64,000 nucleotides of DNA from Desulfosporosinus youngiae DSM 17734 (GTDB lineage Bacteria > Bacillota > Desulfitobacteriia > Desulfitobacteriales > Desulfitobacteriaceae): the NCBI RefSeq assembly GCF_000244895.1, contig NZ_CM001441.1, forward strand, positions 4,368,198 through 4,432,197, given 5' to 3'. A model generated the notes under the pieces. The model was not told the origin of the DNA and searched no databases. It saw nothing but the letters and a program-made list of their open reading frames with translations. Shown one piece after another: positions 1 through 64,000 of this stretch (position 1 is the stretch's first letter; each line of letters starts with the position of its first letter). Position numbers and translations under genes: made by a program.

Positions 1-912
1 TCCCTGCTGCCTTCCAGTGACCGTCCTCAATTTGGCCGCCTGCTCTCCGTCCAGCGCTTGCGCATCAAATTCGACTCCCGCACCGGGAACCTTGATGTTT
101 TATCCTTGCTGCCGAGGTTTAGTTTCGAAACGGCGAGGCTGACTCTACGCGCCACCGTGGTTTTCAACCAACAGGTTACTCAGGTAATGTGGGACTTTGG
201 GGATCATTCCGGATGGCAGCCAACGAATGCTGATGGCGCGGCATATCCGCTCTATAGTCAGGAACACTGTTATACCAAAGCAGGCGCTTATGTGGTAACC
301 CTTCGGGCCGTAGTCTCCGGGCAGCTGTATGAATATACTGCCAAAGTGTCCGTATCCGGGGATGAAGATCTGAGTTCGCCCCTGACACCGGCGCTGACCT
401 TTACCGCCAAAGCAATACCAGAGATATCATCTGACCAGTTTCAATTGGTGATCAATTCCGGCCTTCCGTCAGGAGTTCAAGCCACCCTTTCTGTAAAATC
501 AGGCTCACTGCGCGCCGGCGGAACTGCCTCCTGCTTCCTGACCCTGCCCAAAGACCGGGAATGCGAGCTGCTGTGTATAGCCATCCGAAATCTGGCTGTC
601 CACTTTTCAGGTACGCAATGCTATGATCCGACGGCAGCGGAACTAACCCTGCCGGGACTTAGAACTGCGACTAACCGGGAGTTTGACGAGCAGGGAAGTT
701 TAAAACCAGGGACAGCCAATGATTTGAGCAGGCGGGTGTTCGGGAACGGCGAGCATTCTCCCATCGATAACTGGCAGCTGACAATAACGGCGGCCAATAA
801 TCCATTTTTAAAAGTTGTTGACTCCACAGGCCGCGAAACTATGGACCTGTCTGAAATTGAGGATGCTGTATTGGCTTTGGAATACGAAGCTGAAGAAATA
901 ACCATGTATTAA
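1..912 (+). CDS. PKD-domain protein, 3' part (open at left edge)
   Basis: The frame is open from base 1, so this is the C-terminal part of a longer protein; a TTG at 58 is only an internal candidate start. A PKD-like module is visible about 40-100 residues in (VMWDFGDHSGWQP, then HCYTKAGAYVVTLRAV), the usual pattern of a beta-sandwich found in secreted or surface proteins. The rest has no motif I recognise and no membrane segment is seen. The substrate or partner cannot be told. It ends 44 bp before a small membrane-protein gene on the same strand. Confidence 0.7.
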   Translation, partial: SLLPSSDRPQFGRLLSVQRLRIKFDSRTGNLDVLSLLPRFSFETARLTLRATVVFNQQVTQVMWDFGDHSGWQPTNADGAAYPLYSQEHCYTKAGAYVVTLRAVVSGQLYEYTAKVSVSGDEDLSSPLTPALTFTAKAIPEISSDQFQLVINSGLPSGVQATLSVKSGSLRAGGTASCFLTLPKDRECELLCIAIRNLAVHFSGTQCYDPTAAELTLPGLRTATNREFDEQGSLKPGTANDLSRRVFGNGEHSPIDNWQLTITAANNPFLKVVDSTGRETMDLSEIEDAVLALEYEAEEITMY

Positions 913-955
913 GGAAAGATTGCAGTAAACTTAGTGAAAATTAAGGAGGGATTTT

Positions 956-1174
956 TTGACAAAACTTATGTTAAACCGTATTGCATTTGTTGGCGTTGTA
1001 GCTATCGTAATTGCCGCAATTATTCATATAGTCCAAACAGTCACCTCACATAAAACTATGCTAACGGCATTACCCCTTAGTATCAGATTAGCTGTAGTCA
1101 TTGTTTTTTGGGCAATAGTTCTTGTTATTGGCGGTGTCATTTATACAGTGATAGCAAAACACCTTTTAAAGTAA
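956..1174 (+). CDS. Small two-helix membrane protein, unknown function
   Basis: This 72-residue protein starts at TTG 956, chosen because AAGGAGGG lies 6-13 bases upstream. Two hydrophobic stretches (about residues 8-26 and 45-67) separated by a short polar loop containing VTSHKT suggest an integral membrane protein. I recognise no family. It follows the PKD gene by 44 bp and could be co-transcribed with it. Confidence 0.6.
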   Translation: MTKLMLNRIAFVGVVAIVIAAIIHIVQTVTSHKTMLTALPLSIRLAVVIVFWAIVLVIGGVIYTVIAKHLLK

Positions 1175-1183
1175 TGGAGTGAG

Positions 1184-1393
1184 TTAAGATAAAAAACATG
1201 GTACCGCTAAGAGCCTATCTATGGTTTCCAGCATTTCTGGCGTATCATTAGGTATGTCCCCATTAATCCGAGCAAAATCCGAGACCTGATCACTGAGCCG
1301 CTCGAAAGGACATTCTAATAATGACTTAAAAGCCAGCAAATTCAAGACAACTCTTCGGAGGAGCCTCCTGAGTCTGTTTCCATTCGGAACCAA
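1184..1393 (-). other. Unrecognised 69-codon reading frame in an otherwise empty 318-bp gap
   Basis: The gap between the small membrane protein and the RND gene holds one minus-strand frame with protein-like composition (stretches such as LLECPFERLSDQV and IPNDTPEMLETIDRLL). It has no good ribosome binding site and no family I recognise. It may be the tail of a decayed gene, possibly a transposase. Apart from the terminator at 1411-1444 nothing else is visible here. Confidence 0.2.
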
Positions 1394-1410
1394 TTTTAAA
1401 TATCAAAAAT

Positions 1411-1444
1411 AAAAAATCCCAGGCTGAAATGTCTGGGATTTTTT
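1411..1444 (-). terminator. Intrinsic terminator of the RND efflux operon
   Basis: AAAAAATCCCAG and CTGGGATTTTTT form a 12-bp stem with a 10-base loop. On the minus strand the stem ends in a T run, 49 bp past the RND stop codon. The symmetric A/T flanks allow it to work in both directions. Confidence 0.85.
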
Positions 1445-1492
1445 GTTTTTAAGTGATGATTCTACTATATTATTTTTACATTGCAATAATTA

Positions 1493-4400
1493 TTAAGCAG
1501 AAAGTTCCCGGGTTGAGACATGCTTCCTGCGGGGCATAAGCTTACTCCTTACATCATCAAAGAACGTATAGAGCACCGGAACGACTACCAGGGTCAAAAG
1601 CGTGGAGGAAATCAAACCGCCGATCACCGCATAGGCCATAGGAGAACGGAAGGAAGCTCCGGCCCCTCCTTCGGTGATTACCGGAATCATACTGACGATC
1701 ATGGCCAGGGTAGTCATCATGATCGGCCTCAGCCGGATGGCAGCTGCCTCCAGAATCGCTTCCCGGCGTCCCAGACCTTCCCCTCGGCGCTGCCGGGTAA
1801 AGTCCACCAGCAGAATGGCGTTTTTGGTGACCAATCCTAAAAGCAGGACAATGCCAATCATCGCAGCAAAGCTGAGCTCCTTCTGCCCGGCCATCAAACC
1901 AAGGACAGCGCCAATAATGGCCAGGGGCAGAGAAAAGAGGATGGATAACGGATCGACAAAGCTTTCGTATTGAGCGGCCAGAATCAGGAAGATGAACAAA
2001 GCGCCCAATATCATGGCCAGGACCATTCCGCCGGAAGCATCGGTCATCATGGAATTGGTTCCGCCGGCAGTCAGACTGATGCCCTCCGGAATTCCGATGT
2101 TCTCAACCTCTGCCTTAAACGCCTTTTCAAAGTCCCCGCTGGAGGTACCAATGACATTGGCGGTAACCTGAATCTCACGTTCTTTGTCGTAACGATTGAT
2201 CATGGCCGCTGAAGTTGTAAATTCCTGATTAGTCACCTGAGTCAGAGGTACCAGAATAGGGTTATTATATTCCACATTGTCGCTGGGAACATAAATTCCC
2301 TCAAAGCTGCTAAGATTTTTGCTTTCCTCAGAGTTCAGCTTTACCGTCACATCATAACGGTCACCACCGCTCTCATACTGCCCGACCGTTGCGCCGTTGT
2401 ATAAAATCCGCAGAGTGGTTCCCGCCAAAGCCGGGCTGACCCCCAGGTCTTCTGCTTTATCCCGGTCCACCTGGAGATGGGCTTCCGGGTTGCCTGCCCG
2501 ATAGCTTAAGCTCACATCTGCAGCACCGGGCAAATTCCTGACCACTTGCTTCAGAGTCTGGGCATACTGCTGGAGACTCTCAAAATCGTTACCGGTGATA
2601 TGGTATTCAAAATCCTTACCGGAAGCACCTCCCATACTGGCAATCGAGCTGTTGCCGCTCAAAGAAACCTCGATACCGGGTATTTTCAGGAGACTGCTCC
2701 TCATCCCGTCCACAATATCTTCGATGGGTTCCTGACGATTCTCCGTATTGGGGACTTGGACAAACATGGATATTTTATCCGCTTCCACCACGGAATAAGT
2801 ATATTGCACCTCCGGGTATTCCCTCACTGCCTGCTCCATGGCTTGAGCGGTGAAGCCGGCTTTATCCAGAGACACCCCGGCATCCAGAGCTGCCGTAATC
2901 GTGATCTGCCCTTTGTCCTCCGCAGGGATAAAGGTCGTTCCCAGCAGCGGCATAATGGCCACACTCAGAGCCAACAGTCCCCCGGCTACGACAACCACCA
3001 TCAGTCTGTGATTCAAGACCAGGTCTAAGAACTTGGCATACCCTCTGCCCAGCTTTTCAAATAATTGGTCAAACCACTCTAAAAACCGTCCCAGCAGCCC
3101 CGGATTCTTCGCCCCCTGCTCTTCTTCGCCCTTCAAATACTTGGCAGCAAGCATAGGGACCAAGGTAAAGGAGACGAACAGAGAGATCAGGACGCTGAAG
3201 GATACGGTGAGTCCGAATTCCCGCATATAGCTGGCAATAATACCTTTCATCATCGCCACGGGCATGAATACTGCGACAATGGTCAGGGTTGTGGCCAAAA
3301 CGGCCAGACCGATTTCCGCAGTGGCCTCTTTCGCCGCCTGAAAGGGTGTTTTGCCCAGTTTCATCTGACGGACGATATTTTCAATAACAACGATAGAATC
3401 GTCCACTAATAGTCCAATGGACAGGGACAGAGCCACCAGGGTCACCAGATTGAGAGTGAACCCCATCAGCTTCATGATGATAAAAGTAGCAATAATCGAA
3501 GTGGGCAGTGCCAGAGCACTGATGATGGTGCTGGCGGCATTACCCAGGAACAGGAAGATGATAACAACCGCGATTACGCAGCCTTCCAAAAGGGTTTTTT
3601 CCATATTACTGACCTGTTCGTGAATCATCACGGAGTTGTCCCTGACAACGTCGATGGTAACGCCCACAGGCAGACTTTGACTGATAGTTTCAATCTCCTG
3701 CTTGATGACCTCAGCGACTTCCACCGTATTAGCTCCCGATTGCTTGACCACATCAATACCGATGGCCCTTTGTCCATTATAAAGAGAGATGCTGTCCATC
3801 TCTTTGCTGCCATCCACCACTTGGGCGATATCGCTGACATGAATCTCATCCGTGCCCCGTTTACCCACCAGAATCTTGCCGAAATCCTCTACGGTTTTAA
3901 CACTGGCTGTGGTTTGCAGGGAAATCTCCTGGCTGCCGTCGGAGACTTTACCGGCCGGAATGTCCAAATTATCTGAGCCCAGGCTGTTGGCTACCTCCGC
4001 AGCCGTGACGCCGAAAGCATTCATTTTTTCCTTATCCAGCAGGATCTGAATCTCCCGCTGCTGTTCCCCGTAGACATTGACAGACCCCACACCCTTGACA
4101 GTGCTTAGTTGCTTGGTGATGGTCTGGTCCACAAGTTCCGACAGCTGCCGGTCCCCTACTGAACCGGTTACCGTCAGGGAGATAATAGGCTGAGCGGTCA
4201 TATCGTATTTAGCAATGATCGGCTCCTGGATATCCCGGGGCAGCTCACCGCGCACGGCTCCCAGTTTATCCCGCACTTCCTGAACCGCCTCATCGGCTGA
4301 TTTTTCCAGCTCAAACTGCACCACCGTCACAGAAACGCTGTCCCTGACGATAGAGTTGATATGATCCACCCCGGAAATCTGCCCCACCGTGTCTTCCACT

Positions 4401-4597
4401 TTACGGGTCACTTTGCTTTCGATCTGGTCCGGTGCAACTCCCGCCTGAATCACGGTAACGGAAACCACCGGCGTATCCACTTCGGTCAAATCATTGATGG
4501 GAAGTCCGAGAAAGGAGGCTGCTCCAGTCACCAACAGAGCGATAATGATCACCACGGTGAAAACGGGACGTTTCAAGCTTAAGTCGGTCAAAAACAT
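1493..4597 (-). CDS. RND (HAE1/AcrB-type) efflux transporter permease
   Basis: The protein of 1034 residues has the full length of the HAE1 family of proton-driven multidrug exporters. The start MFLTDLSLKRPVFTVVI, the first membrane helix, two large extracytoplasmic loops and two blocks of membrane helices fit the AcrB plan. GLLVDDSIVVIENI in helix 4 carries the paired aspartates used for proton relay. The start lies 2 bp after the adaptor gene, so the two are translated together. No outer-membrane channel gene accompanies them, as expected in a Gram-positive cell. The exported substrate is unknown. Confidence 0.95.
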   Translation of the reverse strand: MFLTDLSLKRPVFTVVIIIALLVTGAASFLGLPINDLTEVDTPVVSVTVIQAGVAPDQIESKVTRKVEDTVGQISGVDHINSIVRDSVSVTVVQFELEKSADEAVQEVRDKLGAVRGELPRDIQEPIIAKYDMTAQPIISLTVTGSVGDRQLSELVDQTITKQLSTVKGVGSVNVYGEQQREIQILLDKEKMNAFGVTAAEVANSLGSDNLDIPAGKVSDGSQEISLQTTASVKTVEDFGKILVGKRGTDEIHVSDIAQVVDGSKEMDSISLYNGQRAIGIDVVKQSGANTVEVAEVIKQEIETISQSLPVGVTIDVVRDNSVMIHEQVSNMEKTLLEGCVIAVVIIFLFLGNAASTIISALALPTSIIATFIIMKLMGFTLNLVTLVALSLSIGLLVDDSIVVIENIVRQMKLGKTPFQAAKEATAEIGLAVLATTLTIVAVFMPVAMMKGIIASYMREFGLTVSFSVLISLFVSFTLVPMLAAKYLKGEEEQGAKNPGLLGRFLEWFDQLFEKLGRGYAKFLDLVLNHRLMVVVVAGGLLALSVAIMPLLGTTFIPAEDKGQITITAALDAGVSLDKAGFTAQAMEQAVREYPEVQYTYSVVEADKISMFVQVPNTENRQEPIEDIVDGMRSSLLKIPGIEVSLSGNSSIASMGGASGKDFEYHITGNDFESLQQYAQTLKQVVRNLPGAADVSLSYRAGNPEAHLQVDRDKAEDLGVSPALAGTTLRILYNGATVGQYESGGDRYDVTVKLNSEESKNLSSFEGIYVPSDNVEYNNPILVPLTQVTNQEFTTSAAMINRYDKEREIQVTANVIGTSSGDFEKAFKAEVENIGIPEGISLTAGGTNSMMTDASGGMVLAMILGALFIFLILAAQYESFVDPLSILFSLPLAIIGAVLGLMAGQKELSFAAMIGIVLLLGLVTKNAILLVDFTRQRRGEGLGRREAILEAAAIRLRPIMMTTLAMIVSMIPVITEGGAGASFRSPMAYAVIGGLISSTLLTLVVVPVLYTFFDDVRSKLMPRRKHVSTRELSA

Positions 4598-4599
4598 CT

Positions 4600-5808
4600 C
4601 TATTCCCCCTGCTCTGCGGCTGCTTCCGATGTTTGTTCAGTTAATGGTTCAGCTATTGAAATCTGATCACCGTCCTGAAGCGAGTTGATATTGGTGCAGA
4701 TTACATCAGCACCATCGGTAAGACCGGATTGGACTTCGATCCTATCGTTGTAGGTGGCACCAAGGGTCACCGCAGTACGGCGGGCCACTCCGTTTTCTGC
4801 CGTGAAAACATAGTAGCTGCCTTTACTTCCTGCAACGGACCGCAGCGGGATAGTCAGTGCCGAAACTTCCGTGCCGGAGACCAGATTCACATTGGCATAA
4901 CTGCCGGGCTTCAACCGCTTGCCCGGATTCGGCACTTCCACTTTTGCTGTAAATGTCCGGGAAGCCATGCTGGCCGTTGTGCTCACATAACTCACAGTGC
5001 CTTCATAAACCTGGGTATCACCACTGACTCTTACTTGCGCCTTTTGGCCGGCCTGGATTTTTACCGCATCCTCCTGGGCTATTTTAATAACCGCCTGAAT
5101 GGTTGATGTGTCCTTAATCATGGCCAGGGGCGCTCCAGGGCCTGCATATTGGCCGATAGCTACATTTTTATCTTCCACAACACCGTCCATCGGGGCTTTG
5201 ATCACCAGATTAGCCATATTATGTTCCAGACGGTCGATCCCGCTCTGAGCCGCGCTGATATTAGCCTGCAAAGCAGCCAGGTCGGCTTGAGCCACCTTAA
5301 GCCCGGTTTCGGCATCGCTTAAATCGTTGGCAGATACGGCGCCGGCTTCATAAAGAGCTTTAGCATTATTGAAATTGCGCTGGGAGATTTGCACATTGGC
5401 TTCAGCCTTAGGTAATGTAGCCTGCACCGCAGCCAACTGGGCCTGAGCTCCTTTCAGCTGGTCGTTCATATCCTGGCTGTCCAGGACAATCAAAGATGTC
5501 CCTTTTTTCACTATATCCCCTTCACTAAACAGGATCTGGACCACTTTTCCCGGCACATCTGCCCCAACCACACCTTCTTCTCCTGACAAAAGCGTGGCGT
5601 CATAGGACATGAACGGCCGGATGGTCATGGTTTCTGCTTTCCGAACCTCTACCGAGACTTTGCTGTCAGAGGTCACCTGCGGATTATTCTGCATTGCTGC
5701 CCAGGAGCCCGTATTATGGAGCAAAAAGCCTCCCATGGCCAGTACCAGGACAATTGCCAGATAGGAAACTGCTTTTTTCGTGTTTACCTTCGCTAAAAGT
5801 TTCTTCAT
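4600..5808 (-). CDS. RND efflux periplasmic-adaptor (MFP) subunit
   Basis: This membrane fusion protein (402 residues) links to the RND permease encoded just downstream. It has one N-terminal membrane anchor (AVSYLAIVLVLAMGGFLL), a lipoyl half-motif (EGDIVKKGTSLIVLD), a long alpha-helical hairpin and the second lipoyl half (IKAPMDGVVEDKNVAIGQYA), then a beta-barrel. I chose ATG 5808 because AAAGGAG sits 9 bases upstream; an in-frame ATG at 5853 has no ribosome site. The C-terminus is acidic (EQTSEAAAEQGE). Confidence 0.93.
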   Translation of the reverse strand: MKKLLAKVNTKKAVSYLAIVLVLAMGGFLLHNTGSWAAMQNNPQVTSDSKVSVEVRKAETMTIRPFMSYDATLLSGEEGVVGADVPGKVVQILFSEGDIVKKGTSLIVLDSQDMNDQLKGAQAQLAAVQATLPKAEANVQISQRNFNNAKALYEAGAVSANDLSDAETGLKVAQADLAALQANISAAQSGIDRLEHNMANLVIKAPMDGVVEDKNVAIGQYAGPGAPLAMIKDTSTIQAVIKIAQEDAVKIQAGQKAQVRVSGDTQVYEGTVSYVSTTASMASRTFTAKVEVPNPGKRLKPGSYANVNLVSGTEVSALTIPLRSVAGSKGSYYVFTAENGVARRTAVTLGATYNDRIEVQSGLTDGADVICTNINSLQDGDQISIAEPLTEQTSEAAAEQGE

Positions 5809-5915
5809 CTCTTTTCTGCTCCTTTGTTCGTCAAATAGCGAACCTTTGTTCATTATTAGGTTTTAAAAAAAGACTTCGTGTTTTATGGTTAAATTTAGGC
5901 TTAACACCTGTGGAC

Positions 5916-6521
5916 TTATAGTTTGAACTCAGGAGCTTCCTTCATGACCACGAAGTTATTCATGTTTAAAGCCAGCATCTGGCTGATCAGCTTCCTGATT
6001 CTGCCGTCATCCCCTTTAGCTTGCCTTAAGATTCTCAGAATTCCCTCCATGTACATCGAAGCCATCACATGAAAAACAAATTCGTCGGCAATGATAATTC
6101 CTTCAGCCTTCAACTTATGCACAACCTCTTCTTTTACCCGCTTTTCGATCAGAACAATTAAATCTTCTTTTAAATTCTGGTAGACTGAACCTTCGCTTTT
6201 GTCCAGCAGGATCATCAATTCCCTGCTGCATTGGTCATAAAAGCTCATGATCGTGTCAACCACATCTGTCAAAGCAGGCAGATCATTGGCATCGGCTTTA
6301 AACTCACTGAAAATGAGACCACTGAAGCGTTCGAAAACAGGATTCATAATATGCTTGAACAACTCTTCTTTGCCCGTAAAGTAACGATAAAGATTCCCTG
6401 TAGCTATGCCGGCATTTTTAGCTATGGTTCTGATGGATGCATCATTAAATCCTTTTTCCTCAAATTCATCGAGGGCTGCACTAATGATATTGTTTTTAAT
6501 TTCATCTTTGAGGTATTGCAT
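5916..6521 (-). CDS. TetR-family regulator of the RND operon
   Basis: The 201-residue protein has a TetR N-terminal helix-turn-helix (IRTIAKNAGIATGNLYRYF, residues about 28-46) and an all-helical ligand domain. ATG 6521 is preceded by GGAGGT; the open frame runs further upstream but only through promoter sequence. It is the first gene ahead of the adaptor and permease on the same strand (107-bp gap), so it most likely represses its own operon and is released by an exported compound. The ligand is unknown. Confidence 0.88.
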   Translation of the reverse strand: MQYLKDEIKNNIISAALDEFEEKGFNDASIRTIAKNAGIATGNLYRYFTGKEELFKHIMNPVFERFSGLIFSEFKADANDLPALTDVVDTIMSFYDQCSRELMILLDKSEGSVYQNLKEDLIVLIEKRVKEEVVHKLKAEGIIIADEFVFHVMASMYMEGILRILRQAKGDDGRIRKLISQMLALNMNNFVVMKEAPEFKL

Positions 6522-6543
6522 AAATGAACCTCCGTTCTCTTTT

Positions 6544-6572
6544 AAAATATACTGATCTGACTTCATTGTCAA
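6544..6572 (-). promoter_or_regulatory. Sigma-A promoter of the tetR-RND operon
   Basis: On the minus strand TTGACA (6572-6567) and TATTTT (6549-6544) are separated by exactly 17 bp. They lie 23-51 bp upstream of the TetR start codon. This is a near-consensus housekeeping promoter and a likely place for repression. Confidence 0.75.
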
Positions 6573-6811
6573 GAGTAAAATGTCACATGCTGCTACATTT
6601 ATAAGCGGTCGAAAAAATGCCTCATACAAAAGGTTATTTACGAAAACGTTAAAAAATATGGGGATGGTGCTAATGGCGTTATTCTCATCATGGAAAAATA
6701 TAAAGAATATCAGAAAAGCTAAAGGGTGCAAACATTAAAGTATTCATCTGTTAAGTTGCTAAATTTATAGACGGTTATCACCCCACCTTCACCTACTTCA
6801 CTTGATGATCC

Positions 6812-8032
6812 CTAGTGTTTCTGTCTTATGGCAATATAATAGCTTGTCAGAACTGCGATAGGCACCATCACCAGCCCACCCAACCAGGAGTGTGTCTTCG
6901 CTACCACCACAACACCCAGGATAAGTTGCCCAGGCAGGGCCATTCGAAATATGGCTTTCTTCATTGCTGCAATCTTCGTCTCTGCACTCCAAGGAAATAA
7001 ACAAACAAAAGGGTTCTTAATTGCCTCTTGCCAAAACAACCCAACAACGTTGGTTATCATTATTGAAAAGACAAAACAGAGAAGCCATCCGTAGTCCGGG
7101 GGAAAGACCAAGATAGCCAAACTACTTAACCCCATCATTCTGAGGTAAACCATAACATCTTTCTCGTTACGCAGCTCAGATTTAAGACACATTTCCACCA
7201 ACCCATTCACAGGGGTGCGTTCTTTAAAGATCAAGTTAGAGTTTCTGAATAACAAGGGGCGTTTTCTGGAGAATCTGGGCCTTTTCACATAGGTTCCCGC
7301 ACTCTGCAGCATGTACCTGGCTAGTCTGAGCTTCGCAGTTTGCTCCCTCGCTACATCGTCAAAGAATGTCCCTCTCAGATTTGCTCGTTTGTATAAGAGC
7401 GTGCTTAAAAGGATTAAGAGTACTAAAATTAAGAGATAAAACAGGCCCTTGCCACTCAATAAAAGATCGACACATTGACTTACATACACACTGGTTGTTA
7501 AAAAAATAACCAGTCTCACAATGCGTTTAGCCCAACCTTTGAAACGAAGTTCGAGAAGTTGTTTTATAAGACTCATGCAATTCTTAAGGACAAAGATGAA
7601 AACGGTTAGCCAGACAACACCTATCAGAGAAAAACCGTAATGCAATAATAAAAATGGTGCCAGGATAATCATCAATAACGTGGTTGCCCCAAGGTTATAG
7701 ATAACGGAATAGCCTAAACTATACTTAATAATCCGTCCGATCCATACTTTACGCTGTAACAGAAAAAGTTGATCCGCGTCTTCCACAAAAATACGAATTG
7801 TACCTAACCAAGCAAATAGGAGAATAATACCCGATAGAGCATTGAGGGGAATATAGTCCAGCCACCAAGGAACCGCCCTCCACCAGGAAAGATAATAATA
7901 CATGAAGCCCGCAGAAAAAGGGATGACAATATAAAGCGCTACAATCCAATCAACGGCGCTTCTCCATACTTGATACTGATATTTCCAGTCTGAAACAATT
8001 CGTTGAAAGAATAGTCCTGCCACAGTAATCAT
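6812..8032 (-). CDS. EcsB-like ABC transporter permease
   Basis: The 406-residue hydrophobic protein has about ten membrane segments and the size of EcsB, the membrane partner of EcsA in Bacillus-type transporters. RRAV-like motifs are absent, but segments such as FVEDADQLFLLQRK and MITNVVGLFWQEAIKNPF resemble the family. Its ATG overlaps the stop of the ATPase gene by one base (TAATG), so the two are coupled. In relatives EcsAB affects secretion and peptide export; the role here is inferred. Confidence 0.8.
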   Translation of the reverse strand: MITVAGLFFQRIVSDWKYQYQVWRSAVDWIVALYIVIPFSAGFMYYYLSWWRAVPWWLDYIPLNALSGIILLFAWLGTIRIFVEDADQLFLLQRKVWIGRIIKYSLGYSVIYNLGATTLLMIILAPFLLLHYGFSLIGVVWLTVFIFVLKNCMSLIKQLLELRFKGWAKRIVRLVIFLTTSVYVSQCVDLLLSGKGLFYLLILVLLILLSTLLYKRANLRGTFFDDVAREQTAKLRLARYMLQSAGTYVKRPRFSRKRPLLFRNSNLIFKERTPVNGLVEMCLKSELRNEKDVMVYLRMMGLSSLAILVFPPDYGWLLCFVFSIMITNVVGLFWQEAIKNPFVCLFPWSAETKIAAMKKAIFRMALPGQLILGVVVVAKTHSWLGGLVMVPIAVLTSYYIAIRQKH

Positions 8033-8739
8033 TATCTATTCTCCAAGAGTTTCTCAAAGCATTCCCCCAGGGAACCCTCGGGTAACCGGCATTGTTTCCT
8101 GATTTCCTTAAGGTCTCCTCGGGTTACTACTGTCCCAGCGTTCATCAATACAAAAGAACTACAGATTCGTTCCGCAGTATCCAGTATATGCGTACACATC
8201 AAGACCCCTGCTCCTTTAGCTCTGGCCTGGTTTAAATAAGCCAGGAAGTCCCCCATCCCCCTAGGGTCCAGGCCCATAAAAGGCTCATCCACCACAAAAA
8301 CCCATGGTTCTAGTAGAAAAGCCACAATAAGCATGACCTTTTGCTGCATGCCTTTAGAAAAGGTACCCGGCAGATGGTGCTTGACTTCAGTTAGGTGGAA
8401 GAGTTTAAGAAGCTCCTCAGCTCTAGGTACAAATACGTTTCGCTGAATTTCATAGGCAGCAGCAGCTAGTTCTAAATGCTCCCAGAGTGTTAACCCTTCA
8501 TACAGTACGGGCTGTTCTGGGATATAAGCATAGCTTTTTCTCTTCCCGGCAAATTCCACTTTGCCATCCATCACTGGCAACAACCCTATGATCGCCTTAA
8601 TCGTGGTGCTTTTCCCAGCTCCGTTAGGGCCGATCAGTCCTACAAGCTCTCCTGATTTTACAGATAAGGCCACATTTTTAATGACATCCCTGTTGTCAGA
8701 ATAACCGGCGTGTTTAATATCTACCTTAAGTAATTCCAT
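8032..8739 (-). CDS. EcsA-like ABC transporter ATP-binding protein
   Basis: The 235-residue ATPase has Walker A GPNGAGKSTT, a signature region (TFSKGMQQKVML), Walker B VFVVDEPFMGLD and the switch histidine (CTHIL). Length and sequence match EcsA-type subunits. It lies directly before the EcsB-like permease and 43 bp after another ABC permease, as the fourth gene of a five-gene operon. Confidence 0.88.
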   Translation of the reverse strand: MELLKVDIKHAGYSDNRDVIKNVALSVKSGELVGLIGPNGAGKSTTIKAIIGLLPVMDGKVEFAGKRKSYAYIPEQPVLYEGLTLWEHLELAAAAYEIQRNVFVPRAEELLKLFHLTEVKHHLPGTFSKGMQQKVMLIVAFLLEPWVFVVDEPFMGLDPRGMGDFLAYLNQARAKGAGVLMCTHILDTAERICSSFVLMNAGTVVTRGDLKEIRKQCRLPEGSLGECFEKLLENR

Positions 8740-8782
8740 TGGTTCATCCTCATTTGTTGTCGATTTTCATGATTATATAACT

Positions 8783-9475
8783 CTAAAATTCTCTTCTGCT
8801 ATAAACCCTTAAAGAAAGGCGAACCGAAGCGGCCATTATGATCAAGGTTAAGGCCAATATATAACTGGCGATTTGCCAATCTGCTTGGGTTTGCAGCCAG
8901 TTCCCGAAGTCCTGCATCACAGCTGCAATATTTCGGAAAGCGGCGAGGTTGTCTACTCCTCCAAGCCCCTGTACCGTCAAGCCAACTGCCATAGGCAAAA
9001 AGAAGAAACAGACAAAAAACAGGAACATACCGATCATTCTGGAGCGGAGATACCCAAACTTGAAGTAAATCGGAAAATAGATAGATATTAAGACAGCCAT
9101 GGTGAGCAGAGCCCCTGAAATTCCTTCTAAAGAAATCCGGCTTATAGGGATAGGGATTCCCGTGATCGACACCACACTTTGAGCGAGCAGGCAGCATAAG
9201 ATTGCAAGGGCAGCATAGATGAAGACGGAAAAATACTTAGCTAGGACAATGTCCTGACGACGCAGGGGAAGGCTGTTTAACATTATTTCAGACTTATTCT
9301 TGTCATCCTGGGTAAGGGCTTGAATCATAAGCATGTAGGTAGCGCCTACTATGGCAGCAGTGAGGGCTCCACCCGGCATAGTTCTAAAAACAGAGAGCGC
9401 AAAAAGCACATATAACCCAGTGATCCACAGAGACCGTTTTAAAAGCAAGAGATCTTTCCACACCAAATTATACAT
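8783..9475 (-). CDS. ABC-2 type transporter permease
   Basis: The 230-residue protein has six predicted membrane helices and starts MYNLVWKDLLLLKRSLW, typical of ABC-2 permeases linked to GntR regulators. The cytoplasmic motif SEIMLNSLPLRRQDIVLAKY is characteristic. It overlaps the upstream ATPase gene by 8 bp, so they form one transporter. Similar systems export antimicrobial or cytolytic peptides; the cargo here is unknown. Confidence 0.85.
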   Translation of the reverse strand: MYNLVWKDLLLLKRSLWITGLYVLFALSVFRTMPGGALTAAIVGATYMLMIQALTQDDKNKSEIMLNSLPLRRQDIVLAKYFSVFIYAALAILCCLLAQSVVSITGIPIPISRISLEGISGALLTMAVLISIYFPIYFKFGYLRSRMIGMFLFFVCFFFLPMAVGLTVQGLGGVDNLAAFRNIAAVMQDFGNWLQTQADWQIASYILALTLIIMAASVRLSLRVYSRREF

Positions 9476-10343
9476 GATGCTCCCCCCTCACTGTATAAAG
9501 CATGATGTCTTCCAAGGATGGCTTTTCTAGGACGGCTAGTCCTTTAAAGCGGCGAATAGCCTTTTCTTTATCTCGTACCAGTCCTTCAAACCCAAATTTG
9601 TTCGTCTTGATACCAACAAAAAGCTTTTTGCTTTCTTCGTCGAGCAAATCGCAAGCCCCTTTGATTACCCCATATTTCTCTAAGATGTCATCTTTCGGGG
9701 CGCTCAAGACGATCTCACCCTGATTAATGAAGGTTACATAGTCGGCAATCTTATCTAAATCCGGGGTAATGTGAGTAGAAAAAAAGACGGAATTTCGTTC
9801 ATCTTGAATCAGGGTAGCCAGGATTTCCAAGAGCTCGCTGCGCGCCATCGGGTCAAGACCAGAGGTTGGCTCATCCATAATTAAAAGCTCAGCTCCATGG
9901 GAAAGGGCAACAGCCAAAGAAAACTTCATCTTCATTCCTTTTGAGAGTTGTTTAATCTTTTGTTTAGGGTCAAGTTCAAAGTCCCTCAAACACTTTTCAA
10001 AGGTCTGGGTCTCCCAGTGTTTGTAAAAGGGAGCTACAATTCGGGCCATATCTCTGATAGAAAGTTCTTCATAATAGTGGTTCTCATCAAAGACAAAGGC
10101 AATGCGATTCTTTATAACGAGTTCATGTTGTAGGTTATCAAGACCGAACACTTTGATCTGACCACTGTCTTTACTCAATAAATTCAAAATTAGTTTGATC
10201 GTGGTGCTTTTTCCCGCTCCATTCGGTCCGATAAACCCCATAACATAGCCCCGGGGCAGCCGAAAACTAACATTTTTCAAGGAGAAATCCTTGAAATGCT
10301 TAGTCAATTTATCGACAGTTAGTATGTTATCCGCATCAACCAT
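9468..10343 (-). CDS. ABC transporter ATP-binding protein (YtrB/PmtA-like)
   Basis: The 291-residue ATPase has Walker A GPNGAGKSTT, signature QLSKGMKMKFSLAVALS, Walker B LLIMDEPTSGLDP and switch STHITPD. The C-terminal 80 residues form an accessory region as in YtrB/PmtA/BcrA-type ATPases. It starts 2 bp after the regulator gene and overlaps its own permease gene. Confidence 0.9.
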   Translation of the reverse strand: MVDADNILTVDKLTKHFKDFSLKNVSFRLPRGYVMGFIGPNGAGKSTTIKLILNLLSKDSGQIKVFGLDNLQHELVIKNRIAFVFDENHYYEELSIRDMARIVAPFYKHWETQTFEKCLRDFELDPKQKIKQLSKGMKMKFSLAVALSHGAELLIMDEPTSGLDPMARSELLEILATLIQDERNSVFFSTHITPDLDKIADYVTFINQGEIVLSAPKDDILEKYGVIKGACDLLDEESKKLFVGIKTNKFGFEGLVRDKEKAIRRFKGLAVLEKPSLEDIMLYTVRGEHHV

Positions 10344-10345
10344 CC

Positions 10346-10738
10346 TTATTCCTCCTCTTGCCCGTTGCGTTCATCAAAAAGCAGTTTAAACATTTCAAGC
10401 AGTTCTTCTCGCTCTATGCCGACGGTTCTGGCAGCAACGATGGCATCCATTACTTTTTCTTCAACGACACGTAGTCGCTTCTCATACAATAATTCCTTGT
10501 TTTGAGCGGAAACGAAGGAACCTTTACCGCCCACAGTCTCAATATAGCCTTCTCGCTCCAGCTCCTCATAAGCCCTCTTCGTGGTTATTACGCTGATCTG
10601 TAATTCCTTTGCCAGAATACGAATTGAGGGCAACCCCTCTGCTTCCGTCAAATCGCCCTTTAGGATAAGATTTTTTATTTGGGTAACAATCTGTTGATAG
10701 ATTGGTTCGGGTGAAGAATTGGCTATAGTAATATTCAT
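10346..10738 (-). CDS. GntR-family (YtrA subfamily) repressor of the ABC operon
   Basis: The 130-residue protein has a winged helix GntR domain (EPIYQQIVTQIKNLILKGDL, then LPSIRILAKELQISVITTKRAYEEL) and a short C-terminal helix pair instead of a large effector domain, which defines the YtrA subgroup. AAAGGAGGAGG precedes the ATG. It heads the ABC operon and most likely represses it until cell-envelope stress or a peptide is sensed. Confidence 0.9.
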   Translation of the reverse strand: MNITIANSSPEPIYQQIVTQIKNLILKGDLTEAEGLPSIRILAKELQISVITTKRAYEELEREGYIETVGGKGSFVSAQNKELLYEKRLRVVEEKVMDAIVAARTVGIEREELLEMFKLLFDERNGQEEE

Positions 10739-10924
10739 AGCAAGACGGCCTCCTCCTTTCTTTACTTGATCCGTGAATTTAGAACTGAATAAATACGGCC
10801 GTTTGAAATGAGCGACTGGCTCACTTGAACACAGGATGTGGATCTAACCGCCAAAATAGAAGCTGAATAAACCTGATAATCGAAATTAAGTAAAAATGGC
10901 AATAAAAACATACCGTACATATAC

Positions 10925-10953
10925 AATATATACAGTAATGACGAAGCTGTCAA
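10925..10953 (-). promoter_or_regulatory. Sigma-A promoter of the gntR-ABC operon
   Basis: On the minus strand TTGACA (10953-10948) and TATATT (10930-10925) are 17 bp apart. The AT-rich imperfect dyad around TGTATATATTGTATATGTA overlaps the -10 box and is a plausible operator for the YtrA-type repressor. Confidence 0.75.
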
Positions 10954-10972
10954 GAAGTGGAATGCTAGAAAC

Positions 10973-11024
10973 GAGGGGACAGGTATACCGTTCCAATTAT
11001 TTGAAACGATGTACCTGTCCCCTC
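10973..11024. repeat. REP-like palindrome (GAGGGGACAGGTA)
   Basis: Arms GAGGGGACAGGTA and TACCTGTCCCCTC are perfect inverted copies enclosing a 26-base loop that itself can fold (CGTTCC and GAAACG). The GGGGACAGG core resembles the REP palindromes moved by Y1 (RAYT) transposases in many bacteria. No transposase lies beside it. Confidence 0.65.
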
Positions 11025-11098
11025 TGTCCCGACATTATTTAAATGATGAACTGGACAAGAAGAACATATGCGAGAAGGGCAACCTTCAGATTCAAGAG

Positions 11099-11176
11099 CT
11101 TTTGTATGCATATGTTTCAAATCCATTTTCTGATACCGTTACGATAATTAACACGACAACGAATACTATATTGAAC
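11099..11176 (+). pseudogene. Remnant of a YVTN-type beta-propeller repeat
   Basis: One plus-strand frame reads YAYVSNPFSDTVTIINTTT, a close match to the repeat AYVTNxGSNTVSVIDTxTN of YVTN-family surface proteins. Only a single blade is left, with no signal peptide and no second blade, between a REP palindrome and the 3' end of the acetyltransferase. I read it as the scrap of a deleted surface-protein gene. Confidence 0.5.
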
Positions 11177-11185
11177 GACAGCTTC

Positions 11186-11680
11186 TCAAACTATCTTTTC
11201 CATAAAACATACCGTAAATGGTAAATGCTCATATCTCTTTAATCCAGTCTCATTGAAACCGTACATAATATACCAATTTTTCAAAACTGAATTTTCATTA
11301 ATAATACCAATGGAAACTTTCTTTGCTCCTTGAGCTTTCACATAATTAAAGACAAAATCTATTAAAAGTTTCCCATACCCTTTATGCCTATATCCCGGTA
11401 ACACAGATAATCTTTCTATATAGAAAATATCGTCAGTCTTTTCAATTGCTACAAATCCAATTTGATTTCCTTTTTCAAATAAACCAAACATTCTGATATC
11501 CTTATCTTTCATTTTCTTGAGATTCTCTAAATTTGTGAAAGCTGGATTCGAAGGACAATTCTCTTCCGTTAGGCTTAACTGTCTTGCAACTGTAATAAAT
11601 GAATCCTTGATAACTTTTAAGCTATTTGCTAAACTTTCCTCGGTCGTGATTTCTTTAATATGTGCTTTCTCAAGAATCAT
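11186..11680 (-). CDS. GNAT-family N-acetyltransferase
   Basis: The 164-residue protein has a GNAT fold with the acetyl-CoA loop LSVLPGYRHKGYGKLLIDF (motif Q/RxxGxG/A near residue 98) and the C-terminal KNWYIMYGFNETGLKRY motif. AAAGGTGAT precedes ATG 11680. The substrate cannot be inferred; it stands alone between unrelated genes. Confidence 0.88.
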   Translation of the reverse strand: MILEKAHIKEITTEESLANSLKVIKDSFITVARQLSLTEENCPSNPAFTNLENLKKMKDKDIRMFGLFEKGNQIGFVAIEKTDDIFYIERLSVLPGYRHKGYGKLLIDFVFNYVKAQGAKKVSIGIINENSVLKNWYIMYGFNETGLKRYEHLPFTVCFMEKIV

Positions 11681-11827
11681 ATGATATCACCTTTCCGTTT
11701 AATTGGCTGTCACGATTTTTGTATCTGAATATCAATTCCGTCAATTCAATTCCAAGGGGTACATCTTGAAGTACTTTTCAATTACAATCGCCTTGTACAT
11801 TTTTATCCCCTAACTCTTCAACAATTC

Positions 11828-13117
11828 TTATTGTTCATATAGTATTTTCCTCTGTTTCGCTTTTACGTCATAAACTGCAATTGCGAAATCCGCACTTACA
11901 TTTGTTTCGCCCTGGATGACTACCTCGACAAAGGTAGTGTTATTAACCCACTCACAACGATAGTTAACCCTATTTTCATCTACCTGTGCTCTCTCTTCGT
12001 TTCCCCGTTCATCAATTACCCGATAACTATCGCCGTCGAGCACTACGCAATGCTTAGAATCCGGTGAAAAAGACCAGTTGAGCAGCCCTGGGGAACTCTC
12101 ATAGGTATAGTCATATTTATATAAATTATTATCAACTACATTATAAACCATCGTAGTGGAACCGCTTTTGGTGGTAAAGATAGCCTGTCCCTTGGTTACC
12201 CCTCGCAACTCAAGTCCCGCCGGCATGCCCTTCAGAACAGTGTTCTCTCCAGAATCAATACTGTATTTCTGTACTTTTTCGTCGCTATAATACACTATGT
12301 CCAAGCCACGCGCAGTCAATATATTCCCTTTAATATCCAAGTCTTTAAAACGATAACCGCTGTCACTTGCCAAAAGAAAAATACTGTTTGTTTCCAGAAC
12401 AATATCCCCTTTGCCAGTTACCAAAATACCCTTCACTTGACCTTGTTCAAGCTTAACGCTGTTTTGAGTTCTGTTAAGCACATCATAAACGTTCACATTT
12501 GTCCCATCACGATCAGCGAAAACAAAAAATTGCGAATTTGAAGACCAGGAATTTAGAATTTTAAAATAGTCTGCAGAGCCAATTTCTATAACTGAACCAT
12601 TTCGCACATCCGCAAGATACATTTTTGCTTTCCAAATTGGATCATTTTCACTTTGTCCATTATTTATAATTACATAATCTCCGCTGGGACTGAACGAAAA
12701 ATTAGTAACAATACTCCCTTGGATATGACCGGCATCTAAACTCAATAAATCAATAGCACTTAAAAAGCGTCGGTCAGTAAAACTATAAGCCAACATATAC
12801 GCATGATTATAAAAAACTACCTTCTCGTCATTTGCAAAGCCCACCAGCCACCCTGCTACGCCAGCACTTTCTTCTTTTAATCCTTCTAAGATATTGACCA
12901 ACACAGGATTGTTATCCTTCAAATTAGCGGATAACCCATCTCTATAGTCTGGATAATAAACTTCTGGCGTGGCTTCCATCCCATTAGTCGGCAAAGGGGC
13001 TTCATTTTGCTTGGTGTCTTTACTCTCTCTTAGGGGAGTCTCCTTAAGAGTGTTCATCGAAAATGTTAGCATCAGGAAACAAAATAACAAAAAGCTAAAC
13101 GCCCATAAGTTGCGCAT
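11828..13117 (-). CDS. Exported WD40/TolB-like beta-propeller protein, unknown role
   Basis: ATG 13117 gives 429 residues and is chosen because AAAGGAAA lies 8 bases upstream and the protein then begins with a signal-anchor (WAFSFLLFCFLMLTF). The body contains propeller-like repeats such as FSFSPSGDYVIINNG, WSSNSQFFVFADRDG and WSFSPDSKHCVVLDGD, the pattern of TolB/WD40-like blades. No catalytic motif is seen. A 26-bp palindrome lies 67 bp upstream of the start. The function is unknown. Confidence 0.7.
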   Translation of the reverse strand: MRNLWAFSFLLFCFLMLTFSMNTLKETPLRESKDTKQNEAPLPTNGMEATPEVYYPDYRDGLSANLKDNNPVLVNILEGLKEESAGVAGWLVGFANDEKVVFYNHAYMLAYSFTDRRFLSAIDLLSLDAGHIQGSIVTNFSFSPSGDYVIINNGQSENDPIWKAKMYLADVRNGSVIEIGSADYFKILNSWSSNSQFFVFADRDGTNVNVYDVLNRTQNSVKLEQGQVKGILVTGKGDIVLETNSIFLLASDSGYRFKDLDIKGNILTARGLDIVYYSDEKVQKYSIDSGENTVLKGMPAGLELRGVTKGQAIFTTKSGSTTMVYNVVDNNLYKYDYTYESSPGLLNWSFSPDSKHCVVLDGDSYRVIDERGNEERAQVDENRVNYRCEWVNNTTFVEVVIQGETNVSADFAIAVYDVKAKQRKILYEQ

Positions 13118-13183
13118 TATCTTTTTCCTTTCCCTTGTAATAAAATTCTCTTTCATCAATCTTCCCCGGCAGTGGCGGCCATC

Positions 13184-13209
13184 CAAATGCGTCACTGGTG
13201 ACGCATTTG
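13184..13209. promoter_or_regulatory. 26-bp palindrome, probable operator
   Basis: CAAATGCGTCAC and GTGACGCATTTG are perfect 12-bp inverted repeats separated by only 2 bp. That loop is too short for a useful RNA hairpin, so protein binding is likelier. It sits 67 bp upstream of the exported propeller gene. Confidence 0.5.
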
Positions 13210-13225
13210 ACCTTACACCCAGCGC

Positions 13226-13375
13226 TCATCCCTCTTTAGATCCGGAAAAGGAGCGGGATGAGTTTGGACGGCTGCCCCTCGTCTCATATGTATTCAAGAA
13301 GTCTTTATCCAATACATAATAAAGTGCCGCTAAACCCTCGGTTATCTGACGTGGCTCATCATATCTAATTTGCAT
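13226..13375 (-). CDS. Possible 49-residue protein overlapping the HTH gene
   Basis: ATG 13375 lies inside the last codons of the membrane-HTH gene and opens a frame (start MQIRYDEPRQITEGLAALYY, 49 residues). The first half looks protein-like, the last 18 residues are Ser/Arg-rich and may be read-through of a decayed end. There is no ribosome binding site, so it would need translational coupling. I know of no homologue. Confidence 0.25.
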   Translation of the reverse strand: MQIRYDEPRQITEGLAALYYVLDKDFLNTYETRGSRPNSSRSFSGSKEG

Positions 13376-13715
13376 CGGAACTGAAGTTTGATTTTTCTAC
13401 CCATTCCGAAAGCGCCTTTTTCGTAAATAAGTTTTGGCCGCCAATCCTTACATGTGGTATAGCATCAATCACTTTAAACAACCGATCCTCTGAAATCTGC
13501 AGGTAATTAGCCGCCTGAGCCTGGCTTAATATATCATCTTGAGAAATGTTTACCCTTCTCATATAATCCGTAATGTTTTGCGAGGCTTTAACAATGCTAT
13601 TTGAATTACTCACAATACCATTCTCGATTGATCTACTAATCCAATAGCAGCCGACCAAAATTGATAATGCAAGAAACATGATAGATAAAGCCAATACCTT
13701 TTGCCCTCTCTCCAT
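13365..13715 (-). CDS. Membrane-anchored excisionase-type helix-turn-helix protein
   Basis: The 116-residue protein has an N-terminal membrane segment (VLALSIMFLALSILVGCYW) followed by a helical linker and a MerR/excisionase-like HTH: LSQAQAANYLQISEDRLFKV and HVRIGGQNLFTKKALSEWVE. DNA-binding domains of this type are normally soluble, so the anchor is unusual. It precedes the exported propeller gene on the same strand. Its target is unknown. Confidence 0.65.
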   Translation of the reverse strand: MERGQKVLALSIMFLALSILVGCYWISRSIENGIVSNSNSIVKASQNITDYMRRVNISQDDILSQAQAANYLQISEDRLFKVIDAIPHVRIGGQNLFTKKALSEWVEKSNFSSDAN

Positions 13716-13832
13716 AGTATCCCCCTCTCTCTAATCCCGTTCTACATCTATTTACAAGACAGTCCAGATGGAAAATAGCAGCCATTTACAAAAGAATAGG
13801 TAAACCATTGGAGCCAAATGCCACAAAACGTT

Positions 13833-13890
13833 CCGAGGGTTTGCGACGCCCCCAACCAACATTCATCTTCGCAAAGTCGCCAACCCTCGG
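13833..13890. repeat. Inverted repeat CCGAGGGTT/AACCCTCGG
   Basis: Perfect 9-bp arms with additional inner complementarity (GCGAC and GTCGC-like stretches) enclose a 40-base loop. There is no T-run, so it is not a clear terminator. The 13716-13971 gap holds no gene that I can see. Confidence 0.4.
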
Positions 13891-13971
13891 ATAGACGAAG
13901 GCCCAAGCCCCAAATATAAACATGCACTGAACATTATCTGCCCAGTGCCAATAAATTATAGCATTTTTTGA

Positions 13972-14213
13972 TCATAGTCTTGAGTTGGGGAGCTCATTTT
14001 GCACGACATTCCATACAATTTTTAAACTTATACCCATATAATCATGTATTAGCACGTCACGAAGTCCCGCCATTTGCCTCCAAGGAATTTGGCTGTTATG
14101 TTCTTTGACATGAGAGTCGACTTCATAAATTCATCTTTTCCTGAAGATGTATAGTCTTCTATCTTTTCAATAGATTCGAATATATTCCGGAGAAAAACGT
14201 TTGCATTTTTCAT
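13972..14213 (-). pseudogene. hepT: HepT (HEPN/DUF86) toxin, broken by internal deletion and frameshift
   Basis: The frame opens MKNANVFLRNIFESIEKIED, as HepT toxins do, and its ATG overlaps the mntA stop (ATGA). It stops after FVTC. The typical C-terminal half continues in another frame: IPWRQMAGLRDVLIHDYMGI then WNVVQNELPN. That half keeps the RX4HXY ribonuclease motif (RDVLIHDY). The remaining DNA is 242 bp against about 330-430 for intact HepT, so roughly 30 or more codons are missing near base 14080-14120. The toxin cannot be made. Confidence 0.85.
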
Positions 14214-14500
14214 ATCAGCCTTGCCTCCAGAAGAATTTTATCCTTTAAAGTCCAGTGCAAAGAATCAGGTGTTACGATATCTACTCGTCTCCCTAGAAAT
14301 TCTTCAAGATCATACTTCAAAGAAATGATATCAAAAAGAGAACAATCATCCTGGCACTCCACTAAAAAATCAATATCACTCTCGATAGTTTCCTCTTCTC
14401 TAAGAATAGAACCAAATAGCTTGACGTTATGAGCTTTGTATTGTTTTGCTAAACTAATAATTTTTTCTCTCTTACTTAAAATATATTCAATTGCAGGCAT
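14210..14500 (-). CDS. mntA: MntA-type nucleotidyltransferase antitoxin
   Basis: The 96-residue protein shows the minimal nucleotidyltransferase motif GSX10DXD exactly (GSILREEETIESDID). Proteins of this family AMPylate and silence HepT ribonucleases in type VII toxin-antitoxin modules. It is full length and intact, although its partner gene directly downstream is destroyed. Confidence 0.88.
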   Translation of the reverse strand: MPAIEYILSKREKIISLAKQYKAHNVKLFGSILREEETIESDIDFLVECQDDCSLFDIISLKYDLEEFLGRRVDIVTPDSLHWTLKDKILLEARLI

Positions 14501-14638
14501 CTAATCACCTCAGATTAATTATACCTTATTTTACCACAAAGAAAAACTACTATTTAGGCTTTCGTCTATCAATTCTGGTATTAGGGGAAGTCTGGTTATT
14601 ACGTTCAGCAATGACCGTTTTGCAACAGATGGGGATTT

Positions 14639-14824
14639 ATGGTGGAGACTGAACCGGATGCTTCAAACCTCATAGACTTGTTTTGTGAGAAAGTATTCAA
14701 GATGTTAAAAAAGATAGGAAAAATAGACGACCACATTATTGAAACTATGCTGAGCTGGCATCACAGTGGTTTTAATGTCTATTGTGGACCAGCCATTAAT
14801 TCATGGGACCGGGAAGGGAATTAA
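14639..14824 (+). pseudogene. Fragment of an IS91-like (Y2, DUF-type) transposase
   Basis: The 61-residue frame ends in ETMLSWHHSGFNVYCGPAI, close to the LLSWRHSGFxVxNG segment of IS91/IS801-like Y2 transposases. Upstream and downstream parts are missing or out of frame, and no ends can be recognised in 14501-15004. The rest of that gap contains no gene that I can support. Confidence 0.5.
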
Positions 14825-15004
14825 TAATCGTAATTTCACAGCAATTACATTCTCTTGGACTATTTTACATAAGTTTCAAGCACGGTACACCTATGGTCAC
14901 CGGGCAGAAAATTCATGTCTGCCGGAGTTTCTAATAGCAACGACTGGATCTCCAACTTTGATTTTGAAAGATTCTCTATCTAGTTAGCAACTAACCCCTT
15001 AGTA

Positions 15005-15439
15005 TCAGCGATCACTGTTAACATTAACTATTAATTTGCCTTTCTTAGCAAAGGAGGAAATTGTTATATATCCCAAAAAAATCGAGATATATTCAAACAT
15101 GTTATTTGCTAGTATGTAAAAAATAAGCCTATGTATCGCCTGAGGCAATCTCATCCCCAAATATGTAATATATACCAATAATAATAGTATAAACAAAGGT
15201 AATCCTAGGGCCAGTAGGCTTACTTTATCTACCTTCCACTGTCCATCTACCTTCCAATCTCTAATAAAATTAAAACTGCCTAAAAACACTCCAAAAAGAA
15301 ATGAACCAATTATTATAAATAAAAATCCTAAGTTAAGGTAATCAAAAGGCCTAGTAGCCATGAAGGTAGCTTTATTTATAAAAATCATCAAAAGGATAAA
15401 GACAACTAAAACCCCGGTATATACCAATAGCTTTCTCAT
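15005..15439 (-). CDS. Four-helix membrane protein, unknown function
   Basis: ATG 15439 (MRKLLVYTGVLVVFILLMIF) has AAAGGA about 12 bases upstream and gives 144 residues with about four membrane helices. An ATG four codons earlier is too close to the ribosome site. No family is recognised. It is a lone gene next to the IS110 element. Confidence 0.6.
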   Translation of the reverse strand: MRKLLVYTGVLVVFILLMIFINKATFMATRPFDYLNLGFLFIIIGSFLFGVFLGSFNFIRDWKVDGQWKVDKVSLLALGLPLFILLLLVYITYLGMRLPQAIHRLIFYILANNMFEYISIFLGYITISSFAKKGKLIVNVNSDR

Positions 15440-15729
15440 TTTAAGTTCCATTCCTTTCGCTGTGCTCAAGGCACAAAAATTTATGAAAGTGTCTCCTAGT
15501 GGATATAATCCAATTGGATAAGCAGATACACTACAGAGCACGGGGAGGTGAGTGGTCCAGGGTTTAGCACCCTGCCCGCATTTTAAGATGTGCCGTTTGC
15601 TATTTTCAAGTACAAATAAGTGTGCCATAGAGCACGTAAACTAATCCTTGTATAAACAATTCCCGTTTATTATGTAGCAAACAGTCAATGTCTGCTTTAT
15701 CCACTATAAACTTATGCGGGGATGTGTTT

Positions 15730-16985
15730 ATGCTCAAAATTGTTTTTCCTATTTGCTGTGGAATTGATGTCCACAAGAAGTTTGTTGTTGCAACGGTTGG
15801 TACTACTAACAAATCGGGGGTTACGGATTACCAAACGAGGCAATTTTCAACCTTTACCCAGAGTTTGCTTCAACTTTTGGATTGGTTGAAAGCTCACTCT
15901 TGCGTTCATGTCTGTATGGAGTCTACAGGCAAGTACTGGCACCCTGTTTTTAACATTTTGGAAGATTACTGTGATGTTGTCGTTGCTAATCCAAAGTATG
16001 TTAAAGGTATTCGAGGCAAGAAAACCGATAAGAAAGATTCTATTTGGCTTTGCGATTTACATAAGCACGGTTTAGTTCCCAGTAGCTTTATACCACCCTT
16101 ACCAATTCGTCAAATTCGTGATTTAATGCGGTATCGGTTTAAGCTCATCAATGTTAAGTCAAGCGAGAAAACCGCATCCAAAACTCTCTAACTGTTTCAA
16201 ATATTATGATTTCTAGTGTTGTTTCTGATACTTTTGGCGTAAGCTCGATGAGAATCATTAATCACATACTTGATAATCCGGATGATATGGATTTCGAGGT
16301 TTCATCAATGTTACACGGAAGAATGCAAGATAAAGCAGAAACAATTACAAAATCAATCAATGGGAATTTAACTAAGCCTCAAGCAGATAAAATGCGTGTT
16401 TGTCTGCATCATCTTGAGAACATCGAGAAACATATAACTGATATCGAACGGGTTGTTTTAGGCTTAGCTCAGCCCTATTTGCCACAAATAGAGATAATTT
16501 TATCATTGCCAAGTATCAAGGATGTTTTTACTGCCATCGCTATAATCGGTGAGATCGGTAGCGATATGGCAGTTTTTAATTCCTCCAAGCATCTATGCTC
16601 ATGGGCTGGAGTTACTCCTCAAAACAATGAAAGTGCTGGCAAGAAGAAATCTGTTCGTATTTCACGAGCTGGTGTATATATCAAGCCATTACTAGTTCAA
16701 TGTGCAAATGCTGCAATTAAGAGTAAAAAGTGTCCGTATTTCAAAAACCGATATGACCAGATTAAGAAACGTCGAGGTCACAAAAAGGCCATTATTGCTA
16801 TTGCACATACACTGCTAAAATGTATCTACCATATGCTAGATAAGGGTGAGACGTTTAATTTTGAACTATATAAAATCGACTCCAAACCAAAACAAACTTA
16901 TGCATCGCAGATCACTGAGGAAATGGCTATTCGCTACCTGCAAACTTTAGGCTACCAAATACCCGATATGCCTAATACAACTTAA
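15730..16985 (+). mobile_element. IS110-family insertion sequence (coding part)
   Basis: Only the transposase region can be bounded. IS110 elements lack long terminal inverted repeats, so the ends in 15440-15729 and 16986-17102 cannot be placed by eye. Elements of this family carry a guide (bridge) RNA in their non-coding ends, which would lie in one of these flanks. The transposase is frameshifted, so this copy is probably inactive. Confidence 0.8.
15730..16985 (+). pseudogene. IS110 DEDD transposase with one-base frameshift
   Basis: The N-terminal DEDD domain shows CGIDVHKKFVVAT, CMESTGKYWHP and DKKDSIWLCDLHKHGLV. The C-terminal Tnp_IS116/IS110 domain shows LPSIKDVFTAIAIIGEIG, the serine region TPQNNESAGKKK and KCPYFKNRYDQ. 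The first frame stops at 16191. Adding one A to the four-A run at 16168-16171 restores a continuous protein (EKNRIQNSLTVSN). The lesion is thus a single-base loss, or a sequencing error in the run. Confidence 0.88.
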
Positions 16986-17102
16986 AACCTTACAAACAAA
17001 TTTTTTGAAAGCCGCTATTTAGCAGGCTTATTTTGTTATGACCTTTTTTAAATGCGATCATATTTCCGGGTTCTTTCAAACTAACTCCTTCCTATGTACC
17101 TT

Positions 17103-17357
17103 TTATGATTTCCTTCTGCCTGGCATCCAGTAATTAAGACGTTGCTCAAGAAAAGCAACTTGATCCTTTAAAGTTTCCGGGAAATTTTCATACTTTCCAG
17201 CCAAGACTTTCATTTCATAATTCGATAAAGTATTCACAACCACCTTTGTGAAAAGTTGCAAATCTCTACATATATTTTTGCTCATCCCTACCAAAGAGTT
17301 GATGGTACCACATAGCGGCATGAAAGCCTGTATATTCAAAAATGTCTGCTGCCGCAC
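17103..17357 (-). pseudogene. Degraded unknown gene
   Basis: An 84-codon frame ends with YENFPETLKDQVAFLEQRLN, which looks like real protein, while the 5' part reads better in the neighbouring frame (ATG 17360 region: ADIFEYTGFHAAMWYHQLFG). This suggests a small gene with a frameshift. I cannot name a family. Confidence 0.25.
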
Positions 17358-17407
17358 GCATTTACATCAATTATTCAAAGTTAAAATTATATTTTTCCTA
17401 AACGACA

Positions 17408-17438
17408 AAAAATACTCAGCTGAAAACCGAGTATTTTT
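17408..17438. terminator. Bidirectional intrinsic terminator
   Basis: AAAAATACTC and GAGTATTTTT form a 10-bp stem with an 11-base loop, with T-rich 3' sides on both strands. It may end the minus-strand methyltransferase operon, whose last stop codon is at 17544. Confidence 0.7.
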
Positions 17439-17543
17439 AAAAGTCGTATTTTTTATTATCACCCGATTTTCTTCAGGTCTATATTAATGTGTTTAATTAA
17501 GCTTCCCTCGCTTTGTGATAGCTAATTAAATCACAGTCAGCGC

Positions 17544-18257
17544 CTAAAGCGCAGCCGACTTGGCTTTCCCAAATTTCAAGCGGCTATGGGCACAGTTTTG
17601 CTGCTGAGCGCACATCTCACAGGTGATAGTGCAGGACAGGTTGGGCTTACTCAGTTTTTCTCCGACCGGGATAATCAAGGTATGAGATTTTATCGGAGTC
17701 ATCAGCATCGTGTTCCCTAAAGTAACGCCAATTTCCTCCGCATTCAGCAGATTAAACAAGACTTGCTGAACCTCCAGAGAAATATAATGCCCCCCGGGAT
17801 ATAAACTATGACCTGTCTGCAGACCGCGGGCAGTCACTTGCTCAATTACCATCTTTCTGGACAATTCCAGAGATTCATCAAGCGCGACTGACCCGCAGCC
17901 ATCCAGGACCATCCCCTCCAGCCCCTCACCAGCATTAAACAAACGGGCGGATTCTGCTTCCAGGCGGCTGCCGATGGTTTGGACCGCTATTAATACTTCC
18001 TGCGCTCCCTCAAAAAAGGAGGTCGGAGCTTTAACAGGAAACTGATTTGCCAGCAGGATTTCTCCTGTACCCGTGACCTTCACCGGTACATAAGCATAGA
18101 TGCAGCGAACGTCAATCAATTCCAACGCTTTGAGCCGCATCCTTTCAACCACCGGCCTGAAATTCTGACTCCGTTTCGAGTCCGCATCCGGCATCCCAAT
18201 CCGCCGGTAAATCTCGGAAGTCTCTATGTTTAGATGGTTCCACTCAATTCGCTGCAT
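17544..18257 (-). CDS. MetH activation-domain-like protein of a corrinoid methyltransferase cluster
   Basis: The 237-residue protein resembles the AdoMet-binding activation domain of B12-dependent methionine synthase as a stand-alone protein: TGHSLYPGGHYISLEVQQVL followed by LLNAEEIGVTLGNTMLMTPI. The C-terminus has a Cys cluster (CTITCEMCAQQQNC). GAGGAGGT precedes ATG 18257; an upstream in-frame start lacks one. As last gene of the island it may help return oxidised corrinoid to Co(I), but that role is inferred. Confidence 0.75.
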   Translation of the reverse strand: MQRIEWNHLNIETSEIYRRIGMPDADSKRSQNFRPVVERMRLKALELIDVRCIYAYVPVKVTGTGEILLANQFPVKAPTSFFEGAQEVLIAVQTIGSRLEAESARLFNAGEGLEGMVLDGCGSVALDESLELSRKMVIEQVTARGLQTGHSLYPGGHYISLEVQQVLFNLLNAEEIGVTLGNTMLMTPIKSHTLIIPVGEKLSKPNLSCTITCEMCAQQQNCAHSRLKFGKAKSAAL

Positions 18258-18374
18258 ATAAACCTCCTCAACCAATAAAATCTCCTTCGTTCTAAGGATC
18301 ACACTAAGCTCTAATGAGCGTAGACAGAGCATCCCCTTGTCTTATTCAGACCTGAAGATGCTCCCCTATTTTTT

Positions 18375-19172
18375 TTACATTTCAAATTGTTTATTGCGAT
18401 ATGCCTTGAGATATCTGCCGCAATAGTCGTCCCGGCCGGCCAGTGTCTCCGCCGTGATCAGGCTGGCCATCATCATTTTATCCAATGGGTTAATAATCAG
18501 ACCATCCAACCCTTTACCAATAGCCATAATAGCAAACGCATGATTCATGAATTTTCTCTCAGGCAGGCCGTAGGATATATTAGATAGCCCGCACATAGTA
18601 TGAACTCCTTTAAAGCGCGTCATGATGGCTTCAACGGCGTTAATAAATTCTGCGGCAAAGGTACTGTTTACAGAGATCGGTTGTACCAGAGGATCGACAT
18701 AAATGTTATCAAGGGACACATTGTTTTGGACGAGCCCATTGATGAGCTTATCCGCAATTTTTAAGCGGTCATCCATGGTTTCAGGCATTCCATCATCACT
18801 CATACATAAAGCAACCACTTTTAAATCAGTGCCCGCAACCACCGGAATCAAAGCATCATAGCGCTCTTTTTCCAAGGATATGGAATTAATCATCGCGATC
18901 CCCTTATGAACGGATAAGGCAGCCTCAATCGCCTTTGGGTCAGGACTATCTATACAACAAGGTGCATCAACGACCTCCTGCACGGTTTTAACCAGCCATT
19001 GCAGGTATTCCGGTTCTTTGCCCACAAAGATACCCGCATTAACATCTATATAATTTGCCCCGGCCGCGAACTCATCCTTCGCCACCTTTTGAATGTAGTC
19101 AATATCTTGTGCTTTGATGGCCTCTCCAATGACCTTACGGCTGGCATTAATTAATTCTCCTACAATGATCAT
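18375..19172 (-). CDS. mtgA: Methyltetrahydrofolate:corrinoid methyltransferase (MtgA type)
   Basis: The 265-residue TIM barrel belongs to the pterin-binding family: MIIVGELINASRK, GANYIDVNAGIF, MINSISLEKER, and the late loop TMCGLSNISYGLPERKF. MtgA-type enzymes move a methyl group from the methyl-corrinoid protein to tetrahydrofolate, feeding the Wood-Ljungdahl pathway. AAGGAGG precedes ATG. It lies 28 bp after a corrinoid-protein gene, which is its likely partner. Confidence 0.88.
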   Translation of the reverse strand: MIIVGELINASRKVIGEAIKAQDIDYIQKVAKDEFAAGANYIDVNAGIFVGKEPEYLQWLVKTVQEVVDAPCCIDSPDPKAIEAALSVHKGIAMINSISLEKERYDALIPVVAGTDLKVVALCMSDDGMPETMDDRLKIADKLINGLVQNNVSLDNIYVDPLVQPISVNSTFAAEFINAVEAIMTRFKGVHTMCGLSNISYGLPERKFMNHAFAIMAIGKGLDGLIINPLDKMMMASLITAETLAGRDDYCGRYLKAYRNKQFEM

Positions 19173-19200
19173 TTCATGTCCTCCTTATGTTAGATTGGCT

Positions 19201-19836
19201 TTACAAGCCCAGAAGCTGCTTGCAAAGCTCTACCGCTGAACCGGCGTCCGGGGCATAACCGTCCGCTCCAATACTCTCGGCGTACTCCTGGGAAACCGGT
19301 GCTCCCCCGATAATTACCTTAACTTTATCTTTTAAGCCTTTTTCCTTTAAAGAATCAATAATATCTTTCATAGCCGGCATGGTTGTGGTTAAGAGCGCCG
19401 ACAAGGCAATAATATCCGGTTCATGCTTAATACTGGCGTCAACAAAGTCTTCCGTAGAAATATCCACTCCCATATTGATTACTTCAAAGCCGCCGCTTTC
19501 GATCAGCATGCTGACAAGGTTTTTGCCGATGTCGTGGAGATCGCCTTTTACCGTCCCGATCAGAATCTTTCCATTGCTTTTTTGGTCGGCTGCAGCGATC
19601 AGGGGTTTAACAATCTCCAGCCCGCCGGTCATACTCCTGGCGGACATGAGCACTTCCGGAACAAACATATCCCCGGCCTTAAATCGAACTCCCACTACAT
19701 CCATTCCGGCAATTAAGCCCTCGCTCACAATCTCCAACGGACTCTTTCCTGCTGCGATAAGACTCGTAACCTGATCCTTAACCTGATCCCTCTGGCCCGA
19801 AATAACACTTTGGGCAAGCTCTGCATAAGTTGCCAT
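19201..19836 (-). CDS. Corrinoid protein (MtgC/MttC family)
   Basis: The 211-residue protein has an N-terminal helical cap (about residues 1-85) and a Rossmann B12-binding domain with the DxHxxG motif in GTVKGDLHDIGKNLVSML, followed by ALLTTTMPAMKDII and VIIGGAPVSQEYAESIGADG. It carries the methyl group between a substrate methyltransferase and MtgA, encoded next to it. It is a paralogue of the corrinoid protein at 23945-24589. Confidence 0.92.
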   Translation of the reverse strand: MATYAELAQSVISGQRDQVKDQVTSLIAAGKSPLEIVSEGLIAGMDVVGVRFKAGDMFVPEVLMSARSMTGGLEIVKPLIAAADQKSNGKILIGTVKGDLHDIGKNLVSMLIESGGFEVINMGVDISTEDFVDASIKHEPDIIALSALLTTTMPAMKDIIDSLKEKGLKDKVKVIIGGAPVSQEYAESIGADGYAPDAGSAVELCKQLLGL

Positions 19837-19933
19837 TACAAACTTCCTCCTCTTTTATCAACTGCAAATCTGCTTTGCCAATTCGTCTGCTATCCGCCGA
19901 ATGGATAAAACAAGCATTATTGATCTTAAGTTT

Positions 19934-20257
19934 CTACAATCGGGTTCCATAATTTTGATTAACATAGGTGGCAGAGTATTTTTTCAGCTTCCAATCAGGA
20001 ATCTTGCAATTGCTGCACGCCTGAAAAAACAACTTATTTCTAAGACTTCGTGCCGCGCGGCTATGCTTGGAATTTAATATTTCGAAGGTTTCATTGCAGT
20101 GGGTGATAACCTCAGCCCTGTTTCCCCTGATTATCATGCTTTTAATGCCATGCAGAGTCCCGGCTCTGGAGGGCCACAGCTTAAGTTTTTCTACAAACTT
20201 AAAGAAATCGACATTCTTACGGTAATAGCGCTTCTTATTTGCGGAATCAGCTGTCAT
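19934..20257 (-). CDS. pylSn: PylSn, N-terminal tRNA(Pyl)-binding domain of split pyrrolysyl-tRNA synthetase
   Basis: The 107-residue protein aligns with the N-terminal domain of archaeal PylRS: LKLWPSRAGTLHGIKSMII (archaeal LWMSRTGTIHKIK) and SKHSRAARSLRNKLFFQACS (SRSSRTARALRHHKYRKTC), with CSNC matching CKRC. In bacteria this domain is a separate protein that grips tRNA(Pyl) for the catalytic PylSc. GAGGAG precedes the ATG and pylD ends 17 bp upstream. pylSc is not found in this window. Confidence 0.92.
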   Translation of the reverse strand: MTADSANKKRYYRKNVDFFKFVEKLKLWPSRAGTLHGIKSMIIRGNRAEVITHCNETFEILNSKHSRAARSLRNKLFFQACSNCKIPDWKLKKYSATYVNQNYGTRL

Positions 20258-20274
20258 CTATCTCAGCTCCTCGT

Positions 20275-21093
20275 TCACAAAACATCAAAAACCATCGTGG
20301 CCACTCCGATTTGCAGCGGGTCATGAAGCAGCCGGTTTGAAATCCGCGCCAGACCTGCCGCCTGTACTCCCAAGGGAATGCCGGGAGCCGCTATCATTGT
20401 CTTCTCCGATATGTGCCGGGGCATAATAAAGCCTTCAGCAGGACAGGCGTCCACCACAATGGCATGTTCCGCCAATGCGCTCTCCAAGTCAGCCGCTATT
20501 TTTGCTGTATACCCCTCTTCTATGATCTTCCCGGACAATCTTTGACTGGCCGGCGGATCTATGTCATATATTGAAACCTCCGCTCCAACCCTTACCAGGG
20601 CCAAAGCTGCACTGGTGCCAACAGGACCTGCCCCGATCACCAGGACATTTTTACCCTTTAATCCACCGCACATCTGCACCAGGCCTGCCACATACCCCCT
20701 GCCGGTAGCATCTCCATTGTCAGAGACCTTACCTGTTCTCAGGTTAAGGGCTATAAAACAATCATCATCTGCCATGAACAAAATTTCCGAGCCATTTTGC
20801 ACAGCTTCAGCCACACCGCCTACGTCCCGGTTTTCGGTAATAACCGTCTTAAATCCCAGATAATTTACGATACCGGCCACCGACTCCGCAAAGCTTTCTA
20901 TAATGCCCTGACCACAGGTCATGGGGATCACGGCAACACTGAATTTCCGGGCACCGTCTTCCCGGTCTCCTTTGCCTGCTGCATGGGCCGCGATCTCCCG
21001 TAACGAACAACCGGTCATTCCCACCAGTTCCGCGTTATATTCCTCTAACCCAGCGGCAAGCGCAGCAACATCATCCTGTTTGAGTCGAGTCAA
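20275..21093 (-). CDS. pylD: PylD, pyrrolysine biosynthesis dehydrogenase
   Basis: PylD oxidises 3-methylornithinyl-lysine in the last step of pyrrolysine synthesis. The 272-residue protein has a Rossmann motif VLVIGAGPVGTSAALAL and the family stretches VIPMTCGQGIIESFAESV and EILFMADDDCFIALN, matching archaeal PylD throughout. TTG 21093 is favoured because TTGGAG lies 9 bases upstream; a TTG at 21108 is also possible. The start overlaps the pylC scrap. Confidence 0.9.
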   Translation of the reverse strand: MTRLKQDDVAALAAGLEEYNAELVGMTGCSLREIAAHAAGKGDREDGARKFSVAVIPMTCGQGIIESFAESVAGIVNYLGFKTVITENRDVGGVAEAVQNGSEILFMADDDCFIALNLRTGKVSDNGDATGRGYVAGLVQMCGGLKGKNVLVIGAGPVGTSAALALVRVGAEVSIYDIDPPASQRLSGKIIEEGYTAKIAADLESALAEHAIVVDACPAEGFIMPRHISEKTMIAAPGIPLGVQAAGLARISNRLLHDPLQIGVATMVFDVL

Positions 21094-21238
21094 ACTGATC
21101 AGCTCCAATCAACAGACAACGATCGTCGTAATAGGTAATCCCGAAGGCCTTCCGAATCTCTTGAAGAACAATCTCCCGTTTGTCCCACACAGCTTGAGAG
21201 TCCTCCCCTGTGATAATCAGAGTGGCTGCCCACTCATA
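21071..21238 (-). pseudogene. pylC: C-terminal scrap of pylC (3-methylornithine-lysine ligase)
   Basis: About 55 codons between pylB and pylD encode YEWAATLIITGEDSQAVWDK then EIRKAFGI, which matches the last strand and helix of the ATP-grasp enzyme PylC (archaeal FTLVFWGRDREEAEAR ... LKNRFG). The preceding roughly 300 residues, including the whole ATP-binding core, are absent. pylB ends in TTATGA, so the old pylC start (ATGA overlap) may survive, but it now runs out of frame and stops after six codons. Confidence 0.85.
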
Positions 21239-22316
21239 ACGTTCTATTATGCTGCCGGATCCATTCGGCATAGTCTTCACGGCTCGCTGAAACCAGCCCG
21301 CAATCCTTCAATACAGGAATGATTTTGCTTATGGTCCGGTTTCCATCTTCAATGTCCAACGAAGAATTCGATACTCCGGCCAAGCCGGCATGCGGAGGAA
21401 TGACCGAGGTTACGACATTCGCCCCGGCGTTAAGGCGGTCCGCTAAGCCACTGAGGCCATCCACATCCAAGGAGGCCGGAATCAAACGATCCGGAAAAAC
21501 TAAACGCATCACTGCGATAATCAGCAGCTCCTTCAAGCGGGGTACGGACGGAACATCCTCCATGGGCGTATTCTGCTGAGGAACAAAGCTCATCACCCGG
21601 AGTTGGTCTGCCCCCAGCTTCTTCATTTCTTCCAGAGAATCCACCAAATCCTCATCCTTGTCCCCCACTCCGGTAAGCAATCCTTCTTCCAGGAGAAACC
21701 CCAGCGATCGGGCTGATTTTTTCCGTTCCATCCGTTCATCATAGCTCTGGCCAAGTCTGAGTTTACGGTATAAATCCTGATTATGGGTTTCCTGATAAGT
21801 TGCATACCAGTCCACGCCGGACTCTTTGAAGTCCATAAGTACCTGCTCCGGAAGAACACCCGCGGAAATCATAATCGGTATACCAGTACGTTTTTTAATA
21901 TGTTTTACAGTTCTTATCAAGGGCTCAAATCCCAACTCCCGGTTATTAAAATAAAAGGGATCTTCCCCCATCGTCAAATCCAGCAAGTGTACTCCTAATT
22001 CAACGAGACTCAAAGCGGTCTCCATGATTTCCAACTCAGTTTTGCGGTAACGCCCTAAAGAAGAATTTGACTTGCGATATAAACAAAAAGCACATTCATT
22101 TCGGCAATAGGTTGAGAAATAAACGAAACCATAGATAAATACTCTGTTCTGAAAGTAGCGGGTCCGAAGCAACCTGGCTGTTTCAAAAACCTTGGAAAGG
22201 TCTCTTTCGTCGGAGAGCCTTAGCAAAAACAAGAGTTCTTCTTTTTCTAAGGGAATCTCTTTACTTGACTTTTCCAATATCCTATCTAATTTAGACGCAG
22301 CAGGATTTATTGCCAT
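21234..22316 (-). CDS. pylB: PylB, radical SAM 3-methylornithine synthase
   Basis: PylB converts lysine to 3-methylornithine, the first step of pyrrolysine synthesis. The 360-residue protein has the radical SAM CX3CX2C motif (TYCRNECAFCLYRK) and stretches diagnostic for PylB: DLTMGEDPFYF, WYATYQETHNQDLYRKLRLG and FPDRLIPASLDVDGLSGLA, followed by RLNAGANVVTSVIPP. It is full length. It precedes pylD on the same strand with only a pylC scrap between. Confidence 0.93.
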   Translation of the reverse strand: MAINPAASKLDRILEKSSKEIPLEKEELLFLLRLSDERDLSKVFETARLLRTRYFQNRVFIYGFVYFSTYCRNECAFCLYRKSNSSLGRYRKTELEIMETALSLVELGVHLLDLTMGEDPFYFNNRELGFEPLIRTVKHIKKRTGIPIMISAGVLPEQVLMDFKESGVDWYATYQETHNQDLYRKLRLGQSYDERMERKKSARSLGFLLEEGLLTGVGDKDEDLVDSLEEMKKLGADQLRVMSFVPQQNTPMEDVPSVPRLKELLIIAVMRLVFPDRLIPASLDVDGLSGLADRLNAGANVVTSVIPPHAGLAGVSNSSLDIEDGNRTISKIIPVLKDCGLVSASREDYAEWIRQHNRTL

Positions 22317-22412
22317 TAAGTCACCTTCTTGTCAGCAGTAAGCCTTGCCTTACTCATCAGCAGATGTTCCAGTCCAAATGCGGAAAATCAAACTATTGTC
22401 TTAATCCAGGAA

Positions 22413-22458
22413 GGCAGGATCCTCAATTGCCATAAACAAACCTACGGGTTGTCCTGCC
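22413..22458 (-). repeat. Hairpin between the MtgB-like gene and pylB
   Basis: On the minus strand GGCAGGA and TCCTGCC pair perfectly around a 32-base loop, 27 bp past the MtgB-like stop. There is no T-run, so it could be an mRNA stabilising or processing element that separates methyltransferase from pyl expression rather than a terminator. Confidence 0.4.
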
Positions 22459-22484
22459 CCCCTGTCTAAACCCATTCTTCAGAC

Positions 22485-23903
22485 TTACATTAATGCCTTT
22501 TTGGCATCGGCAAGTATCCTTGTAAATTCTTTTTCAACTTCGGCACTTAGAGGTGCCGGCTGATGTGCAGCCAGTAAGTTCTTGGCTCTTTCTTTCGCTA
22601 TATCCTCGACTTTCTGACCTTTAACGGCCCATTGTTCGAAGGTTTGTCTCTGGCTGATCGTTGGTACCCATAGTTCCCCGGAGCGCAGATATTTTCTGGT
22701 ATGTTTATGACCGAGGAAATTATCGTTGTTTTCGATTATTTCCGTAACAACATCTACAGCCAAGTTATCCGCGTTGACTTCAAACTCTTTAATGGTCCTT
22801 TGCACCATCGAAGAAATCTCATTATCCATGACCAGCATAGTGAAACACTCCACTAAGGCATTATCCAGGGACCCTGCCGAGCCGATGATATCACTGCCGG
22901 TTAAAGCCTCAATTAAGGCGTTGTAAAGATGCTCATAGCCGCTTTGCATATCCGCGATCTTGGAGCTTCCGCAATAGCCGCCGGGAGCAACCGGGATGTG
23001 ATAATGGCGTCCCAATTGGTTCAGCCCCGCGGACATCATGCCCATTTCAGGTGCCGCCCATAAACCGAGGCCCGTCCTCATATCCATAAATGTAGCCCGG
23101 GTGGACATGGTTAAAGGAGCGCCGGGTTTGTAAAGCTGGGCCGCGATCACGCCGGCCAGGACTTCCGCATTGTGCATAGCCACCAGCCCGTTCATGCTCA
23201 TCGGACCGGTAGCGCCCATTTGCGGGCAAGGCTCAACACCCAAAGGCAGGCCTGCTTCCACCACATCCAGCAAGGCTTCCGCCGGATCAAAACCATAACC
23301 CAAAGGACTGACCGGTGAAACAGGCAGCTGGGCCAGCGGTTTTTCCCTGAGAGCCTTTTCGCTGCCCGCAGCGGCTACCAAAAGTTCGTGGATAAATTTC
23401 AATTCCCGGGAAGACTCCACACAAATACTTAAGGGCTTGGAAGTGCTGCGCAGACAAGTCGCCGTCTCAACCGTCAGAATGATTTCCTGGGGCACGTCCC
23501 TGGGAAAAAGGGGCGATATGATATTGACACTGTCCAGGGCATCCGCCAGGCGGGTCATATCCTCTAAATCTTTGAGCATGGCATCCCGGCGCTCGCCGGT
23601 TTCCAGGTCAATGACTGACGGTGCGCCAACCAAGGTCTGGCAGTAGGCCTTTTTGGCCCCGATTTCCAATTTATGCAGATCGTTGCGGCCGTAAAGATTG
23701 AAAACGGCCGGTACGGTCTTCATTCCTTTGTCAATAACATCCTGAGTGAAAAGGATTCTATCCCCCTTTTCAATACAGCCATGATCTAGGAGCAAGGTCC
23801 TGAACCTTTGCGAGCTGGTGCTGATTCCCACCTTTTTGAGAAGATCCAGGCTTGCTTCATGAACCTGTAAAAGTTGCTCTTCAGAATAGTAATCGAATCT
23901 CAT
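22485..23903 (-). CDS. MttB-superfamily methyltransferase without pyrrolysine (MtgB-like)
   Basis: The 472-residue protein belongs to the trimethylamine methyltransferase family. At the position where MttB has pyrrolysine the chain reads PVAPGGYCGSSKIADMQSGY without an amber codon. Such members demethylate quaternary amines (MtgB uses glycine betaine; others use proline betaine, carnitine or butyrobetaine). The BCCT transporter and MtgA in this island support a betaine-like substrate. GGAGGT precedes ATG. The exact substrate is not readable from sequence. Confidence 0.88.
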   Translation of the reverse strand: MRFDYYSEEQLLQVHEASLDLLKKVGISTSSQRFRTLLLDHGCIEKGDRILFTQDVIDKGMKTVPAVFNLYGRNDLHKLEIGAKKAYCQTLVGAPSVIDLETGERRDAMLKDLEDMTRLADALDSVNIISPLFPRDVPQEIILTVETATCLRSTSKPLSICVESSRELKFIHELLVAAAGSEKALREKPLAQLPVSPVSPLGYGFDPAEALLDVVEAGLPLGVEPCPQMGATGPMSMNGLVAMHNAEVLAGVIAAQLYKPGAPLTMSTRATFMDMRTGLGLWAAPEMGMMSAGLNQLGRHYHIPVAPGGYCGSSKIADMQSGYEHLYNALIEALTGSDIIGSAGSLDNALVECFTMLVMDNEISSMVQRTIKEFEVNADNLAVDVVTEIIENNDNFLGHKHTRKYLRSGELWVPTISQRQTFEQWAVKGQKVEDIAKERAKNLLAAHQPAPLSAEVEKEFTRILADAKKALM

Positions 23904-23944
23904 CGTTCTACCTCCATTTTCTATTGACGCCGTTAATTATCCAA

Positions 23945-24589
23945 CTATACCGCCAAAAGCCGTTTGGCAACATCCACCGCTACCGTAGCATCTTCCGCAT
24001 AGCCGTCCGCTCCAATAGTATCCGCCCAGTTCTGGTTAATCGGTGCGCCGCCGATCATTACTTTAACTTTGTCTCTAAGACCCTCTTCCTGCAGAAGTTC
24101 GATAATTTCCTTCTGCCGCCCGACAGTGGTTGTTAAAAGCGCCGAGATGCCAATAATGTCCGGTTTAAATTCTTGCGTCTTTTCGATAAACTTCTTGGCC
24201 GGAACGTCAATTCCGATATCCAGTACTTCAAATCCGGATGTCTTTAACATCATAATGACAATATTCTTGCCGATTTCGTGCAAGTCGCCTTCTACAGTTC
24301 CCATTAACACCCGGCCTAAGAATTCTCTTTTTTCGTCGGCCATCAGCGGTTCTATGACTTTGATTCCCGCATCCATAGCTTTAGCGCCTAAGAGCAAATC
24401 CGGCAGGAAGTAAGTCCCGTCGGCAAACAAAGCGCCTACCGCCTGAATCCCTAAGGTCAAACCTTCATTAATTATAGTGAGGGGTGGCATCCCGGCCGCA
24501 ATCGCTTTATCTGTCCACTCTTTTACCTGCGCAGCGTCACCTTCGCGCACGCCTTCAATAAGCTTATCCAGAATTTCTTCATTAGCCAT
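23945..24589 (-). CDS. mttC: Corrinoid protein MttC
   Basis: The 214-residue corrinoid carrier has a helical cap and the B12-binding motif GTVEGDLHEIGKNIVIMML, then ISALLTTTVGRQKEIIELL and MIGGAPINQNWADTIGADG. ATG 24589 is preceded by AGGAG at 8 bases; the in-frame GTG three codons upstream overlaps the ribosome site. It lies 44 bp after the Pyl-containing mttB, its expected methyl donor enzyme. Confidence 0.92.
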   Translation of the reverse strand: MANEEILDKLIEGVREGDAAQVKEWTDKAIAAGMPPLTIINEGLTLGIQAVGALFADGTYFLPDLLLGAKAMDAGIKVIEPLMADEKREFLGRVLMGTVEGDLHEIGKNIVIMMLKTSGFEVLDIGIDVPAKKFIEKTQEFKPDIIGISALLTTTVGRQKEIIELLQEEGLRDKVKVMIGGAPINQNWADTIGADGYAEDATVAVDVAKRLLAV

Positions 24590-24633
24590 TATCTTCACTC
24601 CTGTTTTTCTTTTTAGTCAACGGATTCCCGGAA

Positions 24634-26112
24634 TTATTCTCTTACCGTGCCATACTCTTTTTCCGCTTCCTCCACGATACGCCGAATGGTTTGCTTAACG
24701 TCTTCAGCCAGGGGCATTGGCGTATGGTTATTGAGGATATAATTAGCTTCTGCGTAGGCGCGGTCCGTCAAATTAGTCTCCCCTTCAAGTACCCAGGTTT
24801 CCCGCATAGATCTGTCGAACAGTTTTGTATGGGACTGCTCCCGTCTAAAATGATCAAAGGTGTGCTCATGGCTGACAAATTCTCCGCCGGGACCAATCTC
24901 CTTGATTATGTCCACAGCCATGTTTTCGTCAGTTACCTTGATTCCGCCAATAACCTTCCTGATCATTTTGAAGATTTCGTTATCCATGACAAATTGAGCA
25001 AAGTCAAAGGTCATTCCCATGTCCAGCATACCCGCTCCGTAGATCAAATTCGCGCCGCCCTGGGCTGCGAGGAGACCTGTCAGAGTTTTTTCATGAGCTG
25101 CTTGGGCATCGGGTATTTTGCTGTCTGCCTATCCGCCGGCTACAAAACTGGGCAGATTATAATATTGAGCCATTCTGGCTACCGACGCGCTGATCATCCC
25201 TAATTCCGGTGAACCCACAGGCGCCGTAGTATGCCGCATATCCATGATCGTCGTCGAACACCCGTAAATGCAGGGCGCTCCTTTGCAGGACAACTGACTG
25301 AGAATAATGGCGCTCAATACCTCCGCATTATGGGTGACCAAGGTTCCCGCCAGGGTCACAGGGGATGTCGCGCCCGCCAGGGCCATAGAAATAATGTTAA
25401 CCGGAATTCCCGCTCGCGCAGCCTCAATTATCACATCCGTGCATTCCGGAATCAGCTTGAGCAGACTGGTCGGGCAAACGTTAAAACTGATAAGAGGTCT
25501 TTCCTTCAATTTAGCACGACTGCCTGCCACCGCTGCCGCCATCTCAATTAATTTGCGGGCATTGCTCACCCCGTCTGCGCCAATGAAAAAGTGTTTGCTG
25601 GTGTTAGGGAAGATCGCCTCCGCATTATGCAGCGCCTGAACCGGTCCCGGATAATCCTGGGCTACCACCGCCCGATAGCTGATATCCATTTCCGAAAGAT
25701 AGTCGCTCATTTTTGCCGCATTAGCCACATCCTGCTTAGTGCTGCGGCGAAACTTTCTGTTAACCGGGTCGATAACGTTAACCCCTTCACCGAAATTAAC
25801 AAATCCCACCCGGTTGCTTTCTAAAATATAATCTTTCTTGGGGTCCCTGGCTGCCAGCAAAATACTGCTCGGTGCGGAGCGTACCGCCTCCTCGACAATA
25901 TAGGGAGGGATTTTCACTATGTCCGAGCCTGGATCCAGGGTACATCCGGCAGAGCAAAATATCTCCTGGGCTTCCTTGCTGTCCACCCGCACGCCTACAT
26001 GCTGCAACACATCGAGAGTCGAACAGTGAATAGCGTAAAGCTCATCCTGTGAAAGAACATCAACTCCAAAACCGCCCGTCATGGTAAATCTGGCATGTGC
26101 ATTTCTTGACAT
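24634..26112 (-). CDS. mttB: Trimethylamine methyltransferase MttB with in-frame amber (pyrrolysine)
   Basis: MttB transfers a methyl group from trimethylamine to its corrinoid protein. Translation from ATG 26112 (GGAGGT 8 bases upstream) reaches TAG at 25131-25129 after LPSFVAGG and continues in the same frame as [20 protein letters not shown] to a TGA-type end at 24634. Reading TAG as pyrrolysine gives 492 residues with Pyl at 328, the usual length and position of MttB. The sequence past the TAG is conserved MttB ([20 protein letters not shown]). First gene of the island, with a sigma-54 promoter. Confidence 0.95.
25129..25131 (-). other. Amber codon decoded as pyrrolysine in mttB
   Basis: The minus-strand codon is TAG, flanked by SFVAGG and ADSKIPDAQ, exactly where methylamine methyltransferases carry pyrrolysine. 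164 further conserved codons follow, which would not be kept if TAG ended the protein. Confidence 0.93.
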
Positions 26113-26175
26113 TTTCTTAACCTCCGTTCCAATTCTTTTTCGATCAACAACAACTGCCATCTGAGTCTTAAGTTA

Positions 26176-26193
26176 TTGCAAGAGTCATACCAA
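26176..26193 (-). promoter_or_regulatory. Sigma-54 (-24/-12) promoter of mttB
   Basis: The minus strand reads TTGGTATGACTCTTGCAA: GG and GC are separated by exactly 10 bp, as needed for RpoN. The expected start site leaves a leader of about 55 bp before the mttB ATG. Confidence 0.8.
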
Positions 26194-26340
26194 AAAATAC
26201 ATTTGCAAAAACATTTAGATAACTTCTTGATTTATCTCTGAGTTCGCTTCTAAATGGTTGGATTTCCTCAGTTCTTTCCCTTGAATTAGTTCACTTTCCT
26301 GATCCTATCTGCCCTATTCGGCTTAGATACAGGCAACATT

Positions 26341-26396
26341 AAAAGCAGTGTAAAAATATGTAGCATTAACTTTTCTACATATATCTACACTGCTTT
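26341..26396. promoter_or_regulatory. Large inverted repeat upstream of mttB, probable activator site
   Basis: AAAAGCAGTGTA / TACACTGCTTTT are perfect outer arms and ATGTAG / CTACAT inner arms around an 11-base centre. It lies 160-220 bp upstream of the -12 element, the distance expected for an enhancer. It also lies just past the stop of the activator gene and could double as its terminator. Confidence 0.6.
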
Positions 26397-26416
26397 TCTT
26401 ATTTAAGGAAAACCTC

Positions 26417-28162
26417 TTATTTGATGCCCAGTTTACGCAATCGGTAATAGAGGACTTGCCGGCTGATATTCAATTCATTGGCAGTCTTGGTGATATTGCC
26501 GCCATGCTGCTTCAAAGCATTGATCAACCTGGCACGTTCCTGCTCCTTAATTTCCTCAAACACTTCGCCTTGCTTTATGGGTTCATTGTTTAAAGATATG
26601 GTGCCCATAAAGGATTTGAAATTTCGGGGCATATATTTTTTGCTGAAAACAGGTTCATCCTCAGGAACCATATTCATCGCCGATTCAATCCAGTGTTTCA
26701 GCTGTCTGACATTGCCCGGCCAGTCGTGGCTTTCTAAAAGCGCAAAAACATCCGGAGAAATTTCGCAAATGTTCTTTTTCATTTTCATATTAAAACCTTT
26801 TACAAAAAAACGGACCAGAAGATTGATGTCCTCTTTCCTGGCGCGCAAAGGCGGGATTTCCAGGTTAATCACCGCCAGCCGGTAATATAAATCCGTTCGC
26901 AGAAGGTTTTGACGGATGAGCTCCAGGGGTTCGATATTGCAAGTGCTGATGATGCGTACATCGACAGGAATCTCGTTCTTGCCGCCCAGCCTTCTGATCT
27001 TTCGTTCTTCCAGGGCGCGGAGCAGTTTACTCTGTAAGCCAAGGGGCATAGAATTAATCTCATCCAGAAAGAGCGTGCCGCCGTCCGCTTCCTCAAATAG
27101 ACCTTTACGGTCAACCGCACCGGTAAACACACCTTTGACTGTACCGAAAATTATGCCCTCCAGTAATGTTTCGGGAATAGCAGCGCAGTTAATGGAGACC
27201 AGGGGTTTCTGGCATCTCCTGCTGCTGCAATGAATGCTCTGGGCGAACATCTCTTTGCCGGTACCGGTTTCCCCGTAAATGAAAACCGGTGAATCCGATT
27301 TAGCCGCCCCCTTCGCCCAGAAGATACTGTCACGAATGCGGGAACTGTCACCAAGGATATCGTCAAACGAAAACTTGCGTTCTTTTGCTGACGAACCGCT
27401 GACTAAGACACTTAGATAATCCGACTGCTCAAGATTCATCCGTTTTTGCAGGTTAATTATTTTGGCAACCATTTCTTCGCTCTCTTGCAAATTCCTGTAG
27501 ATAGCTACTGCTCCCGTAGTTCTTTCTCCTTGTTTGACCGGAAAATTATTTCCAGTGACACGAATATACTGACCGTAATTAGAACAGTAGTATTGAACGT
27601 AAGGGCCAAAATATTTCTCTGTCTTTATACATTTCCATAGGGTGCCGCTTTCCGGATCAAAGTTATAAATTTCCGGGGTTGGCTGGCCAAGAATAGTTTC
27701 CAGTTCCAGCCCGTCAAACTCCAGCTGAACCCTATTGCAGTAAACGACTCTGCTTTTAGAATCAACGACCATCACCCCTTCGTCGATATTATCCAGAATC
27801 GTTTCAAATGCCTGATTTAAAAATAAGGTTTTTTCCCTTTCCTGGTCCTCATCTTCAGATAGAATGACCAAAAAAAATGTTCCGATGGTTTGGTTTCCGA
27901 CAGGCAGGGTTTTTAAAGAAATGCTTTGATAAGGATGAAGATTGAGAGACCTCTCTCTCCCATAGCAATCCTCGTCAAATCCGGGAATAAGGTCCGAAAT
28001 GTTCCTGTTAATTAAACCTACCTGGTCTTTCCCCAATATTTCAGCAAAACGCAGATTGCAAATCTCCAATATACCTGCTGAATCAATGACAGCTAATCCC
28101 TGATGTATATCCGAAATGAATGCTCCAAATATGTCTTTAATAAGAGAGCTATTCTCTACCAT
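26417..28162 (-). CDS. PAS-domain sigma-54-dependent activator of the methylamine island
   Basis: The 581-residue regulator has two PAS domains (about residues 10-110 and 115-225), a central AAA+ domain with Walker A GETGTGKE, a GAFTGA-type loop reading GVFTGA, Walker B GGTLFLDEI and the arginine-finger region, and a C-terminal Fis-type HTH (GGNITKTANELNISRQVLYY). It senses a small molecule or redox state through PAS and opens RpoN promoters. Three such promoters lie beside it, at mttB, the BCCT gene and the MFS gene. Confidence 0.92.
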   Translation of the reverse strand: MVENSSLIKDIFGAFISDIHQGLAVIDSAGILEICNLRFAEILGKDQVGLINRNISDLIPGFDEDCYGRERSLNLHPYQSISLKTLPVGNQTIGTFFLVILSEDEDQEREKTLFLNQAFETILDNIDEGVMVVDSKSRVVYCNRVQLEFDGLELETILGQPTPEIYNFDPESGTLWKCIKTEKYFGPYVQYYCSNYGQYIRVTGNNFPVKQGERTTGAVAIYRNLQESEEMVAKIINLQKRMNLEQSDYLSVLVSGSSAKERKFSFDDILGDSSRIRDSIFWAKGAAKSDSPVFIYGETGTGKEMFAQSIHCSSRRCQKPLVSINCAAIPETLLEGIIFGTVKGVFTGAVDRKGLFEEADGGTLFLDEINSMPLGLQSKLLRALEERKIRRLGGKNEIPVDVRIISTCNIEPLELIRQNLLRTDLYYRLAVINLEIPPLRARKEDINLLVRFFVKGFNMKMKKNICEISPDVFALLESHDWPGNVRQLKHWIESAMNMVPEDEPVFSKKYMPRNFKSFMGTISLNNEPIKQGEVFEEIKEQERARLINALKQHGGNITKTANELNISRQVLYYRLRKLGIK

Positions 28163-28409
28163 AAGGTCACCTGCTTTACATCAAATTTTTCGCTTACATC
28201 AATAAAAATTCATGTGTAATATTCATGGTTTCAGCTTTCTGTATTTCTGCTAAAATCTTTCAAATTAGGGTTAATAAGGAACGAGCAATTTTTCGGGTTT
28301 AAGGTCAAATTCACATATTTATTGGATTATAACAAAAGGTACTGAATATAGATAGTAGTTGAAATTATCTAATTTTATTTTTGCCGCATTAAAATGGGCC
28401 GGAAACTGT
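28163..28409. other. Upstream region of the activator gene, no gene seen
   Basis: The AT-rich stretch between the activator start and the BCCT terminator contains no reading frame I can support. No -24/-12 element and no AGTGTAGA motif is visible, so the activator is probably made constitutively from a sigma-A promoter that I cannot place with confidence. Confidence 0.5.
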
Positions 28410-28431
28410 AAAAAGCCGGGGTGACCCCGGC
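28410..28431 (-). terminator. Terminator of the BCCT transporter gene
   Basis: GCCGGGG-TCA-CCCCGGC forms a 7-bp all-GC stem followed by TTTTT on the minus strand, 47 bp after the BCCT stop codon. Confidence 0.85.
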
Positions 28432-28477
28432 AGTAGGTTTGTTATAACGTTATTTAAGTTTATTTCCAATTAAAAAG

Positions 28478-30085
28478 TTAAACTGATTTGGCAGGGGAAC
28501 CGTCAGCTTCAATTGTAATCGGTGCCGTTTTGGCCGCATCTCGTTGGAAATGGCCCCAGTCATCCTCCCTAATCACTTTGAAGAATCCAATGATAATGAT
28601 GATAAAAATGAACAGCATAGGGAATGATACCAAAACGCTGGAGGTTTGAACCGCTTTCAGACCGCCGATGGCCATGAGGACCAAAGCCAAAATGCCTAAG
28701 ACTAACACCCAGGATATCCGGTTCCAGCCGGGCGGCTCCTGCTCGCCGGTCATTTTTTTGGTGCTCAATATGGCCAAGGTATAGGCAGTACCGTTTAACA
28801 AGGTGATCGTCGCCACCAAGGTCATTAACAGCATCGCGAACAGGAATACATTAGTCAGGGGTAAGGTTGACCAGACCTGAACCACCGCTGACGCGTTGCC
28901 CAAATTGTTCAAGGTGTCTGTCAGCTGGGGCAGCCGGTCATTCATAAAGGTATGCAATGTGTAGTTGCCAAATACAGCGAAGAAAATCCATACTCCCAGT
29001 CCGGTGGCGGTCAAAATAGCGATGCAGAATTCTCTGACCGTACGCCCTTTAGAGATCCGGGCAAAGTAAATACCCATTTGCGAGGCATAGCTTGCCCACC
29101 AGGCCCAATAGAAAATAGTCCACCATTGGGGGAAACCGTTAAAATCCTTGTTGGCAAAAGGCTCTGTATAAAAACTCATTTTAAAGAAGTCATTCATCAT
29201 ATTGCCCAAGCCTTCGCAGAAATTATTTAACATGAAAACTTTTGGTCCGACGATAAAAACATAAGCCAGAACTGCGAAGATTAGCCACATCCGAAAGTTG
29301 CTGATCAATTTGATTCCTTTATGAAGTCCGCTGTAAACGCAGAGAGAAATAGCGATGATCCAGAAAAGGATCAAACTAATATCCATAGTCATTGTCCGCG
29401 GGATGCCGAAAACGGATACAATCAGTTCGCTGGCCAATGGCGTCGCTAAGCCTAAGGTTGTAGCGATACCGCCCACAATGGACAGGATCAAGAGAACATC
29501 GATCACCTTGCCAACCCAGCCGCGGGTGATTTTTTCGCCTAAGAGCATAGCACAAGCGCTGCTGGCTCTATTCACATCTTTTTTGCGCACCCAGAACATA
29601 TAACCAAAGGCTACACCCAAGGCACAGTACATAGAGTTGCCGGTAAAACCCCAGTGAAACAAGGGATAGCTGGTCGCCCATTGATAGGCCTCATAGGAGA
29701 ATGGTTCTGCGCCAAAGGGAGGTCCCATCAGATAATAAAATGGTTCAATCGTCGCCCACAAAACCACTGATCCGCCCAGTGCTGCGGTGAAAATCATAGA
29801 CAGCCAGCTGAACGTGGAAAACTCGGGTTTTTCATTTCCGAATCTAAGACTACCGTATTTACCGACGATCATGTACAAACAAACTAACAAACACCCAAAC
29901 GTAAATATCTGATAAAACCAGCTGAAATTACCGGTCACGAATGCAAAAGAGATATTGATCAACTCGCTGGCCCTTTCTAAGTTAAGGCCCAGATAAATAC
30001 AAACCCCTATAATCAAAATAATCGGCGCAAAGTACAAGATTTTATCAGTCTCTAACTTTTCCACCGTTTTCGGTGTATTACTCAT
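28478..30085 (-). CDS. BCCT-family betaine/carnitine/choline transporter
   Basis: The protein (535 residues, twelve membrane helices) has the BCCT signature on helix 8 and the following loop (FYWAWWASYASQMGIYFARI, then SKGRTVREF) and the tryptophan-rich aromatic box. It takes up quaternary amines, which the adjacent methyltransferases demethylate. ATG 30085 is preceded by AAGGAG at 7 bases; ATG 30091 is too close to it. A sigma-54 promoter 155 bp upstream ties it to the island regulator. Confidence 0.93.
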   Translation of the reverse strand: MSNTPKTVEKLETDKILYFAPIILIIGVCIYLGLNLERASELINISFAFVTGNFSWFYQIFTFGCLLVCLYMIVGKYGSLRFGNEKPEFSTFSWLSMIFTAALGGSVVLWATIEPFYYLMGPPFGAEPFSYEAYQWATSYPLFHWGFTGNSMYCALGVAFGYMFWVRKKDVNRASSACAMLLGEKITRGWVGKVIDVLLILSIVGGIATTLGLATPLASELIVSVFGIPRTMTMDISLILFWIIAISLCVYSGLHKGIKLISNFRMWLIFAVLAYVFIVGPKVFMLNNFCEGLGNMMNDFFKMSFYTEPFANKDFNGFPQWWTIFYWAWWASYASQMGIYFARISKGRTVREFCIAILTATGLGVWIFFAVFGNYTLHTFMNDRLPQLTDTLNNLGNASAVVQVWSTLPLTNVFLFAMLLMTLVATITLLNGTAYTLAILSTKKMTGEQEPPGWNRISWVLVLGILALVLMAIGGLKAVQTSSVLVSFPMLFIFIIIIIGFFKVIREDDWGHFQRDAAKTAPITIEADGSPAKSV

Positions 30086-30239
30086 CACCATTCTCCTTTT
30101 ATTCGAGATTCTTTTGTCGTGTAGTCTTAGTTCTCTTCTTCACGATGCTGCGAATCTGCATCATCCCTTCACCCCTTACCTTACCTCCTTTTTGAATTTC
30201 TTTATCCATCAACAGCACCTGTCATCTGTCTGTTATATA

Positions 30240-30257
30240 TCGCAAGATTCATGCCAG
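30240..30257 (-). promoter_or_regulatory. Sigma-54 (-24/-12) promoter of the BCCT gene
   Basis: The minus strand reads CTGGCATGAATCTTGCGA, with GG and GC 10 bp apart, nearly the full RpoN consensus. An inverted repeat with AGTGTAGA lies about 140-185 bp upstream. Confidence 0.88.
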
Positions 30258-30394
30258 AGACCATAACCTTTAGCCAGATTTAGTTTAAGTTTTCAAAACT
30301 ACTAAAATTATGAATATTTAGGCCACTTTGTTTCGTAAACTATCTTTGCTTAATTTCATTATCCTTAAAGGCCAACGCAGTGTATACATAACGA

Positions 30395-30428
30395 AAAATA
30401 GTGTAGAATTTTCATTCTACACTATTTT
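30395..30428. promoter_or_regulatory. Perfect palindrome upstream of the BCCT gene, probable activator site
   Basis: AAAATAGTGTAGAA and TTCTACACTATTTT are perfect 14-bp arms around a 6-base centre. The 21-base context including AACGAAAAATAGTGTAGAA recurs at 32340. Distance to the -12 element is about 150-185 bp. Confidence 0.7.
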
Positions 30429-30471
30429 ACACTCTGAAGGTAAAGGGGCTGATGCAAAATGAATAAGGTAA

Positions 30472-30511
30472 TAAAAAGGCCCGAAAGGCGTTAAAAAACG
30501 TCCTCTCGGGC
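30472..30511 (-). terminator. Terminator of the MFS gene
   Basis: On the minus strand GCCCGAGAGGACG pairs with CGCCTTTCGGGC and is followed by CTTTTTATT. It sits 63 bp past the MFS stop codon. Confidence 0.8.
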
Positions 30512-30574
30512 TGATTTATTGTGCATATTATTTTCCGAAAGCTGTTTTGCAACCGCAGCTTTTAAGAAAAATCG

Positions 30575-31891
30575 TCATTTAATGATAACACTTGATGATT
30601 GAGAAAGCGTCATACCTTTTGTCTCCGGGGCCCAAACGATTGATGCCGCCAAGCCAATAGCCGATATTGCCGCACCCATGAGCATAGTTGGTCCGATTCC
30701 GTACTCCTTTATACTATAGGGCAAAATAAACATGGCTAAAAACGTGCAAACTTTACTAAAGGCCACTGCGATCCCTATTGCCGTAGCCCGAATCTCAGTT
30801 GGGAAAAGCTCATTTGGATAAAGCCATTCTAAAATACCGGGGCCGCCGGAAAAGAATGCGTAAAGTGCAAAGGCACCAACGATAATAACGATCGATGCAC
30901 CCGGGAACAAGCCCAACACCAACATTGCTAAGGTCATAAAAACAAAACCTATAATACACAAGGGGCGGCGTCCGAATGACTCCAGCCAAAACATGGTCGG
31001 TATACAGCCGATCAAGAAAAAAACGCTGATTACTATATCTCCTAATACCGCCATATTGCCTGACCCCAGGCCAAATGCCGTTAATATCTGAGGGCCAAAT
31101 GTATAAATCGCATACATCGGCAAAACCTGGGCTGTATATAAGATGACAACAAATAGAAGTTTCTTAAAATACCCTAATTTAATGAACTTACTTAACCGTG
31201 TCTTTTCGAAATGTTCATCTTCCAAAATAGGTTCGGCATCAGGGCCAAATACCTTTTTCACAATTACGCGCGCCTCATCAACACGCCCTTTACTCACTAA
31301 CCATCGGGGTGATTCCGGTGTGCCTATACGGCCAATTATGAGTATGATAGCCGGTATGGCAGCACTTCCCAGCATCCATCGCCAACCACCATTCACATCA
31401 AGCAGAAAGTAACCCACAACGTCTGCCACGGTTGCCCCGACATACCAAACCCCCGCAATAAATCCCATAGACATAGCCCGGTACTTCCGGGGCGTAAATT
31501 CCGCTATCAGGGAGGTCGCAATGGGATAGTCGGCACCTACGGCAACCCCCATAGCGAAGCGCAGTAAAAAAAGTTCAAGTGGAGTCGTGATAAATATCTG
31601 CCAGATTGAAAGGATTATTATCGCGACCAGATCGATGGTGAACATAAGCTGACGCCCCACTAAATCGGTAACATAGCCAAAAACCAAGCCTCCGACAAAC
31701 AATCCGGCAAGTGCAGATGCCCCAATCAATCCGGTCCAGAAAACATCCAAATTAAGCTGAGGACCTAATTGTGTAAGCGCCAATCCAATAATAACCATGA
31801 TATATCCATCTAAAAAAGGACCGCCACTCGCAAAAATTATCAACTTCTTAAGAAAAGGATTAAACTCGACATCCTCTAACCCTGATCCCAT
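30575..31891 (-). CDS. MFS transporter (sugar-porter-like fold)
   Basis: The 438-residue protein has twelve membrane helices with MFS motifs: GLVFGYVTDLVGRQLMF between helices 2 and 3, ADYPIATSLIAEFTPRKYRA, TPESPRWLVSKGR at the end of helix 6 and ELFPTEIRATAIG in the second half. These mark the general substrate or sugar/aromatic acid porter group. AAAAGGGGA precedes ATG. A sigma-54 promoter at 32181-32198 and enhancer-like motif place it in the methylamine regulon, suggesting an amine or its product as substrate. Confidence 0.87.
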   Translation of the reverse strand: MGSGLEDVEFNPFLKKLIIFASGGPFLDGYIMVIIGLALTQLGPQLNLDVFWTGLIGASALAGLFVGGLVFGYVTDLVGRQLMFTIDLVAIIILSIWQIFITTPLELFLLRFAMGVAVGADYPIATSLIAEFTPRKYRAMSMGFIAGVWYVGATVADVVGYFLLDVNGGWRWMLGSAAIPAIILIIGRIGTPESPRWLVSKGRVDEARVIVKKVFGPDAEPILEDEHFEKTRLSKFIKLGYFKKLLFVVILYTAQVLPMYAIYTFGPQILTAFGLGSGNMAVLGDIVISVFFLIGCIPTMFWLESFGRRPLCIIGFVFMTLAMLVLGLFPGASIVIIVGAFALYAFFSGGPGILEWLYPNELFPTEIRATAIGIAVAFSKVCTFLAMFILPYSIKEYGIGPTMLMGAAISAIGLAASIVWAPETKGMTLSQSSSVIIK

Positions 31892-32180
31892 ATATCCGTC
31901 CCCTTTTCTTTAACTGATTTAAGGTTACAACTCATAAAAATATAGTCCCTTAAGGTTGGTCGAATAAGTAAGTATAACTTTGAATGTACCTGAATTGAAA
32001 GATCTGCATCACCCCTTCATCTCAAAGCAACGCTAATAATATGAGGATAAGATTGGTCTGGCATATGCGCCTTAGGTTAACCCTTTAGTGTATCGGAACA
32101 GAGTTATCGTATGGAAACGTTAAACAGTCTGTTTGGAGTTCGCGCTTGTTGAAAATTTCATTATCCTGCTTGATATCTAA

Positions 32181-32198
32181 CGCAATAATTGTGCCAAA
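32181..32198 (-). promoter_or_regulatory. Sigma-54 (-24/-12) promoter ahead of the MFS gene
   Basis: The minus strand reads TTTGGCACAATTATTGCG: TGGCAC-N5-TTGC, the exact RpoN consensus. The nearest gene downstream is the MFS transporter, with a leader of about 280 bp. I see no small gene that I trust in that leader. Confidence 0.85.
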
Positions 32199-32337
32199 AA
32201 GGGGCATATCACAATAGCTATTAATTAATATTCTTAATCCTATTAAAGTTCGGAATATTACAGCGAATTTCTTTTGTAAATTCTGTAATGTCATTCGTTA
32301 ATTTCACCGCTCTTTAAACAGGGATGTGTAACTATAA

Positions 32338-32393
32338 CGAAAAATAGTGTAGAACTTTAAGCATAGAAATTACTACAGTTTCATACACCGTGC
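32338..32393. promoter_or_regulatory. AGTGTAGA motif upstream of the MFS promoter, probable activator site
   Basis: ATAACGAAAAATAGTGTAGA is shared with the BCCT upstream palindrome. A looser inverted partner (CTACAGTTTCATACACC) lies about 20 bp away. It is 155-210 bp upstream of the -12 element. Confidence 0.6.
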
Positions 32394-32534
32394 AACGTTA
32401 ATGTGATTAATTGCGAAATGAACATTCAATCCTCTGAATCAGACGTAGAACCTTATCGTTAAAATGAGCCGATAGGCGGAGTAGACCGGCAGTAAAATGC
32501 TGAGGCGGCAATGAGATGTATAAACTTGGAAGAG

Positions 32535-32557
32535 GCCTGGAAATTTGCTTTCCAGGC
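32535..32557 (-). terminator. Hairpin after the VTC/DUF4956 operon
   Basis: GCCTGGAAA and TTTCCAGGC form a perfect 9-bp stem with a 5-base loop. It lies 134 bp after the lipoprotein stop. The following bases (CTCTTCC on the minus strand) are only partly T-rich, so termination may be weak. Confidence 0.5.
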
Positions 32558-32690
32558 TTCTTCTCTAGGTTATCTAGTTCAATATGCGGTATGCGGTATG
32601 ACTGCCTTTATGAGTCATTCTCTTGATAAAGCCGAACTATATTCCTCCCTCGGCCAATGGTCAAATCTTACACTACAGATACTTGTTGCA

Positions 32691-34574
32691 TTATTCCGGG
32701 AGCCTTTCAGCCGGCGGCATCCCTCCTTCATTAGGAGGCATGCCGCCAGAAGGCATTTTACCATCAGGCATATCTCCGGCACCGCCAGGCCTCCTGCCGC
32801 CCGCGCCTCCGCCCCCGGGTCCGGAATTTTGCGGTTTACTGGTCACACCCGATTCCGAAAGATAGGTGATGGAGTCTGAGAGTGCAGCATCTACTAGTTT
32901 TGTGTTTCCGCTGTATAGCGTATAGGTTGAGCCTACTGCTAACTTAGGCGCGGAAATTGCCACGGAGCTATAGTCTTTTGTAGGTGTATAAGTTACAACA
33001 CTATTGCCGTCCTTATCTTTAAGGGTTATCGTCGTTCCTGCCGCTTGCGTAGAGCTGTAAGACATAAGGATCGATGGCTGCGTATTGCTGCTTGGACCTT
33101 GAGCCATCCCGGAACTGCCGGATGCTACGAGTGTTCCCCCGCTTATAGTAAAGCCGTTGTCATAATCGATAGCCCCATTGCCATTTGCTGATGGGCCGTC
33201 AACATAGACCGTGCCACCTGTCATGTTGATACTCCCATTAGAATCTATTCCGTCACCGTTTGCGTTTAAAGCAATCTCGCCGCCCGTGATCGTCAAAACA
33301 CCTTCTCGGTTATTAACATTAATTCCGTCATCGGTCGAGGCAGCGTTAATTTTTCCGCCGTTTATCGTGATATTTAAACCCTCTAAACTCTCATAGGAGT
33401 TCTTTATAAATAGTTCACCGTTATTGATAACTAAGTTGTTATCAGCGTGTACCCCATCGTCCCCGCTTTGCAAGGTCAGGTTGCCCCCATTCAGGGCAAT
33501 ATCCTGGTTGCTGTGTATTGAATCCTCATAGGAAGAAACATTGATGGTCCCACCATTTATCAGGATACCTTGCCCGGCTTTTAAGCCTTTTTTGCTTTCT
33601 TCCTCTGTACTCACTGTGCTCGCTGTCGTTGCCTGGGGGTTTTGACCAGGGCGGCCGCCAAGGCCAAAGTCATTGCTGCCGCTGCTGATACTCTTACCAG
33701 GATAACCACCGCCGGAGTTCAGATTGAAGGTACCATCCTCAATTTGCACTTGTTTAAAGGCTTGTATGGCATCGTTGGCGGCAGTAATTGTGAATTGTCC
33801 ATTTTGTAAAACAACAGTTCCCTTGCCCTCATCGGTTTCATTGGTTGAGCGCAGGCCGTCTTTACCGGCGGTGATGGTGATGCTTCCATTTTTAACACTC
33901 AGGCTGTCCTTGCCAACGATTCCGTCAGACTTGGCGTTTACAATCAGGGTTCCGTCCGTTATTTTCAAGTCATCCTTGCTTGTAATTCCATCATTATAAT
34001 CTCCTGTAACTGTTAATGATCCGCTGCCCGTGATCGTAAGATCAGCCTTGCTGAAGATGGCTGCAGACGGTTCATTATCGGCATTTACAAGATTGCCGCT
34101 TCCACCTAAAACCGAGTTTTTAGTGTTATCTTCAAGGAGTATGACTGCTTTTTTAGCACCTTTAATATAGATCGGAGCGCTTGTTTGGCTATTAATAGCG
34201 GCTCCGTTTAACACAAGAAAGACCGTTTCGTCATCCGTGTCTTTATTCACATCGACGATTATACTCCCATCGGTCAACGTTCCGCTAATTTCATAGACTC
34301 CCGATGCGGAGATCGTAACAGAAGAGCCTTCTGCGGCTAAGCCGTCCCCCATTACCGTGACCGAGCTTCCATTTAACCCGATCGTCTTATAGCTGACGTT
34401 TTTCCAGTCAAAATAATAATCATCGCTATCATAGTTTACAGAAATGGCATTAATCGCGATGGCGGCGCTTGGACTTGGGCTTTCCGCATTGAGGCTTTCT
34501 TTCGTGGAAGCACACCCTGCCAGGCCTGTCGTTAATAGGGTCAGGGATAACATAATCCCCAGCAATTTTTTCAT
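32691..34574 (-). CDS. Carbohydrate-binding-domain (DUF4353) lipoprotein
   Basis: The 627-residue protein starts with a lipoprotein signal (LLTTGLAGC). Then come many parallel-beta-helix-like repeats rich in GG-T-I-N motifs (INGGTINVSSYEDSIHSNQD, LQSGDDGVHADNNLVINNG, ITGGEIALNANGDGIDSNGS). The C-terminal 45 residues are Gly/Pro/Met-rich (GPGGGGAGGRRPGGAGDMP). Proteins of this type are encoded with VTC-domain and DUF4956 proteins in many Firmicutes, as here. The role is probably in the cell envelope; no enzyme activity is assigned. Confidence 0.82.
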   Translation of the reverse strand: MKKLLGIMLSLTLLTTGLAGCASTKESLNAESPSPSAAIAINAISVNYDSDDYYFDWKNVSYKTIGLNGSSVTVMGDGLAAEGSSVTISASGVYEISGTLTDGSIIVDVNKDTDDETVFLVLNGAAINSQTSAPIYIKGAKKAVILLEDNTKNSVLGGSGNLVNADNEPSAAIFSKADLTITGSGSLTVTGDYNDGITSKDDLKITDGTLIVNAKSDGIVGKDSLSVKNGSITITAGKDGLRSTNETDEGKGTVVLQNGQFTITAANDAIQAFKQVQIEDGTFNLNSGGGYPGKSISSGSNDFGLGGRPGQNPQATTASTVSTEEESKKGLKAGQGILINGGTINVSSYEDSIHSNQDIALNGGNLTLQSGDDGVHADNNLVINNGELFIKNSYESLEGLNITINGGKINAASTDDGINVNNREGVLTITGGEIALNANGDGIDSNGSINMTGGTVYVDGPSANGNGAIDYDNGFTISGGTLVASGSSGMAQGPSSNTQPSILMSYSSTQAAGTTITLKDKDGNSVVTYTPTKDYSSVAISAPKLAVGSTYTLYSGNTKLVDAALSDSITYLSESGVTSKPQNSGPGGGGAGGRRPGGAGDMPDGKMPSGGMPPNEGGMPPAERLPE

Positions 34575-34586
34575 GAATAGTCTCCT

Positions 34587-35276
34587 TTACGCGTAAATTT
34601 TATCCTCTAATTGATGAGAGGTTAACGAGATATTCAGATTGCCATTGCGGCATCTCAGTTCATCAAAAAATGCCTTTTGATTGATGGATCGTTTCAGGTT
34701 GATATTGTAAACAACTTCAAAAAGGGTTCCAAAATCTTTTGTCTTAACCCGGTTCATAACCCAGGAATCAGTATATTGATTGAGGATGTCATCAAATAAG
34801 CCTTGAAAGTTAAGATTTTCCGGGACGATGATTTTCAGTTGCATGGCATTAGCCTTTGGGTTTGGGAAGTTCGTGTAATGAAGCAGAACCATGACCGAAC
34901 ATAATATGAACGCAAAAAGCGCAGCGTAGGCGATATATCCCATCCCACAGGCCAGACCCGTTGCTAAGGTAAATAGCACATAAGCAATATCTTTTGGTTC
35001 ACCGGGAGCACTTCTAAATCGAATGAGGCTGAAGGCCCCGGCTAAGCTAAAGGCTCGTGCCACGTTATTCCCGATCAATAAGATAATCACGGAAATAATG
35101 GCAGGCAGCATAATCATAGTTAGGGTAAATCCTGCGGAGTAGCCTTGCTTTTTGTGGGTGTGAATATAAACCAGGCTGATAAAGAGACCGAGTGCTAAGG
35201 CGGCACCCAAAATAGCAAGCGAATGGGCCAAAGTAAGGGAATCTCCGCCCGTAGGGGCTAGTAAGGTTTCTAACAT
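34587..35276 (-). CDS. DUF4956 membrane protein
   Basis: The 229-residue protein has four to five N-terminal membrane helices (LAHSLAILGAALALGLFISL first), the typical RFRSAPGEPKDIAYVLFTLA motif and a soluble C-terminal domain. ATG 35276 is used because AAAGGAG lies 10 bases upstream; TTG 35297 would place the ribosome site inside the gene. It is the middle gene of a three-gene operon with a VTC-domain protein; the family function is unknown. Confidence 0.85.
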   Translation of the reverse strand: MLETLLAPTGGDSLTLAHSLAILGAALALGLFISLVYIHTHKKQGYSAGFTLTMIMLPAIISVIILLIGNNVARAFSLAGAFSLIRFRSAPGEPKDIAYVLFTLATGLACGMGYIAYAALFAFILCSVMVLLHYTNFPNPKANAMQLKIIVPENLNFQGLFDDILNQYTDSWVMNRVKTKDFGTLFEVVYNINLKRSINQKAFFDELRCRNGNLNISLTSHQLEDKIYA

Positions 35277-35302
35277 TGACGAAAGGCTCCTTTCCAAACT
35301 TA

Positions 35303-36043
35303 TTAGTAATTAGCACATAGGCTTGGGTTAAGAAACGTACAGGCGTTTTCATATTCCTTACCGTATTTCGAAAAGTTCATTTTATAGAGTTTCAGATTGG
35401 ATAACGTCCGGGATAACCAGATCGGTGCTGCACTGGATAGTTTAACTTCCATCAAATACTGTCCTTTTTCTAATAATGGGTCTCCGAAACTGGCCGTTTT
35501 CAAACACAAGTCGTGTCTTCTGGTTAAGATATCGTAATCAAAGGTTATCCGAAAATCCCTATCCTCTTTGCCGAAAAACGCCAGTCGTTTATAACTAATG
35601 TAAGTCGCCGGCTGAACATCATTGCGACTTAAAAAGTATTCAATTTCGTTGGCAACCTGTAGATTGAGCTTGTTCGTAGTCGTTGGGCATTTCCCTGATC
35701 GAATAAAATCACAGGCATCCTTTAAAGGTAAGATTGCACGCCTCTTATTGACAATTCCGCCGATTTTCTTTTTTAGTTCTAAAAACACCTCGTCGTCAAG
35801 TGAGCCCGGGATAGTATAGCTTCGCAGGCGAAGCTTTTCTTTATAGTAGGGTTTGGCAATTGAATGCCGGATTAGATTATTGTCGTGGGTATCATAATAA
35901 ATATTGTAAATGCTGTACTCCTTTCCGTTTTGACAATGAGCATCGGGAACCATGTATTCTAACAATCGAGGGATAAGCGTATCAAATTGTGCTTGTAATA
36001 GCATGAATTTGATTTCATAACGCTTGAAGGTTGTTATTGCCAT
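35303..36043 (-). CDS. VTC-domain (polyphosphate polymerase-like) protein
   Basis: The 246-residue protein has the VTC fold: FKRYEIKFMLLQAQFDTLIP, YSIYNIYYDTHDNNLIRHSI, the basic strand YKEKLRLRSY, then FLELKKKIGGIVNKRRAILP and the late YLMEVKLSSAAPIWLS. The tunnel-lining Arg/Lys/Glu residues of polyphosphate-making VTC4 are recognisable. In bacteria such proteins sit with DUF4956 and often CotH; polyphosphate synthesis is an inference. AAGGAGG precedes ATG 36043. A CTGA array lies 80 bp upstream. Confidence 0.85.
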   Translation of the reverse strand: MAITTFKRYEIKFMLLQAQFDTLIPRLLEYMVPDAHCQNGKEYSIYNIYYDTHDNNLIRHSIAKPYYKEKLRLRSYTIPGSLDDEVFLELKKKIGGIVNKRRAILPLKDACDFIRSGKCPTTTNKLNLQVANEIEYFLSRNDVQPATYISYKRLAFFGKEDRDFRITFDYDILTRRHDLCLKTASFGDPLLEKGQYLMEVKLSSAAPIWLSRTLSNLKLYKMNFSKYGKEYENACTFLNPSLCANY

Positions 36044-36124
36044 TTTGCATTCCTCCTTAGAAGCCTTTGATCGGCCTCGCTTACATTCATCCATTGTGCT
36101 CGATTTCAAGTATATGATGGTTTC

Positions 36125-36150
36125 CTGAAATTCAACTGATGGTTAACTGA
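36125..36150. promoter_or_regulatory. CTGA direct repeats at 11-bp period upstream of the VTC operon
   Basis: CTGA occurs at 36125, 36136 and 36147 on the plus strand, exactly 11 bp apart, as in OmpR/PhoB-type binding sites. The same pattern occurs upstream of the neighbouring response regulator gene. Confidence 0.55.
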
Positions 36151-36176
36151 ATGTTTGCTGAAACTTCTTGGCGGAG

Positions 36177-36550
36177 TAGCCTGCCATGCCGCTGCTGCGG
36201 CACCGGCAGAGAATGAAAATGGGGTCGCTCGGGCCGGGCAGCTTCGCCACATCCGTGCAAGATTAGTTAATTCGTGCGAAGACAGTGTCTTCGTACCGCA
36301 GCATTCCGAGGTTCGCCCACTCGCCGATGCGGGACTTCGCCAAACCTCCGGGTAGTACCTGATGTGAACCTGTGGCTCCGTCTTCCCGCACCGGCTTGTG
36401 GGCTTTTACCGCCTCTCCATGCAATGGGTTCGCTTCTGTGGCGAAGCTGCCCTGCTTGCGGGTCTGAAGATTTTTCTGTATGTCTTTAGGGTCTTTTTCA
36501 GAGTTAGCCGACCATGCCGTTGTCGCAGCACCAGCAGAGGATGAAAATGA
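36177..36550. repeat. Structured non-coding repeat, copy 1
   Basis: A roughly 370-bp element closely resembles copy 2 at 56544-56880. Near-identical 45-bp sequences (TAGCC.GCCATGCCG ... AGCAGAGGATGAAAATG) flank a core that folds: GGGCAGCTTCGCCAC (36236-36250) pairs perfectly with 36438-36452, and inside it 36315-36334 pairs with 36384-36403. No reading frame is conserved. Copy 1 has a 39-bp insertion near 36257-36295. It lies between the VTC operon and the two-component system. Confidence 0.85.
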
Positions 36551-36570
36551 TTGTCTTCCTTTTCAGGGTG

Positions 36571-36611
36571 AAAAAAATTATAGCCCATTTGAGTAAGCTC
36601 GAATGGGCTAT
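36571..36611 (-). terminator. Terminator of the two-component system operon
   Basis: On the minus strand ATAGCCCATT and AATGGGCTAT form a 10-bp stem followed by AATTTTTTT. It lies downstream of the histidine kinase stop at 36735. Confidence 0.8.
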
Positions 36612-36690
36612 TGGAAAACGCGGCTGGTGTGCCTATGAAGGCACTCTCTTCGCATGTGTTAACTTTTTTGAAGACTTCATCAGTAAGAGT

Positions 36691-36728
36691 GTCAGGGGGA
36701 CGGGGTTATGACAATAGCCCCGATCCCC
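36691..36728. repeat. REP-like palindrome GGGGACGGGG
   Basis: GGGGACGGGGTTAT and ATAGCCCCGATCCCC form a long near-perfect hairpin right behind the histidine kinase gene. The left 17 bases recur inverted at 57742-57758. Confidence 0.55.
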
Positions 36729-36734
36729 ACGACA

Positions 36735-38213
36735 CTACTTGATAGCGTTCGCTGTTGCAGGCCTTACCGGAATCCATACATAAAAGGCACTTCCTTCACC
36801 TGGGGAACTTTCTACGCGAATGAGCCCTCCGTGGAGTTCTACGATCGTTTTTGTAATTGCCAGTCCCAGTCCCGCACCGCCATATTTGCGGGTTCGGGAG
36901 GGATCGCTCCGGTAAAAGCGGTTAAACAGATGCGGCAAATGCTCTTTTCCAATGCCGGGGCCGTTATCTCTAACAACGAGTTCCAGACCTCCGTTCATAG
37001 GTTCCAGGGTAATGTTAATCTGTCCTTTGTTCGCATCGGTATGCTGAACTGCATTATGGAACAGATTCAGGATGATTTGCTTAAGTTTATCCTCATCAAA
37101 CCAACACCTTGCCGGTGCAGTAAGCCGCAAGTTCACGGTGCGGTTTCCGGCCAACAACCTTAATTGAGGCTCCATCTCCTTGATGAGAACCTCTACGTCT
37201 CCCTCTTCCGGATTAATGGTTGGAGAACGATCCAGCTTGGCAAGGAGCAAGAGGTCCTGTACCAGCTTTTTCATACGCTCGGATTCCGTAAGCATGCTCC
37301 GCAGGGATTTGTCGAGCTTGTCCGGTTGATTCATAGCTCCACGCAGCAGCACCTCCAAGAATCCATGGATCGAGGTCAAGGGAGTTCTAAGCTCGTGGGA
37401 AGCGTCCGCGACAAAGCGGCGCATTTGCTCTTTAGCCTCTTTTTCGGCCTCAAAGGATGTCTCCAGTCTTTCAAGCATTCCGTTAAAGGAGAAAGCCAAA
37501 CGGTCGATCTCGACCTGACCCTGTTCCGGGGGAAAACGTTCCTGAAGATTTCCTGCGTTAATCTTTTCTACGGTTTTGGTCATATTGGATAAAGGCTCCA
37601 AGGTTTTTCGCAGCACGGAGATCAAGGCGAACATGCCTGCAATTAAGGCCAGGAAAGCCAGGGTCATGAAAATAAGCAGTTGACGGATTAACCCATCCTT
37701 TAAAGGCTTAGTGCTTAAGCTAACCTGGATCAGTCCGGTATTGTGAAATTTGTTCCCGATGGGTTGAAGTACAACCAACTGCTCTCCCACATCAGGCTGG
37801 TTTACTACTTTGTAAGTCAATTTTTGTTTGGAACTTAGTGCCTTTTGGTAGTCTTCTTTAGTAAGTTGAGGCGTATTTCCAAGCTGGTGATCAGCAAGGT
37901 CATTAGGCAGGTCTAAGAAGTTACCCTGTGCATCGATAAAACTTATTCTGGTATCAGGCATAAAAAACACCGGGAAACGACCAGGAATATTGGACTCAAC
38001 GCTTCGCACCGCCTCTTCCCATAAATCAGGAGGAGCCGATAAAATCTGGTTTCTAATGCTGGAAGCCCGGTTACTGTAAGTTACCTCGCGCATAAAAAGG
38101 TACTGAAAAAGACCAATCACTGCCAAAAGGATTGCCATTACCAGCAAAGACCGGGATAAGAGCTGGAAAAGCAGCGAGTTTGGTACGATGTAGCTCCGGA
38201 TGAGTTTTTTCAT
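36735..38213 (-). CDS. Membrane sensor histidine kinase
   Basis: The 492-residue kinase has two membrane helices (about residues 17-38 and 180-203) around an extracytoplasmic sensor domain, a HAMP domain, the HisKA box with phospho-acceptor in RRFVADASHELRTPLTSIHG, and the ATPase N (LFHNAVQHTD), G1 (VRDNGPGIG), F and G2 (GGAGLGLAI) boxes. The ATG overlaps the response regulator stop (ATGA), so they form one operon. The signal is unknown. Confidence 0.94.
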   Translation of the reverse strand: MKKLIRSYIVPNSLLFQLLSRSLLVMAILLAVIGLFQYLFMREVTYSNRASSIRNQILSAPPDLWEEAVRSVESNIPGRFPVFFMPDTRISFIDAQGNFLDLPNDLADHQLGNTPQLTKEDYQKALSSKQKLTYKVVNQPDVGEQLVVLQPIGNKFHNTGLIQVSLSTKPLKDGLIRQLLIFMTLAFLALIAGMFALISVLRKTLEPLSNMTKTVEKINAGNLQERFPPEQGQVEIDRLAFSFNGMLERLETSFEAEKEAKEQMRRFVADASHELRTPLTSIHGFLEVLLRGAMNQPDKLDKSLRSMLTESERMKKLVQDLLLLAKLDRSPTINPEEGDVEVLIKEMEPQLRLLAGNRTVNLRLTAPARCWFDEDKLKQIILNLFHNAVQHTDANKGQINITLEPMNGGLELVVRDNGPGIGKEHLPHLFNRFYRSDPSRTRKYGGAGLGLAITKTIVELHGGLIRVESSPGEGSAFYVWIPVRPATANAIK

Positions 38214-38893
38214 GTCAGGTCAAGCCGGTATCCCGACCCTCGCAGCGTTCGGATGAGACGATGTTCTTTGTCCTTCAGTTTGTCCCGCAGGGAGCGGACA
38301 TAGACTTCTACAATGTTTTCCTCCCCGGCAAAATCGTAGCCCCAAACCTTATCTAAAATCGTTGTTTTACTCAGCACCAAACCTTGATTAAAAACCATAA
38401 ATTTAAGGAGTTCATACTCAGTAGCAGAAAGTTCCAGAACACAATCATTGTAGAGGATCTCTTTGCGCCGGTCGTTAATTTTAAAGGGTCCTTGCACAAC
38501 CTCTCCCACTAGCTCAGGAAATTGATTGCGGATTCTGGCGTAGATTCGGGCGAGTAGTTCCTCGAAGCTAAAGGGTTTTACCATATAATCGTCCGCACCC
38601 AGCTTAAGTCCTTTAACACGATCATCCACTTCCTCCTTTGCTGTGAGCATGATAATCGCTATATTCTCAGTTTTTTTGAGCATACGGCACACTTCAAATC
38701 CATCCATGCCAGGCATCATCACATCAAGAATGACAATATGAGGCTTAAATTGCTTGACCAAGCTCACCGCAGTCATCCCGTCTTGGGCCGTTTCCACTTC
38801 AAACCCCTCATTGATAAGGCCTATCTCTAAAAAGTCTAAAATATTAGGTTCGTCGTCAACCAGCAATACTTTAATTCCTGTTAGTTTTTGCAT
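38210..38893 (-). CDS. OmpR/PhoB-family response regulator
   Basis: The 227-residue protein has a receiver domain (acidic pocket VDDEP, phospho-Asp in VILDVMMPGMDG, Lys in MVKPFSFEELLARI) and a winged-helix output domain (ELSATEYELLKFMVFNQG, then VYVRSLRDKL and RTLRGSGYRL). It partners with the overlapping histidine kinase. CTGA arrays with 11-bp period upstream of this gene and the VTC operon are candidate binding sites. Confidence 0.94.
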   Translation of the reverse strand: MQKLTGIKVLLVDDEPNILDFLEIGLINEGFEVETAQDGMTAVSLVKQFKPHIVILDVMMPGMDGFEVCRMLKKTENIAIIMLTAKEEVDDRVKGLKLGADDYMVKPFSFEELLARIYARIRNQFPELVGEVVQGPFKINDRRKEILYNDCVLELSATEYELLKFMVFNQGLVLSKTTILDKVWGYDFAGEENIVEVYVRSLRDKLKDKEHRLIRTLRGSGYRLDLT

Positions 38894-39035
38894 ACATCTT
38901 CTCCTCGCCTATGCCCATACACGCAAAGCGGTTTATTACTATCTAATTATAAAGCTTAACTAAATAAAGGAAAGCTTAAACCAGGCTCTTCAGCCTCCAA
39001 TAATTTATTGTTTTAGCTAATTATGCAGGACAAAG

Positions 39036-39061
39036 CTGAATGTAGGCTGAATGACCCCTGA
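39036..39061. promoter_or_regulatory. CTGA direct repeats at 11-bp period upstream of the response regulator
   Basis: CTGA occurs at 39036, 39047 and 39058 (GCTGAATG is repeated in the first two). It lies 143-168 bp upstream of the regulator gene and about 180 bp upstream of the divergent CGGC gene, consistent with autoregulation. The rest of the 38894-39243 gap holds no gene. Confidence 0.55.
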
Positions 39062-39243
39062 ACGTTCTCTTAAAACTCAAAGCATAGGCGCTTTTGGGAT
39101 CACATCAAGTATGCAATAAAGCACGAATCAGTCTTTTAATATAATTCGCGCTCTCTGTAGAAAATTATCCAATTCCGTCCAGAAGGATTTTAGGATTAGT
39201 TATAGAATAATGTTCATAACTAAAAAAAAGGGGGATTAGACTA

Positions 39244-39597
39244 ATGGCTAATATTTTAATTGTTTCTTGTGCAAAAATACGCGATGTAAGTTGCGTAGCT
39301 TGCCTGAAGTGTTTTAAAGCAGCTGACCTTAAAGAAGGCGAGTTCAAAAAGTATGACTCCGTTAAGATCGTGGGTATTAGTGGCTGCGGTGATTGCCCAG
39401 GCTTAGTTATGCCTAAAATCAATTTGGTTATGGAAATGGCCGATTATTTGATGCAGGATATCGATGCTATTCATATTGGCTCCTGTATAGTCCGGGCCAG
39501 AAACACTGCTGCCTGTCCCATTGACCTTGACGGTATCAAGGCGAAGCTGGAAGGAAAATTCGGGAAGCCAGTGGTTATAGGAACCCATAATTACTAA
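39244..39597 (+). CDS. CGGC-domain protein
   Basis: The 117-residue protein belongs to the CGGC family, small cysteine-rich proteins of anaerobes thought to bind metal: CAKIRDVSCVACLKCFKA, then ISGCGDCPG and HIGSCIVRARNTAACPIDLD. AGGGGGAT precedes ATG. It stands alone and divergent from the two-component system. The biochemical function is not known. Confidence 0.85.
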   Translation: MANILIVSCAKIRDVSCVACLKCFKAADLKEGEFKKYDSVKIVGISGCGDCPGLVMPKINLVMEMADYLMQDIDAIHIGSCIVRARNTAACPIDLDGIKAKLEGKFGKPVVIGTHNY

Positions 39598-39650
39598 TTA
39601 ATTTCAGGGGTTAGCCGGTCTCTGCTGTACAGCAACACTTTATATTAAAA

Positions 39651-39687
39651 ACGCCGAAATCAGGCCGGGTGGTCTGATTTCGACGTT
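39651..39687 (+). terminator. Hairpin after the CGGC gene
   Basis: CGAAATCAG and CTGATTTCG form a 9-bp stem extended by ACG/CGT pairs, 54 bp after the stop codon. The 3' side lacks a long T-run. Confidence 0.55.
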
Positions 39688-39769
39688 CGTGTTCGTCATT
39701 ATAACTTATATTGTAAAAAACGAGAATATTTTCCTGGAGTCATGTCTGACAGATGGAACCCTGACACAG

Positions 39770-39801
39770 AAAAAGAGCCCGCTGGCAAAGCAGGCTCTTT
39801 T
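39770..39801 (-). terminator. Former lysA terminator, cut off by the IS
   Basis: On the minus strand AAAAGAGCC(TGCT) and (AGC)GGGCTCTTTTT make a stem with a T-run. Removing the IS and one target copy would bring it about 30 bp behind the lysA stop codon. Confidence 0.65.
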
Positions 39802-39808
39802 GTATTTA

Positions 39809-41473
39809 GGGCTTGCTAACGAGTGCTAAACGCCAGGGAAAAACCTGATTTAACAAGGGTTTTTGGGCATTTACGTCGAATCTTTAGTGCAAGGAAATAT
39901 GAATTTAGATTAAAAAAACCGTGCACTTGGAGGTTGAAAATGTACCGTAAACCGAGTCCCCAGCTAACCATAGATGATTTCATCCTGCCTTTTTCGGGGA
40001 AACTGGATCCCGAAAATCGTTGGGTTCAATTAGCTAATATAATTCCTTGGGATGAGTATGAAAAAGAATACGCCCATATGTTTCCGAGTGATCGTGGCAA
40101 TGTGGCCAAACCGGTCCGTATGGCACTCGGTACGTTAATCATCCAAGCTCGCTGCGGTTATACTGACCGTGAAACGGTTCAGCAGATTACGGAGAATCCT
40201 TATCTCCAATGGTTCATAGGCCTCAAGGAGTTTCAATTGACTCGTCCTTTGACTCCAGTCGCCCTGGTGAAATTTCGCAAGCGCTTTAAGAAAGACCGCA
40301 TGGCTAAAATCAACGAGCGCATTGCTTTAGCTGAGCGGGCGGCAAAAACATCTGAAAAGGAAGCCGAGAAGAACGATGATGATCAACAAGGACCTAATCT
40401 TCCGGATGCGGATAAGGAAGAGAAGAAAACCCCTGCTGACTCTGATTCAGAAGAATCCAAACCGAATCAAGGTATGTTGATCCTTGATGCCACCTGCACA
40501 CCGGCCGATATAAAATATCCGACAGACCTCGGACTGCTTAACGAATCCCGCGAGAAACTGGATGAGATCATTGATACGCTTCATAAAGCGAAGGGTAAAG
40601 CAACCAAACGGCCGAGAACTTACCGTGAAAAAGCGAGAAAAGCTTATCTGAGTGTGTCTAAACAGCGGAGTCCGAGAAAGAAGCAACTTAGAAAAGGCAT
40701 CAAGCAGCAATTGCAATATTGTAAAAGAAACCTTCGCCACGTTGACCAAATGCTGAAAGAAATTCCCTCAGGCTTTGAAGCCTTAAGCAACCGACAAGTC
40801 AAGTTATTGGAAACCATTCGAACCGTAATTGAGCAGCAGGAAACAATGTATAAGACAAAACAACATCAGATACCGGATCGAATCGTCAACCTCTATCAGG
40901 ATCATGTCCGACCGATTGTACGCGGCAAAGCCAGTGCCAAAGTAGAATTCGGGGCTAAGGTAGCCATAAGCATCGAGAAGGGATTCTGCCGCATCGAAAA
41001 ATTGTCTTGGGACGCGTTTAATGAAGCAGAAACATTGATAGATAGCGTAGAGCGTTACAGAGCCCGTAATGGATGCTATCCTGAGGCGGTGCTGGCCGAC
41101 AAGATATACCGTAACCGCAAAAATCTGGCGTATTGCAAAAACCACAACATCCGGCTCAGCGGTCCCAAACTAGGCAGGCCCTCAGGAGATGCCCTGAAAA
41201 AAGTAGAGAAGGCCATTGAACGGATGGATGCCAAGATGCGTAATGCTGTAGAAGGCAAGTTTGGCGAGGGTAAAAGGAAATATGGCCTTGATCGTGTTTA
41301 TGCTAAATTGAAAGAAACAGCAGAGTGCATGATTAGCATGCAATTCTTTGTCATGAACTTGGAGCATAAGCTCAGGGTTCTTTTTGTCCAAATTTTGAAG
41401 AGGTATTTTCAAATTACAGATATTGGTGTATTTGCGTAATCGAACGAATAAAAAGGATTCGGTTAGCAAGCCC
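39809..41473 (+). mobile_element. Complete IS5-like insertion sequence, 1665 bp
   Basis: Perfect 12-bp terminal inverted repeats GGGCTTGCTAAC (39809-39820) and GTTAGCAAGCCC (41462-41473) bound the element. The flanks are direct repeats TATTTA (39803-39808 and 41474-41479), a 6-bp target duplication. One intact transposase gene fills it. The intact ends and frame suggest a recent insertion. Confidence 0.93.
39940..41439 (+). CDS. IS5-like DDE transposase
   Basis: The 499-residue transposase starts at ATG 39940 (GGAGG 7 bases upstream), although the frame is open to 39823. The N-terminal DUF772 region (LGTLIIQARCGYTDRETVQQ) precedes the first Asp (LILDATCTPADIKYP), a long charged linker (about residues 150-190), the second Asp (VLADKIYRNRKNL) and the Glu region (VEGKFGEGKRKYGLDRVYAK). 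Family placement (IS5 versus IS1182) is by motif only. Confidence 0.9.
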   Translation: MYRKPSPQLTIDDFILPFSGKLDPENRWVQLANIIPWDEYEKEYAHMFPSDRGNVAKPVRMALGTLIIQARCGYTDRETVQQITENPYLQWFIGLKEFQLTRPLTPVALVKFRKRFKKDRMAKINERIALAERAAKTSEKEAEKNDDDQQGPNLPDADKEEKKTPADSDSEESKPNQGMLILDATCTPADIKYPTDLGLLNESREKLDEIIDTLHKAKGKATKRPRTYREKARKAYLSVSKQRSPRKKQLRKGIKQQLQYCKRNLRHVDQMLKEIPSGFEALSNRQVKLLETIRTVIEQQETMYKTKQHQIPDRIVNLYQDHVRPIVRGKASAKVEFGAKVAISIEKGFCRIEKLSWDAFNEAETLIDSVERYRARNGCYPEAVLADKIYRNRKNLAYCKNHNIRLSGPKLGRPSGDALKKVEKAIERMDAKMRNAVEGKFGEGKRKYGLDRVYAKLKETAECMISMQFFVMNLEHKLRVLFVQILKRYFQITDIGVFA

Positions 41474-41498
41474 TATTTAGAAGCAGACTTATTTAAAA

Positions 41499-42758
41499 TT
41501 AATCTTCCAACCCCGAGAAATCTAACGTAGCGAAGAGATCTTCAAGCGTCTCAGCCCGTCGGATCATTTCCACACTGCCGTCCGTCTTGAGGAGCAGCTC
41601 TGCCGAGCGTAATTTACCATTATAGTTAAATCCCATAGCATGGCCATGGGCCCCGGCATCATGGATGACGACAATATCTCCAATATCCATCTTAGGCAGC
41701 GCTCTATCTATGGCAAATTTATCGTTATTCTCACACAGACCTCCTGTGACATCATAAATCTGATCACACGGCCAATCCTCTTTTCCCATCACTGTAATGT
41801 GGTGATAGGCACCATAGAGAGCAGGACGCATTAAGTTGGCCATGCAGGCATCTAAACCAACATAATTTTTGTAGATTTCTTTTTTATGCAGCACCTTGGC
41901 AACCAAATAACCATAGGGACCCAAGATCATCCGTCCGCTTTCCAGAGAGATCTTTAATGGGTCCAAGCCTTTATCAACAATCAGTTGATCGTAGGCCTCC
42001 TTGATCCCCTTACCTATCATCTCAAGGCTAACCGGCTCTTGATCCGGACGATAAGGAATACCAATCCCTCCGCCGAAATTAACTAATTCAATTTTGATCC
42101 CTAGCTTATCGTAGATCTCTCCTATTAGCTTGAACATCATAGTGGCCGTCTCAATAAAATAGTTAGGATCAAGCTCATTCGAAATAATCATCGTGTGGAT
42201 TCCGAAGCGTTCGACTCCTTTTTCCCGGGCAATTTGATAGGCTTCGAAAATTTGAGATTTGGTTAAACCATATTTAGCATCAGCAGGTTTCCCGATAATC
42301 GCATTTCCGCCCTCGCGCAGATCACCAGGATTATAACGGAAAGAGATAATTTCAGGCATTCCTGCACTTTTCTCCAAAAAATCAATATGAGTAATATCAT
42401 CGAGATTAATGATTGCACCTAATTCTTTCGCCTTTTGATATTCTTCAGCAGGGGTATTATTAGAAGAAAACATAATATTTTCGTCAAGAATCCGAGCCTT
42501 TTCCGCCAGAATAAGTTCTGCGATCGAACTGCAATCCGCTCCGAATCCTTCCTCCCGCAAGATTTTAAGGATATAGGGGTTCGGTGTTGCTTTGACAGCA
42601 AAGTATTCTTTGAACTCAGGAGCCCAACTGAATGCTTCTATTAATCTACGGGCATTTTTCCGAATGGCCTGTTCATCATAAATATGAAATGGTGAACCAT
42701 ACTGATCGATCATTGTCTCTAACTGCTGCTTGCTAAAAGGTAATGTTTTTTCTGCCAC
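41499..42758 (-). CDS. lysA: Diaminopimelate decarboxylase
   Basis: The 419-residue fold-type III PLP enzyme makes lysine from meso-diaminopimelate. The PLP lysine lies in EYFAVKATPNPYILKIL, the phosphate-binding loop in VNFGGGIGIPY, the basic substrate region in LESGRMILGPYGYLV and the second-subunit cysteine in TGGLCENNDKFA. A lysine riboswitch and terminator upstream confirm the role. An IS lies 26 bp behind the stop codon. Confidence 0.93.
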   Translation of the reverse strand: MAEKTLPFSKQQLETMIDQYGSPFHIYDEQAIRKNARRLIEAFSWAPEFKEYFAVKATPNPYILKILREEGFGADCSSIAELILAEKARILDENIMFSSNNTPAEEYQKAKELGAIINLDDITHIDFLEKSAGMPEIISFRYNPGDLREGGNAIIGKPADAKYGLTKSQIFEAYQIAREKGVERFGIHTMIISNELDPNYFIETATMMFKLIGEIYDKLGIKIELVNFGGGIGIPYRPDQEPVSLEMIGKGIKEAYDQLIVDKGLDPLKISLESGRMILGPYGYLVAKVLHKKEIYKNYVGLDACMANLMRPALYGAYHHITVMGKEDWPCDQIYDVTGGLCENNDKFAIDRALPKMDIGDIVVIHDAGAHGHAMGFNYNGKLRSAELLLKTDGSVEMIRRAETLEDLFATLDFSGLED

Positions 42759-42796
42759 GAATGTTTTCCCCCTACTACAATTTAATCTCCAACTAT

Positions 42797-42832
42797 AAAA
42801 AGCAGTTTAATGAGCGCACTCTTAAACTGCTT
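42797..42832 (-). terminator. Attenuator terminator of the lysine riboswitch
   Basis: On the minus strand AAGCAGTTTAA and TTAAACTGCTT form an 11-bp stem followed by TTTTA, 39 bp ahead of lysA. It is the expected expression platform. Confidence 0.85.
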
Positions 42833-42850
42833 AAATATGCAAGCGAATTT

Positions 42851-43022
42851 TAAGTGATAGTGCTCCACCCAATGACTAGGTGACAGTTATGTACCTATTA
42901 AATACATAACCAGTAAAAGTCCTTATGCCACAGCCTTTTACTTCGGCGATTATTCCTTTCGGCACACTTCATCGCTGGATTGCTTGGTGTACTTACTCTT
43001 AATAACCGCACCTCTATCTAAT
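42851..43022 (-). ncRNA. Lysine riboswitch (L box)
   Basis: The minus strand shows the conserved lysine aptamer pieces in order: AGATAGAGGTGCG, ATTAAGAGTA, GTGTGCCGAAAGGAATAATC, CGCCGAAG, GGCTGTGGCATAAGGAC, and the closing GGTGGAGCACTATC, which pairs with the first. It precedes a terminator and lysA, so lysine should stop transcription of lysA. Confidence 0.93.
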
Positions 43023-43152
43023 TTATCATTGGTTTATTATGCAATAAAGGCTTGATAAAAGTCAAGTAACTCGTTTAGAGATGGGTTAATAAAAATAAGC
43101 GGCAATCTTGTAGCATCTCTCTCGCAAAGTAAGGGTAAACCTGTCTGGAAGT

Positions 43153-43190
43153 AAAAAAGGCTTCGAATAGCACAATGCATCCGAAGCCTT
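43153..43190 (-). terminator. Terminator of the fibronectin/cell-wall-binding gene
   Basis: On the minus strand AAGGCTTCG and CGAAGCCTT enclose a 16-base loop and are followed by TTTTT. It is 20-58 bp after the stop codon. Confidence 0.85.
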
Positions 43191-43210
43191 CATTTAAAAA
43201 CCTAATAATC

Positions 43211-45637
43211 TTAGTCAGGCAAATCCGTCTTAGCATAATCCATTGCTGATTCAGGGCTCGAGCCGGCACTGTTTGCCGCTCTTACTTTGTAATAATAGGT
43301 TGTATCTGCCCAGAGGCCTGTATTCGTGTAACTGGTGGTGGAAACTGTTGCAATATGAGAGTAGGTTCCGGAAGAGGAAGTGGCACCGTAAACATAATAG
43401 GATGTGGCATTACTGACTGAATCCCAGGTTAGATTAATTTGACTGGAACTCACCGCCGTTACCTCTAACCCTGTCGGAGCCGCTGGTGTATCGTAATCAT
43501 CATAATCTTCTTCATCAATGTTGATAAGAATACTGTTGGGTACTACAACTATTCCTCCAAAAATAACTTCTTTCTTAATACTCCTAATTTTGCTCTTAAA
43601 GAAGTTTATGGTAACCGGATCTACAGGATCACTGACTAAAAACACGGGGGAATTTGTTATAGAAGCTAAGGCGGCCCCGGCTAGGGCATCGGCATAGTTT
43701 TCCCCGGTTGATTCATAACATGTGCTGAAATCAAGTTCATCAGCAAATTCTTTAATAATACTAATATTTGTATCATACCTGGTATTTCCGCTTAATCTTC
43801 TGGGAGAGGGAAGTTGTTTAAGGACATTATCGCTGATGATCCCTGTCCCTCCCACTACATAGGTGCTTTGGGCATTTTTTTCTAAATACCCTTTGATGTT
43901 TTCAGGTAATTTATCTTTGGGGGTGAGTAAAATAGGCATTCCTTTCATGGCAGCTATGGGCGCAATGGATAAAGCATCGGGAAAGGTCTCTCCACTGGCA
44001 ATCACCGCTTGGTCAAATTCCCCGATTGCCTGGGCAATTTTGATCGATGTGTCATATTTATCAGTCCCAGCGATCCTGGTTACCCCTATCCCCAGGTCTT
44101 TTATACTTTGCTCAACTCCGGAGGATATAATACCGGTTCCACCGATGATAATTACTTTTTTCACCTTTAAACGGACGAGCTGAGTCTTTGTTTGTTCGTG
44201 CAAGATATTCTTAGTTGTTAGTAATAAAGGAGCGTTATATTTTTGGGCAAGAGGAGCGCTGCATAAGGCATCCGCGAAGTTCTCCCCACTTACGATAACA
44301 GCATAGTAAGAAGTGATCCATCCAGACTTAGCAACTTCTGCAGAGGTTCCATACATATCCTCGCCGGCTAAGCGATCAGACTGGATATCCGAGGAAGGTT
44401 CTGTAGGAATGGTGCCATCTGTCTTAGCAGTGATTGCATAAGCACTTGAGGAATAGCCGCTGCTGCTCCAGTTGTTTACAGCAGTGACTTTGTAGTAATA
44501 AGTAGTATTCGGCGATAAGCCGGTATCGGTATAGTTCGAAGTAGTTGTTGTCGAGATCTTGGAGTATGTTCCTGAAGAAGCCGTCGAGCGATATACGTAA
44601 TAGGATGTTGCTTCACTCACGGAATCCCAATCCAGATAGATCCTGCTGGAACTCTCGGCCCTTGCGGTCAGATCTGTTGGAGCGGATAGATCTGACTCGT
44701 CAGATCTATCTGTCGTTGCATAATCTCTAGAAGAATATTCACTTGTTTTTGAATTCCTGACTGCCTTGACCTTATAGTAATAAGTGGTGTCTGATTTTAA
44801 ATCACTGTCTGTATATTTTGAAGATGTGGCTGTCCCAATCTTAGAGTAGGTGCCCGACGAAGTTGTTGATCTGTACACATAATAGGATGTTGCATTACTG
44901 ACCGAATCCCAATCCAGATAGATTTCGCTGGAGCTTTCAGCGCTGGCCCTAAGGTCTGTTGGTGCTGACAATGAGTCATCTTCATCAGAATCCAGGGTCT
45001 TGGCATAGTCCTTAGAGGAATATTCACTCGTTTTTGAGTTCCTAACTGTCTTGACCTTATAGTAATAAGTGGTGTCTGATTCTAAATCACTGTCTGTATA
45101 GCGCGAGGATGTGGCTGTCCCAATCTTAGAGTAGGTGCCCGACGAAGTTGTTGATCTGTATACATAATAAGATGTTGCATTGCTGACCGAATCCCAATCC
45201 AGATAGATTTCACTGGAGCTTTCCGCGGTGGCGGTGAGGCCGGTTGGTGCTGACAATGAGTCATCTTCATCTGAATCCAGAGTAGTTTCATAGGTTCTAG
45301 AAGAGTAGGCACTTGTTGTTCCAGAACTGTTTACTGAGACTACCTTGTAATAATAGGTGGTTTCCGATTTCAAATTGGAGTCTGTATAACGAGAGGTTGT
45401 GGTTGTGGCGATCTTGAAATAAGTACCTGACGATGATGTTGCCCTATAGACATAATAGGATGCTGCATCACTTACAGAATCCCAATCCAAGTAAATTTCG
45501 CTGGAGCTTTCGGCGCTGGCCGTAAGATCAGTCGGTGCTGAAGGAATACTCGCCGCAAGCGTAACTTTCGGAACTATTAGGACAGCAAAAAAGAAACATA
45601 GTACTAAAGTTAATAATCTCAGACTGTTTTTTTTCAT
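43211..45637 (-). CDS. Secreted protein with five fibronectin III domains and three cell-wall-binding repeats
   Basis: The 808-residue protein has a signal peptide ending near KVTLAAS, four N-terminal fibronectin III domains (about residues 33-125, 130-220, 225-310, 315-410), three cell-wall-binding repeat 2 units (about 425-690; motifs SGENFADALCSAPLAQ, IIGGTGIISSGVEQ, YVVGGTGIISDNV) and a fifth fibronectin III domain at the end. The binding repeats attach non-covalently to the wall. The domain copies are nearly identical in DNA at 285-bp period. AGGAGGT precedes ATG. Confidence 0.93.
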   Translation of the reverse strand: MKKNSLRLLTLVLCFFFAVLIVPKVTLAASIPSAPTDLTASAESSSEIYLDWDSVSDAASYYVYRATSSSGTYFKIATTTTSRYTDSNLKSETTYYYKVVSVNSSGTTSAYSSRTYETTLDSDEDDSLSAPTGLTATAESSSEIYLDWDSVSNATSYYVYRSTTSSGTYSKIGTATSSRYTDSDLESDTTYYYKVKTVRNSKTSEYSSKDYAKTLDSDEDDSLSAPTDLRASAESSSEIYLDWDSVSNATSYYVYRSTTSSGTYSKIGTATSSKYTDSDLKSDTTYYYKVKAVRNSKTSEYSSRDYATTDRSDESDLSAPTDLTARAESSSRIYLDWDSVSEATSYYVYRSTASSGTYSKISTTTTSNYTDTGLSPNTTYYYKVTAVNNWSSSGYSSSAYAITAKTDGTIPTEPSSDIQSDRLAGEDMYGTSAEVAKSGWITSYYAVIVSGENFADALCSAPLAQKYNAPLLLTTKNILHEQTKTQLVRLKVKKVIIIGGTGIISSGVEQSIKDLGIGVTRIAGTDKYDTSIKIAQAIGEFDQAVIASGETFPDALSIAPIAAMKGMPILLTPKDKLPENIKGYLEKNAQSTYVVGGTGIISDNVLKQLPSPRRLSGNTRYDTNISIIKEFADELDFSTCYESTGENYADALAGAALASITNSPVFLVSDPVDPVTINFFKSKIRSIKKEVIFGGIVVVPNSILINIDEEDYDDYDTPAAPTGLEVTAVSSSQINLTWDSVSNATSYYVYGATSSSGTYSHIATVSTTSYTNTGLWADTTYYYKVRAANSAGSSPESAMDYAKTDLPD

Positions 45638-45901
45638 TACTCTACCTCCTATTATAAGAGTTTTTTCTCATATCTCCCTTTAAAAGCCTTTTCTATTGTC
45701 TGGTTGAATCACGTTCCTCCCGGTTTCCGCTTACTTTTACTTTATTCTTTTTATATCTTCATAATCCTTCCTGTGTTAGAAACTATTTCTTTCCGAGGGT
45801 GTTCCTTTTCATCTTCAGTGGAGGCAGTCTCCCACCTAAGTCTTGATGTTCGGCTTTACCTAAACAAGTTCACTGTCAGGGCAAGATTATTTTTAATTTT
45901 T

Positions 45902-45938
45902 TCAGTAGACTTTCAGTTAAGCCTCAGCTTCATTTCAG
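45902..45938. promoter_or_regulatory. Four CTGA repeats at 11-bp period in the 45.6-46.3 kb divergent region
   Basis: TCAG occurs on the plus strand at 45902, 45913, 45924 and 45935 (CTGA on the minus strand), each exactly 11 bp apart. It lies 265-300 bp upstream of the fibronectin/wall-binding gene and 330 bp from the DUF4342 gene. The remainder of this 630-bp gap shows no gene I trust. Confidence 0.55.
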
Positions 45939-46267
45939 AATTTTATTGCATAATTACATTGCTTGGGCACACTGAATTAAGGGGTTTATCAAGGCTGATG
46001 CACTGTCTATAAACTAAAGTAATCCATGTCACTATGAGCACCGGTTGAATTCGCAGTCTCCGGGAGCTTTTTTCTATTTGCACTTTGTAGATTCTTAAAA
46101 TCTAAAAAGCCTTGAAATATAGGGGATTTCAACAGCTCTTCATTAACTTTAAAGAATTAAATTTTAATCTTATTTTAATTTTCATCAAATTTTCCTTGAA
46201 GACTTTTAGGGTAGAATTCATACATAGTCAGTTACGGCACATAACAAAAATCAAGGAGGAATTCTAA

Positions 46268-46816
46268 ATGACAACCTTAGAAAATGTAGAAAAATTACGA
46301 GCGATGGCAAATATAAGCTTTGCCGAGGCCAAAGCTGCCCTGGATGAAGCCAATGGGGATTTGCTTGAAGCCATCATTCTTTTGGAGAAACAAGGTAAGA
46401 TCATCGCACCGGCAGGAGGCGGTTATTACAACAGTCAAACCGCCGGCGGCAGCTCAGGACCAAGCAACGATTTTTGCTGGGAAAAGCAAAGTCATCATCA
46501 CTGTCATCATGGAGAAGGTTTTAAGTCTCATATGAAGAAATTGGGAAAATTTTGCCGAAAGATGATTCGCAAGGGTAATGCGAATTCCTTCGAAGTTCTC
46601 AAGGGTGAGGAGAGCAAAGCTTCTGCTCCTGTCACCGGCTTGGTCTTAATGTTGATCTTTGTTCCTTGGATTACTATTCCTCTGCTTATTATAGGGCTAT
46701 TCTTTGGTTTCCGTTATCGTTTCAACGGACCCGATTTCAGCGGAAATACGGTCAATGACGCCATGGACAGCGCTGCGGATGCTGCCGAAAAATTAAAGAA
46801 ATCCATCGATCTATAA
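46268..46816 (+). CDS. UBA/DUF4342-type membrane protein
   Basis: The 182-residue protein begins with a UBA/TS-N-like helix bundle (LRAMANISFAEAKAALDEAN, GDLLEAIILLEKQGK), then a Gly/Ser/His-rich linker, a basic segment and one or two membrane helices (TGLVLMLIFVPWITIPLLII) as in DUF4342 proteins. AAGGAGG precedes ATG. Function is unknown; the domain order is common in Firmicutes. Confidence 0.8.
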   Translation: MTTLENVEKLRAMANISFAEAKAALDEANGDLLEAIILLEKQGKIIAPAGGGYYNSQTAGGSSGPSNDFCWEKQSHHHCHHGEGFKSHMKKLGKFCRKMIRKGNANSFEVLKGEESKASAPVTGLVLMLIFVPWITIPLLIIGLFFGFRYRFNGPDFSGNTVNDAMDSAADAAEKLKKSIDL

Positions 46817-46829
46817 AAAAATTATTAAC

Positions 46830-46867
46830 AAGAGCGGAAACAGGCCATGTGCCTGCTTCCGCTCTTT
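46830..46867 (+). terminator. Terminator of the DUF4342 gene
   Basis: AAGAGCGGAAACAGGC and GCCTGCTTCCGCTCTT pair with one bulge and are followed by TCTATTTT. Confidence 0.85.
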
Positions 46868-46961
46868 CTATTTTAAACTTCCAAATTCTTGTACTTGAAG
46901 TTTAAGCAGAAGTAAGCTTAAATAACATTAGCTTTAATAATGAATTTTAAAGGAGATAACT

Positions 46962-49205
46962 ATGATTAAACCACTGAGGAAAACGTTCTTAAGCTTATTC
47001 AGCGTACTCTTTCTTATAGGAACGATCCTTCCGGCCTCAGTCGTTTCCTATGCAAAACCGGCATTTGCCGCGGATGCACCTGTGCAAACCAGAGGTGCCA
47101 GTTTATCCACCGTATCTGCAGGTATGTTTCATAGTTTAACTCTTAGTAGTGATGGGACCGTATGGGCTTGGGGAGATAATTCAGAGGGACAGCTAGGTAA
47201 TAACCAAAGTGAGCTTCCGGATAGTTCGACTCCTGTCCAAGCAAGCGATTTGACGAACGTTGTCGCCGTTGCCGCAGGGGGTGCCCATAGTTTGGCCTTG
47301 AAAAACGATGGAACCGTCTGGGGCTGGGGAAATAATGAATTCGGACAGGCCGGATTCGGAAAGATAGAACTAATCGCCGGCGGACCTGACTTCTATATGC
47401 CCGAACAATATTTAAAATCCTATACGCCCCTTCAAGTTCAAGGGCTTACTGATGTGATCGCTATCGCAGCAGGAATGGACTATAGTTTGGCCTTAAAGGC
47501 GGACGGAACCATTTGGTCCTGGGGAAGTAGCCAAAACGGACAGCTTGGAAACCCTTCGGGAAAGGGACTCTTTACGAATATCCCAGCAAAGGTCGTAGTT
47601 GATACTAATGGCCAGGCATTAACCGGGATCACTAAGATTTCTGCCGGAAGTGCCTTTGCTTTAGCCCTTAAAGACGATGGCACTGTCTGGACCTGGGGAG
47701 GCCTGCTCGTAGATGAGGAAGGAGTTCACAATGTGACATCTGCAGCTATACAGGTACACTCCCTAACAGATGTCATTAATATTAGTGCCGGTTATAATCA
47801 CAGCCTTGCTTTAAAAAGCGATGGTACGGTTTGGGGCTGGGGAAAGAATGATCTATTTCAACTTGGAGATCGCGATACCCAACAAAGTTGGAATACACCG
47901 CTTCAGATCAGCGGGATTAATAATGTGCATTCTATTGTAGCCGGGAGTTATCTTAGTCTCGTCTTAAAAACAGACGGTACCGTATGGTCCTGGGGAGGTA
48001 ACTTGTGGGGGCAGCTCGGCGATGCGGTTCCCTTTGAACAAGAGCCCTTGTCCATGAATCCGGTACAAGTTAATGAATTAACTAATGCTACAGCCCTTGC
48101 TTCAGGGTTAGGGTTTGTTATTGCCCGTCAAAGTGGGGGGACTATCTGGGCTTGGGGAGCCAATAGTGAGGGACAGCTTGGAAACAACACGTTTGGCGGA
48201 CCGGTTGTCACCGGAGATATTTTTAATCCGGACGGAACAATCATATCCGGTGTTAATTCACCGGTTAAAAGTTTAATCCAGGCAGGTTCCTTCGAAACTA
48301 CTTCCTTTACCAGATTAGCCGGTCTTGATGCCATGGAAACGTCGGTAAAAATATCCCGGGAAGGCTGGCCTGATAGGGCTTCGACAGCTATTCTGGCAAC
48401 CGTTGTCAATTTTCCGGACGCACTGGCCGCTGCGCCTTTAGCTCATCAATATGATGCTCCGGTTCTGCTCACTGAGAGCAAACAGCTGACACCCAGTGTC
48501 GAACAGGAACTTGGCCGCTTAAAACCTTCCAAAATCATCATTGTCGGCGGAACAGCGGTTGTTTCCCAGGAGATAGAGGATCTTCTTAAGCAAACCTATG
48601 AGGTTACACGTTTATCCGGATATGATCAGTATGAAACTGCGGCGGAAATTGCCGCCGACCTCCATACTATGAATCCCGAAATCTCTGGGAAAGCCGTAAT
48701 TGCCTACGGCGGAAATTTCCCGGACGCCTTAGCTATCTCCTCATTAGCCGCATATCAAGGAATCCCTATCTTGCTTACAGAACAGGCACAGCTTCCTGCA
48801 GCCACTAAAACTGCTCTTCAAGACCTCAATGTCACGGAAACCATCATTGTCGGCGGAACTGCAGTCGTCAGTTCACAGGTTGAAGCCCAGTTAAATGGTG
48901 TAAAACGCTATGCCGGTATTGACCAGTATCAAACCGGGATCGCTATTGCTAAGGGGTTAGGGAATAACTTTGATACTATTTACCTGGCAACAGGGGATAA
49001 CTTCCCGGATGCTCTGGCGGGTTCGGCATTGGCTGCCCGGACCGGAAGTCCCATCATTTTGGTGGATAAATATCTGAACAGCACCGCCGTTACAAATTTC
49101 TTGATAGACCACAACCTTGCTGTTACGGATGCTGCTATTTTAGGAGGAACCGCGGTAATAACTCCAGCGGTCTGGGAGAAAATCACACGTTTCTTTATGT
49201 TATAA
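46962..49205 (+). CDS. Secreted RCC1-repeat protein with three cell-wall-binding repeats
   Basis: The 747-residue protein has a signal peptide (up to about AKPAFAADAP), seven RCC1-type propeller repeats (for example AGMFHSLTLSSDGTVWAWGD, GGAHSLALKNDGTVWGWG) over residues 50-425, and three cell-wall-binding repeat 2 units (about 450-745; VNFPDALAAAPLAHQ, IIVGGTAVVSQEIE, TGDNFPDALAGSALAAR). A wall-anchored propeller of unknown ligand. AAAGGAG precedes ATG. It shares its wall-anchor type with the fibronectin protein at 43.2 kb. Confidence 0.93.
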   Translation: MIKPLRKTFLSLFSVLFLIGTILPASVVSYAKPAFAADAPVQTRGASLSTVSAGMFHSLTLSSDGTVWAWGDNSEGQLGNNQSELPDSSTPVQASDLTNVVAVAAGGAHSLALKNDGTVWGWGNNEFGQAGFGKIELIAGGPDFYMPEQYLKSYTPLQVQGLTDVIAIAAGMDYSLALKADGTIWSWGSSQNGQLGNPSGKGLFTNIPAKVVVDTNGQALTGITKISAGSAFALALKDDGTVWTWGGLLVDEEGVHNVTSAAIQVHSLTDVINISAGYNHSLALKSDGTVWGWGKNDLFQLGDRDTQQSWNTPLQISGINNVHSIVAGSYLSLVLKTDGTVWSWGGNLWGQLGDAVPFEQEPLSMNPVQVNELTNATALASGLGFVIARQSGGTIWAWGANSEGQLGNNTFGGPVVTGDIFNPDGTIISGVNSPVKSLIQAGSFETTSFTRLAGLDAMETSVKISREGWPDRASTAILATVVNFPDALAAAPLAHQYDAPVLLTESKQLTPSVEQELGRLKPSKIIIVGGTAVVSQEIEDLLKQTYEVTRLSGYDQYETAAEIAADLHTMNPEISGKAVIAYGGNFPDALAISSLAAYQGIPILLTEQAQLPAATKTALQDLNVTETIIVGGTAVVSSQVEAQLNGVKRYAGIDQYQTGIAIAKGLGNNFDTIYLATGDNFPDALAGSALAARTGSPIILVDKYLNSTAVTNFLIDHNLAVTDAAILGGTAVITPAVWEKITRFFML

Positions 49206-49247
49206 ACCCTTATGTAAACTCTTGATTATCTGTCATTTCTGTTTTAA

Positions 49248-49301
49248 AACCCCCTTGAAACCACGAAGTATGATAACATATTTCGTGGTTTCAAGGGGGT
49301 T
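49248..49301. terminator. Bidirectional terminator between the RCC1 gene and hgcB
   Basis: A perfect 20-bp stem (AACCCCCTTGAAACCACGAA and its complement) with a 14-base loop serves both converging genes. Confidence 0.88.
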
Positions 49302-49303
49302 AA

Positions 49304-49603
49304 TTAGCAACAACTGCCTCCGCTGCCGCTTGAACAATCGCAGCTCGGTTCCGTTCCGGTCAGCCAGCCCATAATGACAGCGAAGGCACAACCCACACCC
49401 GGCTTAACCTCCAAGGCATCAAAGGGACAGTTTTTGACGCAGGCACCGCATTCCATACACTGATCTTTGTCAACAATCACTGATTTTTTGTCTTTTAATA
49501 AAAATACATTATGGGGACAAACTTCAAGACATCTGCCGCAGCCCGTACATAGATCTGAGTTTATTTTTAACGTTGCCACGTTTTTTAAATATCGATTCTT
49601 CAT
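49304..49603 (-). CDS. hgcB: HgcB, ferredoxin of the mercury-methylation pair
   Basis: HgcB reduces the corrinoid of HgcA during methylmercury formation. The 99-residue protein has two 4Fe-4S motifs, CTGCGRCLEVCP and CMECGACVKNCP; the latter holds the CxECGAC signature with the extra cysteine, and the chain ends in the vicinal pair GGSCC proposed to bind Hg. ATG 49603 has AAGGAG at 8 bases; the GTG three codons earlier is unlikely. It follows hgcA by 12 bp. Confidence 0.94.
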   Translation of the reverse strand: MKNRYLKNVATLKINSDLCTGCGRCLEVCPHNVFLLKDKKSVIVDKDQCMECGACVKNCPFDALEVKPGVGCAFAVIMGWLTGTEPSCDCSSGSGGSCC

Positions 49604-49615
49604 ATCTAACACTCC

Positions 49616-50626
49616 TTAGAGTTTCATAAAGCTATTAACCAAAATCAGAACCATTCCCAGAACCGTCGAGATAATAATCGCGGGGACAGCTTTCCTCATC
49701 TCTTTTAAGACACCCGAAAAGGATGTGAAGGTTGAAGATCCTGTAAAATTCATCGCTAGAAATGCTGATATTGACGGAAGAAGGAACAGATACCCCAGAG
49801 CCCTCAAACTACTGTACTCTGAAGCACCCGTCCCATTCCAGTCATTAAGTATGTTAACGATGATAGCCCAAATAAAACCTAATACCCAACCTTTCCAGGC
49901 AAAAGCCCTGCCCGGAATCCACGGCAGCAGGACTGGGGTTAAAACACATCCTGCCACGACCGCACCCATATAGGCGTAAAAATCAACCAGTCCGAAAGGA
50001 CCCAAGCCAAGGAGATTTAGTAAAAAGAGAACTCCAAAAATCATTAAGGAAATTTTGAACGTACCGACTAATTCCACAGGGGTCAAAACCAGGCGATCAT
50101 AGATGCCGAACCTCACTGTACGCATTTCCTGGGTCGCTTTCATACCTGACTTGATAAATTGTTTGATATCCTCAGCTCTGACCGGCCCATAAACTACTTT
50201 AAAACCCGAAAACTTGGCGACCACGTGAGCACTTATGCCCGGAGCACCTAGCTGTGGTACTATTACCGTTCTGTGCGAGACAACCTTCTCCAGTTGTACT
50301 ATGGCCATACGGTTTAGTAGTTCTTGGGTTCCAAAGGTTCCCTTTCCGGCAGCACACCATACATTGATGCCCTTGGTATCCAGTACCAAAATCCAGGCAT
50401 CGATACCCTTTAGTTCTTTCCTAAGCTTATCAAAGCTCATTTTGTAATTTGCCGAAACCAGAACGGGAGAATTGCTATCTGGTTTTCCCAAACTATAAAG
50501 GCCGGGTTCCACCATATACTTCATTCTGCCAATTCCCCAGCGGGCTTTCCAAGTTCCTAAAATATCACTGAATGTTAATTGGGCTGAAGTTGGCGTGATG
50601 TTCAGTTCTCTGCTGGAAATTTGCAT
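49616..50626 (-). CDS. hgcA: HgcA, corrinoid protein for mercury methylation
   Basis: HgcA passes a methyl carbanion to Hg(II). The 336-residue protein has the N-terminal corrinoid domain with the diagnostic cap-helix motif GINVWCAAGKGTFG, whose Cys91 is the lower cobalt ligand, and a C-terminal domain with about five membrane helices. GAGGTG precedes ATG. It is flanked by arsR and hgcB on the same strand, so the cell is predicted to methylate mercury. Confidence 0.96.
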   Translation of the reverse strand: MQISSRELNITPTSAQLTFSDILGTWKARWGIGRMKYMVEPGLYSLGKPDSNSPVLVSANYKMSFDKLRKELKGIDAWILVLDTKGINVWCAAGKGTFGTQELLNRMAIVQLEKVVSHRTVIVPQLGAPGISAHVVAKFSGFKVVYGPVRAEDIKQFIKSGMKATQEMRTVRFGIYDRLVLTPVELVGTFKISLMIFGVLFLLNLLGLGPFGLVDFYAYMGAVVAGCVLTPVLLPWIPGRAFAWKGWVLGFIWAIIVNILNDWNGTGASEYSSLRALGYLFLLPSISAFLAMNFTGSSTFTSFSGVLKEMRKAVPAIIISTVLGMVLILVNSFMKL

Positions 50627-50684
50627 ATTACTTGCACCTCTTCAAGATCATTTAAGCATTATCAGCTTATTTAGTAAGTCAATT

Positions 50685-51041
50685 TCATTTAGAATTATCG
50701 TTATTTATTTTACAATCCCGTTTGCAATCGTAATCTGTGGAGGTCTGATTAATACTTTTGTCCTTTTTAGATTTAATCTTAGAAATAAACTCAGCGATAG
50801 TTTCTATTGCCTCACCATTGATACTATAATACATCCATGCCCCTTCACGTCTTCCTTTAACAATTCCGCTATCGCACAGAATTCTCATATGATATGACAA
50901 GGTTGGCTGCGTGATTTTAAAGTTATCTAAGAGTTGGCAGGCGCACATTTCACCGCAAGAAAGCAGGTCGACTATGTTCAGACGTGTCTGATCCGCTATT
51001 GCCTTAAATAACAAAACATATTCTGCATAACTATACTTCAT
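50685..51041 (-). CDS. arsR: ArsR-family metal(loid)-responsive repressor
   Basis: The 118-residue winged-helix protein has the ArsR core with a cysteine pair in the sensor helix (CGEMCACQLLDNFKITQPTL) and the wing GRREGAWMYYSING, plus Cys residues near the C-terminus (DYDCKRDCK). It lies 58 bp ahead of hgcA on the same strand. Dyads overlapping its promoter suggest that arsenic, or another thiophilic metal, controls arsR and hgcAB together. Confidence 0.9.
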   Translation of the reverse strand: MKYSYAEYVLLFKAIADQTRLNIVDLLSCGEMCACQLLDNFKITQPTLSYHMRILCDSGIVKGRREGAWMYYSINGEAIETIAEFISKIKSKKDKSINQTSTDYDCKRDCKINNDNSK

Positions 51042-51071
51042 AGAATCAACTCCTTATTGATTTTCAGGTAA

Positions 51072-51130
51072 GGATATAGATAAATATCTATATCCTTATT
51101 ATACCCTTTATATAGATAACTGTCTATATA
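51072..51130 (-). promoter_or_regulatory. arsR-hgcAB promoter with two operators
   Basis: On the minus strand TAGACA (51126-51121) and TATAAT (51103-51098) are 17 bp apart. The dyad TATAGACAGTTATCTATA covers the -35 box, and GGATATAGATA/ATATCTATATCC (51072-51095) lies just past the start site. Both share ATAGAT half-sites, as expected for ArsR. Confidence 0.75.
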
Positions 51131-51212
51131 ATCACTATCAAAGAACTATCGGTTAGGCTTGGAAGAGTAAACTAAAAACCGGTCCGAATCATTCATCTAA
51201 AAAACTGACTTT

Positions 51213-51273
51213 AAAAAAAGCAGCTGCACATGCCTTAGCGCCAAATTAACCGCTTTGCCATGTATAGCTGCTT
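51213..51273 (-). terminator. Terminator of the small 51.3-kb gene
   Basis: On the minus strand AAGCAGCT and AGCTGCTT with further inner pairs (CATG) form a stem followed by TTTTTTT. It ends the transcript of the acyl-CoA synthetase and its small follower. Confidence 0.75.
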
Positions 51274-51344
51274 GGAAATCGTTATTTAGATATAACTCCT
51301 ATTGAGAGAAACTTGATCTCATCCATATTACTTTATCATCAAAA

Positions 51345-51587
51345 TCATTCTGCTGCCTTCTCTTTCCGGGCTTTTTTCTTAAGGGCCTTTGCTTGGCGTT
51401 CCTGATACATCTCCTGAATCCAAACACTTACAGGAGCCTTCCACTGTTCACGTTTGCTGGGTATATTTTTGATTAGACTTCTTGGATTCAATCCCATCTC
51501 TTTGGCCATTTTAATGGTCTCTTCGTTAAGTCTGCATCTCTTTTTAGCCTCAGCCCATTCAGCATCTTTTTTAAGATTATTAGCCAT
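51345..51587 (-). CDS. Small charged protein, unknown function
   Basis: The 80-residue protein is rich in Lys, Glu and Ala (start MANNLKKDAEWAEAKKRCRL, end KKKARKEKAAE) with the segment MAKEMGLNPRSLIKNIPSKR. It is probably helical and soluble. AGAGAGGA precedes ATG. It starts 24 bp after the acyl-CoA synthetase gene and shares its transcript. I recall similar short conserved proteins in Firmicutes but no function. Confidence 0.6.
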   Translation of the reverse strand: MANNLKKDAEWAEAKKRCRLNEETIKMAKEMGLNPRSLIKNIPSKREQWKAPVSVWIQEMYQERQAKALKKKARKEKAAE

Positions 51588-51611
51588 GCATCGGTCCTCT
51601 CTCAGCCTATC

Positions 51612-53246
51612 CTAGCTCTGGGTTTGAGCCACCACGACACTTCCTCCGCAATATTTATTCCGAAGCAAGGGCTTTTCAATTTTTCCGGTAGGGTTGCGTG
51701 GAACTTCATTAAATATTATTCGGCGTGGGCGTTTATAGCGCGGCAGTGACGAACAGAACTCCATTATTTCTCCTTCTGTGCACTTGCAACCCTGCTTCAG
51801 TTCTATAATAGCCGCTGCAATTTCTCCCAGACGCTGATCGGGCAGGCCAATGACAGCTACATCTTTGATCAAATTATGCCCCCGGAGAAAATCCTCGATC
51901 TGTACCGGGTAGAGATTTTCGCCGCCACTGATAATCACATCTTTCTTACGGTCTACCAAATAAATGAAGCCATCTTCATCCATACGGGCCATATCACCGG
52001 TAAAGAGCCAATTATCTTTGAGTACGGCCGCAGTTGCTTCCGGGTCGTTATAATAACATTTCATTATTCCAGGCCCTTTCACAACCAATTCGCCCACCTC
52101 GCCCTGTGACACAGGGCAGCCCGATTCGTCCGCAATCATAGCTTCCCAATTGTAACCAGGTTTCCCGATTGCCCCGACTTTGTGAATGTTTTCCGTGCCA
52201 AGATGGACACAACCCGGTCCGATAGATTCGCTCAAACCATAGTTCGTGTCATAGAGATGGTTGGGGAAGTATTTTTTCCAGCGGTTAATCAGGCTGGGCG
52301 GAACCGGTTGGGCACCGATATGCATCAGCCTCCATTGGTCAAGCTTATAATTCTCCAGCTTGACATCTCCTCTTTCAATGGCATCGAGAATATCCTGAGC
52401 CCAGGGCACAAGAAGCCAAACTATGGTGACATTTTCTTCGGAAACCGCTTTCAATATCCATTGGGGTTTAACTCCGCGCAGCAAAACAGCTTTGCTTCCG
52501 GCCAGAAGACTGCCGAACCAATGCATTTTTGCGCCAGTATGATAAAGCGGCGGGATACACAGGAAATTATCCTCCCGCATCTGACCGTGATGATTTTGTT
52601 CCGTATAGCATGATGATACCAGACTAAGATGATTATGGAGAATCGCTTTGGGAAAACCTGTCGTCCCGGAGGAAAAGTAAATGGCCGCATTATCGTCTTC
52701 GCCAAGGGTGATCTGGGGATCTAACGCCGAGCGATCCGCTGTAAGCTGTTCATAGCTTTCCGCAAAAGAGGGGCAGCCTTCTCCTACAAAGAAGCTTAGT
52801 TCAACCTTAGGAATCTGATCACAGATCATTTCTACACGGTCAATAAATTCCGGGCCAAAGACTAATGCATCGGCTTCCGCTAATTCCAAACAGTATTTAA
52901 TTTCCTCTGCGGCATAGCGATAATTTAAAGGAACAGCCAAGGCGCCGGTTTTAAGAACACCGAAATAAATAGGCAGCCATTCCAGACAATTCATCAATAA
53001 GATGGCAACTTTATATCCTTTTTTAACCCCCCTGTTTAGGAGAAGATTGGCAAATCGGTTAGCCTTCTCGTCAAACTCACGCCAAGTCATCTCCCGCCGG
53101 AATTCCGCCGTCGGATTAGGTTCTATCAATTCAAACTCACGCCAGGTAATTTCACGCTTTTCCTGCAGCTCCGGATTGATTTCAATCAGGCTGATATCAT
53201 CACCATAGAGTCTGGCGTTACGAGAAAGGATTTCTGTTATAAGCAT
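51612..53246 (-). CDS. Acyl-CoA synthetase (AMP-forming)
   Basis: The 544-residue ANL enzyme activates a carboxylic acid to its acyl-CoA. The AMP motif is YFSSGTTGFPKAILHNH, followed by NYGLSESIGPG, the hinge LFTGDMARMDEDGF, LVDRKKDVIISGGENLYP and the catalytic lysine in NPTGKIEKP. The N-terminus holds a near-repeat (REITWREFE then REMTWREFDEKANR). The acid substrate is unknown. Class: medium/long-chain fatty-acid-CoA ligase. Confidence 0.9.
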   Translation of the reverse strand: MLITEILSRNARLYGDDISLIEINPELQEKREITWREFELIEPNPTAEFRREMTWREFDEKANRFANLLLNRGVKKGYKVAILLMNCLEWLPIYFGVLKTGALAVPLNYRYAAEEIKYCLELAEADALVFGPEFIDRVEMICDQIPKVELSFFVGEGCPSFAESYEQLTADRSALDPQITLGEDDNAAIYFSSGTTGFPKAILHNHLSLVSSCYTEQNHHGQMREDNFLCIPPLYHTGAKMHWFGSLLAGSKAVLLRGVKPQWILKAVSEENVTIVWLLVPWAQDILDAIERGDVKLENYKLDQWRLMHIGAQPVPPSLINRWKKYFPNHLYDTNYGLSESIGPGCVHLGTENIHKVGAIGKPGYNWEAMIADESGCPVSQGEVGELVVKGPGIMKCYYNDPEATAAVLKDNWLFTGDMARMDEDGFIYLVDRKKDVIISGGENLYPVQIEDFLRGHNLIKDVAVIGLPDQRLGEIAAAIIELKQGCKCTEGEIMEFCSSLPRYKRPRRIIFNEVPRNPTGKIEKPLLRNKYCGGSVVVAQTQS

Positions 53247-53341
53247 TTTGCTGATTCCTCCAATTACGTTTAAAAACTATATTAAATGAGCCCGCTCTGC
53301 CTGCTCTGTCACTGAGCCTTTAGCAATAATTTTTGGGAAAT

Positions 53342-53367
53342 AAAAAAACTCCCGAATATAGGAGTTT
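53342..53367 (-). terminator. Terminator of the PucR-type gene
   Basis: AAACTCC and GGAGTTT with an 8-base loop are followed on the minus strand by TTTTTTT. It lies 370 bp after the PucR stop; the rest of 53247-53733 is AT-rich and shows no gene. Confidence 0.7.
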
Positions 53368-53733
53368 AGAAAGCTGTGAAAATACCCGCAATCCGCAGCA
53401 AAAACGGATAGGGCACGACATTCCCATGTTCTACCATCCTACAATGTCCTACTTTTTTGAAATTGCCTATTAACCAGGGATTCCTACATTACCTACATAC
53501 CACATTACTTACTGTTGCAACTCCCTGCATCCCTGCAGAACATCCAGCTGCACAGTGACCATTACATACTATAAGTATGCTCTACATAAACAAAATACCA
53601 TACTTCACTGTTAAAATCCAGTTAATATTTTTTCCAAAGCCGACAATACCTTTTAAAACTCCCATACCATTGATTATCGCTCTCTAAACACTTACTTTTG
53701 GAATTTCTAACCATGCTTGGCTTTGACTGCTTT

Positions 53734-55398
53734 TTACATCCCCTCTTTGCCAAGCAAATGGATAATTTTCAAACCCATTTCGATTTCCAGGCGATGTTCA
53801 TTGATCTCCAGATCCATTCCGGTCAATGCTTTAATCCGCTCCAGCCGGTAGAGTATGGTTTTATAGTGTATGAACAGCTTTTTGGCTGCTTTACTTGCAT
53901 TTCCATTACAGTCCAGGAAAATTTCCAGAGTTTTTAGAAGATCTGTTTCATTGACTTTATCATGCTCTATCAATTTAAGCAGTGATTTTGGGACATAATT
54001 TTGTAATTCATCTTGTTTGGCAAATTTGCAAAGTATACGAAATATACCCAGCTCGGAAAAAACCCCGATAACGTTTTGCCCTTGAATCATACGACCAAAG
54101 GTGATCGCATCTTGGGCTTCTTTAAAACTCCGCGGAATTTCGTGAACCTTTAGGGCGGCATCTCCAATTCCTATGGCCACAGAGACTTTCTTAACTTTAT
54201 TTCTAATTTGTTCCTGAATCTCTTTACCTGTCTTCTTTATCACTTCCAAGAGCCCGTTTTGGTCGCCTGGCGACGGCCACAACAGGACGATGGCATCATT
54301 TTTAGTCCCTAGGATATAATTTTTGGTATGTTTTCTGACAGCACCCGTAATTATCGAAACGACATCAGATTTCAGCCCTTGCAAATACATCTTATCCGGA
54401 CTATCTTTGCTTTTAGCTAAAATCCCGTCGATGTTATCTATATTAAAAAGGACAATCGTATATGGCTTAGACAAGTCCCAGCCAATTAACGCAGCCCGCT
54501 CCAGCGTATTATTTAACCCTATGTTCCCGGTTATCAGGTTCTCCAGAAGATCATTTTGGAATTTCTGTTCAACTTCCTGTACAGCTACTTTCTTAACTAA
54601 GTCAAGAGTTACGACGGTAGCCGCGTGTTCTAAACAAATCAAATCCATTTCTTGAAGTCGTTTATGCAATTCTGCCACCGTCAGGTAAGCTTTTACTTGA
54701 TTAAACGCCCGGATCGGTACGACAACCTGAGGAACGGGTTCCTCTCCTAAGGCCGGGTATTGCACCATTTGCCGGTAAAACGATAGTTTATCATTCAAAC
54801 TCTCTCGATTATATAGATCTTCTACTTCAACAAACGTTTCAAGCTGGGGATCTGTCGTGCTCATGCTTTTAAAATTACGATCATATACGGCAACTGGGTT
54901 GCCAATTAATTCTTCCAAAGTTTTAATAATCGTCTCAAGACCTATGCAATGCAACGCCAGAGCCGTAAACCGCTCTTGAATAACTTTGTAGTAATTTAAT
55001 TTAACGACTTGATTATTAAAAAGTTCGGCCATAATAGGATACATTACATCAACAAAGCGCACATTGGGCTCAAGTTCTATAATGGGTACTCCATATTGAT
55101 TGGCCGCTTCAATCATATCCTCCGGGATATGGTCAACAAAACGTCCAACTTTAATGGCAATAGCCGCTACACCTTTATCTGCCAGTTTTTTGACGAAATC
55201 GTCATAGTTTAAGGTTCCTACAGGAGCGGCATACAAACTGGTAAGGAGTAACTCTCCCCCGGCCAGCCAGTTTACAATATCCGGTGCTTCAATAATGGTA
55301 ACACCTTTAACTACATTATCCAGCCTTTGATGACCCGCCACAATTTCCGACGTACTTAAGGGGCCAATTCTCATAGCATTTTTTACTGTAATCTCCAA
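53734..55398 (-). CDS. pucR: PucR-family regulator of allantoin/purine use
   Basis: The 554-residue protein has an N-terminal PucR domain (ITVKNAMRIGPLSTSEIVAG, WLAGGELLLTSLYA), a central GGDEF-like divergent region and the C-terminal PucR HTH (LDCNGNASKAAKKLFIHYKT, TLLYRLERIKALTG-like). TTG 55398 is chosen because GGTGG lies just upstream; GTG 55413 is also possible. It heads the ureide catabolic genes and probably activates them when allantoin or another purine product is present. Confidence 0.88.
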   Translation of the reverse strand: MEITVKNAMRIGPLSTSEIVAGHQRLDNVVKGVTIIEAPDIVNWLAGGELLLTSLYAAPVGTLNYDDFVKKLADKGVAAIAIKVGRFVDHIPEDMIEAANQYGVPIIELEPNVRFVDVMYPIMAELFNNQVVKLNYYKVIQERFTALALHCIGLETIIKTLEELIGNPVAVYDRNFKSMSTTDPQLETFVEVEDLYNRESLNDKLSFYRQMVQYPALGEEPVPQVVVPIRAFNQVKAYLTVAELHKRLQEMDLICLEHAATVVTLDLVKKVAVQEVEQKFQNDLLENLITGNIGLNNTLERAALIGWDLSKPYTIVLFNIDNIDGILAKSKDSPDKMYLQGLKSDVVSIITGAVRKHTKNYILGTKNDAIVLLWPSPGDQNGLLEVIKKTGKEIQEQIRNKVKKVSVAIGIGDAALKVHEIPRSFKEAQDAITFGRMIQGQNVIGVFSELGIFRILCKFAKQDELQNYVPKSLLKLIEHDKVNETDLLKTLEIFLDCNGNASKAAKKLFIHYKTILYRLERIKALTGMDLEINEHRLEIEMGLKIIHLLGKEGM

Positions 55399-55536
55399 TG
55401 CTGCCACCACCAAAGCGTTTATTTAAGTTCGATGTTCAAGTTTTATGTAGCGAAGAAGAACTTATTCAAAACCTTTTGGGAATTACGAGGTCCGATTTAA
55501 TCATCGAGCCTCGTATCCTGTTTAGCTAATTCTATT

Positions 55537-56298
55537 TTACAACTTAATGTCGCGATTACAATCTTTAGTGTAGATATAGGTGGCAGGCGTTCTTCCCGTC
55601 CCATAAAAAGCCTGTGGAACGTAAGGGCCAAAATAGATGAAGTCTCCGGTTTTTACAGGAATCCATTTGTCGTCAATTAAATACATGCCCTCTCCCTCCA
55701 GGAAATAGAGTCCATGTTCCTGAACGTGAGTTTCTGCAAAAGGGTGACAGGCCCCGGGATAAAAGCTAAGGGTATGAAAATTAACATCAAAACCCAATTC
55801 TGAAGGGAGCAGGTTTTGAATTCGGACGTTTTCCATATCATCATAAGCTTCATTAGGGATATCATTTAGATTGCCCTCAATGATTCTGGCTTCATACCCG
55901 GTTAAGGGAAGATAGCGTTGTTTATAGAGAATAAGGGTCCAAGGTTCGGAGCCTGCATTTTTCAAACCTACTCCCAAGGAAGCAGGTGCAAAAACAAAGC
56001 CGCCATTTGTAAGTTCGTAGGTTTCACCTTCTATGGTTACAGTACCCGCTCCACCCCTGCAATAAACAAACGTTTCGATACCATCTTCTTTAAAATCCCA
56101 TGCTGTACCGCCGCCCGGCAATACTTCAACTGTATACATGGCAAATTTCGCTCCTAACTCAGGAGATGCGATGATACTTGTATTACAGTTTTCCAAATTT
56201 GGGATAACGTTTTTTACACGTCCTTCCGGCGGGATCAATGCATATCTGCCATGTTGGATAACAGCTCTCGTTGCTAACGGCTCACTTGGGTAACCCAT
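55537..56298 (-). CDS. allE: (S)-ureidoglycine aminohydrolase
   Basis: The enzyme releases ammonia from ureidoglycine to give ureidoglycolate. The 253-residue bicupin matches family length and motifs: VLPGGGTAWDFKEDGIETFV in the first cupin and, in the second, the metal-binding FAETHVQEHGLYFLEGEGMY with Glu/His/Gln/His ligands, ending with FIYFGPYVPQAFYGTGR. AAGGAGAGG precedes ATG. It lies between pucR and allA and fits the ureide pathway. Confidence 0.92.
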   Translation of the reverse strand: MGYPSEPLATRAVIQHGRYALIPPEGRVKNVIPNLENCNTSIIASPELGAKFAMYTVEVLPGGGTAWDFKEDGIETFVYCRGGAGTVTIEGETYELTNGGFVFAPASLGVGLKNAGSEPWTLILYKQRYLPLTGYEARIIEGNLNDIPNEAYDDMENVRIQNLLPSELGFDVNFHTLSFYPGACHPFAETHVQEHGLYFLEGEGMYLIDDKWIPVKTGDFIYFGPYVPQAFYGTGRTPATYIYTKDCNRDIKL

Positions 56299-56484
56299 GG
56301 ATAACCTCTCCTTTTAAATTTAATAATAATATTGAATAGTCATATATTCGTGGCTTGACCTGAGGAGACCTTTGGCATAAATGGTTAAAATCAAGCGGTT
56401 ATGACTACCATTATTGGATAGTGTGTTACTTTATAATGCGTTATCCATCCATCAATTATAAACTTGCTGTCTTTATAGAGTAGG

Positions 56485-56880
56485 ATAGCCCTCCATGCCG
56501 CTGGCGCGGCACCATCTGACGATGAAAATGCGAGTCGTCTTTTGTAGCCTGCCATGCCGCTGATGCAACACCAGCAGAGGATGAAAATGAGAGCGCTCTC
56601 TGGTCGGGTAGCTTCGCCCACATCCGCTCACCGCAGCATTCCGAGGCTCACCCACTCGCCGGTGCGGGACTCCGCCAAACCTCCGGGTAATACCTTGTAA
56701 GATGTGAACCCGTGGCTCCGTCTCCCCGCACCGTCTTGTGGGCTTTTACTGCCTCTCCATGCAATGGGTTCGCTTCTGTGGACGAAGCTGCCCTGCTCGC
56801 GGGTCTGGGGATTATTCCGCATGTCTTTAGGGTCTTTTAATTTTTCGCCGTTAACGCAGCACCATCAGAAGATGAAAAAG
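56485..56880. repeat. Structured non-coding repeat, copy 2
   Basis: The core 56605-56795 matches copy 1 at about 85 percent by eye, including the outer stem (GGGTAGCTTCGCCCAC with GTGGACGAAGCTGCCC) and the inner stem (CCCACTCGCCGGTGCGGGA with CCCCGCACCGTCTTGTGGG). Flanking 45-bp units occur twice on the left (56485 and 56544) and in degraded form on the right (56845). Short frames through it are not conserved between copies. It fills the gap between allE and allA; the remaining 56299-57113 DNA shows no gene. Confidence 0.85.
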
Positions 56881-57113
56881 ATTCCACGAAGCCTTACCAG
56901 CCCCCCAAAGTTCTGCTTACATTCCCAACAAACTGGCTGAAGGAGCGCTTGTCTGCTAAGCTAAATGCCCGAGATCATCCAATTTAGAAAACTAGGATAA
57001 AGAATCATCTTCACTCTCATCAATAGTGGTAAAAGGATAATTCTCTAGAACGACTAATTATATATAGACACAACTGCCTTGCGAAACTGAAATTGAAAGG
57101 GGACATCTCTGAA

Positions 57114-57635
57114 ATGAATCGCATAATTAAAGTCGAACCTTTTAGCAAAGAAGCCTTTGCACCTTACGGGCATGTGCTTATGCGGGAGCCGGGAGTGCCC
57201 CCTATTAAGACTTCGCCTCCGGTTTTTGCCGACCGAATACCCTTTGAAGTGGATGACGGTGGGGCTGAATTCGTTTATGCTTTACTTAAACGTAAGGAAT
57301 TTAAGTTTTCAGCGTTAGAACGCCACTTGAAAGTTACACAAGGATTCTTCCCCCTCTTTGGCGGGCCGGCCATTATTAGTGTTGCACCGGCAACCGACCC
57401 GAATGACCTTGAAGCTCTTCCTTCACCAGATTCTGTACGATGCTTCTTACTGGAAAGTTACACTGCCTTTGTCATTCATCGTGGAGTGTGGCACGGAACT
57501 ATTCTTCCCCTGGAAGAGTCGTTTGGGTATATTCTTGCTACACGAAAAGAGACTACCGATGATTCCATCGACCCCCTCTATGATGGGGATTGCCAGATTC
57601 GCGATCTTGGGGTAACGTTTGAGATTCAGCTTTAA
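57114..57635 (+). CDS. allA: Ureidoglycolate lyase
   Basis: The enzyme splits ureidoglycolate into glyoxylate and urea. The 173-residue protein has family motifs: EAFAPYGHVL near the start, HLKVTQGFFPLFGGPAII, and the active-site region AFVIHRGVWHGTILPLEESF, typical of PF04115 proteins. ATG 57114 has AAAGGGGA about 10 bases upstream; the TTG at 57093 would start inside the ribosome site. It is divergent from allE and convergent with the permease gene. Confidence 0.92.
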   Translation: MNRIIKVEPFSKEAFAPYGHVLMREPGVPPIKTSPPVFADRIPFEVDDGGAEFVYALLKRKEFKFSALERHLKVTQGFFPLFGGPAIISVAPATDPNDLEALPSPDSVRCFLLESYTAFVIHRGVWHGTILPLEESFGYILATRKETTDDSIDPLYDGDCQIRDLGVTFEIQL

Positions 57636-57662
57636 TGAATGCTCTTAATTTATAAACATCTG

Positions 57663-57706
57663 CAAGATGCCGGTTCCGATACGCGGGAATCAGCATCTTG
57701 TCTTTT
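57663..57706 (+). terminator. Terminator of allA
   Basis: CAAGATGC and GCATCTTG enclose a 22-base loop with inner pairs and are followed by TCTTTTT. Confidence 0.85.
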
Positions 57707-57741
57707 TGCCCCCCTCTCACCTGGATAAGTTAAATATCAAC

Positions 57742-57758
57742 AACCCCGTCCCCCTGAC
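57742..57758. repeat. Single arm of the REP-like sequence
   Basis: AACCCCGTCCCCCTGAC is the exact reverse complement of the arm at 36691-36707. The second arm is not present here. Confidence 0.5.
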
Positions 57759-57775
57759 ATGCTTGATTACAAAGC

Positions 57776-57818
57776 AAAAAGGTATAATTCCCTCGGCAAT
57801 ACCGGGATCATACCTTTT
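57776..57818 (-). terminator. Terminator of the ureide operon
   Basis: AAAAGGTAT(AAT) CCC and GGG ATACCTTTT form an interrupted stem, followed on the minus strand by TTTTTGC. It lies 56 bp past the permease stop. Confidence 0.7.
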
Positions 57819-57874
57819 ACTTTCCTGCACAGGACATTTGTTATGAAGATGTTTATGCTTCAATAGGTTTGGAA

Positions 57875-59263
57875 TTATTCAAAAATCGTACCCTTTTTGA
57901 ATTTGGAGTCTTTAAAGGCATACTTCATCAGAAGAATATAGGCAATACCCGCCACGACAACTCCGATAACCCAGGCCAGCTCTACTTTCATAAAGGCTGC
58001 TCCGGCACCGATCAGCATTGCCAGTACTGCGGCCGGATTATATCCGGCAAAGGGACCGTTTTCGTCATACAGATCTGCAATGTTTACTTTTTGTTTTCTT
58101 ATAATATAGTATTCGATTAACAAAATTGAAACTATCGGGCCTAAGAATGCGGAATAGATTAGGATGAACATTCCCAGACCTTTTGCCGAAGAATCCTGGA
58201 CAAGCACCCAGGGGAAAGAACCTAGGGCAAGCAGTCCGGTTATGGTAACAGCAACTTTGTATTTTAGTTTTGTGAGCAGCGTAATGACATAGGTCGGCGG
58301 AATAATATTGGCAACCATGTTCACTGCAATAGCACCCATCACAATAAATGCTGAAACAAAGACGGTAATATAAGGGTTATTTACTACGATTGCAAAGGCT
58401 TTCACCGGATTAGAGATACCGGTTGCGGAAGCAAGCATTGCTCCGATGGCAAGTACGAAGCCGTAGGCTATTAAAATAGGGAGAAAGTATAAGAATCCGC
58501 GTTTCGCGTCGCTAATACCCGCTTTGAGCTCTCTTGAATAGTCTGCCGCACTTAAGAAGATCGCTGCATAATTTCCCATGAACATCATGATGAAGGCAAA
58601 GAACGGCAAGCCCCATGAGCCTTTGGCCTGAACCCATTTTTCAACGATAACAGCGCTATGATCTTTGAGGAGAATCGTAAATACATAGACAAGTGCCAGC
58701 ATAATAACAATCGATGTAAGGGATTCCACCCATTTAATGGCATGGAAACCGTACAGTGACAGGGCAATTTGCACGAACTGAAGTACTACAAAGCAAATGA
58801 CAACACTGTCAAAGCTGCCGCCTGTAAGAACTTTGGCAATTTCATTTAGGGCAGTGCCGCCGATCCAGCTTTGAAAACCATACCAAACGATAGCGGGAAT
58901 ACCACGTAAAAGTGAGGAAATGACGGACCCTTTAACCCCGAAAGACATTCTGAGCTGTACAACATAGGGGATTCCCGTTCTATATCCCAGCCGGTCATTT
59001 AAAGCAAAAACAGTCGAAATAATCCCAATCGCGATAACCGCCGCGGCAAAGGTTTGAAAGAGGTTCAGCGTTGCGATTCCTGCGACAACCAAACTCGCCC
59101 CCAGGGTCATATTCCCTAAATTGACACCGTCGCCGATCCACATAAACATATAGTCTAAGGGACCTACCGTTCTGCCCTCTTTACTTTTCGGTTTAAGTGA
59201 TTCATCGACACCCGGTGCATGTTGGATCTGTGTTTCAGCGGAAACGTGACTTTCTGTAGCCAT
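57875..59263 (-). CDS. NCS1-family allantoin permease
   Basis: The 462-residue protein has twelve membrane helices and the NCS1 profile (DYMFMWIGDGVNLGNMTLGA, IPYVVQLRMSFGVKGSVI, IVWYGFQSWIGG, YIITVFVSAFIVMGAIAVNM-like stretch). The same family holds allantoin permeases PucI/YbbW. The position behind two allantoinase genes makes allantoin the likely substrate. AAAGGAG precedes ATG. Confidence 0.9.
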   Translation of the reverse strand: MATESHVSAETQIQHAPGVDESLKPKSKEGRTVGPLDYMFMWIGDGVNLGNMTLGASLVVAGIATLNLFQTFAAAVIAIGIISTVFALNDRLGYRTGIPYVVQLRMSFGVKGSVISSLLRGIPAIVWYGFQSWIGGTALNEIAKVLTGGSFDSVVICFVVLQFVQIALSLYGFHAIKWVESLTSIVIMLALVYVFTILLKDHSAVIVEKWVQAKGSWGLPFFAFIMMFMGNYAAIFLSAADYSRELKAGISDAKRGFLYFLPILIAYGFVLAIGAMLASATGISNPVKAFAIVVNNPYITVFVSAFIVMGAIAVNMVANIIPPTYVITLLTKLKYKVAVTITGLLALGSFPWVLVQDSSAKGLGMFILIYSAFLGPIVSILLIEYYIIRKQKVNIADLYDENGPFAGYNPAAVLAMLIGAGAAFMKVELAWVIGVVVAGIAYILLMKYAFKDSKFKKGTIFE

Positions 59264-59319
59264 GTAGCACCCAACTCCTTTTCTCTTTACATTTCTCTGT
59301 ATTTTGATTGGGGAGTAAT

Positions 59320-60669
59320 TTATAAATTGGGTCTTAGATGTTTGCCGATAGGCTTTGAGACAATCTTTCCATCCTTGAAAACGGTTGTCCCTCTGAGAAT
59401 AGTTTGGGTCACTGTCCCACGGAAGCGGTCACCTACATAAGGGCTTACTTTATGCAAATAGAAGAGATCGTCTGCCTGCAAGGTGAATTCCTTATTCAAG
59501 TCTACCAGGGCGAAGTCCCCATCGCAGCCAAGGGCGATTTTGCCTTTTCCCTGGATGCCAAATATCTCGTTAACATTTTGGGAGGTCAGTTTGGCAATAT
59601 TCCCAAGGGGAAACTTTCTGTCATGGTAGGCATGAGTAAGCAGGCCTTGAAGGGTCGTTTGACAAGCAGATATTCCACCCCAAACCTTTAAAAACTCTCC
59701 ATCTTTCAGCTTCGGATCGCAGGGCGAATGGTCCGAGGAAACAAAAGCGATCTCGCTGTTAAATAATTTTGCCCACATCTTCGTTTGGTTTTCAGTATCG
59801 CGAATGGGCGGAGAGCATTTTGCGACGGTTCCCATCCGCTCTACGTCGTCATCCGTAAGAATTAAATAGTGCCCAATGGTCTCGCAAGTTACGTCAACTC
59901 CCCGGCTTCTTGCTTGTGTGACAAGCTCGATAGCCTTTGCCGTGCTGATATGAGCAATGATTAATTTACAGCCGGTCTGCTCTGCGATTGAAATCATGCG
60001 GGAGACATTTTCTATTTCCGTAATGGGGGGACGTGCCGCAAAATAATCCCGGACTGTGGTTTTATGATTGGCAAGGGCAAGGGCTGTCAAATCTTTGGTA
60101 ATTTCAGCATTCTCACAATGAACCATCAGCGGCAAGCCAAGCTTCTTTAATGTTTCCATACCGACTAAGGCTGTATAATCATCCATTCTTTCAAACTCAT
60201 CAATACCACTATGACAGGAAAAAGCTTTGAAACCTACAACACCGCACTCTGCCAGCTCTTCAAGCTTATCCAGATTTTTGGGAGTAAGCCCGCCCCAAAA
60301 TCCATAATCGACTAAAGAGTCCTGCTGGGCTACAGCAAGCTTAGCCTTAAAGTTTTTGGCATCAAGCGTACAAGGGCTGCAATTCAGCGGCATATCAAAG
60401 TAGGCCACACCGCCGCCCGCTGCCAGGGCACTGCTTCCGGTGGTGATGGTTTCCCAATCCGTTCTTCCCGGATCATTAAAATGCACATGCCCGTCTGTGG
60501 TGCCGGGAAAGACATAACTTCCTGCGGCGTCAATGGTTTCTTGGGCACTGCCGGAGATTTCCCCGGCTATTTCTACGATCTTTTCATCACAGACCGCAAC
60601 ATCCGCTTTTTTTACGCCCTCCGGACAAACAAGCAGCCCGTTTCGAAGGATTAAATCATATCTGCTCAA
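59320..60669 (-). CDS. Allantoinase / cyclic amidohydrolase, paralogue 1
   Basis: The 449-residue TIM-barrel amidohydrolase has the metal ligands DGHVHFNDPG, the carboxylated lysine in VGFKAFSCHSG, IIAHISTAKAIELV and the final VSSDHSPCDPKLK aspartate. This matches allantoinase (AllB), which opens allantoin to allantoate. The start is TTG 60669 with AAGGGGGG upstream. It is 13 bp from a second allantoinase-like gene, so one may have another cyclic ureide as substrate. Confidence 0.88.
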   Translation of the reverse strand: MSRYDLILRNGLLVCPEGVKKADVAVCDEKIVEIAGEISGSAQETIDAAGSYVFPGTTDGHVHFNDPGRTDWETITTGSSALAAGGGVAYFDMPLNCSPCTLDAKNFKAKLAVAQQDSLVDYGFWGGLTPKNLDKLEELAECGVVGFKAFSCHSGIDEFERMDDYTALVGMETLKKLGLPLMVHCENAEITKDLTALALANHKTTVRDYFAARPPITEIENVSRMISIAEQTGCKLIIAHISTAKAIELVTQARSRGVDVTCETIGHYLILTDDDVERMGTVAKCSPPIRDTENQTKMWAKLFNSEIAFVSSDHSPCDPKLKDGEFLKVWGGISACQTTLQGLLTHAYHDRKFPLGNIAKLTSQNVNEIFGIQGKGKIALGCDGDFALVDLNKEFTLQADDLFYLHKVSPYVGDRFRGTVTQTILRGTTVFKDGKIVSKPIGKHLRPNL

Positions 60670-60682
60670 CGTTTATCCCCCC

Positions 60683-62041
60683 TTACTTTGATTTTTTAAT
60701 AAGTTTTCCGTATCCCTTCTGCCCGACTAATTGGCCCTCCTTCGCAACCACCTGACCCCTTACTAAGGTGCAGACAGGCAGACCTTTACCCTTTAAACCC
60801 ACGAAGGCAGAAATCTTATTAACGTAATACAAGGAATCCGGTGTAATTTCCCATTCCTTTTCCGGGTCGAGAATGACAAGGTCTGCATCAAATCCAACTT
60901 CTATAGCGCCTTTCTTGCCATAGATTCCAAAGGTCTTAGCCGGACCTTCGCTTAAGGAGCGTGCCAGTAAGGTGGGATTATACCCTCTCTTTACGACGCC
61001 TTCGCTGAAGACAACCTGCATGACGTTTTGGATTCCGCTAATACCACCCCAGGCTCCAAAGATTCCATGCTTTTCTTCGCTTTTCTCACTCAATTCGCAA
61101 GGCGAATGATCCGAACCGATACAGGCTAAGGTTCCATTATTGACGTATTCCCACATTTCTTCGACTGCCGCAGCCTCTCTTAACGGAGGGGCACATTTGA
61201 ACAGACTGCCGTTCTCAATCACATCGTTATCCGTAAACGTAAGGTAGTGACCACAGGTTTCGGCGGTTACATCCACCCCTTCCCGTTGAGCCTCCCTGAT
61301 GATCTGGGCGACTCTGGGGTGGCTGACATGACAGATATGGACCTTGGCATCCAATTCCCTGGCAAGGTCAAGTATGTTTTGGGTAGCGATAAGTTCCGCA
61401 ATAACCGGTCTTGAATTCAGGAAATCCCGCCAATCATTTTTTTCTTTTCGTTGTGCTCTTGCTTCTTCCCATTTGATAATCGAATAATCTTCGCAATGGA
61501 AACCTGCACGGCCATCACATTCTTTTAAAATTTCCAAGGCTTCTTTAGCTTGTCCGATCGTTAATGACACATAATCAGGGGAAACAGGACCAATAAAGGA
61601 TTTAAAAGCAACGCATCCTTTTTCATCCAGTTCCCTTAATTTATCCAAATTGTAGTCCACCAGACCGCCCCAGAAACAATAATCCACATAGGCGTTGGCA
61701 GAAACCGTTTCCTCCTTCTTATCAAAAATCAAAGCATCGGTTAAGGCGGGTTCATTCTGAAGAGGCATATCAACGATTGTAGTGCAGCCTCCAACTCCTG
61801 CGGCAGCTGTACCATGAGTATAGTCCTCCCGCCAAAGGTAACCCGGATCGTTTAAATGAGCATGGCTGTCAATAGCACCTGGAAAAACATAATTCCCTTG
61901 GGCATCGATGACTTCTTCAGCTTCAACCGGAGTTCCGGCTTCAACGATGGCTGCGATTTTCCCATCCATCACACAAATGGATGCCTCGAAAATTCTGTCC
62001 GAAGTTACGACCTTACCATTTTTAATGACTAAATTAAACAA
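60683..62041 (-). CDS. Allantoinase / cyclic amidohydrolase, paralogue 2
   Basis: The 452-residue protein has the same fold and ligands (DSHAHLNDPG, lysine in CVAFKSFIGPV, HICHVSHPRVAQII, CIGSDHSPCELSEK) but differs along most of its length from paralogue 1. TTG 62041 is chosen because GAGGGG lies 7 bases upstream; upstream codons are Arg-rich and unlikely. It follows the amidohydrolase allC by 46 bp. Its exact substrate among allantoin, hydantoins and dihydropyrimidines is open. Confidence 0.86.
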   Translation of the reverse strand: MFNLVIKNGKVVTSDRIFEASICVMDGKIAAIVEAGTPVEAEEVIDAQGNYVFPGAIDSHAHLNDPGYLWREDYTHGTAAAGVGGCTTIVDMPLQNEPALTDALIFDKKEETVSANAYVDYCFWGGLVDYNLDKLRELDEKGCVAFKSFIGPVSPDYVSLTIGQAKEALEILKECDGRAGFHCEDYSIIKWEEARAQRKEKNDWRDFLNSRPVIAELIATQNILDLARELDAKVHICHVSHPRVAQIIREAQREGVDVTAETCGHYLTFTDNDVIENGSLFKCAPPLREAAAVEEMWEYVNNGTLACIGSDHSPCELSEKSEEKHGIFGAWGGISGIQNVMQVVFSEGVVKRGYNPTLLARSLSEGPAKTFGIYGKKGAIEVGFDADLVILDPEKEWEITPDSLYYVNKISAFVGLKGKGLPVCTLVRGQVVAKEGQLVGQKGYGKLIKKSK

Positions 62042-62087
62042 ATGCCTACCCCTCTCTCTTCTCAAAATGCTGTTCTTAATTAAAACC

Positions 62088-63356
62088 TTAAGAGCACGCG
62101 ATCGAAGAAAATTGTTTGGATTCTTCCTCGTCGAGGCTATCTAACCTCAATAGTGTGTGGTAGAGAACATTAGCACCATTAGCACAATCGTCCGGGGAAC
62201 TCCATTCAGCTGGATTATGACTGATTCCATCTTTAGATCTTATGAAGATCATGCCGATCGGACAGATATTGACAAGCTGCATCGCGTCATGCCCGGCACC
62301 ACTAGGGAGATAAAAGGGCTTGAGTCCTAATTTGTCAAAAGCATCTTTGGCCGCACGCTGAAACTCTTCAGAACAAAGAGAAGGGGGAATCCGCTGCAAG
62401 ACTTCAGTGCGCATTTCCAGACTTCGTTCACGGCAAATTCGCTTCCCTTCCCTAAAAATACTATCTTCTACTTGATCACTGACTGCTTGGTTAAGATCTC
62501 TCAGATCAAGTGTAAGTTCTACGGTACCCGGGATTATATTGATTCCTCCGGGTAGAACATTTAATTTCCCCACGGTCGCAACCGTTGTACCGGTTTGTCT
62601 GGCTTCCCTTTCAACCGCTTGAATAAATTCCGAGGCTGCTACTAAAGCATCATGCCTCATAGCCATCGGTGTCGTACCCGCATGCCCTGCCTCACCTTTG
62701 AAGGTACATTTAAGCCATAATTCATTGACAATCCCTGTGACGATACCGACCGACTGATTATTGCTTTCAAGCACTTTGCCCTGTTCGATATGCAGTTCAA
62801 CAAAGGCTTTGATACTTCCCTTAATGCGAGCGGCACATCGAATAAGAGCCGGATCTAAGCCCTGAGCTTTCATAATAGCTGCAATCGAGATACCCTCTTT
62901 ATCCTTAAGTTCCAAATCTTCGGGTCTAAGAGTGCCAATAACCCCCCTGCTGCCCAACATACTGTAGCTAAAGCGAGCCCCTTCTTCATCATTAAACGCA
63001 TAAACTTCAATCGGATGTTCGGTCTCAATACCCTGTTCCTTCATAGTTTGGAGAACCTCAATTCCTCCGATAATCCCTAAAGCGCCATCGAAGATCCCTC
63101 CGTTATATACAGAATCAATATGTGACCCCGTGAGCAGCACTGGGGCTTCCGGATTACGACCTTCTAAGCGCCCAATAATATTGCCAACCGCGTCTTCCCG
63201 TACGCTTAAACCGGCTTCTTTCATAAAGGAAGCGACGAGATTTTTTGCTGCGCGGTCTTCTGGGGTAAAGGCTAACCGGGTGATACCGCCGGATTCCTGT
63301 TTTCCTATTTCCCCTAACTGGAGCAGCCTGTTAAATAGTCGTTGTTTGTTAATCAC
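62088..63356 (-). CDS. allC: Allantoate amidohydrolase (M20 family)
   Basis: The 422-residue M20 hydrolase turns allantoate into ureidoglycine, ammonia and CO2. The metal ligands appear in [30 protein letters not shown] and [11 protein letters not shown], and the dimerisation domain carries [20 protein letters not shown]. The late [20 protein letters not shown] fits the amidohydrolase/hydantoinase-carbamoylase branch. GTG start 63356 with AAGAGGTGG upstream. It heads the minus-strand ureide operon; carbamoylase activity is an alternative. Confidence 0.88.
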
Positions 63357-63605
63357 GTTGCCACCTCTTAAAAATGTTTAATTTCCTTCGCAATTTTTTG
63401 CTTTATACTAATATTTTCTACAATTTTGGTCATGTTGTCTTCTCATAAAAAGGATAAAGATTTCTCACCTAACTATCCTTGGTTGATAAGTCATAATAAT
63501 CAGAAGGTTAGTGTCAAATCCGCATAACTTAGAGTCCCTCCCAGCTTGTTGTATGTTAAAACTTACCATGATATAGTGGTTGATGTAGCAGCAAAGAGGA
63601 GTAAA

Positions 63606-64000
63606 ATGGTGGTGTGTTCAATGGAAAATATAGGGTTAGTGCTTGAAGGCGGGGGTATGAGAGGACTATATACCTGTGGTGTCTTAGAGTATTTTATGGA
63701 AAATGATTTATATTTTAATTATGTAATAGGAGTATCTGCCGGGGCATGTAATGCCGCTTCCTATATTTCGAGGCAGCCGGGAAGAAATGAAAAGGTCATT
63801 ATTGGGTTCATTAAGGACTGGCGGTACATGAGTTTCAGGAGTTTACTCTTAAGCAAATCCTACTTTGGCATGGATTTTATTTTTGACGAGATTCCTAATA
63901 AGCATGTTCCCTTCGACTTTAAAACCTTTTATAAGTCCCCCGGAGTTTTTTTGGTCGGAACAACGGATTGTCGGACGGGTAAGCCCATGTATCTGAATAA
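63606..64000 (+). CDS. Patatin-like phospholipase, N-terminal part (runs off right edge)
   Basis: From ATG 63606 (GAGGAG 5 bases upstream; an ATG five codons on is possible) the frame stays open to the window end. It starts with the patatin oxyanion loop LEGGGMRGLYTCGVLEYF and the nucleophile elbow VIGVSAGACNAASYISRQ; the catalytic Ser is in GVSAG. 131 codons are visible, and the aspartate of the dyad lies beyond the edge. It belongs to the YjjU/RssA-like group and is unrelated to the ureide genes. Confidence 0.88.
   Translation, partial: MVVCSMENIGLVLEGGGMRGLYTCGVLEYFMENDLYFNYVIGVSAGACNAASYISRQPGRNEKVIIGFIKDWRYMSFRSLLLSKSYFGMDFIFDEIPNKHVPFDFKTFYKSPGVFLVGTTDCRTGKPMYLN

Follow-up and report, generated by a model that had tools for sequence, protein, structure and literature searches.

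What kind of sequence lies twice between genes in the 64,000-nucleotide stretch of the Desulfosporosinus youngiae DSM 17734 genome considered here (the window, C1:4368198-4432197 of a genome of one contig, 5.66 Mb): a structured RNA, a mobile element, or something of both? The first-pass annotation of this DNA described two intergenic copies of a structured repeat, near 36.2 and 56.5 kb, and both are confirmed at these places, where they occupy 36174-36566 and 56486-56882. The 36.2-kb copy is flanked by a VTC-domain gene and a histidine-kinase gene and slightly overshoots the end originally given for it (36550), reaching about 36566 (TTTTCAG); the 56.5-kb copy adjoins a cupin gene. The likeness of the copies had been put at about 85% by eye. 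Across the whole 374-bp query it is 76%, because a 39-nt module of the 36.2-kb copy is missing from the 56.5-kb copy; the three blocks common to both are 89, 92, and 95% alike. Chance is ruled out as the source of this likeness by the matching pieces that BLAST finds in the same genome (best non-self E 2.3e-128). The proposed paired arms are present, with an outer stem (GGGCAGCTTCG..CCACA / TGTGG..CGAAGCTGCCC) and inner stems, and the short flanking units are indeed direct repeats, as seen both in a repeat search (family D3) and by module BLAST. The parts of the two copies, in window coordinates, are as follows.

36174-36566, no strand assigned: whole element, 36.2-kb copy (GAGTAGCC... to ...TTTTCAG); ends judged by eye, from the alignment of copies and from the site that is empty in a sister genome.
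36174-36221, plus strand: left hairpin unit U (AGTAGCC, CCATGCCGC..GCGGCACC, GAAAATG); module BLAST and repeat family D3.
36256-36294, plus strand: INS1, an optional 39-nt hairpin module (CGAAGACAGTGTCTTCG); module BLAST; missing from many copies, including the one at 56.5 kb.
36291-36439, minus strand (the favoured folded strand): structured core, 36.2-kb copy; covariance model R2, 105.1 bits, E 1.4e-24.
36343-36370, plus strand: near-invariant apical loop motif, 36.2-kb copy; exact pattern match, kept across genera.
36453-36498, plus strand: tail module T, from core to right unit, 36.2-kb copy; module BLAST.
36494-36550, plus strand: right hairpin unit U, then the end TTTTCAG (36560-36566); module BLAST and aligned copy ends.
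56486-56534, plus strand: additional hairpin unit U preceding the 56.5-kb copy; repeat search and module BLAST.
56544-56593, plus strand: left hairpin unit U, 56.5-kb copy; repeat search and module BLAST.
56624-56779, minus strand: structured core, 56.5-kb copy; R2, 112.2 bits, E 2.2e-26.
56794-56882, plus strand: tail T and truncated right unit U, 56.5-kb copy; module BLAST.
56854-56961, minus strand: remnant of a second repeat family, B, overlapping the right unit of the 56.5-kb copy; module BLAST.

The 28-nt apical motif, with up to three mismatches allowed, matches once in the window, in the 36.2-kb copy (against an average of 0.00 in 100 shuffles); at this position the 56.5-kb copy contains additional apical-loop bases, which suggest decay of its core. 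INS1, as it sits in the 36.2-kb copy, breaks one conserved internal loop. The window element has no transposase within it. No promoter-like or terminator-like site is found in 36000-36800, and consequently no RNA is predicted. (Other features of the window are a match to the Rfam family PYLIS_3, the pyrrolysine insertion element of mttB, at 25032-25131 on the minus strand with 93 bits; a Lysine riboswitch at 42850-43024, also on the minus strand, with 118.6 bits, upstream of a 419-aa ORF at 41499-42758; a 285-nt repeat at 44430-45569, in four tandem copies within an 808-aa ORF; and a degenerate 53-nt repeat at 47130-48004, in six copies within a 747-aa ORF.)

The two copies are members of a large family. 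When 36177-36550 is searched by BLASTN in the same genome, at least 68 pieces match among the best 40 of 143 candidates, and the stretches of this genome that were examined hold at least 55 element clusters. Cores without inserts (n = 34) have a median identity of 94% and a maximum of 98.9%. A full copy, read in plus orientation, consists of U, the left core half, the apical motif, the right core half, the tail T, and often a second U; the core is about 150 nt long and the whole window element about 390 bp. U itself is made of AGTAGCC and a small palindrome (GATGAAAA), and the right U often ends in TTTTTCAG. Many, but not all, left units begin with AGTAG or GGTAG, and the flank to their left often ends in TTT(Y)AG. 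Two optional hairpin modules, INS1 (39 nt) and INS2 (73 nt), are each found at a fixed internal place; nested hairpins, in which INS1 or other modules lie inside INS1 or INS2, are seen by eye in L153, L168, and L172. There are also tandem copies that share one U, for example at 805471-806046 and 3018598-3019178. Family B, which abuts the right unit in several copies, has a variant apical motif, contains INS1 in some copies, and is also recognised by the covariance model. By a simple rule, ORFs of 90-230 aa overlap 32 of the 55 elements, and we take these to be frames within the repeats. Counted by eye, the orientation of the copies relative to replication has no clear bias.

The family extends well beyond this genome. 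BLASTN against relatives finds matches in 25 of 40 genomes, own included, but this is an upper figure for the whole element, since several weak matches (e.g., L045 and L050-L053) cover an INS1-like hairpin only and the match at L048 looks like an unrelated palindrome. That INS1-like hairpin (CGAAGACACTGTCTTCG) lies within another repeat of other Desulfosporosinus genomes, one that begins with AAAACTTGGCT in L050-L053; this small module is therefore common to different repeat families. With covariance model R2, and no more than 42 candidates scored in any genome, matches are obtained in at least 54 of 73 genomes of the order, the window's own among them, which represent 16 of 22 genera. Of 398 genomes drawn from the phylum, at least 14 have matches (again counting the window's own), five of these lying outside the order; here at most seven candidates were scored per genome, with stricter filters. 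The 28-nt apical pattern is present in 83 stretches of named genomes, whose carriers are Desulfosporosinus, Peptococcaceae CEB3, Gracilibacter, Paradesulfitobacterium, Acididesulfobacillus, and a few MAGs. It occurs zero times in viral contigs, and a phage or plasmid repeat, for which there was no match, was rejected as a candidate. The other genera examined have compact elements of about 170-190 nt whose long arms vary, and these compact copies bear terminal inverted repeats (e.g., 18 nt, 89%, in G027). One core lies near an RVT_1 gene, at 3106-3255 of L364 (G007), and is the sole element among 55 Y1/RT loci.

A conserved fold had been proposed from the two window copies, and covariance models built with many copies bear it out, through compensating changes across genera. 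In an alignment of 18 cores from Desulfosporosinus genomes, from which the 56.5-kb copy, having been excised with incorrect ends, was excluded (A2), there are 42 consensus pairs, of which 11 have two-sided changes. Model R1, built from A2 and run on 25 chosen loci, gives 33 matches at E up to 0.1; it finds the compact elements of other genera, including some copies without the exact apical motif. (A cross-family MAFFT alignment, which gave a poor fold, was rejected and replaced by the model-based alignment.) When these 33 sequences are aligned (A3), 87.4% of the cells are paired, versus 65.9% after shuffling, and two-sided changes are seen at 33 of 42 pairs (269 cells versus 86.8 shuffled), figures to be read with the fact that A3 is fitted to R1, itself built from part of the same family, so that the structure is favoured. 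The covariation score of A3 is 0.489, versus 0.155 when shuffled and 0.05-0.07 when slid, and RNAalifold run on A3 predicts 28 pairs, 24 of which have a two-sided change. The own-genome copies considered alone (24 of 54) have no covariation (0 of 55 pairs). The unpaired positions, the apical motif foremost, are among the most conserved parts across genera; its segment GGUUCACAUCAGGUAUUACCCNGAGGUU (minus strand) is nearly invariant. By eye, minus-strand GCGAACC and GGUGAGC can form adjacent G.A and A.G mismatches, whose neighbours covary.

The evidence favours the minus strand, in window coordinates, as the strand whose fold matters, whether as RNA or as single-stranded DNA. In relatives' copies (n = 28 passing the family pattern, of 110 windows), G.U pairs number 48 on the minus strand versus 25 on the plus strand (p 0.0095, with copies that are not independent), and in 57 mixed own and relatives' cores they number 54 versus 39, one invariant column having been set aside. 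Among relatives' cores (32 of 86 windows), the minus strand has the lower minimum free energy in all 32 sequences and the lower z score in 27 of them. The own-genome copies (24 of 54) have no strand bias, with 18 G.U pairs on the minus strand versus 14 on the plus, and for the whole 36.2-kb element the energies are -166.2 (plus) versus -154.4 (minus), with similar z scores of -3.85 and -4.24. The strand also decides how an outer-stem difference between the window copies, GGGCAGC to GGGTAGC, is to be read: the first-pass annotation took it to keep pairing as a wobble, which holds for the plus strand (T.G), but on the favoured minus strand it is an A.C mismatch.

That the element is mobile and non-autonomous, one of the possibilities first raised for it, is supported by empty sites and by nine separately placed copies with an identical core. 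The sister genome G043 has no element in the orthologous interval between the VTC and kinase genes (flanks 83% identical). Nine of 14 further flank segments were located in G043; at eight of these loci both flanks align and none of the eight has an element, and the ninth, where a single flank aligns, was left out of the count. All nine testable sites (the window site and these eight) are therefore empty, one of them (3196583) with additional G043 sequence that does not align. At the empty sites the covariance model has no match, and the sole match that it gives within these loci is a partial one at the far edge of L294 (E 0.0045); genome-wide, G043 has 13 covariance-model copies. In another genome, G057, the nine copies examined have one identical 145-nt core and differing flanks, with 178 consecutive identical columns inside a block of about 240 bp that has four variable columns. 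By eye, these copies sit in degenerate TGACTCC heptamer arrays (L333-L341), in inverse orientation nearby in some, and the block ends in a U-like hairpin, so that the unit is not peculiar to Desulfosporosinus. No clear target duplication is seen by eye at the window's empty site or at the nine G057 copies, whose flanks are the repetitive heptamers.

A different kind of change is seen at a shared site. In six named genomes, an element lies at the same place after a lipoprotein gene (by eye), with differing stems and with INS1 or INS2 present in only some of the six. When 65 copies are compared, the best match of a shared-site copy is elsewhere in the same genome in two of the six cases (SRJS8, and hippei by 1 bit), at a different locus in a different genome in three, and the ortholog in one (by 3 bits). 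The shared-site copies are thus mostly not each other's closest relatives, which argues for replacement or module exchange rather than simple concerted evolution, and modules have been gained, lost, or exchanged there while the site itself stayed the same.

Insight into where the core comes from is provided by genomes other than that of the window, on which the following link rests. A block of about 2030 bp, present in three copies (99.9-100%) in G027, is an insertion sequence that encodes a 534-aa IS1182-family transposase; the core lies in the transposase leader, on the opposite strand, and its apical motif is found 144 nt in from the left end. Gracilibacter BRH_c7a has a second IS1182 (L198; L328 is the same locus, and the two are counted once) in which the apical motif is 142 nt from the left end. 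The two transposases are 37% identical to each other, and NF033551 confirms both as IS1182-type (449 bits for G027, 369 bits for L198). One IS1182 query finds a transposase beside the core at two independent places among 455 partly overlapping sequences; a third, weak IS1182-like match, at L368 of G003, has no core in that locus. That the core reached this position by chance insertion in both independent ISs is unlikely, although two cases are few. As these IS1182 elements are distantly related and yet agree in the core and in its position within the leader, the core most likely stems from a subgroup of IS1182-family transposons. Where solo copies match the leader of the Gracilibacter IS, the match starts at nt 74, 76, or 86, and the IS left terminus is absent; one L246 copy matches the G027 leader from nt 52. 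Since the former copies begin at least 73 nt inside the Gracilibacter leader, the usual recognition of IS1182 ends does not account for them. A search of 1120 neighbouring ORFs at 146 sites, with the 25 largest clusters inspected by eye, recognised no partner gene near most copies, and an autonomous version close to most copies was likewise rejected, none being seen in those clusters or at L103.

Several other explanations have to be set against a mobile family with a selected fold. It is possible, though unlikely, that the copies are internally deleted IS1182 elements (MITEs) moved in trans by the IS1182 DDE transposase. Besides the two IS1182 elements with the apical motif near their left end, this reading has in its favour that the L198 leader is matched by three copies for which no transposase was recognised, those of L246, L203, and L264 (92.6, 97.4, and 85.4% over 215, 154, and 171 nt, respectively), and that a hairpin resembling the right end of the G027 IS follows the core in L203, with a similar one in L246 by eye; yet these same three copies are without the IS left terminus, and by eye the Desulfosporosinus U is unlike IS1182 ends. 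A Y1 (HUH) transposase, for instance RAYT or the TnpA of IS200/IS605, might move the element as a composite of the REP/BIME kind, in which short hairpin units of one orientation bound each end and insertion takes place behind a TTYAG-like site with no target duplication; we consider this distinctly unlikely. The AGTAG start and small palindrome of U, the TTT(Y)AG flanks, the TTTTTCAG right ends, and the window's empty site would suit such a process, and Y1_Tnp matches occur in element-bearing genomes including G000 and G057: the window's genome has three (one short), G057 has one, and 24 of 29 genomes of the genus, own counted, have them. However, G003 and G051, both with many copies, have no Y1_Tnp match at E 0.001. 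BLAST with two versions of the unit finds it in none of the 55 Y1/RT loci, a search that recovered its positive controls but also missed the core-bearing L364 and so has limited reach; the covariance model matches in one of the 55, an RT locus. In addition, the GTAG is not kept in the G057 unit, and REP elements are not known to have a 150-nt conserved fold. A Y1 transposase as an obligatory mover was rejected, given the genomes that have many copies but no Y1_Tnp match and the Y1/RT loci in which no unit was found. RVT_1 (reverse transcriptase) is present in six of seven genomes examined, which does not discriminate, and an RT may be the mover.

The fold itself might be a by-product. Correction of quasi-palindromes by replication template switching is an established process, and the elements could be inert long palindromes whose arms stay complementary in this way while the fold is not selected. 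The own-genome copies, in which there is no compensatory change, would fit this, but the high conservation of unpaired positions, the apical motif above all, across genera and the better folding of one strand in relatives' cores make it decidedly improbable. A host cis-regulatory RNA or terminator is very improbable indeed. The copies are intergenic, some in the window's genome lie close to gene ends, and one site is common to six genomes; set against this are the mixed orientation to the flanking ORFs (n = 54: 22 opposite, 15 same, 10 convergent, 7 divergent), the empty sites of G043, and the lack of a terminator-like site around the 36.2-kb copy.

Taken together, these analyses make it somewhat more probable than otherwise that the window copies belong to a family of non-autonomous mobile elements that are related to an IS1182 leader and built on a folded single strand, either RNA or single-stranded DNA. 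The family has a high copy number, is present at sites that are empty in a sister genome, and is modular in make-up, and compensatory changes preserve the fold of its core. From this we infer that the fold, with its near-invariant apical motif, is the recognition target of a trans-acting mobility protein or of that protein's regulator. The core would have originated in an IS1182 transposon subgroup; a mobility protein acting in trans, or a regulator of one, would recognise the fold with its apical motif; copies would spread through the action of that protein; and modules would be swapped from one copy to another. IS1182 is implicated as the mover of the solo copies only through the shared core. 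A further step, to a new class of mobile structured RNA, that is, a selfish element transmitted as folded minus-strand RNA with a near-invariant apical loop, which came from an IS1182 antisense leader and spread through Bacillota genera independently of genes, is a tentative and rather unlikely one. Most dispersed repeats known from bacteria are short palindromes, or copies of an IS that have undergone deletion, and have no conserved interior. The elements described here are mobile and mostly gene-free, and compensatory change across genera preserves a fold inside them; the same fold also sits before an IS1182 transposase. The family makes it possible to test whether a mobile element is selected on its single-strand structure, and the covariance model marks many intergenic repeats in this order.

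How the family compares with known systems can be stated as follows. A catalogued Rfam RNA was rejected as a candidate, since no Rfam family reaches its gathering threshold at the element; in E-value mode there are sub-threshold matches only, the best with E 2.9 (RT-14, over the right unit) and E 3.2, which is chance level. The results named in the first-pass annotation as refuting its reading were not obtained, since no Rfam family scores above threshold, the copies are numerous, and the pairing is conserved in them. In the portions available of the literature searched, including PMC3733652 and PMC6006769, and in Rfam, no description of the repeat family was found; the main text of PMC3733652 has no words starting with Desulf, Clostridi, Peptococc, or Firmicutes. 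The family resembles REP, BIME, and REPIN sequences with their RAYT in being made of high-copy intergenic palindromes, with small hairpin units in tandem or in pairs and no gene inside, and, for many though not all units in the window's genome, in a GTAG-like 5' tag. It differs from them in its length of about 390 bp, its 150-nt covarying core, and its near-invariant apical motif, and from REP/RAYT in that G003 and G051, both complete genomes, carry it but have no Y1_Tnp match. HEARO and OMEGA RNAs and IS-linked structured leaders are likewise structured sequences tied to an IS that also occur as solo copies, but the transposase here is an IS1182 DDE enzyme rather than IscB, IsrB, or TnpB, and there is no gathering-score match in Rfam. 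BOX and other modular intergenic repeats have a similar mosaic of interchangeable modules, but the known ones differ in sequence and occur in other taxa. With MITEs, the family has in common that it is short, non-coding, multi-copy, and mobile, that compact copies in other genera have terminal inverted repeats, and that two IS1182 elements carry the core. It differs from MITEs in that terminal inverted repeats common with an autonomous element are not seen, the ends in the window's genome being direct units; in that no target duplication is clear by eye and copies matching the IS leader are without the IS end; and in that the conserved part is an internal folded domain rather than the ends.
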